DNA of 38,532 bases from Campylobacteraceae bacterium (lineage in GTDB: Bacteria; Campylobacterota; Campylobacteria; Campylobacterales; JALSKU01). The stretch lies in NCBI GenBank assembly GCA_026993075.1, contig JALWUQ010000037.1, positions 28,358-66,889 on the forward strand, written 5' to 3'. A program made the position numbers and the translations under genes. Shown piece after piece: positions 1-38,532 of this stretch (the stretch's first letter is position 1; each line of letters starts with the position of its first letter). Under the pieces are notes generated by a model that saw only the letters and a list, made by a program, of their open reading frames with translations, was not told the DNA's origin and ran no database searches.

Positions 1-870
1 AATCAAACTAAATCACCATTTGGAATATTTGATATGGTAAAAAATGATAAATATCAAATGGGCCATACTGCATCATATTATTATAAAAGTAAAGATCCAA
101 GCACAGTCTTTTTTACGACTATCCCGTTTGGTATGACTGCACCTGAACAATGGGGATGGTTTTATTATGGAAATGGCATGAAATATATGGAAAAAGTATA
201 TAACAAATATAATATTATGGCTTTTCCAGGAGGTGCAACAGGAAACCAAATGGGTGGATGGTTTAAAAAACCGATTAATTCATTGAAAGATTTTAAAGGT
301 CTTAAGATGAGGATTCCGGGACTTGCGGGCGAAGTTATGTCAAAACTTGGAGTAAAAGTAACAAATATAGCTCCTGGAAAATTATATAATGCTCTTAAAA
401 GTGGCAGAATTGATGCATTAGAATGGGTTGGGCCTGGTATGGATATAAGCATGGGTTTTCAAAAAATAGCAAAATATTATTATACCGGATGGCATGAGCC
501 CGCAACATCTTTATCATATTTTATCAATAAAAAAGAGTGGGATAAGCTTCCATTGTATCTGAAAGCCATATTAAAAGATGCTATGAAAGCAAATGCATTT
601 GATATGTATGTTCAAAATTATGATATGAATGCAAGAGCTTGGAAAAAGATAAAAACACAGTATCCTCAAATTCAAATTAGAACATTTTCAAGAACTATTT
701 TAGGTGCTATGAAAAAAGCAGACGATGAAGTATTGGCGGAATATGCTTCAAAAGATCCAATATTCAAACAAATTCTTCAGGATCAAAGAAAATATTTAAA
801 GATGGTAAGAGAATGGACAAAGATGTCTGATTTTCTATATCTAAAGTCAAATATGTATAATCAAGAGTAA
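1..870 (+). CDS. TRAP transporter solute-binding protein (DctP/TakP-like), 5' truncated by window edge
   Basis: Frame is open to base 1 (NQTKSPFGIFDMVKND...). Motifs such as RIDALEWVGPGMDISMGFQKIAKYYYTGWHEPATSLSYFINKKEWDKLP are typical of TRAP SBPs of the TakP/lactate-binding type. Confidence 0.85.
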   Translation, partial: NQTKSPFGIFDMVKNDKYQMGHTASYYYKSKDPSTVFFTTIPFGMTAPEQWGWFYYGNGMKYMEKVYNKYNIMAFPGGATGNQMGGWFKKPINSLKDFKGLKMRIPGLAGEVMSKLGVKVTNIAPGKLYNALKSGRIDALEWVGPGMDISMGFQKIAKYYYTGWHEPATSLSYFINKKEWDKLPLYLKAILKDAMKANAFDMYVQNYDMNARAWKKIKTQYPQIQIRTFSRTILGAMKKADDEVLAEYASKDPIFKQILQDQRKYLKMVREWTKMSDFLYLKSNMYNQE

Positions 871-905
871 TTTTTAAAATAAATAAATAATTACGGAATG
901 TACTT

Positions 906-1658
906 TTGAATAAAAAAACCATAGGACTATTTATACCTTGCTATATCAACGAGATATATCCGGATGTTGCTCTTTCAACCCTGAAATTGCTTGAACAATT
1001 TGACTATGAAGTTATATATCCGTTTAATCAAACTTGTTGTGGGCAACCTATGGCAAATACAGGGTGTTCAAGTGAGGCAAAAAAGCTTGCCCTTAGATTT
1101 GTAAAAATTTTTAAATCTTATGATTATATAGTAGCACCCAGTGCCAGTTGCGTTTCAATGGTAAAAAATCATTATAGTCAATATATAAATGATACCCCAG
1201 AATATAAACATATACAAAAAAATATATATGAGATTTGTGAATTTCTAACAGATATTGTAAAGGTAAAAAAACTTAATGTGAGCTTTCCTCATAAAGTAGG
1301 CTTCCATCAAAGTTGTCATGGACTAAGAGAATTAAAACTTGCACTCAGTAGTGAACTTAATTTTCCATATTATTCAAAACCTCTATATTTGTTAAAACTT
1401 GTTAAAGAGATAGAAATAGTAAAACTCAAAAGATCTGATGAGTGTTGTGGATTTGGCGGTACTTTTAGTATAAATGAGCCTGAAATCTCTGTGCAAATGG
1501 GAAAAGATAGGATAAAAGATCATCTTGATTGTGGTGCAGAGTATATAGTGGGTTATGATAGTTCTTGCCTTATGCATATGCAAGGTATTATAAAAAGAGA
1601 GAAATATAATATAAAAACTTTACATATTACGGAAATTCTTTCAGGAAGTATCAAATGA
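906..1658 (+). CDS. lutA: LutA/LldE-type (Fe-S)-binding lactate utilization protein
   Basis: Two Cys-rich CCG-type domains (NQTCCGQPMANTGC; SDECCGFGGTFSINEPEIS); TTG start; 4-bp overlap with the next gene. Confidence 0.9.
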   Translation: MNKKTIGLFIPCYINEIYPDVALSTLKLLEQFDYEVIYPFNQTCCGQPMANTGCSSEAKKLALRFVKIFKSYDYIVAPSASCVSMVKNHYSQYINDTPEYKHIQKNIYEICEFLTDIVKVKKLNVSFPHKVGFHQSCHGLRELKLALSSELNFPYYSKPLYLLKLVKEIEIVKLKRSDECCGFGGTFSINEPEISVQMGKDRIKDHLDCGAEYIVGYDSSCLMHMQGIIKREKYNIKTLHITEILSGSIK

Positions 1659-3016
1659 ACCATGCACTTAAAGCAAAAGAATTTTTAAACAATACTTCTT
1701 TTGCTTCTTGGCAAGACAATGCTTTATGGTTTGTCAGACAAAAAAGAGATAATGCCATTAAAGAACTTAAAGAGTGGGAGAGTTTAAGAGAGCAAGCTGA
1801 TAATATAAAAGCACATACTTTGTCCAATCTTGATATTTATCTCGAAGAATTTGAAAAAAATGCTATTAATAACGGGCTAAAAGTACATTGGGCGAAAGAT
1901 GCGTTGGAGCATAATCAAATAGTATATAAGATTTTAAAAGAAAATAGTGCTAAAAAGGTAGTAAAAAGTAAATCAATGTTAACTGAAGAGTGTCATTTAA
2001 ATCCTTTTTTAGAAAATGAAGGCATAGAGGTAATTGATACGGATTTAGGTGAGAGGATAATACAATTAAGAGGTGAAAAGCCAAGTCACATTGTACTTCC
2101 GGCAATCCATCTTAAAAAGGAACAAGTAGCTCAAACCTTTGAAAAGTTTTTACATACAAAAAAAGGAAACAGTGATCCCACATATCTTACAAAAAAGGCG
2201 AGAGTCCATTTAAGAGAAAAATTTTTAAATGCTGATGCTTCGATAACCGGAGTTAACTTTGCAGTTAGTGAAAGTGGTAGTTTTGTAGTATGTACCAATG
2301 AAGGTAATGCAGATATGGGGACATCTTTAACAAAGCTTCATATTGCTTGTATGGGTATTGAAAAAATTATTCCAAAAGTTGGACATTTAGGAGTCTTTAT
2401 AAGGATGTTAGCAAGAAGTGCGACCGGTCAAAGTATAACAACTTATACTTCACACTATACTAAACCCGCAAAAGATACGCAAATACATATAGTCATAGTA
2501 GATAATGGAAGAAGTAAAATATTATCCCAAAAAGATTTTGTAAAATCATTACAGTGTATAAGATGTGGAGCTTGTATGAATACCTGCCCGATATACAGAA
2601 GAAGTGGCGGACATAGTTACTCTTATACGATCCCAGGACCCATAGGCTCACTCCTTGGCTCAAACAGGGATTTGAAATACAATGGCGACAGTGCTTTTGC
2701 ATCCACACTTTGCGGCTCTTGTGTGGATATTTGTCCGGTAAAGATTGATATTACACATCAACTTTTATCTTACAGAAAAGATTTTGTAAAACAAGGATAT
2801 TTAAGCTCTTCTAAAAAATATACTTTAAAAGTTGCTACATTTATTTTTTTATATCCTGTTTTGACAAAACTTGTATTTAAGACCGCAAAATTTTTTATGC
2901 CTTTAATTCCTAAAAAAATTTTATATTCAAAATATAATATTTGGGGAAGGGGGCGGGAAATGCCAACTTTAGCAAAAAAAAGTTTTAGCGATATTTATAA
3001 AAAGATGAAAAAATGA
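1655..3016 (+). CDS. lutB: LutB/LldF-type iron-sulfur lactate utilization protein
   Basis: LUD domain plus ferredoxin-type motifs CIRCGACMNTCP and CGSCVDICP; between lutA- and lutC-like genes. Confidence 0.92.
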   Translation: MNHALKAKEFLNNTSFASWQDNALWFVRQKRDNAIKELKEWESLREQADNIKAHTLSNLDIYLEEFEKNAINNGLKVHWAKDALEHNQIVYKILKENSAKKVVKSKSMLTEECHLNPFLENEGIEVIDTDLGERIIQLRGEKPSHIVLPAIHLKKEQVAQTFEKFLHTKKGNSDPTYLTKKARVHLREKFLNADASITGVNFAVSESGSFVVCTNEGNADMGTSLTKLHIACMGIEKIIPKVGHLGVFIRMLARSATGQSITTYTSHYTKPAKDTQIHIVIVDNGRSKILSQKDFVKSLQCIRCGACMNTCPIYRRSGGHSYSYTIPGPIGSLLGSNRDLKYNGDSAFASTLCGSCVDICPVKIDITHQLLSYRKDFVKQGYLSSSKKYTLKVATFIFLYPVLTKLVFKTAKFFMPLIPKKILYSKYNIWGRGREMPTLAKKSFSDIYKKMKK

Positions 3017-3588
3017 GTAAAAGCAGTATCTTAAATGCTATCAAAAATGCCAATACAAAAAAGGTAAAATTAAAAACTTTTGAGACAATTTTCACAACCT
3101 ATGATGACAAGGAAAGTATTTTTAAAACAAATCTTAAAAAAGCCGGTGGTGAGGTTTTTGAAATTGAAAAAGAAGAGATAAACCAAAAGATAAATGAACT
3201 TTTTGGATCATCGAAAAAAATAGTATCTTTTGTTAAAGATTGTAAAATTAATACGATAGATAAAAATAGTCTTTATTCTCCAAAAGATTTAAAAAAAGCA
3301 GATATAGCAGTAGTAGAAGCAAGTTTTGGAGTTTGTGAAAATGGAGCACTCTGGTGTAATGGAAAAAGTGTTAAATTTAGATCAATTTATGTTATATGCG
3401 AAAATTTGATAATTTTATTAAATAAAAAAAATTTATTAAATAATATGAATGAAGCTTATAAAAAAGTTGATTTGAAAGAAAATAACTTTGGTATATTTAT
3501 CTCAGGACCCTCAAAAACAGCAGATATTGAGCAAGCTTTGGTTGTCGGAGCTCATGGTGCAATTAAAACTTACATATTTTTATATTAG
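3013..3588 (+). CDS. lutC: LutC/LldG-type LUD domain lactate utilization protein
   Basis: LUD-domain C-terminus (FISGPSKTADIEQALVVGAHGAIKTYIFLY); 4-bp overlap with lutB. Confidence 0.88.
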   Translation: MSKSSILNAIKNANTKKVKLKTFETIFTTYDDKESIFKTNLKKAGGEVFEIEKEEINQKINELFGSSKKIVSFVKDCKINTIDKNSLYSPKDLKKADIAVVEASFGVCENGALWCNGKSVKFRSIYVICENLIILLNKKNLLNNMNEAYKKVDLKENNFGIFISGPSKTADIEQALVVGAHGAIKTYIFLY

Positions 3589-3735
3589 TATCTAAAAAGA
3601 TTATCATACTTAAATATTTACCTTTATTTTATTGAAAAAAAGGCATAATCTAAAAGCATATACTTAAAAATAAATTATATTAAAAAGTTATTAAAATGTT
3701 TTTAGAGTATTATCATTTTAAAAGGAATATTCAAA

Positions 3736-5766
3736 ATGGATTTGATATTTTTTATATATGGTCTTTCATTTTTTATGATGGGAGTCTTGATTCTTTATTC
3801 AATTCCAAAAGAAAGTAAATTTATATTTGCAGATAAAATCTGGATTTTGGGTATATTTGGAGTTATTCATGGTTTAAGCGAATGGATGGATTTGTATCGC
3901 TTTATTTATCCCGATTATCTTTTAAAATTAATCAAAATATTTTTTATGATTATTTCATATCTTTTTTTATTTGAGTTTTCAAGATATATAATTCAGCAAG
4001 TTCTATCTAAATCAAACAATAAATTAAAAATTGTTTTTAAAAGATATATCATATATCCAATCGCATTTTTATCAATATTTATCATTATAATAAATGATTT
4101 TACACCAAACGGTATATCAAATGCAGGGCGTTATGTATTTGGATTTTCTGGGTCATTTATCTTAGGTATAGGCTTATATTTTTATAGTAAAAAAATAGAG
4201 TTTTCAAAAGAGCAAAAATATTTACAAAGATATTTTAAAATTGCTGGTATATCAATGATATTTTATGCTTTTTTTGGAGGATTGATAGTCTCACCATCAC
4301 AATTTTTTCCTGCTGATATAATAAATACCAAATGGTTTTTAAATATATTTGGTTTGCCGGTACAACTTTTTCGAGCTATATGTGCTATAACAATAGCAAT
4401 CAGCAGTATAAAAATCTTACAGATTTTTCACCATGAAACAGAGGATAATATCTTTAAATTAGCTTTTTTTGATCAACTCACGACTCTTCCAAATAAACTT
4501 CTTTTTATAGATCGCTTAACAGAAGCTATAAAAAAATTTAAGCGATCCAAAAAGCCTTTTGTTATGATTTTTATAAATATTGATAATTTTAAATTTATAA
4601 ATGAGGAAATAGGTTATTACAATGGCGATAAGATTCTTTACAAAGTAGCCAAAAGAGTAAAAACTTCTTTAAGAGAGCAAGATACTGTTGCAAGGTTTGG
4701 CGGCGATACATTTGCTTTGTTATTGATAGATACCGACAATGATGGTGCGGTAGTTTTAGGAAATAAACTGGTATATCTGTTTAATCAGCCATTTAAACTC
4801 AAAGAAGAAGCTATTAATATTACCGTTTCAATAGGCATGGCCCAATACCCATCTGATGGCACCAATCAGGACCAATTATTAAAAGCTGCTGATATTGCAT
4901 TGTCAGAAGCAAAAAAATATCAGGGTGAAAATAATTTTTTATTTTTTAATAAAATTATGAAGAAGAGTATTGAGCATGAGATAGAGTTGGCACAAGCCTT
5001 GAGATATGCAATAAAGTTTGATGAATTGGAGCTTTATTTTCAGCCTCAGGTATCTTTGGATAAGAGAAAAGTTACAGGGGCAGAATCACTTTTAAGATGG
5101 AACTCAAAAAAATTCGGCAGAGTGTCTCCAGCAGAATTTATACCGATTGCAGAACGATACGGATATATATTTGAGATTGGTGAATGGGTTATAAAAAAAG
5201 CTGCAATGCAGATGAAAACTTGGATTGATGATGGTTTTGAACTTGATATTTTAGCAATAAATCTCTCTGCTGTTCAATTTAAACAGTATGATTTTGTTAA
5301 TGTAGTGCAACAGATATTTAAAAAGTATAAAATACCTTTAAGTCATATTGAACTTGAAATAACAGAAGGGGTTTTGATGCAAGATACCAATATTGCTATT
5401 AGAATTTTAGATGATTTTCATAAATTGGGCATTAAAATATCTATTGATGATTTTGGAACAGGATACTCCTCCTTGGCATATTTAAAATATTTTAATATAG
5501 ATAAATTAAAAATTGATCAATCTTTTGTGCGTGATTTAACAAAAAATAAAGAAGATAAGGCTATAATCAGAGCCATTATAGCCTTATCAAAATCATTGGA
5601 TATAAATGTAATAGCAGAGGGAGCAGAAGATAAAGAACAGATAGAATTTCTGTATAAAAACGGTTGCAAAGAGATACAAGGATATTACTTTTCAAAGCCA
5701 CTTCCTGCAACTGACTTTAAATCTTTTGTTGAAGATTTTAGTTTTCCCAACCTTCACCTAAATTAA
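3736..5766 (+). CDS. Multi-TM sensor GGDEF-EAL protein
   Basis: Hydrophobic N-terminal segments, then GGDEF-like ARFGGDTFALLL and EAL-like AESLLRW...DDFGTGYSSLAYL. Confidence 0.9.
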   Translation: MDLIFFIYGLSFFMMGVLILYSIPKESKFIFADKIWILGIFGVIHGLSEWMDLYRFIYPDYLLKLIKIFFMIISYLFLFEFSRYIIQQVLSKSNNKLKIVFKRYIIYPIAFLSIFIIIINDFTPNGISNAGRYVFGFSGSFILGIGLYFYSKKIEFSKEQKYLQRYFKIAGISMIFYAFFGGLIVSPSQFFPADIINTKWFLNIFGLPVQLFRAICAITIAISSIKILQIFHHETEDNIFKLAFFDQLTTLPNKLLFIDRLTEAIKKFKRSKKPFVMIFINIDNFKFINEEIGYYNGDKILYKVAKRVKTSLREQDTVARFGGDTFALLLIDTDNDGAVVLGNKLVYLFNQPFKLKEEAINITVSIGMAQYPSDGTNQDQLLKAADIALSEAKKYQGENNFLFFNKIMKKSIEHEIELAQALRYAIKFDELELYFQPQVSLDKRKVTGAESLLRWNSKKFGRVSPAEFIPIAERYGYIFEIGEWVIKKAAMQMKTWIDDGFELDILAINLSAVQFKQYDFVNVVQQIFKKYKIPLSHIELEITEGVLMQDTNIAIRILDDFHKLGIKISIDDFGTGYSSLAYLKYFNIDKLKIDQSFVRDLTKNKEDKAIIRAIIALSKSLDINVIAEGAEDKEQIEFLYKNGCKEIQGYYFSKPLPATDFKSFVEDFSFPNLHLN

Positions 5767-5784
5767 ATAGAGCTATAAGCTAAA

Positions 5785-5806
5785 ATTGTAAAGAAATTGT
5801 AAAGAA
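5785..5806 (+). promoter_or_regulatory. Tandem 11-bp direct repeat ATTGTAAAGAA-ATTGTAAAGAA; candidate response-regulator box
   Basis: Two perfect adjacent copies 63 nt before the b561/RR/HK operon start codon, one-helical-turn spacing. Confidence 0.5.
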
Positions 5807-5868
5807 ATATAAATACAAAATTGATATTTTTGATATAAACTTTCATTAAATGAAAAAAAGGAGAGTTT

Positions 5869-6654
5869 ATGCAAAAAACATATATTTGGCCAAAAATTAC
5901 AAGAATTTCTCATATCCTTTTAATAGTTACTTTATTTCTTGCTTATGTTATTTCTGATGAAAAGAGTGTATTGAATTTTCATGTTGCTCTTGGAACAAGC
6001 TTGGGTATTTTATTTTTATTTAGAGTTATCTGGGGGTTTATAGGTCCTAAGTACTCAAAATTTAGTGATTTTACTTTTGATATAAATGAGTTAAAAGATT
6101 ATACTTTAAATGTATTTGGTAAGAAAAAAGAATATTTAGGACACAATCCGGCATCAAGCTGGGCGATTATTGCTATGATAGTTTTAGCTTTTATATCTGT
6201 TATAACCGGTTTTTTAGCTTATGGTATACAAGATAATAAAGGAATTTTTGCATCATTTGGTACCCCTTTTTTAAAAAGTACCGGTATTTTTGGAGATATA
6301 CACAGCTTTTTTGTGAATTTACTGGTATTTGTAGTGTTTGTCCATATAGCAGGAGTAATAATGGATAAAGTTTTTCACAAAGGCGATGCCCTTACATCTA
6401 TGATTGACGGTTATAAAAAGGGAAAAGAAAAAAATATCAAGTTAAATATTATCCAAAAAGTTTTTTCTGTTGTTTGGATATTTTTTCCGATTTTTTTCAT
6501 TGTTTATATATTGAGTGTACCTAATAATATATTTATAAAAAAAGCAAATTTAAAATCAAGTTATACAAAAAAAATATCAAAACTTGTTAATATAAGAGAA
6601 AAAAAGGTATTATCTAAAGATTTTATATCTTTGAAAAGGAGATTTCGAGAGTGA
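5869..6654 (+). CDS. Cytochrome b561 family membrane protein
   Basis: TM helices with His residues; RVIWGFIGPKYSKFSDF, VFVHIAGVIMDKVFHKGDALTSMIDGYKKG; RBS ggag upstream. Confidence 0.88.
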   Translation: MQKTYIWPKITRISHILLIVTLFLAYVISDEKSVLNFHVALGTSLGILFLFRVIWGFIGPKYSKFSDFTFDINELKDYTLNVFGKKKEYLGHNPASSWAIIAMIVLAFISVITGFLAYGIQDNKGIFASFGTPFLKSTGIFGDIHSFFVNLLVFVVFVHIAGVIMDKVFHKGDALTSMIDGYKKGKEKNIKLNIIQKVFSVVWIFFPIFFIVYILSVPNNIFIKKANLKSSYTKKISKLVNIREKKVLSKDFISLKRRFRE

Positions 6655-7316
6655 AAAAACATATAGTTTTGATTGAAGATGATTTGGACATGAAATCTTT
6701 ATTGAGTGAATACCTTGTAAATTATAACTTTGAAGTAAGTGATTTTGATAAACCTATGCAAGGTTTGGAATTTATCAATCACAATAAATGTGATTTGGTT
6801 ATTTTAGATTTAATGTTGCCTCAAATGGATGGTTTTGATGTATGTAAAAAAATAAGAGAAAATTCCAATATTCCTATCATTATATCCTCCGCTAGAGGCT
6901 ATCTTGGAGATAAGGTGACAGGGTTTGAACTTGGAGCTGATGATTATCTTCCTAAACCTTATGAGCCTAAAGAGTTAATACTCAGGATAAATGCAATATT
7001 AAGAAGGATGACAAAAGAGAATAAAAAAATCGGTGATTTTGAAATCAATGAAGATAAAATGGAAATAAGTCTGGATAATTATTTGTTGGATTTTACAAAA
7101 GTAGAATATGAGATTTTACTTTTACTTTTAAAAAATAGTGATAAGGTATTATCAAGAGAATCAATTGCACAAAGCGTTAATTCATTAAATTATGATTCAA
7201 AAGAGAGGGTTATTGATATGCACATTAGTAATATAAGAAATAAAATAGGAGATACCCCTAAAAATCCAAAGTATATAAAATCAGTTTGGGGTGTCGGATA
7301 TAAATTTATCGGCTAA
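6651..7316 (+). CDS. OmpR-family DNA-binding response regulator
   Basis: Receiver domain (VILDLMLPQMDGFDVCKKIR, GADDYLPKP) plus winged helix (VIDMHISNIRNKIGD...VWGVGYKF); 4-bp overlap with the b561 gene. Confidence 0.95.
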   Translation: MKKHIVLIEDDLDMKSLLSEYLVNYNFEVSDFDKPMQGLEFINHNKCDLVILDLMLPQMDGFDVCKKIRENSNIPIIISSARGYLGDKVTGFELGADDYLPKPYEPKELILRINAILRRMTKENKKIGDFEINEDKMEISLDNYLLDFTKVEYEILLLLLKNSDKVLSRESIAQSVNSLNYDSKERVIDMHISNIRNKIGDTPKNPKYIKSVWGVGYKFIG

Positions 7317-8541
7317 AGAGGCAAAAGTGTCCGTATTTACAAAAGTTTCAATCCTTTTTATAATAAGTTTGTCCACAATGATATTTATAACAATTAAAAC
7401 AAACTTGATAACTCAAGGAAAGATAGAATTAATTCAAAAACAAAGATATATACAAGCTTCTAAGGAATTGTTTAGATATTTAAGCCTTGGTGACAAGAAA
7501 ATACTTAATGAAAAAATACATGAAATGGAATTCAAAAAAATATCCGATATTAAGAAATACTTAAGCAAAGCTACTGTCATATACAACTATAAATCCACTT
7601 TTGGAGATATTAAGATTTTAAAGAGAAAAGAAAAATATTTTTTATTTATGCAATATTTAAACGATAGAGTATTGATAAAAGATGCATCAGATAATGAAAA
7701 TATAGAAGAACAAAGCCTCTTAAATTATTTGGTTTTGGGAGAAATACTCATTTTAATAGCTATATTTAGTATTATTATAAAGATTTTGTTACCACTTAAG
7801 AGTGTTTCGAGAAATTTGCAAAAAGTTGCAGATGGAGATTATTCTCAAAGAATAAATGTAAAAACCAAAGATGAGATAGGAACTCTTTGTCTAACATTTA
7901 ATTTAATGGCATCAAATTTGGAAAAATTGATAAACTCAAGACAAAGACTTTTAAAAGATATTGGTCATGAGTTGAAGACTCCCATTTCAAAGTCAAAATT
8001 AGCATTGGAGTTTATTGATTCATCTAAATACAAAAATATACTGACAAAGGCGATAAATCAAATTGATATGATGACTAGTGAACTTTTGTATATGGAAAAA
8101 CTAAATTCACATAATCCTTCTTTAAATACTACAACTTTTGAGGCAACAACTCTTCTGTCTGAGGCTTTGTCAAAAATGCTCATAGAAGACGAATCACTTG
8201 TAAAAGTAGATATAAAAGAGAATTTTAATATAAAAGGAGATTTAAATTATCTAAGTATTGCTCTAAAAAATTTAATAGATAATGCTTTAAAGTATTCTGC
8301 AAAAAAACCGATTTTTATCATGGTACAAAAGGATAAAATATTGGTACAAAGTTATGGCGAAAAACTTACAAAGCCACTTGAATACTATTGTGAGGAATTT
8401 ACTCAAGATGATAGTTCAAGAGGAAGCAAAGGTTATGGGCTTGGTCTAAATATTGTAAAAACAATTCTTGATAATCATAATTTCAAATTAGATTACCACT
8501 ACTATGCTTCCTCTAAAAATTCATTTGAAATACAGTTATAA
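7291..8541 (+). CDS. Sensor histidine kinase (HAMP, HisKA, HATPase_c)
   Basis: HELKTPISKSKLALEF H-box, HAMP, GYGLGLNIVK. GTG at 7327 preceded by agagg may be the true start instead of 7291. Confidence 0.92.
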   Translation: MSDINLSAKEAKVSVFTKVSILFIISLSTMIFITIKTNLITQGKIELIQKQRYIQASKELFRYLSLGDKKILNEKIHEMEFKKISDIKKYLSKATVIYNYKSTFGDIKILKRKEKYFLFMQYLNDRVLIKDASDNENIEEQSLLNYLVLGEILILIAIFSIIIKILLPLKSVSRNLQKVADGDYSQRINVKTKDEIGTLCLTFNLMASNLEKLINSRQRLLKDIGHELKTPISKSKLALEFIDSSKYKNILTKAINQIDMMTSELLYMEKLNSHNPSLNTTTFEATTLLSEALSKMLIEDESLVKVDIKENFNIKGDLNYLSIALKNLIDNALKYSAKKPIFIMVQKDKILVQSYGEKLTKPLEYYCEEFTQDDSSRGSKGYGLGLNIVKTILDNHNFKLDYHYYASSKNSFEIQL

Positions 8542-8557
8542 CCCAAGATATAACTGT
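8532..8557. terminator. Inverted repeat spanning both convergent stop codons; candidate bidirectional terminator
   Basis: ACAGTTATA (8532-8540) / TATAACTGT (8549-8557), 9 bp perfect, 8-nt loop. Confidence 0.5.
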
Positions 8558-9816
8558 CTGGGCCTTGCTATTTTTGTTTTTTTATCTTTTTTAAATTCTA
8601 CCCATTGAGAAATCCATCCAACAGTTCTTCCTATCACAAATATAGCGGTAAACATATTTTTAGGAATCCCAAGAGCTGTTAAAATAACTCCCGAATAAAA
8701 ATCAATATTTGGATAAAGGTTTCTTTTTATAAAATACTCATCATTTAAAGCTATATCTTCTATCTTATGAGCAATTTCTAGGAGCCTTGAGTCGAGATTT
8801 AATTCGTCTTTTAACTGATCTTGAAGTTTTTTTAGTATTCTTGCTCTTGGATCAAAGTTTTTATAAACTCTGTGTCCAAAACCCATAAGTCTAAAAGGAT
8901 CATCTGGATCTTTTGCCTTTGCTATATATTTATCTACATTTTTAACATTACCAATAAGTTCAAGCTGAGCTATAACAGACTCGTTCGCCCCACCATGAGC
9001 TCTTCCCCATAAAGCATTTATACCAGCTGATATGGCACCGTAAGGATGAGCTCCGGTTGATGCAACCGTTCTTACTGTTGTTGTTGAAGCATTTTGCTCA
9101 TGATCGGCATGTAAAGTAAAGATGGTATCAAGTGCTTTGACTTCTATATCACTAATCTTTGTATCTGCTTTTTCATTGATATTTCTATGCATTTTGCCAC
9201 CTGGATATGCTCTTAGCATATATAAAAAGTTTTCTGTAAAGTATCTATCAATGTCTGGATAAATGATGGGAATACCAAGTCCTCTTCTGTAAGCTAAAGA
9301 TGCTAAGGTAGGGATCTTTGCTATAATTCTTCCTGACATTTGGGCAAATTCAGATTCATTTGAAATATCGACATGGTCATAATAAAATGCAGAGAGTGCG
9401 CTTACAGCTGAAGAGAGCATTGCCATAGGATGTGCAGTTCTTGGAAAAGCGTTAAAAAGGCTTTGAAAGCCCTCATCAACAAATGCACGATGTCTTAATT
9501 CGTTATCAAATTCTATTGATTGCTCATGTGTAGGTAATTTGGAATTTAAAAGAAGATAACAGATATCAAGATATTTGTACTTTTCAGTCAATTCTTCTAT
9601 TGGATAACCTTTGTATCTAAGCTCACCTTTTTCTCCATTTATAAATGTTATCTTTGAATTACAGCTTGCGGTTGAAGTAAAACCAGGGTCGTATGTAAAC
9701 ATCCCTGTATCTTTATAAAACGATCTGATATCCAGGACATTAGGACCTCTGGTGCCTTCTAAAACTGGGAATTCATAGACCTTGTCATCAATTTTTATTG
9801 TAGCAATTGATTTCAT
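8536..9816 (-). CDS. gltA: Citrate synthase
   Basis: LHADHEQNASTTTVRTVASTGAHPYGAISAGINALWGRAHGGANE, MGFGHRVYKNFDPRA. Start placed at 9816 (MKSIATIKID) with aaaaggaga upstream; ORF track extends to 9834. Confidence 0.97.
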   Translation of the reverse strand: MKSIATIKIDDKVYEFPVLEGTRGPNVLDIRSFYKDTGMFTYDPGFTSTASCNSKITFINGEKGELRYKGYPIEELTEKYKYLDICYLLLNSKLPTHEQSIEFDNELRHRAFVDEGFQSLFNAFPRTAHPMAMLSSAVSALSAFYYDHVDISNESEFAQMSGRIIAKIPTLASLAYRRGLGIPIIYPDIDRYFTENFLYMLRAYPGGKMHRNINEKADTKISDIEVKALDTIFTLHADHEQNASTTTVRTVASTGAHPYGAISAGINALWGRAHGGANESVIAQLELIGNVKNVDKYIAKAKDPDDPFRLMGFGHRVYKNFDPRARILKKLQDQLKDELNLDSRLLEIAHKIEDIALNDEYFIKRNLYPNIDFYSGVILTALGIPKNMFTAIFVIGRTVGWISQWVEFKKDKKTKIARPRQLYLGL

Positions 9817-9854
9817 TTTATCTCCTTTTGTCATAAGGTAAAATTATATCATAA

Positions 9855-10502
9855 TTATTTTTTCACTCCGTTTAAAATAGGTACAAAAAGACAATTATCG
9901 AGTTCATTTTTGATAATTTTATCATCCTTTTTTATAAATTTTGTAATTATATGTTTTTTGTCTTTTTCTATGGGAGCTACTAAAATACCACCATTTTTTA
10001 GTTGATTGAATATTTTCTTTGGTATTTCTTTGATTGAGGCGGAAAAGAGTATCCTGTCAAATGGGGCATAAGAACTCCAGCCATTTTGTCCATCATCACA
10101 TCTTATATGAATATTGTTAATTTCCATCTTTTTAAATCTTATTTTTGCTTCTATTGATAACTTTTCAATTCTTTCAATCGTAAAAACTCTTCTTATTAAT
10201 TTACTTAAAATTGCAGCTTGATACCCACTCCCGCACCCAATCTCCATAACAGAATCGACTTTATCGTTTATTTCTAAAAATTGTGTCATTTTTGCAACTG
10301 TTAAGGGCGAACTGATCCATTGACTTGAAGATAGAGGCAAGGCATCTAACTTATAAGCATAATGTTTAAATCCAACCGGAACAAAGGATTCTCTTTGTAT
10401 TTGCGTAAAAACTTCAAAAATATGTTCTTCCAAAGGAAAGATTTTATCAATCTCTTCAGCCATTTTTTTGCATTTTTGAAACTGTATCTTTTTTTCTATC
10501 AT
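9855..10502 (-). CDS. pcm: Protein-L-isoaspartate O-methyltransferase
   Basis: SSSQWISSPLTVAKMTQFLEI, VMEIGCGSGYQAAILSKL, VFTIERI. Confidence 0.93.
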   Translation of the reverse strand: MIEKKIQFQKCKKMAEEIDKIFPLEEHIFEVFTQIQRESFVPVGFKHYAYKLDALPLSSSQWISSPLTVAKMTQFLEINDKVDSVMEIGCGSGYQAAILSKLIRRVFTIERIEKLSIEAKIRFKKMEINNIHIRCDDGQNGWSSYAPFDRILFSASIKEIPKKIFNQLKNGGILVAPIEKDKKHIITKFIKKDDKIIKNELDNCLFVPILNGVKK

Positions 10503-11230
10503 TTTATTCCTATATCTATATATCTTCTCATTTTTTTTATCTCTTTTAAATTTATCTCTTTTAAAATTAAACTTTTTCTATCATTTTTATAGAATTTACC
10601 AAAAGGTGAAGAAAAAGAAGAATTTTTTGCCATATCTTCATTTGCACTGTTTGATACGATTACGAAGCACTGGTTTAGAAGCGATAAGGCATTGCTTAGG
10701 ATTTGTAAATGTTTTTTTCTTGCTGTTGCCCATAAAGACGGTATTAAAACTATATCTGCACCTTGAATATGTTTCCAAAGCTCCACAAATCTAAGCTCAA
10801 AACATATAAGAATTGCATATTTTATACCATTTACTTTAAAAATTTTTATATCATTTTTTTTACCGGGGGTAAAATAACTATCCTCTTTGCCAAGTTTGAA
10901 AAGCTCATACTTGTCTCTTTGATATATAATTTTTTCATTTTGAATAAATTTTGCTCTGTTGTAAAAATTACCGTTTTCATACTCAATCATGCTTAAACAA
11001 AGAGTTTTGTTTTTTGTAAGTTTTAATAATTCTTTTTCTATCTTTCTGCTAAAATCGGCAGCTTTAAACATATTATCATAACAAAAATTACTAAGACAAA
11101 GCTCCGGAGCACAAATGATAGAATTCGTTGGAGCTTTTTTGACAAGAGATGAGAGTTTTTTAAAATTCTTTTCAAATGCAAAGTTATCATAAGAAAATTG
11201 TAAAGATACTAACTCTTTAAAAGTCGTCAA
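10499..11230 (-). CDS. Carbon-nitrogen (nitrilase) family hydrolase
   Basis: [14 protein letters not shown] (Glu), [11 protein letters not shown] (Lys), [15 protein letters not shown] (Cys) catalytic triad pattern. Confidence 0.88.
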
Positions 11231-12239
11231 AAGTTAAACTTCCTTTTGAATAGTTTGCAACATTTCCCTCGAAAAAGTTAGTTTTTTGATTATTGAACTG
11301 GCTAAAATTATCTACCCATTTTATCGGATGTTTTGCATTGTACAGCTGCTTTAATCCAACCGCTTTTAGCCTTTCATTTGCCAAATACTTGATATATTCA
11401 TCTATAATCTCATCCGTTAATCCCAAAATTTGACCGTTTGTTATGTATTGTCCCCAAGATACTTCAAGTTTTACAGCTTCTTCAAACATATGATAAACTT
11501 CATCAAGCAACTCTTTTGTAAAAAGTTCAGGCCTCTCTTTTTTGACGACATTTATCATGTTTTGAAATATCAAAAGATGAGTTACTTCATCCCTTTGGAT
11601 AAATCTTATCATTTGAGCAGAACCAAGCATTTTGCCGCTTCTTGCCAATGTATAAAAAAAAGTAAAACCACTGTAAAAATATAATCCCTCTAAAATTTGA
11701 TTGGCAAACATTGCTTTTACTATCTGGTTTTCCGTTGGATTTTCGGCCAACTTCTCATAAACACTTGCGATATAATCATTCTTGCCTTTTAGTTTTGCAT
11801 CTTGCCTCCACATTTCATATATCTCATCTGTATTGCTTGAAATGCTATCCACCATAACAGCATAACTTTGTGAATGTAAAGCTTCCTCATAAGCCTGTCT
11901 AACAAGTATAAGGTTAATCTCTGGAGAAGTTATAAAGGGATTTACATTATCTATTAAGTTATTTGTTTGAAGTGAATCCATAAAAATAAGCTGAGACAAA
12001 GCTTTGTCATAAGAGACCTTTTCTTGGTCTGTGAGTTGTTTATAATCCCTGACATCAGTAGTCATGTCAACTTCTTTTGGAAACCAGGTATTATTTAGCA
12101 TCATATCCCAAAGATTATAAGCCCATTGGTATTTTATCTTATTTAATTCAAATATTCCTGTAGGATTGCCGCCAAAGACCCTTCTTTCTCCTACACTCTC
12201 TTTTGAGTCTGGGTTGTATATCTTTTTTCTTTTAATCAT
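11217..12239 (-). CDS. nrdB: Ribonucleoside-diphosphate reductase subunit beta
   Basis: [33 protein letters not shown] class I beta-subunit iron-ligand motifs. Confidence 0.95.
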
Positions 12240-12243
12240 ATCC

Positions 12244-13242
12244 TTATCCTTTTATTTGAACCTTGTTTATTCCCTTTTGTATCTCTCCAATTATATAACC
12301 ATCTGAATTTTCCAAAATTTTATCAACATTTTTCGGATTTGCTATGATAACCATACCAACTCCCATGTTGAAAGTTTGAAACATTTCCTTTTCTTCTACA
12401 AATTTTGACATATATTCAAAGATAGGGAGAGTTTTTATATCATTTTTTCTGATTATCGCTTGTAGATTTTTAGGTAAAGCTCTCGGTAAATTTTCTATTA
12501 TACCGCCACCTGTTATATGGGCAAGTGAATTTATATAAGGTTTTAGTTTTGTAAAAGTTTTTACATATATCTTGGTAGGTTTTAAGAGCAGGTCAATGAG
12601 TTTTTCTCCGGCTATTTTATCATCAAATTTATGATTTAATTTTTCAAACAATAATTTTCTAACAAGTGAGTAACCGTTAGAATGAATACCTGAACTAGGT
12701 AGTGCTATCAACATATCACCCTCTTTGACTTTATTTACTCTGTCCAATTCGTCTTTCTCGGCAATTCCGACTGCAAAACCTGCTAAATCAAAATCATTTT
12801 TTGCATACATTCCAGGCATCTCAGCAGTTTCGCCGCCTATCAAAGCACATGTGCTTTGCAAACAACCCTCACTTATGCCTTTAACTACGGCAGTTGATTC
12901 GCTGGTTTTAAGTTTAGCTGTTGCATAATAGTCTAAAAAAAACATAGGTGTTGCAAAGTTGCATATAAGGTCATTTACACACATAGCAACCAAGTCAATT
13001 CCGACTGTATCAAACCTTTTGGCATCTATTGCAAGTTTGAGTTTTGTACCGACTCCGTCAGTCGCACCTAAAATAACCGGTTTTTTATATCCTGATGGTA
13101 GCTCGTAAGCTCCGGCAAAAGAGCCAATGCCACCTATGACATTTTTATCAAAAGTCGAAGTAACAAAAGGTTTTATCTCTTCAACAAATCTCGCACCTTC
13201 ATCTATATCAACACCGGCATCTTTGTAACTTATTTTGCTCAC
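12244..13242 (-). CDS. purM: Phosphoribosylformylglycinamidine cyclo-ligase
   Basis: [57 protein letters not shown]. Confidence 0.96.
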
Positions 13243-13255
13243 TTATTAATCTCCA

Positions 13256-13477
13256 TTACTTTTTCCAATCACAAGGAGGAAATATTTTTTTTAAAAACCA
13301 TATAGAAGGACAGAAGTTTGTAAATGCCCACAAAAGAAGCATTAAAATAACAAAAATTTGTAAAATTACTGCTATTTGAAACATTTTGGTATCGCCATTG
13401 AACCCCAATGCAAAAAAAAGTAAAGTTATGCCAAGAACAACAGCCGTTAAGATTCTTTGTAATTTTTGGTAGCACAT
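13256..13477 (-). CDS. Small membrane protein, DUF2892-like
   Basis: 73 aa with two predicted TM helices (RILTAVVLGITLLFFALGF; FQIAVILQIFVILMLLLWAFTNFCPSIW). Confidence 0.65.
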   Translation of the reverse strand: MCYQKLQRILTAVVLGITLLFFALGFNGDTKMFQIAVILQIFVILMLLLWAFTNFCPSIWFLKKIFPPCDWKK

Positions 13478-13528
13478 ATCTTTTTCCTTTTTGAATATTG
13501 TCGTATTTTATCGATTATATGATAAAAT

Positions 13529-14140
13529 ATGGATAAAAGGAGAGTAATGGTTATAATTATTACCGGCGGTATCTGCACAGGAAAAAGTACAGTTTGCAAA
13601 ATATTTGAAAAAAATGGCTATGAGATAATAGATGCTGATAAGATTACTCACAGGTTACTTGATGAAAACAAAGAATCTATCGGAAAATTATTTGGTAAAA
13701 AATATATTAAAAATAATAAAATAGACAGAAAAGGATTGGGGCAGTTAATTTTTTCTGATGCAGAGAAAAAAAAAGAGTTGGAAGATTTTTTGCACCCTAA
13801 AATAAGAAAAGAGATAAAAAAAGAGTCCAAGAAGTTACAAAGTATTCATAAAAAATATCTTATAGACATTCCTTTGTTTTTTGAAAGTAATAGCTATAAA
13901 GCAGATATGATTATAGTAGTTTACGCTCCTGAAAAGGTGCAATTAAACAGACTTATGAAAAGAGAGTGCATAAGAAAAGATGAAGCATTAAAGAGAATAA
14001 TGTCCCAAATGGATATAGAAGAAAAAAGAAAATTAGCCGATTTGGTGATAGACAATTCAAAAGATTTAAATTTTTTACAAAATAATATAAAACTAATATT
14101 GCCAGATATAGGAGAAGATAATGCAAATTTCAAAATATAG
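13529..14140 (+). CDS. coaE: Dephospho-CoA kinase
   Basis: TGGICTGKSTVCKIFEKNGYEIIDADKITHRLL, DIPLFFES, RMSQMDIEEKRKLADLVIDNS-type motifs. A later start is possible (13547, MVIIITGG). Confidence 0.92.
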   Translation: MDKRRVMVIIITGGICTGKSTVCKIFEKNGYEIIDADKITHRLLDENKESIGKLFGKKYIKNNKIDRKGLGQLIFSDAEKKKELEDFLHPKIRKEIKKESKKLQSIHKKYLIDIPLFFESNSYKADMIIVVYAPEKVQLNRLMKRECIRKDEALKRIMSQMDIEEKRKLADLVIDNSKDLNFLQNNIKLILPDIGEDNANFKI

Positions 14141-14876
14141 TGCAAGTGGAAATGACTTTGTAATATTTCATACGTTTTTAGAAAAAAATAGAAGTAATTT
14201 AGCCAAAGAGTTGTGTCACAGACAAATCGGGGTTGGAGCAGACGGACTTATCGTGCTTTTGCCAAGCAATTCTTTTGAATATGATTTTAAGTGGCAATTT
14301 TACAATAGTGATGGCAGTGAGGCTGAAATGTGTGGCAATGGCAGCAGAGCAGCAGCTCATTATGCACTCAATAATGCCTTGGCTGAAGAAAATATGAAAT
14401 TTTTAACTAAAGCAGGTATTATAGAAGCTACGGTTGAAAATGATACTGTTGAAGTCATGTTGACAGATTTGAAAATCATAGATAGTGATATCAATGATAA
14501 GGGTTATATTTGGGATTTTCTTGATACGGGAGTGCCTCATCTGGTGACTTTTGTTAAAGATTTAAATAGTTACTCAAAAGATTTGGCTAAAGAATTAAGA
14601 CAAAAATATAATACCAATGTAAATTTTGCAATGGTAGAAAATCATCAAATTTTCGTAAGAACTTATGAAAGGGGAGTTGAGGACGAAACGCTGGCATGTG
14701 GTACGGGAATGGCAGCTTGTTTTTATATGGCAAGAGCTAAGAGTTATGTGGGAGATATAGCCAATGTATATCCAAAAAGTGGTGAAAGATTAACCCTATC
14801 TTATAAAAATAATAAAATTTATTTTAAAGGAAAAGTTGTAAAAGTTTTTGATATAATAAGAGATAAAATTTTATAA
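14121..14876 (+). CDS. dapF: Diaminopimelate epimerase
   Basis: YSASGNDFVIFH, AEMCGNGSRAAAHYA, ERGVEDETLACGTGMAA. Confidence 0.96.
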   Translation: MQISKYSASGNDFVIFHTFLEKNRSNLAKELCHRQIGVGADGLIVLLPSNSFEYDFKWQFYNSDGSEAEMCGNGSRAAAHYALNNALAEENMKFLTKAGIIEATVENDTVEVMLTDLKIIDSDINDKGYIWDFLDTGVPHLVTFVKDLNSYSKDLAKELRQKYNTNVNFAMVENHQIFVRTYERGVEDETLACGTGMAACFYMARAKSYVGDIANVYPKSGERLTLSYKNNKIYFKGKVVKVFDIIRDKIL

Positions 14877-14889
14877 CTGGAGAAAAAAA

Positions 14890-15642
14890 GTGAAAAGAAT
14901 ATTGATATCAATATTACTTTTATCATCGATATTATTTGCTGGAGGATTGCCTTCTTGGTATTATAAGATAAAAAATACCTCTTTGCAAAGAAATAAATTT
15001 GTAGAGATTATGCTACCAATGATAAAAAAAGCCAATAAAATAACACTAAAAAGAAGAGAGTTTGTGATCAACTTTTTTAATAAACTTGAAAAAAAAGGCT
15101 TTGGCGGTATTGATAAAAGTGATTTAAGAAGACTTGTTAGGATTTCAAAAATTTATAATATAAAAAATCTTTTCGATAAAGATGATTATCTTTTGAAGAT
15201 TGATAAAGTTCCGGAATCTTTAGCATTAACTCAAGCTGCCATAGAGAGTGCATGGGGAAAGAGTAGATTTGCTATACAAGCTGACAATCTTTTTGGTCAG
15301 TGGACTTATGGAGCAAAAGGGATAATTCCTCAAGACAGAGCAGAAGGCAAAATCCATAAAATAAGAATTTTTAATTCTTTACAAGCTTCTGTTGACGCTT
15401 ATGTAAATAATTTAAACAGCAATAGAGCTTATAAAAATTTTAGAATTCAAAGATATCAATCTAGAATTTTAGATGAAAAATTTAGTGGAGTAGATGCAGC
15501 ACAAACTATGAAAAAATATTCTCAGCTTAGAGATAAATATGTACAAATGATTAGAAAATTTATGGTAAAACATAAATTTTTAAGATATGATACCGAAGAG
15601 GCAGACAAAGGTGAAGCACAATCTCTTTATGCTTTCAACTGA
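14890..15642 (+). CDS. Bax-like glucosaminidase domain protein
   Basis: Signal peptide; ALTQAAIESAWGKSRFAIQADNLFGQWTYG; GTG start with tggag upstream. Confidence 0.85.
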   Translation: MKRILISILLLSSILFAGGLPSWYYKIKNTSLQRNKFVEIMLPMIKKANKITLKRREFVINFFNKLEKKGFGGIDKSDLRRLVRISKIYNIKNLFDKDDYLLKIDKVPESLALTQAAIESAWGKSRFAIQADNLFGQWTYGAKGIIPQDRAEGKIHKIRIFNSLQASVDAYVNNLNSNRAYKNFRIQRYQSRILDEKFSGVDAAQTMKKYSQLRDKYVQMIRKFMVKHKFLRYDTEEADKGEAQSLYAFN

Positions 15643-15650
15643 GGTAGGGC

Positions 15651-16718
15651 TTATATTCCTGCTTCTTTGATAGCCTCAGCTTGAAAATGAGTTATGAGAG
15701 GGTCTATTATCTCATCAAAAAGACCTCCTTGCATTATGGCGTCAAGTCTGTATAAGGTTAGTCCTATGCGGTGGTCTGTAATTCTGTTTTGTGGGTAATT
15801 ATAAGTTCTTATCCTGCCACTTCTATCCCCTGTGCCTACTTGAGTTTTTCTATCTGCTCCCTCTTTTGCTGTTTGCTCTCTCATCTCAAGTTCATACAGT
15901 CTGGCTTTAAGAACTTTCATAGCTTTATCTTTATTTTTATGCTGAGACTTTTGATCTTGATTTGTTACTACTATGCCAGTTGGCAAATGGGTTATCCTGA
16001 CGGCACTGTCAGTTGTATTGACCGATTGTCCGCCACAGCCGCTGCTTCTCATGACATCTATCTTTAAATCGTTTGAATTTATTTCTATCTCTATATCATC
16101 AACTTCGGGCATAATAGCTACTGTTATAGCTGAGGTGTGGACTCTTCCTTGTGATTCGGTTTCGGGTACCCTTTGGACTCTATGCGTACCGCCTTCATAT
16201 TTTAGTCTGCTGTAAGCACCTTTTCCTTTTATGAGAGTTATCATCTCTTTAAAGCCACCGGCACTTCCTTCACTGCTTGAGATGATTTCTACACTCCAAC
16301 CTCTGAGTTCTGCGTATCTAAGATAAGCTTTAAAAAGATCTTCCACAAAAAGTGCCGCTTCATCTCCACCGGTTCCAGCTCTAAGTTCAACATAAACATT
16401 TCTATCGTCATTTGGATCTTTTGGAAGAAGCAAAAGTCTTATTTCATCCTCGAGTTTTAACTTTTCAGGTTCCAGCTCTTTTAACTCTTCTTTGGCCAAT
16501 TCACCAAGTTCATTATCATCAAGTAATTCTTTGTTTTCTTCTATGCTTTCACATGTTTGGATATATTTTTCAGTTTTTTCTTTTATGGGAGTTAAGTCTG
16601 ACTGCTCTTTTGAAAGAGCAGTCATTTTTTTTATATCATTTGTTATCTCTTGCGAACTTAATAATTTTGTTATTTCATTGTATCTTTTAAGAAAAGGAGA
16701 TAACTTTTCTTTTAGCAT
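15651..16718 (-). CDS. prfA: Peptide chain release factor 1
   Basis: [49 protein letters not shown]. Confidence 0.97.
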
Positions 16719-16739
16719 GATTTACAATATTCGCTTGGA

Positions 16740-17015
16740 TTACGCAGCAGGTTTGTTTAGGGAATTAACCAAGTTATGAAGTCTGCTTACTTTTCTAGCA
16801 GCTGTATTCTTCTTTAAAATTCCTTTACTTACATATTTATGGATATTTTTATTGGCTTTTTTAAAAGCTTCAGTAGCTTCTTCAATATTTTCACTTGCTA
16901 CTGCGGCTTCTACAGCTTTTGTTATATTTTTAATTCTAGTTTTATAGAACCTATTTCTCTCAGTTCTTTTTTTTGTTTGTCTGATTCTTTTTTCAGCAGA
17001 CTTGTGATTTGCCAT
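16740..17015 (-). CDS. rpsT: 30S ribosomal protein S20
   Basis: [29 protein letters not shown]...[21 protein letters not shown]. Confidence 0.97.
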
Positions 17016-17076
17016 GAAACTTACCTTTATTAAAATTTTAGGAATGCATTATACAAAAAGTCAAATTAAAGACAAC

Positions 17077-18318
17077 TTAAGGTTTTTTGATCTTATCTCT
17101 TGGAATAAATTTTAAAACAGTGGCATTTATACAAAATCTTTGCCTGCCTCCTGGAGCATCATCGAAAACATGTCCTAGATGAATCCCGCTTGTCTTGGCT
17201 ATAACTTCCATTCTGTGCATTCCATAAGAGTTATCTTCTTTTTCTATAATTGCACCTTTTACTGCTTTGTAAAAGCTAAGCCATCCTGAGTGTGAATTAA
17301 ACCTGTCTCTTGTGTCAAATAAAACTTCGCCTGAGAGTTTATCTACAAAGACGCCATCTGGAGTATTTTTAAATATATCATATTTTTTGCAAAACATACC
17401 GTCAGTCCCTTTGTTGAAAGCTACATTGTAAGCTTCACTGCCGACACCAAGTTCAAATTTGCCAAGAGCTTTGTAAAATTCTGTTTTATTCAAATACCCT
17501 CTGTGAGCAAAAACTTCCTTGCCATCTTTTATAAAGAGTATTGTGGGAGTAGCATTGAGTTTAGTTGTAATGTCGAAACCTTTTAACTTGTCACTATTTA
17601 CAGTTCTAAGGGGAATGCTACCTTTGTAAGATGAAGTAACATCTTTTTTAAATTGTTCACAGTATGGACAAAACGGAGCATCTATAACAATTATCTCTTT
17701 ACCACCAAGAGGCTTTATAAAACTCTGCTTATGAGGTGTTTCTTTTTTAAATTTTACACCTGTGGCATCATCGGGGCAGTATCCGTTTGGATTCTTTTTA
17801 AGATAGTTTTGGTGGTATTGCTCGGCATCGTAAAACTTGACAAGAGGTTTGATTTGTGTTGTGATTTTGCCATATCCTGCCGCGGACAATAATGCCTGAT
17901 ACTCTTTTTCAGTTTCCAAAGCTATCTTGTGTTGATTTTCATTTGTGTAAAATATGGCACTTCTGTAATTGTTGCCTATATCATTTCCCTGGCGATTTCC
18001 TTGAGTCGGGTCATGCATTTGCCAAAAACTTTTGATAAGCTCTTTTGCGGTAACTTTTGTATCATCAAATACAACTTTTACTGATTCTGCATAATTGACT
18101 ATACCTTTTGGGGCATTGTTTCTATATTCTAAAACTTTATTATAGTCAGGATTAGGGTAATTTCCTCCAGCGTAACCGGCTTTTGTATCAAGCACGCCTG
18201 GAATTTGCTCAAAATGCTTTTCAACTCCCCAAAAACATCCTGCTGAGAAGACTATAGTCTGCTCTTTCGCTTGTAGTGACATAATGACTATCCCTAATAT
18301 TAAAATTAATTTTTTCAT
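17077..18318 (-). CDS. msrAB: Exported MsrA-thioredoxin-MsrB fusion peptide methionine sulfoxide reductase
   Basis: Signal peptide; MsrA GCFWGVEKHFEQIPGV; central Trx-like APFCPYCEQF; MsrB-like FNSHSGWLSF...RQRFCINATVLKF. Confidence 0.92.
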   Translation of the reverse strand: MKKLILILGIVIMSLQAKEQTIVFSAGCFWGVEKHFEQIPGVLDTKAGYAGGNYPNPDYNKVLEYRNNAPKGIVNYAESVKVVFDDTKVTAKELIKSFWQMHDPTQGNRQGNDIGNNYRSAIFYTNENQHKIALETEKEYQALLSAAGYGKITTQIKPLVKFYDAEQYHQNYLKKNPNGYCPDDATGVKFKKETPHKQSFIKPLGGKEIIVIDAPFCPYCEQFKKDVTSSYKGSIPLRTVNSDKLKGFDITTKLNATPTILFIKDGKEVFAHRGYLNKTEFYKALGKFELGVGSEAYNVAFNKGTDGMFCKKYDIFKNTPDGVFVDKLSGEVLFDTRDRFNSHSGWLSFYKAVKGAIIEKEDNSYGMHRMEVIAKTSGIHLGHVFDDAPGGRQRFCINATVLKFIPRDKIKKP

Positions 18319-18421
18319 CCTCTTTCCTTTTTGTATTTTATCTTGTTTTATATAAAAAACTGTTTTGATTTTATCACTACTTTGTAAAGTGTATGTGTAG
18401 CATTATCTTGACATAAATTTT

Positions 18422-19579
18422 TTAACCATGAAATAATGAAGAGGAAGCATGAGGATATTTTGTTTCACGCTTTTGAAATGACAAGATCAAGGGATTTTGG
18501 ATCACTCCATTATCAATACAAATAGCACGCCTGATAGTCTCATTTTTTTGCCAATTGCCACGACCTTTTAGTACTGTTTGCATATAGGTAATCAAAGCAG
18601 CAGAAATAGACCTGGTTGCACTTTCCCAAAGGTAACTCGGGGTATGATCCACGGCGTAATAATCTATGGTTTTGTATTTAAACATCGGATGCTTAAATGT
18701 AGTTGGTTTTGCAAAAAAGAAGCCCATTCCCTCATCACAACTCACATCAATGATCAAACTATTTGGCTTTAGGCATGAACTCTCTTCTTCAAGTACATAG
18801 TTCATAGGATTTTGCGTTTTTTGCAAGGTTCCATTTACGATGATATCTGCTTCACTAATCAAATCAACAAGCGGTCTTATAGCTCCGTTGTGTTCTACTA
18901 TCAACAAGCGTGCCTCATTTTTACCGCCTTCTATGATCTTAACATAGTGACAATCAAGAATTTCTTCACGCACCTCATGATCTGGTCTTTGGATGCAGAT
19001 CGTGATATCTCTAAATCCATGTGCTTTTAGAGCATAAATTGCACCACGGCTGACTGCACCCAAACTAAAGATGATAGTCTTTCTCTGATTGCCGTAATGT
19101 CCATCTATCCCTTTAAGCTCTAAAGCATGAAGCACGGCACAATAACCTGCCATTTCGTTATTTTTATAAAAAGTATGGCGACCGATACAACCTTGGGGAG
19201 ACCAAACAAACATATCCTCAAAAGCAATCAGTGTTAGCCTGCGATTGATTGCGGCTTGAGTAATATCTCGTTGTTGCACACAGTGTACATATCCCCACAA
19301 TGTCCCACCTTCTTTAAGCTCCAATAGATCAGATAGTACAGGCTTTGTAATAAGAACATTGCCAATATCGGCGAATATCTCGTCTCTTGAGGCAATACCG
19401 CCACTTTGAGCTGCAATCTGGGCATCGCAGATACCAAATGGCTCTGCGTATCCTTCTTCAAAGATAAGCCCAGAGCGAATCTCTTTAGGCATGCGAGATA
19501 GATGCTCCGGATGGATCGGTAAACGCCTTTCATCCTCTTTTTTCGAAGTCCCAATGACCCCTATTTTGAATTTATTCAT
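18422..19579 (-). CDS. N5-(carboxyethyl)ornithine synthase-like / alanine dehydrogenase-PNT family protein
   Basis: IGVIGTSKKEDERRLPIHPEH N-terminal PNT/AlaDH-type motif, Rossmann-like IIFSLGAVSRGAIYALKAHG; high GC relative to neighbours. Confidence 0.75.
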   Translation of the reverse strand: MNKFKIGVIGTSKKEDERRLPIHPEHLSRMPKEIRSGLIFEEGYAEPFGICDAQIAAQSGGIASRDEIFADIGNVLITKPVLSDLLELKEGGTLWGYVHCVQQRDITQAAINRRLTLIAFEDMFVWSPQGCIGRHTFYKNNEMAGYCAVLHALELKGIDGHYGNQRKTIIFSLGAVSRGAIYALKAHGFRDITICIQRPDHEVREEILDCHYVKIIEGGKNEARLLIVEHNGAIRPLVDLISEADIIVNGTLQKTQNPMNYVLEEESSCLKPNSLIIDVSCDEGMGFFFAKPTTFKHPMFKYKTIDYYAVDHTPSYLWESATRSISAALITYMQTVLKGRGNWQKNETIRRAICIDNGVIQNPLILSFQKRETKYPHASSSLFHG

Positions 19580-19880
19580 TTTATTTCCTTGTTTTTTTTA
19601 TATGTAATTTTAAGTACAAATTTAGCTTAAGCCAATAGGGCTACTTTTTAGTTAATGAAAGACTTTGTGCTTGCAATATGTTATTTTATGTTTTTAGGAG
19701 ATCGAAAAAACGATATTATAATACAGAGTAAGTATTTGGTATTGTATTCATTATAGCTAAATTTCCAATAATAGTGTAGGTATCACTAATATTTATAGAT
19801 TAAAGTAGTTTCTTGGTGTATTTCTCAACACCCTATCTACGGTGTAAAAAACTTATCATCTTTATCATTTTATATTTTTT

Positions 19881-20633
19881 CTAATCTTTAAATTTAAAAC
19901 CTTGTTGCTCAAAATATACTTTTATTTGCCTAAAATATATATTTTCATAGTATTTTGCAGTTTGCTCTTTATATGAAGCTAAATAATCCATGTGATTTTC
20001 ATTCCTAAATTTTTTTAAATCTTTTTCGTATTGATCTACGCCTTCTTTTACTTTTTTATCATCATATACATCTTCAAAAACAAAACTTTCCATCGGAACT
20101 CTTGGTTTGAGTGGTGTTTCTTTAGCTTTTTTTGTTGCAACTCCAATGGTTGTGCCAACTATAGGAAAAGTTAAAGACGGAAGTTCTAAAAGTTTTATAA
20201 GCTCTCCTATATTTGCTCTTATGCCTCCTATCGCAGTTGTGCCGTATCCTAAGGCTTCGGCTGCAATTTGTAAGGAGCTTAGCATAATCCCCGCATCGAC
20301 AACTCCTACGATAATACCTTCAGCTGATTGATGGATAACTTGCTTTTTGCCTATGCTAGAACATGCATAATTAGTTCTGTTGAAATCTATGACAAAAGTG
20401 ACAAAAACATTTGCACTTTGAACCTGAGGTTGACCGCCGGATATCTTTGCTATTTGAGCAATTTTTTCTTTATTTCTTGTATAAATAAGTGAAATTTGTT
20501 GTCCATTAACTGAAGTAGGACATCTTTGTGCGCATTTAAAGATAGTTTGCAAGTCTTCATCGCTCACACTTTCTCCCGTAAAGTTTCTTATTGATTTTCT
20601 GGTTTCAAGTTGTTTTATTGTGATATTTTTCAT
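19881..20633 (-). CDS. NfsA-like NADPH-dependent FMN nitroreductase
   Basis: TRKSIRNFTGESVSDEDLQTIFKCAQRCPTSVNGQQISLIY; ALGYGTTAIGGIR; C-terminal YFEQQGFKF. Confidence 0.88.
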   Translation of the reverse strand: MKNITIKQLETRKSIRNFTGESVSDEDLQTIFKCAQRCPTSVNGQQISLIYTRNKEKIAQIAKISGGQPQVQSANVFVTFVIDFNRTNYACSSIGKKQVIHQSAEGIIVGVVDAGIMLSSLQIAAEALGYGTTAIGGIRANIGELIKLLELPSLTFPIVGTTIGVATKKAKETPLKPRVPMESFVFEDVYDDKKVKEGVDQYEKDLKKFRNENHMDYLASYKEQTAKYYENIYFRQIKVYFEQQGFKFKD

Positions 20634-20960
20634 TTTAACTCTCCTTTTTTGCTAATTATATCAGAAATTTATCGAGCATTAATTTTGTTAGATAATATGA
20701 CATTATACCACCTTTTCATCACTTTGGATTATAAATTTTCGAATAAGCAAGATTTGAAATATCATTAAAGTACTATTGATTTATATTGCTTTAATCATAA
20801 ATCAGATATGCTTTCATCTATGAAAGATGATTCTAGTTACATCTTTAGATTGCTTTGTATTGATAACTTCTTGTTGACAGTAAAATTCACCTAAAATTGA
20901 CTTGTTATTAGATTTTCAACCACCTTAGAAATATGGTGTATTAAATAAAAAGGATTCTCA

Positions 20961-21179
20961 ATGGCAGAATTATTAAATGGAACAGTTAAATGGTTTAACA
21001 GTGACAAAGGTTTCGGCTTTATCGAACAGGAAAATGGAGGCAAGGATGTATTTGTACATTTTCGTCAAATCAATAACGATGGCTATGACCGCGCTACACT
21101 AAATGAAGGTCAAAAAGTTACTTTTACGATTGGTGAAGGTCAAAAAGGCCCTCAAGCGGAAAATGTTACAGGCCTGTAG
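20961..21179 (+). CDS. Cold-shock domain protein
   Basis: [31 protein letters not shown] (RNP1/RNP2). Confidence 0.96.
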
Positions 21180-21190
21180 CCATTCTTTAT

Positions 21191-21209
21191 GAGCAGATTT
21201 ATTCTGCTC
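21191..21209 (+). terminator. Hairpin downstream of the cold-shock gene, terminator-like
   Basis: GAGCAGA / TCTGCTC, 7-bp stem, 5-nt loop, 12 nt after the stop; weak U-tract. Confidence 0.5.
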
Positions 21210-21331
21210 TGCACTCTTTACTTTAAACTCTCAAATTCAAACCCAATAATAATTTTTTACTTTTAAAATATTTTTTACAAAATAAAGGTAAAATATATAT
21301 CATTTTGATAAAATATTAAAGGAGTTTTAAA

Positions 21332-21625
21332 ATGCACATAACAAAAAGAGTAACTTTTATAGCAAAAAATGGAAGTGAGTCCAGACTAAAAGAGCTTTTA
21401 GAAGCTATGGTGATACCCTCAAAAGAAGAAAAAGGGTGTTTAAATTACAATATTTATCAATACAAAAGTAATCCAAGAAAATTTATGGCAGTAGAGACTT
21501 GGGAGAATGAAGAAGCACTAAACGGACACAAAAAATCTGCTCATTATGCAGTATATAAAAATGCATACGAACCATATACTGAAGATAAATATACTAATGA
21601 GCTGGATTATTTGGTAAAAATATGA
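21332..21625 (+). CDS. Antibiotic biosynthesis monooxygenase (ABM) domain protein
   Basis: 97 aa; KEEKGCLNYNIYQYKSNPRKFMAVETWENEEALNGHKKSAHY is the ABM/YgiN/LsrG-type fold signature. Confidence 0.82.
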   Translation: MHITKRVTFIAKNGSESRLKELLEAMVIPSKEEKGCLNYNIYQYKSNPRKFMAVETWENEEALNGHKKSAHYAVYKNAYEPYTEDKYTNELDYLVKI

Positions 21626-22761
21626 ACAATATCTTATACAAAGATGATTTGGATATTAGAGTTTATACTTCCAATCTTTTAGGAAGCGACGACACACTTG
21701 TACTTCACGGTGGAGGCAATACTTCTTTGAAAAAAGATGGCATACTCTATGTCAAAGGAAGTGGCTGGGATCTTTCTTCCATAAAAAGAGAAGGGTTTGC
21801 TCCTGTGAAACTTCAGTCTTTAAAAGAGTTGGCAAAACTTAAGAGTCTTAATGATAGCGATATGTTAAGGCTGCAAAGAGAGGCTATGACAGATAAAACT
21901 GCTCCAAATCCTTCAGTCGAAGCGATACTGCATGCTATCATCCCTTATAAATTTGTAGATCATACTCACGCTGATGCTATTGTTACTATATCAAACTCTT
22001 TAAAAGGTGAAGAACTTATAAAAAAGCTTTTTCCAAATTTTTTGATAGTTCCTTATGTGATGCCCGGATTTGTTTTGGCAAAGAAAGTTTATGAGATGAG
22101 TAAAGATTTAGACTGGGATAAAACAGAAGGTATCATACTTCACCATCATGGTATTTTTACATTTGATGATGATGCTAAAAAATCATACAATAAAATGACA
22201 AAAGCAGTAAAAAAGGCGGAAGATTTTTTGGATAAAAATGCAAAAATCAAGCTGCCTGAGATAAAACCCATAGATTTTGATATCAATACATTACAAGAAA
22301 TTATCTCAAAAGAAAAAGGCTGCGAGGTGAGAGTAAAAGTAGACCAAAGCAAAGAGGCTTTATTTTATTCTACCCTGGAAGAAGAGAAGCTAAGAAGAGG
22401 AGTTTTAACTCCAGAGCATATTATAAGAACAAAAAGAGAACCATTGATATTGAAAAAAAATGATGATATACAAAAAAAGATTGATTCTTATAAAAAAGAG
22501 TATCAAGACTACTTCAACAGATTTAAAAAAGATGAAATTATGCTAAATCCTGCACCTAATTATACTGTGATAGAGGGCTTTGGGATAGTAACCTTTGGTA
22601 AAAATGAAAAAGAGGCAGATATAATAAAGGATATTATATCTCATACTGTTAAAGCGGTTTTAAGGGCTGATAGGCTTGGAGGCTACAAAAGCATTTCATT
22701 AAAAAACAGCTTTGAGATGGAGTACTGGGAGCTTGAGCAGGCAAAGCTTAAAAGAAAGTAA
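21622..22761 (+). CDS. Class II aldolase/adducin family protein (similar to the aldolase half of rhamnulose-1-P aldolase/dehydrogenase fusions)
   Basis: SNLLGSDDTLVLHGGGNTSLK, PNPSVEAILHAIIPYKFVDHTHADAIV, LHHHGIFTFDDDA; 4-bp overlap with the ABM gene. Confidence 0.88.
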   Translation: MNNILYKDDLDIRVYTSNLLGSDDTLVLHGGGNTSLKKDGILYVKGSGWDLSSIKREGFAPVKLQSLKELAKLKSLNDSDMLRLQREAMTDKTAPNPSVEAILHAIIPYKFVDHTHADAIVTISNSLKGEELIKKLFPNFLIVPYVMPGFVLAKKVYEMSKDLDWDKTEGIILHHHGIFTFDDDAKKSYNKMTKAVKKAEDFLDKNAKIKLPEIKPIDFDINTLQEIISKEKGCEVRVKVDQSKEALFYSTLEEEKLRRGVLTPEHIIRTKREPLILKKNDDIQKKIDSYKKEYQDYFNRFKKDEIMLNPAPNYTVIEGFGIVTFGKNEKEADIIKDIISHTVKAVLRADRLGGYKSISLKNSFEMEYWELEQAKLKRK

Positions 22762-22828
22762 AAATGCAGAGGTTTTATAATATAAAAAAGATAAGAATAT
22801 ATCTTATTGCTAAGATTAGGAGTTTAGT

Positions 22829-23659
22829 TTGATTAATAAATGTTTATTTCCGGCTGCAGGCTATGGAACAAGGTTTTTACCGGCAACAAAAGCAATGCCA
22901 AAAGAGATGCTTCCGATTTTGACGAAACCACTTATCCAATATGGTGTAGAAGAAGCCATGGGAGCTGGCTGTAATGTTATGGCAATAATAACAGGAAGAG
23001 GAAAAAGAGCGATAACTGATCATTTTGATATCTCTTATGAGTTGGAACATCAAATAAAAGGAACTTCAAAAGATTCTCTTTTAAATGGCATTAGAAATAT
23101 TATAAATAAATGCACATTTACATATACTAGACAAAATGAGATGAATGGTCTTGGAGATGCTATATACAAAGGCAAAGTGTTAGTTGGAGAGAAATACCCT
23201 TTTGCGGTTATATTGGCAGATGATCTTTGCATAAATCCAGATGGAGACGGTATCTTAACCCAGATGATAAAGTTATATGATAAATATAAATGTTGTATCG
23301 TGGCAATAATGGAAGTTCCAAATGAAGATGTACATAAATATGGTGTCATAGAGGGAAAAGAGCTTGAGAATGATATTTATATGGTTTCAAATATGGTGGA
23401 AAAACCAGATGTTCATAATGCCCCTAGTAATATGGCAGTTATCGGTAGATATATTTTAACTCCGGATATTTTTCCACTCATAAAATCAACAAAAGCAGGT
23501 AAAAATGCAGAAGTTCAAATCACTGATGCTCTTTGTAAAATGGCTGAAAAAGGTATGGTTATAGCATATAAATTTAAAGGAATGAGGTTTGATTGTGGCA
23601 GTATTGATGGTTTTGTCGAGGCTACAAATTATTTTTATAATTTAACAAATTCCAAATAA
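22829..23659 (+). CDS. galU: UTP-glucose-1-phosphate uridylyltransferase
   Basis: FPAAGYGTRFLPATKAMPKEMLPILTKPLIQYGVEEA; AVILADDLC; TTG start. Confidence 0.95.
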   Translation: MINKCLFPAAGYGTRFLPATKAMPKEMLPILTKPLIQYGVEEAMGAGCNVMAIITGRGKRAITDHFDISYELEHQIKGTSKDSLLNGIRNIINKCTFTYTRQNEMNGLGDAIYKGKVLVGEKYPFAVILADDLCINPDGDGILTQMIKLYDKYKCCIVAIMEVPNEDVHKYGVIEGKELENDIYMVSNMVEKPDVHNAPSNMAVIGRYILTPDIFPLIKSTKAGKNAEVQITDALCKMAEKGMVIAYKFKGMRFDCGSIDGFVEATNYFYNLTNSK

Positions 23660-23718
23660 TAAGATATATAACTGTAAAATGCAGATAGATGATATAAAGC
23701 TTTTATAAGGAGATACTC

Positions 23719-25293
23719 ATGAAGTATTTAATGGCTATAGATGCAGGGACAGGGAGCATAAGGGTTGTTTTGTTTGATTTGGCGGGTAAACAGGTAGCAT
23801 TTTCAAGTAGAGAATGGACCCACCTAAGCGAGGAGGGTATTTCATCAAGCATGAGGTTTGACTGTGATGCAAACTGGAAGCTAACCATCTCTTGTATAAA
23901 AGATATCACTTCAAAGATTGATCCTAAAGATATCATATCTCTTAGCTCTACAAGTATGAGAGAAGGTATCGTTTTGTATGACAAAGATGGCAAAGAGTTA
24001 TGGGCGGTTGCAAATGTAGATGCAAGAGCCGGTGAAGAAGTAAAATATTTAAAAGAGCATTTTAATGGAATTGAAGAGCAATTTTATAAGATTTCCGGAC
24101 AGACTTTTGCTCTTGGGGCATTGCCGAGACTCTTATGGCTTAAAAATCATAAAAAAGATATTTATGATAAAGTTGCTAAGATAACCATGATAAATGATTG
24201 GATACTTTACAAATTGAGTGGAGTTTTCTCAAGTGAGCCGAGCAATGCCGGAACCAGCGGGATCTTTTCTCTTAAAAAAAGAGATTGGGTGAGCAGTATG
24301 GCCAAAGAGACTGGGCTTAAAAATGACATTTTTCCGCCTTGTTTTGAGCCCGGAACTGTTTTGGGGAAAGTAAGCAAACTTGTCTCTAAAGAGTGCGGGC
24401 TTTCAACTTTTACAAAAGTAGTCGTAGGCGGAGGAGATGTGCAGCTTGGATCTGCGGGTCTTGGAGTGGTAGAAATGGGCGATGTAGCAGTGCTTGGAGG
24501 GAGTTTTTGGCAACAAATTGTCAATATCCGTGATGCTTTACCGCCAAAGGATATGAGCATAAGAGTAAATCCTCATGTGATAAAAGGACTTTCTCAGGCT
24601 GAAGGAATAACATTTTTCAGTGGGCTTATAATGAGGTGGTTTAGAGATGCTTTTTGTGATAAAGAAAAAGAGGAAGCGATAAAAAGGGGTATTGATGCTT
24701 ATGCTGTATTGGAGGAAAAGGCAAAGAGTGTACCAGTTGGCTCAAATGGGATAATACCTATATTTTCAGATGTCATGAATTATAGCAAATGGTATCACGC
24801 AAGCCCAAGCTTTTTAAATCTCAGCATAGATCCATCTGTTTGCAATAAGGCATCAATGTTTAGAAGTCTTGAAGAAAATGCGGCCATAGTTTCAAGTTTA
24901 AATCTTGAAAAAATAAAAGAGTTTACAGGAGTTGATTTTAAAAGGATAATTTTTGCAGGAGGCGCCGGCAAAGGAGAACTTTGGTCACAAATACTCTCAG
25001 ATGTAACTGGTTGTGAAGTTGTTGTGCCAAAAGTCAAAGAAGCTACTGCTTTAGGTGCTGCTATGGCTGCTGGTGTAGGAGCAGGAGTATATAAGGATTT
25101 AAAAACAGCAGCAAAAGAGATAGTAGTTTGGGAGAAAACTTTCAAGCCAAATTTGGAAAATAAAAAGATATATGATGATATAAAACAAAATTGGCAAAAG
25201 ATATATAAAAAAGAGTTAAAGCTGGTGGATGAAGGTTTGACTAAATCGATGTGGAAAGCACCCGGAATAGAAAATAAAAAGACCACTATATAA
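23719..25293 (+). CDS. lsrK: FGGY carbohydrate kinase, LsrK (autoinducer-2 kinase)-like
   Basis: Long stretches match recalled E. coli LsrK: YLMAIDAGTGSIRVVLFDL, SSTSMREGIVLYDKDGKELWAVANVDARAGEEVKYLKEHFN, GGGDVQLGSAGLGVV, RVNPHVIKGLSQAEGITFFSGLIMRWFRDAFC, LSIDPSVCNKASMFRSLEENAAIVS. The protein ends GLTKSMWKAPGI. Confidence 0.85.
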   Translation: MKYLMAIDAGTGSIRVVLFDLAGKQVAFSSREWTHLSEEGISSSMRFDCDANWKLTISCIKDITSKIDPKDIISLSSTSMREGIVLYDKDGKELWAVANVDARAGEEVKYLKEHFNGIEEQFYKISGQTFALGALPRLLWLKNHKKDIYDKVAKITMINDWILYKLSGVFSSEPSNAGTSGIFSLKKRDWVSSMAKETGLKNDIFPPCFEPGTVLGKVSKLVSKECGLSTFTKVVVGGGDVQLGSAGLGVVEMGDVAVLGGSFWQQIVNIRDALPPKDMSIRVNPHVIKGLSQAEGITFFSGLIMRWFRDAFCDKEKEEAIKRGIDAYAVLEEKAKSVPVGSNGIIPIFSDVMNYSKWYHASPSFLNLSIDPSVCNKASMFRSLEENAAIVSSLNLEKIKEFTGVDFKRIIFAGGAGKGELWSQILSDVTGCEVVVPKVKEATALGAAMAAGVGAGVYKDLKTAAKEIVVWEKTFKPNLENKKIYDDIKQNWQKIYKKELKLVDEGLTKSMWKAPGIENKKTTI

Positions 25294-25340
25294 CCAAAAA
25301 GACCCTCCTGTTTTTCATGAATCAAAAAAACAAATAAATG

Positions 25341-25389
25341 GGGATAGGTGATAGTGATAGTACTTTAGGCTATCACTATCACCTATCTC
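25341..25389. repeat. Dispersed palindromic element copy 1
   Basis: GATAGGTGATAGTGATAG (25343-25360) / CTATCACTATCACCTATC (25370-25387), 18-bp perfect arms, 9-nt loop. Confidence 0.85.
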
Positions 25390-25414
25390 TTAAGAGTTAG
25401 AAATGGAGTAAATC

Positions 25415-26563
25415 ATGAAAACTGATTTGATAGATTGGGAAATACTTAGAAAAGAGATTCCTGCTTGTGAAATGTATACTTACCTGAATAATGCCGGACG
25501 GGGACCGGTGTCAAAAAATGCATCTATTGGGGGGATATCTTATTACGAAGAAGCACTAAAATACGGCAATGCGCATTGGGACAAATGGGCGGAAAAATCT
25601 GTGAAAATCCGTGAAAATGTTGCAAAACTAATCGGTGCAAATTCATGTGAAATAGCATTTCTGCCCAACTCATCGCTTGGTATGAATTATATAGCAAAAA
25701 TACTTGATAATACCGGTGAAGTTCTTATGAGTAGCGGTGAGTTTCCATCATGTTCACTGCCTTGGATACAGTGTGGCTATAAAGTAAATTTTATAAATCC
25801 GCAGAAAAATGGTAAAATTTCAATAGATCAGTTTGCTTCAAATATCACACCTTCAGTTAAAATCATCGTTGTAAGTCATGTTCAATTTGCGACAGGATTT
25901 CGCCAAAACCTAGAGGAATTAGGAACTCTTTGTAAAAATTCCGGGATTCATTTGGTGGTAGATGCGAGTCAATCTGCCGGAGCATTTCCTATAAATGTAT
26001 ATTCTAGCAATATTGGTTTTTTGGTATTTACTGGATACAAATGGATTAATGCAGGATGTGGCATATCCACTTTGTTTATCAATAAAAAATTTCATGATTC
26101 AGCTAACTTTCCTGTAGTTGGCTGGCGAAGTGCAAAACAGCCATACGAGTTGATAAACGATAGATTAGATCTAGTTAACAATGCAAGTGCATTGGAGTTA
26201 GGGCACCCACAATTCCCAAATATCCTTGCCCTTGGTGGTGCAATAGAAACCCTTCAAAAAATCGGCATAGACAACATTGCTAAAAGAATCCATCACTTGA
26301 CGGACTATCTTCATAAACAATTAAATAATCATAAAATCAAGATAATTTCTCCACTTAAACAAGATGAAAGGTCAGGCATAACATCTTTAGAGATGCCAAA
26401 TGCAAGTGATGTTGTAAAAGAGCTAAGAAAAAATGATATTATCGTTGCAAAAAGAGGCGAAGGTATTCGTATTTCTCTACATTATTACAATAATCAAAAT
26501 GATATAGATAGGTTTATAGAAATTTTAAAAACTCAAAAATTTATACTATCACCAGACCCTTAA
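25415..26563 (+). CDS. Aminotransferase class V-fold PLP-dependent enzyme
   Basis: YLNNAGRGPVSKNA, IGANSCEIAFLPNSSLGMNYIA, LVVDASQSAGAFPINVY, FTGYKWINAGCGISTLFI (PLP Lys). Confidence 0.9.
   Translation: MKTDLIDWEILRKEIPACEMYTYLNNAGRGPVSKNASIGGISYYEEALKYGNAHWDKWAEKSVKIRENVAKLIGANSCEIAFLPNSSLGMNYIAKILDNTGEVLMSSGEFPSCSLPWIQCGYKVNFINPQKNGKISIDQFASNITPSVKIIVVSHVQFATGFRQNLEELGTLCKNSGIHLVVDASQSAGAFPINVYSSNIGFLVFTGYKWINAGCGISTLFINKKFHDSANFPVVGWRSAKQPYELINDRLDLVNNASALELGHPQFPNILALGGAIETLQKIGIDNIAKRIHHLTDYLHKQLNNHKIKIISPLKQDERSGITSLEMPNASDVVKELRKNDIIVAKRGEGIRISLHYYNNQNDIDRFIEILKTQKFILSPDP
26542..26563. repeat. Dispersed palindromic element, half copy 2 (reverse orientation), overlapping the aminotransferase 3' end
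   Basis: TATACTATCACCAGACCCTTAA is the reverse complement of TTAAGGGTCTGGTGATAGTATA. Confidence 0.7.
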
Positions 26564-26609
26564 GCCTTTCTTCTCTATCTATTCTCCTTGATATTCTAGA
26601 CGCACCAAC

Positions 26610-26642
26610 AAATGGGGATAGTGCGCTCTATCATCAGTCCCC
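26610..26642. repeat. Imperfect palindrome probably related to the dispersed element
   Basis: AAATGGGGATAG (26610-26621) is identical to 25336-25347 at copy 1; GATAG/CTATC stem and GGGG/CCCC ends. CTATCATCAGTCCC reverse-complements to GGGACTGATGATAG. Confidence 0.5.
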
Positions 26643-26649
26643 ATAAGCT

Positions 26650-27300
26650 TTAAAAAATTATCATCCCTACTGTAAGTAATAACAATCCTGCCATTGTGAT
26701 ATTAAATATTCGTACTTGTATAGGGTACATAAGAAGTCTCTTGATTTGCTTGCCGATTAAAGCCCACATAAGTATAGCAATAAAAATACTAAGCATTGAG
26801 AGTGCGACAGCGACCATTAGACTTATCCAGTAGTGCTTAGGGATTATATAAACATTGATCGTTGTTAGTGCTCCTATCCAAGCTTTAGGATTGATCCATT
26901 GAAATGCAACTGACTGCCAAAAATTAATCGGCGAAATATTATCCTGCGATAAGATCTCTTCATTAGTAGGTGTAGCGGCAATTTGCCATGCAAGATAAAC
27001 GACATAGATGATACTAATATATTTTAATATCAAAAAAAGAGTAATGTACCTATCCATCAATGGGCGAAGCACCAATCCTATAAGCAAAAGCATTACAGGA
27101 AAACCAACTAATACTCCAAATAGATGAGGAAGTACTTTATAATATCTATGGTTAAAACCGATACTCATAGCAATGATATTGTTTGGACCAGGTGTCAATC
27201 CTATTATGGCAATAAATAGTGAAATTGCGATAAGCCAATTCCAATCCACAAAAATTCCTTTTTTAAACGATATTATAGCTTGTTTTGCAAAATTCCGCAC
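26650..27300 (-). CDS. LysE family translocator
   Basis: IGLTPGPNNIIAMSIGFNHR, AFQWINPKAWIGALTTI; start may be downstream (VDWNWLIAIS, about 27249). Confidence 0.9.
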   Translation of the reverse strand: MRNFAKQAIISFKKGIFVDWNWLIAISLFIAIIGLTPGPNNIIAMSIGFNHRYYKVLPHLFGVLVGFPVMLLLIGLVLRPLMDRYITLFLILKYISIIYVVYLAWQIAATPTNEEILSQDNISPINFWQSVAFQWINPKAWIGALTTINVYIIPKHYWISLMVAVALSMLSIFIAILMWALIGKQIKRLLMYPIQVRIFNITMAGLLLLTVGMIIF

Positions 27301-27354
27301 AATATAAAATATGGTACAATATCACCAGCCTCCCCTCAAAGCCAAAGGAGAATA

Positions 27355-28083
27355 ATGACGAATAAGCATTATGAGAGTATTGCAGAAGATTTTAATAAGG
27401 TATGGAGATTTTCAGATGAATATAAAATATGGGCTGTTGATAAAATAGGATATTATCTGGATTTAAAGAACAGTGATGTTTTTGTAGATATAGGTGGGGG
27501 TACAGGAACATTTACTAACATGATTGACAACAAATTTGAATTAAAAAAATCTTACTGTGTAGAGCCTGAATCTAAAATGTGTAAACTTGCAAAAGAATAT
27601 TCTAACTTTGAAATAATTTGTTCAGATGTATTTGGATTTTTAGATAACTTGCAGTTTGCATACAATAAAATATTATTTAAAGAGGTCATACATCATATTA
27701 AAGATAGAAAAAAGTTATGGCACAATATTTACCATACAATAGAAGATAATGGTAGAATTTTAATATATACAAGACCAAGAAATAACAAATTTCCTTTGTT
27801 CCAAAAAGCCAAAAAAGAATTTTATAAAAATCAACCACTATACTCTGAGATGGTTTTAGAATTGGAAAAAAGTAAATTTAAGACCAGTGTTTCACTTGAA
27901 AGTTTCACATTCAAATTACCAAAAGATGAATGGTATAGTATGCTTAAGTCAAGATTCATGTCCGATTTAAGTGTTTTTACAGATGATGAAATAATTCAAG
28001 GTATTGATGAATTGGAAAAAGAAAATACATCAAATCAATTTATTATAGAAGATGAAATAGTATTTATCACAGCTTATAAATAA
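27355..28083 (+). CDS. Class I SAM-dependent methyltransferase
   Basis: VFVDIGGGTGTFTNMID; KEVIHHIKDRKKLWHNIYHTIEDNGRILIYTRP. Start at 27355 with aaaggag upstream; ORF track begins at 27280. Confidence 0.85.
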   Translation: MTNKHYESIAEDFNKVWRFSDEYKIWAVDKIGYYLDLKNSDVFVDIGGGTGTFTNMIDNKFELKKSYCVEPESKMCKLAKEYSNFEIICSDVFGFLDNLQFAYNKILFKEVIHHIKDRKKLWHNIYHTIEDNGRILIYTRPRNNKFPLFQKAKKEFYKNQPLYSEMVLELEKSKFKTSVSLESFTFKLPKDEWYSMLKSRFMSDLSVFTDDEIIQGIDELEKENTSNQFIIEDEIVFITAYK

Positions 28084-28111
28084 GTCTTTCCAAAATCATC
28101 AATAAAATTTT

Positions 28112-28852
28112 CTATGAGTCTATCCAATCCTTTGCTTCTTGAAGCTGATTGTAGTTAAAATTTTTAATTTCTGCATTTACAAAATGGCTTCCGATTTTTT
28201 CTCCCAAGTCTCCGACAAAAGAGTCAGTTACAAAGGCTAGTTTTTTTATATGTTTGTGATGTTCCTTTATGAATTCCATATGAGTTATAAACGCCCCAAA
28301 TGATTTCCATCCAGGAAAATCTTTTGTATAGATGATAATACCATTTAATTTTCCATTTTCTTCAATAAACGGATCTATAAGTTCTTTTGCTTCTATAAAG
28401 TCATCCTTGCTCAAAGCTCCAAGTGGCTCAAAAATCACTGTTTTTGTTTTTCTGTCAAATGATATGTTTAAATTTGGATGAAGTACATTTTTCTTTAAAA
28501 GCCAAGCTTTAGCTTTTTCTATATCTTTATTGCTAAAAGTTTTAATTTCTCCTGGAATTGTAAAAGAAAAGCCTTTTGCAGCATCTATAATCCAGCTTAT
28601 ATCGCTAACTACAGCTATCTTTCCCCAAGCGGAGTAAAACATAAAACCAGTTTTTACATCATCTTTTAAAGCTGAAAAATCATAAGAATCAAAATCCTTG
28701 CCCACTTGATATAATACTTTGAGTTTACCATTTTCTTTGAATTTTGACTGCAATGCAGGAATAAGCGTCTTCTCATAATCTTCATCAACAACTTTACCAC
28801 TGAGTTTAAAACCTATGGCACCATTTCCGATATCGTTAATAATCTGGATCAT
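28112..28852 (-). CDS. Tandem SpoIIAA-like (STAS-related) domain protein
   Basis: Two repeats: IINDIGNGAIGFKLSGKVVDEDYEKTLIPAL... and ISFDRKTKTVIFEPLGALSKDDFIEAKELIDPFI...GWKSFGAFITHMEFIKEHHKHIKKLAFVTDS. Start placed at MIQIIND with ggagtagtaaa upstream. Confidence 0.78.
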   Translation of the reverse strand: MIQIINDIGNGAIGFKLSGKVVDEDYEKTLIPALQSKFKENGKLKVLYQVGKDFDSYDFSALKDDVKTGFMFYSAWGKIAVVSDISWIIDAAKGFSFTIPGEIKTFSNKDIEKAKAWLLKKNVLHPNLNISFDRKTKTVIFEPLGALSKDDFIEAKELIDPFIEENGKLNGIIIYTKDFPGWKSFGAFITHMEFIKEHHKHIKKLAFVTDSFVGDLGEKIGSHFVNAEIKNFNYNQLQEAKDWIDS

Positions 28853-29104
28853 TTTACTACTCCTTCCATATCTGATTTGCATACATGATAGCACAAAAAC
28901 AAAGAGGAAATCCATGGCCTTGTATTGGGCATAATCTTTATTCCCAATACCTGACCCACTCGCCGTCAGGCTATATCTCTTGTTGTCTCTTTGTTTTAGA
29001 TATACTTGAGGATATTTTTGTTACAATCGTTTTCATAAAGGCTGAGTTTTATAAGGATTTAGCAGATATAGACAGGGGTTTTGTTATAAAAAATAGGAAT
29101 AAAA

Positions 29105-31858
29105 ATGCAACTATACAACCATCAATTTAAATCAAAAGAAGATTTGGAGCAGTTCATAGATAAGTATATTTATCAAGCTAAGTCTGTTTTAGTTCAAGTT
29201 TTTTGTGGTGATTTGAATACTCGAAATATCCAAAATGTCTTAGATATTTTAAAAGAAAAGTTGTCAAATGCTAAAGTTATAGGCTCTTCAACAACTGGTG
29301 AAATCATTGGGGGACATATATATGAAGATACTATTTCCCTATCTTTTTCTATTTTTAAAAAAACAGATATCCGCATAGCTTATTATCATAAAGCAGATTA
29401 TGAAACGGGAAAAGATATAGCAAATAATTTTCTAGTTCCAAATACAAAGGCAATCATAGCTTTTAGTGAAACACTCAAACAAGATTCGGAGCTTTTTTTA
29501 GAGGGGTTTTGCTCAATTAACGATATCATACCGATAGCAGGTGGAAATGCTGGCGATAACTATAGGTTTAAAGAGACATTTGTCATCTTTGAAGATAAGA
29601 TTTGCTTTGGTGGCTTGGTAGTTTGTGCATTAGATAGCGATGTATTAAATGCTCATACAAACTATTCGCTAGAGTGGAATACTATCGGCAGTGACATGAC
29701 AATCACAAAGGCAGATGCAAATACAATTTATGAGATAGATTATATGCCAGTAGAAGAGGTGTATAGATACTATTTAGGTGATGAAATCACAGATAACTTT
29801 CCATCTAGCGTGATAGAGTTTCCTTTGGTTAAAGTTGAAGATGGCGTACAAGTAGCTAGGTCAGTTGTAACTAAAAATGAAAAAAATGGGTATATCTATG
29901 CAGGACATTTTAAAAACGGTGATAAAGTAAAGTTTGCCATAGGCAATATAGAGAGTATCCTCTCCAAATCAAACAATTTACACAACAACATCGCAAAAAA
30001 TCCTATCGAAGCTACTTTTATATACTCTTGTTCTGTTAGAAAAATGTTTATAGGAGAGCAGTTAAATTATGAGTTTGGATTGATAGAGCAGATGGCACCA
30101 ACAGCAGGATTTTTTACATATGGTGAATTTTACCATGGCAAGACAAAAAATCAACTCCTAAATATAACCACTACAACTTTGAGCCTATCTGAGTCAAATA
30201 AAGTTAAACGAAAAAAGATGTTGCCTCCTAAAAAGCACGATCGTACTATGTTAAATTCATTGGTAAATTTAGTAAATATATCCAACAAAAGACTAAATCA
30301 GTATAAAGATCTACTGGATATAAATTCGATTGTGTCAAAAGCTGATATAAAAGGAAATATAACTTATGTAAATGACAAGTTTTGTAAAATATCCGGATAC
30401 ACAAAAGAGGAGCTTATAGGTCAAAACCATAGTATTGTAAAACATCCAAATATGGATAAGGCAATATATAGAGATATGTGGAAGACGATAAGAGCTAAAA
30501 AAGTGTGGAAAGGCACCATCTTAAATCGTGCAAAAGATGGTAGTGACTACTATGTGAAGGGCATTATCATGCCAATTTTAGATGACCATGGCGAAGTGAT
30601 GGAGTATATCTCAGCAAGAACTGATGTGAGTGAGCTTGTCAGAAAAGATAAAATCATAAAAGAGCAATATAAAGATACTCTGACAGGGCTTCAAAATAGA
30701 AATTCACTAAACCACAAACTTAGTATCAAAATAGATGAAAAAGCATCTTTGATACTCATAAATATAGATAGATTTTCAGATATAAATGACTACTTTGGTT
30801 ATGAACAAGGTGACTTGGTTTTGAAAAAATTCGCATCATATATGCAAACAAAAGATATAGAAGCTTTTAGGATAAGTGGTGATGAATTTGCGATACTTTG
30901 TGAACACAGCTTGGATACAAAGACAAGAAATAGCATAATAAAAATGGTGATAGAATTAGAGAGTCATGAGTATCTATTTTCTGAAAACAATATATCTATA
31001 TTTGTATCTTGTGGAGTTGCATACGGAAACAGACTTGAAATATACAAGCAGGCTCATATTGCTCTGAAAGAGTCAAAATCATCTAAAAAACAGATAGTTT
31101 TCTATAACGACAATCAAAGCTTAGAAAGACAGATAGAGGATAATATAAAGGTAATTACAAGCATAAAACAAGGTATAAAAGAGGATAGATTTGTACCTTT
31201 TTTTCAAGGAATTGTAGATAATAAAACTAAAAAAATCATAAAATATGAGTGTTTGATTCGCTTGAAACAAAAAGATGGCAAGATAGTAACTCCATTTTTC
31301 TTCTTAGAGCATGCAAAAAAAGCAAAACTCTATACAAAGCTTACAAAAATTATGATAGCAAAATCATTTCAAAAATTCGAAAAAGAGGATTGCGAGTTTT
31401 CGATAAATCTCTCTTTGCAAGATATCTTATCACATAAAGTTGTAAGTGTCTTAATAGAGTATCTTGAAAAATATAAGTGTGGGAGCAGAGTGATACTCGA
31501 GATAGTGGAATCTGAAGGTATTGAGGATTTTGATGAGTTGTTGGTTTTTATAAAACAGGTAAAGAGATATGGATGCAAGATAGCAATCGATGATTTTGGA
31601 ACGGGGTACTCTAATTTTGTTTATTTGGCTAAATTAAATGCAGATTTTGTCAAGATAGATGGCTCACTAATCAAAGATATCAACAAAAACGAATCGCAAC
31701 TTGCAACTGTTGAGAGTATTTTACACTTTACCAAAAAGATGAATATAAAGACTATAGCAGAGTTTGTAGAGGATAAAGATATATTTGATATTTTATGTGA
31801 TTTAGGTGTCGATTTTTCACAAGGGTATCTATTTTCAAAGCCTTGTGAAGAGCTGTAA
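29105..31858 (+). CDS. FIST-PAS-GGDEF-EAL protein
   Basis: FIST N/C (KVIGSSTTGEIIGGHIYEDTISLSF; FSCSVRKMFIGEQLNYE-type), PAS (YVNDKFCKISGYTKEELIGQNHSIVKHPNM), RISGDEFAILCE, IAIDDFGTGYSNFVYL. Confidence 0.9.
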   Translation: MQLYNHQFKSKEDLEQFIDKYIYQAKSVLVQVFCGDLNTRNIQNVLDILKEKLSNAKVIGSSTTGEIIGGHIYEDTISLSFSIFKKTDIRIAYYHKADYETGKDIANNFLVPNTKAIIAFSETLKQDSELFLEGFCSINDIIPIAGGNAGDNYRFKETFVIFEDKICFGGLVVCALDSDVLNAHTNYSLEWNTIGSDMTITKADANTIYEIDYMPVEEVYRYYLGDEITDNFPSSVIEFPLVKVEDGVQVARSVVTKNEKNGYIYAGHFKNGDKVKFAIGNIESILSKSNNLHNNIAKNPIEATFIYSCSVRKMFIGEQLNYEFGLIEQMAPTAGFFTYGEFYHGKTKNQLLNITTTTLSLSESNKVKRKKMLPPKKHDRTMLNSLVNLVNISNKRLNQYKDLLDINSIVSKADIKGNITYVNDKFCKISGYTKEELIGQNHSIVKHPNMDKAIYRDMWKTIRAKKVWKGTILNRAKDGSDYYVKGIIMPILDDHGEVMEYISARTDVSELVRKDKIIKEQYKDTLTGLQNRNSLNHKLSIKIDEKASLILINIDRFSDINDYFGYEQGDLVLKKFASYMQTKDIEAFRISGDEFAILCEHSLDTKTRNSIIKMVIELESHEYLFSENNISIFVSCGVAYGNRLEIYKQAHIALKESKSSKKQIVFYNDNQSLERQIEDNIKVITSIKQGIKEDRFVPFFQGIVDNKTKKIIKYECLIRLKQKDGKIVTPFFFLEHAKKAKLYTKLTKIMIAKSFQKFEKEDCEFSINLSLQDILSHKVVSVLIEYLEKYKCGSRVILEIVESEGIEDFDELLVFIKQVKRYGCKIAIDDFGTGYSNFVYLAKLNADFVKIDGSLIKDINKNESQLATVESILHFTKKMNIKTIAEFVEDKDIFDILCDLGVDFSQGYLFSKPCEEL

Positions 31859-32033
31859 AACTTTTTAGTAATTCTTAAATATAAATGATAATAGCTTATA
31901 CTGTAGCATCAGCTATATATAAACGGGGTCTGGAGGAATTTGTACCAATGAGTTTGGAGGTTATGATTTTCAGCGGTGTTTTAGTAGGCTAAATATATGG
32001 TAGACAATATCAATAAAAGGAATAATAAAAAAT

Positions 32034-32720
32034 ATGTTACCAATAAGTGAAATTTTTTACTCTTTGCAAGGAGAGGGTAAATATTGCGGAGCTCCTTCAA
32101 TATTTGTAAGAGTTGGAGGATGTAATCTTAGGTGCAAATTTAACAATAAAAGATGTGATAGTTATTTTGCAGTTGAGAGTTATTATAAAAATAGTTGGAA
32201 AAAAACTTCCATGGATAAAATAAAAAAAGAGATTAGAAAATATAAAAAATATCATCCCTCACTTGTTTTAACAGGTGGTGAGCCTATGCTTTATTATAAA
32301 AATTTGTATGAATTGATTAAATGGTTTGATGGAGATATTACGATAGAAACAAATGCTACGGTGGATGTAGATTTTGAAAAATATCCTGATTTTAAAAATG
32401 TAATTTTTGCTATGAGCGTAAAGCTATCAAACTCAAAAGTGCCTTATCACAAACGAATAAAAAAAGATGTTATCAAAAAATATGTGAAATATGCGAAAAA
32501 ATCTTTTTTTAAATTTGTTGTTGATAAAAAAACAGATAATAAAGAGATAAAAAAGATAACAAAAAATATTAATTTGCCTATATACTGTATGCCTCTTGGA
32601 GAAAATGAAAAAGAGTTGAAAAAAAATGCCAAATATGTTTTCTCTTTTTGTATGAAAAATGGCTATAATTACTCAGATAGAATTCATATTAGAATTTTTG
32701 ATGATAAAAGAGGGGTTTGA
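32034..32720 (+). CDS. queE: 7-carboxy-7-deazaguanine synthase, radical SAM
   Basis: ISEIFYSLQGEGKYCGAPSIFVRVGGCNLRCKFNNKRCD; SLVLTGGEPMLY; directly followed by queD-like gene. Confidence 0.88.
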   Translation: MLPISEIFYSLQGEGKYCGAPSIFVRVGGCNLRCKFNNKRCDSYFAVESYYKNSWKKTSMDKIKKEIRKYKKYHPSLVLTGGEPMLYYKNLYELIKWFDGDITIETNATVDVDFEKYPDFKNVIFAMSVKLSNSKVPYHKRIKKDVIKKYVKYAKKSFFKFVVDKKTDNKEIKKITKNINLPIYCMPLGENEKELKKNAKYVFSFCMKNGYNYSDRIHIRIFDDKRGV

Positions 32721-33305
32721 ATGATTATCAGAAAAGAATACAATTTTGAAAATGCTCATATAGTAAGAGAATGTTCTACTTTGAGATGTAGTCAAAATAT
32801 ACATGGTCATAGTTATAGAGTTGAGATTAAGATAGAATCAAACTTTTTGGATAATGCCGGAATGGTGCTTGATTTTGGTTTGATAAAAATATCTATAAAA
32901 GATATCATAGAAAGTTTTGACCATAGTATTACTTTATGGAGCAAAGATGATCAAGAATATATAAAATTTGCAAAAAAATTTAATCAAAGATATGTAGTTT
33001 TGCCTGTAAATCCCAGTGTAGAGCAATTTTGTAGAGTTTTTTTTCTCGCAGTTGATCGTATTTTAGAACAAACAAAGTTTATAAATGGAGAAAAAAATGT
33101 TAAACTTCACTCTATCATAGTCCACGAAACTGCTACAGGATATGCTGAATGTTTTAGAGAAGATGCTTATAATTTTAAAAATATGGGTGAAATTGATTTA
33201 AAAGATATAGAGTTTTCAAATGCTATCAAAAATGATTGGAAAGATAAAAATCTTTGGAGAAAAATCTTGAATAATGGGATTTTTATAAATCCAAAATCAG
33301 TATAA
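32721..33305 (+). CDS. queD: 6-carboxytetrahydropterin synthase (QueD/PTPS family)
   Basis: FENAHIV...CSQNIHGHSYRVEIKIE, GMVLDFGLIKISIKDIIESFDHSITLW, VHETATGYAECF. Confidence 0.9.
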   Translation: MIIRKEYNFENAHIVRECSTLRCSQNIHGHSYRVEIKIESNFLDNAGMVLDFGLIKISIKDIIESFDHSITLWSKDDQEYIKFAKKFNQRYVVLPVNPSVEQFCRVFFLAVDRILEQTKFINGEKNVKLHSIIVHETATGYAECFREDAYNFKNMGEIDLKDIEFSNAIKNDWKDKNLWRKILNNGIFINPKSV

Positions 33306-33318
33306 GAAAAAATTATAA

Positions 33319-33360
33319 GGGTCAGGTGATAGTAATAGTATAAAATACTGTTACCTGACC
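33319..33360. repeat. Dispersed palindromic element copy 3
   Basis: GGTCAGGT...ACCTGACC outer arms, inner AATAGTAT/ATACTGTT; lies between convergent queD and the chemoreceptor gene. Confidence 0.8.
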
Positions 33361-33385
33361 ACAAAAGCCTAAGTGGGTTTTCCTC

Positions 33386-35527
33386 CTACTGACTCTTCTT
33401 TTCTCTTAGGAGTTGATTTAGTATCTTAAAGAGCTCGCTGGAGTTTTTCTCCCAATCTTTGGCAAGAGTTAAAATCTCATCAGCTTTTTCTATGGTTTGA
33501 TTTGTTTTTATATATTTAAGCATCTCTTTTATGATATGGTGTACATTTTTGTGTGGATTGGCAATAGTTGGGTAAGAAGGAAGTTTTCCATACTCTTTTA
33601 CTATCTCACTACTAGTATACCATTTTCCAAATCTACAACTGTTTTCATCATCAAACTGAGTGTTACCGTTTTCTTTATATATGGCTTGGTAACCTTTTGA
33701 TTTAAATATCATATGATCTATTTTTACAAGCGTCAAATAAAGCTCATTTGCTATATCTTCATTTTTCTTTTTGGTTATTCTTGAGCTTTCTATGAGACTA
33801 TCCAAGGTGTGTGTAAATTCATTTAATTTTTCAGTTGATTCAGTTGTGATATGCTCGGTCTTTTCATTGCTTTCAAGCATTTCGTTGGAGTTTTGTTTGA
33901 GTATATTGATGTTGGCTTCAACTTCTCCTGTCGCTTTTTGGGTTCTCTCAGCCAGTTTTCTTACCTCATCGGCAACTACTGCAAAGCCTCTTCCATGTTC
34001 TCCTGCTCTTGCTGCTTCGATGGCAGCATTTAGAGCTAAAAGATTAGTTTGGTCTGATATATCTTTGATAAGAGATATTACATTGCTTATCTCTTCAACA
34101 TTTTGATTTACCTGTTCTGAGCTCTCTTTTGCTCCATGCATCATTTCTGCTATAGTATTTATATTTTCTACTATATCATTGACACTTGTTTGTACATCAC
34201 TTACAGTCTTTTCAGCCTCTTCATTTATACTGTTTATCTCATTTATGCTCTCTATATTGCCTGTAAGTGAATCTTGAAGATCTGAGGCGTCATGAGTAGA
34301 GCCATCTATAAGAGTATCCGCCAAAGAGGTAAAGAGTTTGCTTTTTTCAAGATTTGCTCTTGCCTCTTTTTCTGCTGCACTTGCTATCTTGGCTTCCTTT
34401 TCAGCCTCGTTTGCTATCTCTTCAACTTTTTCAATAAATTGATTAAAATTATGTATAGCTTTTCCTATCTCATCATTTGATTTTATGTCAATTCTCATAG
34501 AAAGATCTGCATCTCCCTCGGCTAACTCTTGACTTACTTTTGCCAAGTTATTGATAGGCTTGATTACAATCTTGTTCAATGTAAAGAGTATGATTAAAAG
34601 AATAAGAAGATCAAGTATGCCTATGAGCATGATTTGCTCTTTTAGTTTTGAAATATTTTTATCGATAAGTTTATTGATATATTTACTTTTGATCCCCATT
34701 AAAGCATAGCCTATAGTTTTTCCATCAAACCTTTTTAGTGGGTATGCTTTTGTAAAATATCGGCTATCTATTACATATTTATCATTGATAGCTTTGCTAA
34801 GACTGAAACTATTTGATAAAATATAGTCTAAAAATGCTTTATCTATATGCTTTGTACTTGATAGCGGATAACCCTCTTTTTTATATTTTATCTTTTTCAC
34901 CATAGATGCAAAATTTTTATCTAAAAAATATAAAAAATCTACCTTGTTTTTTTTCAATGCTTTTCCAAAGTTATTTATACCTCCACTAAAATCAAGCAAA
35001 GCTATAAGTTTTCCATTATTGTTTATAGGAAAAATACTTCTTAGTCTTAATCCTTTTGGAGATTCTTCAAAAGTAGTAATAGGCTTTTTTGTTTGCAAAA
35101 CCTGCTTGTAAGATTTAAGCTCAACTTTCTCCCCAAAGCTATCAGGCTTCCAAGACTTTATGATAGATTTTAAATCTTTTGAAATTATTTGTACATTTAC
35201 TTTCTTAAAAGGAGTATTTTTTTTGTAAAGCTTACCGATGCCTGCCAAAAGAGTCTTTAGAGACTCTCTGTTATTATTTAAAATATCATCTTTTAGTTGA
35301 TTATTTCTAGCCAAAAGCATTGCATTTGTCATCCAAACATTCTTTTTTGATGCAATTTGTCCATCTAACATCATAACTTTCAGATCTCTTGCTTTGCTAG
35401 TATATATTTCTTCTTTTAGATTATTTATACCAATAAATTCTCTAAAAGCAAATACTAAAAAACCAAGTAGTATAACTGCTATGATAGGTATCTGCATTTT
35501 TTTATTAATAGATAGATTTTTGTACAT
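33386..35527 (-). CDS. Methyl-accepting chemotaxis protein with periplasmic sensor, HAMP and C-terminal CZB zinc-binding domain
   Basis: [49 protein letters not shown]-like [11 protein letters not shown]...SCRFGKWY...[15 protein letters not shown]. Confidence 0.93.
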
Positions 35528-35555
35528 TTTTACCCTTTTTTATTTACTATTTAGT

Positions 35556-36308
35556 TTATCTTTGCTTTTTATATTTACTGTAACCATATTTTTCAAATAT
35601 ACCGATACCTTTTTTTGAACTAAGAAATTTTAAAAAATCCATAGCCGAATGGTTTAAGTTTCCCTTTTTTGATATGGCATATCCTTGAATAATAGGTGGA
35701 TAAAGAGTTTTATCCGCTAAAATATGCGTTATCTTTTTTTTATCAAACATTGCAAGAAATGATGTCGGTATAAAGCCTATATTGTGACTCCACAATACTT
35801 TATCTACAACCAATCCTACATCATTGACATATTTTACTTTACTTTTTATTTTATTATATATCCCTATTTTCTTCAAAAATGCTATGGTAGCTTTTCCATA
35901 AGGAGCATACTTGGTATTTGGGATAATAATAGATAATGAAAAGTTTTTTTGCAAGTCATATACACTGCTGATAGAGTTTTTTGGTGCAACCAAGACTAAA
36001 AAACCTCTGATATACGGGTTTGCAGGCAAGAGAGCCAATCCTTTTTTATATAACTTTTGTGGATAACTCATATCTGCTGACAAAAAAATATCATAGTCGT
36101 TGCCATTTAGTATTTGTTTATAAAGATATCCTGAAGATCCATACTCTATATGTACACTGTCATTTGGATATTGCTGATAAAAAGCTTTTATCATATCTAT
36201 AAAAACATACTCAAGATTGCTTGAAGCATAGATTTTTGCATAATTCTCTGCCATTAAACAAGTTGTACTGAAAAAAATAGATAAAATTAAAATAAATAAC
36301 TTTTTCAC
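35556..36308 (-). CDS. ModA-like periplasmic substrate-binding protein
   Basis: Signal peptide; IYASSNLEYVFIDMIKAFYQQYP, YGSSGYLYKQILNGNDYDIFLSADMSYPQKL, PNTKYAPYGKATIAFLKK. Confidence 0.82.
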   Translation of the reverse strand: MKKLFILILSIFFSTTCLMAENYAKIYASSNLEYVFIDMIKAFYQQYPNDSVHIEYGSSGYLYKQILNGNDYDIFLSADMSYPQKLYKKGLALLPANPYIRGFLVLVAPKNSISSVYDLQKNFSLSIIIPNTKYAPYGKATIAFLKKIGIYNKIKSKVKYVNDVGLVVDKVLWSHNIGFIPTSFLAMFDKKKITHILADKTLYPPIIQGYAISKKGNLNHSAMDFLKFLSSKKGIGIFEKYGYSKYKKQR

Positions 36309-36371
36309 ACCAAGTCCTTACACAAAGTATAGTATATATAAATTTAAGTAAAATAAAGATAAAATCTACTT

Positions 36372-38114
36372 ATGAGTGCAAAAAATAAATTTATCAATAA
36401 GATTGCATTTTATGTTATCTTGGCATGGACTCTTTTGATAGCTGTTATCATGAGCATATATGTCAGACAAAACTATACTTATGCGCTCTCTCTTGCTATA
36501 AGTGAAGCCAGGACAAGCACAAGAAAAGATTTAGCTTATAGAAGCTGGGTAGCTTCACACGGGGGAGTTTATGTGCCCATTACAAAAGATACCCCACCCA
36601 ATCCATACCTTGCCCATATAAAAAACAGGGATGTCATTACAAATGCCGGACAACATTTAACCCTGATGAACCCGGCCTATACACTTGCTCAAATGATGCA
36701 AGATTACTCCAAACTTTATGGAGTAAAAACACATATCACGAGTCTGACACTTTTAGATCCTGACAATGCACCTGATACTTGGGAGAAAAAGGCTTTAAAA
36801 AAGATAGAAAAAACTAGAAAACCTGTCATAGAAAAAGCAGAGATAAAGGGCAAACCTTACATAAGATACATGAACCCACTCGTAGCCAAAAAATCATGCT
36901 TAAAGTGTCACGCTTTTCAAGGATATAAAGTCGGAGAGATAAGAGGTGGAGTTTCAGTAGCTGTACCTTTGAAAGATTTTTATAAAAATGCCTTTGAGCA
37001 GTCGATAACTGATGTGCTCACTATTGCTATCATATATTTTCTTGGATTGTTTGCTATATTGTATGGCAAAAAGATAGCCATCAAAACACTGAATGAAAAG
37101 ATAAAAGATTATGAACAGCATATTTATTCACTTGTAAGCATGATTGAAAAAAGAGACAGTTATACCGCAGGTCATACAAAAAGGGTTGCACACTACAGTG
37201 TACTTATAGCAAAAGAGATGGGCTTTAAAAATGAGAAACTTGAAGATTTAAATAGAGCCAGTATGTTACATGATATCGGTAAGATAGTAATACCTGATTC
37301 TGTTTTGCTAAAACCCGGCAAACTAAATCCGTTGGAATATGATATCATCAAAGAGCATGTTGAAGTTAGCTATGAACTTTTAAAAGATATTGATATTTAT
37401 AAAAATATTGCCAAAATAGTAAGATACCACCATGAAAGATATGATGGTTCAGGATATCCTTTTGGTTTAAAAGGTGACAAGATACCTTTACCTTCACAGA
37501 TAATGGCAGTAGCAGATGCATTTGATGCCATGACAACAAATAGAATTTATAAAACTAAAAAGAGTATAAAAGAGGCTATAAAAGAGTTACAGAGTTTAAG
37601 TGGAAAACAGTTTCATCCGCAAGTTGTAAATGTGGCCATACAAGTTTTAAGTAATATTAAAGTAGATAAGAATGTAACACAATTACCAAAAACAAAAATG
37701 GAAAAAGAGAGATTTGCATACTATTTTAAAGACAGGGTTACAGAGGCATTTAATAAAGACTATCTTGAATTTGCACTCTTGTATAATCATACCAATGAGT
37801 TTGATTATGATTATCTCTATAAAGTTAACCTGCACAATTTTACGCAGTACAATAAAAAATATAGCTGGGAGAGTGGAGATATTTTACTGATGAAGTTTGC
37901 CCATACACTTATAAAAATATACCATAATGGCTTGATATTTAGAATACATGGGGATGACTTTATGATAGCTTCAAGAGAAAAACTTGATTTTGATAAAGAT
38001 ATGAAAGTATTGGAGCAAGTTTTAAAAGATACCGGAGTAACACTATCTTGCAAATATTATGATATGCAAGAACACAACATAACAAATATCATAGATATTA
38101 AAAACTTGGATTGA
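36372..38114 (+). CDS. DUF3365-like sensor with CxxCH heme motif, HD-GYP and C-terminal degenerate GGDEF
   Basis: KSCLKCHAFQGYKVGEIRGG; MLHDIGKIVIPDSVLLKPGKL...HHERYDGSGYP; FRIHGDDFMIASRE. Confidence 0.88.
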   Translation: MSAKNKFINKIAFYVILAWTLLIAVIMSIYVRQNYTYALSLAISEARTSTRKDLAYRSWVASHGGVYVPITKDTPPNPYLAHIKNRDVITNAGQHLTLMNPAYTLAQMMQDYSKLYGVKTHITSLTLLDPDNAPDTWEKKALKKIEKTRKPVIEKAEIKGKPYIRYMNPLVAKKSCLKCHAFQGYKVGEIRGGVSVAVPLKDFYKNAFEQSITDVLTIAIIYFLGLFAILYGKKIAIKTLNEKIKDYEQHIYSLVSMIEKRDSYTAGHTKRVAHYSVLIAKEMGFKNEKLEDLNRASMLHDIGKIVIPDSVLLKPGKLNPLEYDIIKEHVEVSYELLKDIDIYKNIAKIVRYHHERYDGSGYPFGLKGDKIPLPSQIMAVADAFDAMTTNRIYKTKKSIKEAIKELQSLSGKQFHPQVVNVAIQVLSNIKVDKNVTQLPKTKMEKERFAYYFKDRVTEAFNKDYLEFALLYNHTNEFDYDYLYKVNLHNFTQYNKKYSWESGDILLMKFAHTLIKIYHNGLIFRIHGDDFMIASREKLDFDKDMKVLEQVLKDTGVTLSCKYYDMQEHNITNIIDIKNLD

Positions 38115-38122
38115 TTCACTCA

Positions 38123-38150
38123 GGGTCTGGTGATAGCATAAGTAATAAGC
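38123..38150. repeat. Dispersed palindromic element, half copy 4
   Basis: GGGTCTGGTGATAGCATAAGTAATAAGC, 9 nt after the HD-GYP stop. Confidence 0.7.
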
Positions 38151-38334
38151 AAGGCAAGGTAAAACTGTCTAATTTGCCTTACAATCTAATATAGTGAAGA
38201 TAGGTGATTTCAAAGTTGAATTTAGTTAATTATTATTTGGTGAATTATAAGAAAAAGTAGAAAATTATACACCTATTTTTTTGATTAAATCTAATTATTC
38301 TATAAAATCATTGATATGCCACAAATATTATTCT

Positions 38335-38394
38335 ATTTTTGTGATAACATGTATGTAAATCAAACATCAAGGGAGTAATAAAATGATTGAGATT
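38335..38394 (+). pseudogene. Remnant of promoter/RBS/start of a paralogue of the SpoIIAA-like gene
   Basis: 48/60 ungapped identity by hand with the reverse complement of 28841-28900, including RBS and ATGAT..AGATT; reads only MIEI* before entering a repeat element. Confidence 0.65.
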
Positions 38395-38443
38395 TAAGGG
38401 TCTGATGATAGTAATAGTATAAGGTGCTATCACTATCACCTAT
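38395..38443. repeat. Dispersed palindromic element copy 5
   Basis: TAAGGGTCTGATGATAGTAATAGTATAAGGTGCTATCACTATCACCTAT; arms GATGATAGTAATAG / CTATCACTATCACC. Confidence 0.8.
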
Positions 38444-38466
38444 AAAAGAAGTTGGTATATAACTCA

Positions 38467-38532
38467 TTACTCTATCGCAAACTCTACTGCTTTTTCGGCA
38501 TGGATTTGTGTAGTATCGAAAAGTTTTATCTC
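38467..38532 (-). CDS. C-terminus of an unidentified minus-strand protein, truncated by window edge
   Basis: Reverse complement reads ...EIKLFDTTQIHAEKAVEFAIE*. Confidence 0.45.
   Translation of the reverse strand, partial: EIKLFDTTQIHAEKAVEFAIE

Follow-up and report, generated by a model that had tools for sequence, protein, structure and literature searches.

TIRYTs are among the commonest Y1 transposases. In TIRYT/TIRtron elements (Di Nocera 2013, PMC3733652), a RAYT-like Y1 transposase gene lies between long terminal inverted repeats (TIRs) that have GGGGWSAS tips and overlap the 3' end of the coding sequence, and the TIRs form moderately abundant families of singles, dimers, or groups. 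The TnpA-Y1 transposases of subclass 2.1 (Quentin 2018, PMC6006769), which have NHYH and Y---NP motifs, a C-terminal HTH, and a length of ~240–260 aa, are common in epsilonproteobacteria and have no REPs; their equation with TIRYTs was left unconfirmed in that study, and both defining papers (PMC3733652, PMC6006769) left open the movement of TIRYTs or their TIRs.

The repeat family analysed here resembles TIRYT/TIRtron elements in all of these respects, having a Y1 gene between inverted TIRs, a TIR repeated as singles and dimers, and a tip, GGGGTCAG, that agrees with GGGGWSAS; this sequence family and Campylobacterota hosts were not found described in PMC3733652. It appears to be a TIR family of TIRYTs and fits TnpA-Y1 subclass 2.1 in the NHYH and Y---NP motifs of the predicted transposase, whose HTH matches are weak. 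Beyond PMC6006769, the present analysis documents the ends, an insertion, and dimer derivatives of this subfamily and recovers GGGGTCAG ends in several other subfamilies. REPINs and REPs with RAYTs (PMC3116915, PMC2817692) have in common with it a linked Y1 transposase and an organisation as short non-autonomous inverted pairs between genes, whereas the present family has no GTAG-tagged hairpin unit and comprises ~19–26 units, not hundreds. A Y1 HUH transposase, an AT-rich conserved flank beside the end, and the lack of an established TSD are shared with IS200/IS605 elements, from which the family differs in that its ends are mutually inverted repeats instead of separate subterminal hairpins, with no tnpB. 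Membership in IS200/IS605 was rejected (NF033573, 24 bits against a cut-off of 55; ends not self-complementary).

Repeat sites in the window

The window, a stretch of 38,532 nucleotides, corresponds to positions 28358–66889 of contig C37 in the 1.9-Mb, 88-contig genome of an uncultured Campylobacterota bacterium (the host, G000). The five main repeat sites of the initial annotation were all recovered as members of one dispersed family, and its statement that the copies are confined to the last 13 kb of the window holds: a 23-position sequence model matched 25340–25362 (+), 25370–25384 (−), 26544–26559 (−), 33319–33340 (+), 38123–38136 (+), 38398–38419 (+), and 38425–38441 (−), and nothing below 25 kb. 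A paired model recovered three full hairpins (25338–25393, E=8e-16; 33316–33365, E=2e-9; 38395–38450, E=8e-12). Folding as single-stranded DNA agreed with the description of full copies as hairpins, with −17.9 kcal/mol and z=−9.9 for 25336–25395, z=−4.0 for the copy at 33312, and a weaker z=−2.1 for that at 38393.

The full inverted TIR dimer at 25340..25388 (+) forms a hairpin with 18–20 bp arms and the loop TACTTTAGG, retains in its left part the ACTTTA motif of the transposon left end, and has an orthologous dimer on contig C206 of the sister species G003. The half element at 26544..26563 (−), a single TIR unit detected with the sequence model, has a tip made up of the last codons of the aminotransferase ORF 25415–26563, running into its stop. 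Starting 11 bp past the stop of the PTPS gene, the full dimer at 33319..33358 (+) was found by both models and by folding, and its right arm is 6 nt shorter by deletion. A further half element (38123..38136, +) lies directly past the stop of the HD-GGDEF gene 36372–38114, and the full dimer at 38397..38443 (+), matched by both models and with unpaired outer arms, runs on into contig C4; the window end and C4:1–127 overlap exactly over 127 bp, so that the window continues into C4. Another exact 127-bp overlap, between the end of C63 and C43:1–127, shows that C63 continues into C43.

The weaker relatives proposed initially fared less well. The possible decayed dimer GGGGATAG...CTATCATCAGTCCCC at 26610..26642 (no strand assigned) is a relic at most, because neither model matches it and its folding does not exceed that of shuffled sequences (z=−1.4). 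The relative placed at 31926–31933 is a tip-only candidate, the 9-nt GGGGTCTGG at 31925..31933 (+), weak on sequence alone, yet adjoining a synteny break, with G003 homology resuming 20–30 bp away. The site proposed at 28951, corrected to 28950–28957, belongs to a different TIR family (GGGTCAGGTATTGGGAATAA), of which a relic (GGGTCAGGTATTGGGAATAA..., with palindromic GTATTGGG/CCCAATAC) occupies 28920..28957 (−). This second TIR family (GGTCAGGTATTGGGAATAA), represented in the window by the palindromic relic, is linked to another TIRYT subfamily (L077; L206 around 1360).

The radical SAM and PTPS gene pair at 31954–33312 of the window is 94% identical to a region of contig C54 of the congener G001, with abrupt edges and otherwise unrelated flanks; it is a candidate for horizontal transfer, bounded by TIR elements in the host.

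Repeat unit and its distribution

Rather than the hairpin, the basic unit is an asymmetric 23-nt end, GGGGTCAGGTGATAGTRATAGYA (consensus GGGGTCAGGTGATAGT(G/A)ATAG(T/C)A), which occurs alone or as an inverted pair (dimer). The two units of a full dimer are separated by 0–10 nt, and the shortest dimer is a 44-bp perfect palindrome; the single unit shows no fold (z=−0.5) and the dimers fold, the strongest with z=−11.7. The pattern GGTCWGGTGATAG gave 13 exact or one-mismatch matches in the host genome versus 0 for the reversed pattern, and a chance origin of the repeats is ruled out by such controls. At E≤1, the unit model matched 25 sites in G000, 26 in G003, 24 in G002, and 10 in G008, and 0–2 in each of five other congeners, which is the chance level; in the host, ~19 units remain at E<0.1 after two duplicates from the 127-bp contig overlaps were dropped. 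The unit had no match in any of 51 searched genomes from the order's other families. With clear significance, the family is limited to four congeners, namely the host and three sister species. Rfam gave no match at the window copies, nor any repeat-related family elsewhere, so that the initial impression of a family without a name stands at the sequence level; the kind of element, however, has already been named TIR/TIRtron/TIRYT (PMC3733652).

Parent transposon and its mobility

Two sister species contain the intact parent, an ~860-bp element with the unit as its TIR and a gene for a 259-aa Y1/HUH transposase. In G002 and G008 (loci L045/L046), inverted unit copies flank the 259-aa protein, which contains a Y1_Tnp domain (Pfam E=4e-15 and 3e-16), the NHYH and YIEQNP motifs, and weak C-terminal HTH matches; a linked Y1 transposase, raised as a prospect in the initial annotation, is thus present in sister species between inverted units. 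The right end overlaps the transposase gene, with TACTATCACTATCACCTGACCCC encoding ...TITIT and the stop TGA, and the stop codon therefore sits inside the TIR (ACT ATC ACT ATC ACC TGA CCCC, TITIT*). Other subfamilies with different TIR interiors likewise show CC-TGA-CCCC, their proteins ending in NSKFKP* and KVEP*. Further TIRYT loci or fragments with the same ends were found in other Campylobacterota MAGs. Plasmid TIRYT relatives are at most 40% identical and none has this TIR; GGGGTCAG ends surround three of the four distant plasmid relatives inspected, and the fourth (L322) has AGGGTCAG upstream and no right end that could be seen. Phage records gave no significant match.

The dimers contain ACTTTA, a motif located just inside the transposon left end, and therefore look like left-end/right-end fusions, i.e. 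MITEs; as short non-autonomous copies, they share both ends, LE (with the ACTTTA motif) and RE, with the autonomous element. The cognate TIRYT was not detected in the host genome, and the host copies appear orphaned because its two Y1 genes are only ~45% identical and lack these ends. The partner gene is either absent or unassembled, possibly on a missing contig, and the host copies are probably immobile relics.

The gyrA and comF genes are nearly contiguous in G000, G001, G003, G004, and G007, and are separated by a longer spacer in G006; in G008, an ~860-bp TIRYT unit is inserted between them. The TIRYT units have homologous interiors and non-homologous flanks in a pairwise inner/outer flank comparison that is dominated by transposase genes and serves solely as evidence of scattered contexts. 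Its insertion at gyrA–comF in one species, and the unrelated surroundings in which it is found elsewhere, show that the unit has moved. Every genome here is a fragmented MAG, so that some junctions could be assembly effects; at gyrA–comF, ~20 bp of extra flank is present, and neither a clean empty site that defines a target or duplication nor insertion polymorphism of a miniature copy within a species was seen.

Building on the directly observed identity of the ends, the transposase-bearing parent in sister species, the gyrA–comF insertion, and the scattered contexts, it is very likely that the family consists of the TIRs of a TIRYT transposon (RAYT-like Y1/HUH, IS200-like transposase, GGGGTCAGGTGATAGTRATAGTA ends) and that these remain as single ends, as MITE-like left-end/right-end hairpin fusions, and as pairs bounding small genes.

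Tip signatures and gene turnover

Of 94 tips, 35 have ATA immediately outside them (3.7 expected; p=7e-12 for A at −1), a conserved flank of the sort expected if a Y1 enzyme prefers a particular sequence for cleavage or as its target. Next to the tip, host DNA often forms tandem duplications of 7–15-bp units that end at the tip or run through GGGGTCA. Direct repeats of at least 10 nt were present at 18 of 94 tips versus 5 of 1220 displaced controls (p=1e-17), and at 11 of 59 tips versus 2 of 932 controls among sites at least 300 bp from sequence ends.

Where aligned, G003 and G000 are 93–97% identical. Over six stretches compared with this one relative, collinearity breaks (HSP edges) occurred in 8 of 9 element-bearing versus 4 of 22 element-free intergenic regions (Fisher p=4.8e-4), regions with weak half copies, including the sole element-bearing exception, being scored as element-bearing; six of the eight break edges are within 14 bp of a tip. 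These gene-context and synteny counts are small and come from selected stretches, not from all contigs. For example, a dimer follows the FGGY kinase gene in both genomes and is succeeded by an aminotransferase gene in G000 versus a methyltransferase gene in G003, and the place of the FIST-GGDEF-EAL gene of G000 is occupied by a dimer in G003. In G003, two units of the same orientation enclose a nucleotidyltransferase gene and a small ORF, both of which G000 has lost in a deletion that runs inwards from the tip. The E3 deletion starts at a tip and ends inside a gene at TAAAA microhomology, and on G003 C164 an XRE-type gene is located between two units. Neither the tip duplications, nor the ATA flank, nor the link to synteny breaks was found in PMC3733652, whose text contains neither 'duplication' nor 'target site'; within the literature searched, the tip-abutting duplications and the gene-content breaks at elements are new here.

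Proposed mechanism and alternative explanations

Related Y1 enzymes form 5'-phosphotyrosine links and free 3'-OH ends (PMC8266576). In the proposed mechanism, TIRYT would nick single-stranded DNA at the tip (..ATA^GGGG, i.e. TATA^GGGGTCAGG) and would carry miniature copies in trans. Slippage of the free 3' end at the nick, followed by repair and re-joining, could produce the tandem flank duplications, and re-joining after slippage may also give junctions with foreign or deleted DNA. We propose only tentatively, and regard as somewhat improbable, that tip nicking by TIRYT actively drives rearrangement through slip-and-rejoin duplications, one-ended joins, and deletions, that orphan ends act as local hot spots for the gain and loss of small cassettes, and that the topA-linked dead paralogue described below may be a domesticated binder of this or a related DNA. 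The family offers a parent element with its derivatives and an insertion, a conserved flank from which the nick site is predicted, and tip duplications as a scar that can be counted; it also connects orphan ends with the turnover of genes between closely related genomes.

There is a considerable, if less than even, chance that the elements are instead passive, the breaks arising from homologous recombination between copies, or elements and breaks both gathering in permissive intergenic regions. Elements flank several breaks on both sides (G003 C206 and C156), as this would predict, and the variable regions also contain attC-like sequence and other repeats; however, the breaks sit at the outer tip and not anywhere in the repeat, homologous recombination between dispersed 23–50 bp repeats is not expected to give tip-abutting duplications, and the E3 deletion has one end at a tip and the other inside a gene at the microhomology.

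Host-selected RNA hairpins at gene 3' ends, terminating transcription or protecting mRNA as the initial annotation had suggested, are an unlikely explanation. Many copies do lie just past stop codons (11 bp, 4 bp, or overlapping) and some fold strongly, and the reported concentration at 3' ends fits the data, in which divergent intergenic regions are few or absent, without reaching significance at this number. Against a terminator role, the intrinsic-terminator signature of a GC stem and then a U-run was found at no copy, no copy being followed by a U-run or carrying terminator-like sites. Half copies have no fold, and copies are missing in five of nine congeners. Covariation is weak, and the suggested selection on structure gains only slight support from it: 173 of 500 shuffles match the 5 of 21 pairs with two-sided change, although such cells were numerous in total (7/500); pairing can be kept without any need of selection because both arms start as copies of one TIR.

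The original label of REP/MITE-type elements is apt for the MITE-like dimers and the Y1 transposase linked in sister species, but not for REPs in the strict sense. Classical GTAG-type REP/BIME elements moved by a RAYT are very unlikely, in spite of inverted pairs between genes and of a related transposase, which scores 65 bits with NF047646 REP_Tyr_transpos (cut-off 80): the unit neither has a GTAG/GTGG foot nor forms a hairpin (z=−0.5), and the ends overlap the CDS stop as TIRs do. Integron attC sites or other cassette borders, brought to mind by attC-like sequence on C63 downstream of one copy and by small toxin/antitoxin-like genes between copies, are scarcely credible, as by inspection the unit lacks the attC core (GTTRRRY/RYYYAAC) and is the end of a Y1 transposase gene.

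Related genes and other repeat families

At C63:12730–12900 of the host (L196), attC-like sequence and then small toxin/antitoxin-like genes are located directly outside a TIR tip, a possible integron cassette array. A TIRYT/RAYT paralogue of the host (C56:4337–5134, L062) has orthologues in L063–L065 and L068–L070, and is upstream of topA in six of the seven, the topA position being not established for L063. At least one catalytic residue is lost in all seven species (HUH changed to DHYYLL, NESYQF, THYLLL, or DRYYIL; Tyr to His or Phe), and the ORF is intact, with 265–266 aa and dN/dS of 0.05–0.10; the protein is probably domesticated and non-catalytic.

A second abundant repeat family of ~125 bp (CTGACCTTACGCACT...AGTGCGTAAGGTCAG) occurs at C45:16650–16776 of the host (L202) and in L253–L261; none was seen in the window, and Rfam gave no match for the L253 copy. 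As RNA, it has a three-branched fold of −50.6 kcal/mol, and ~40 matches are listed in G003.
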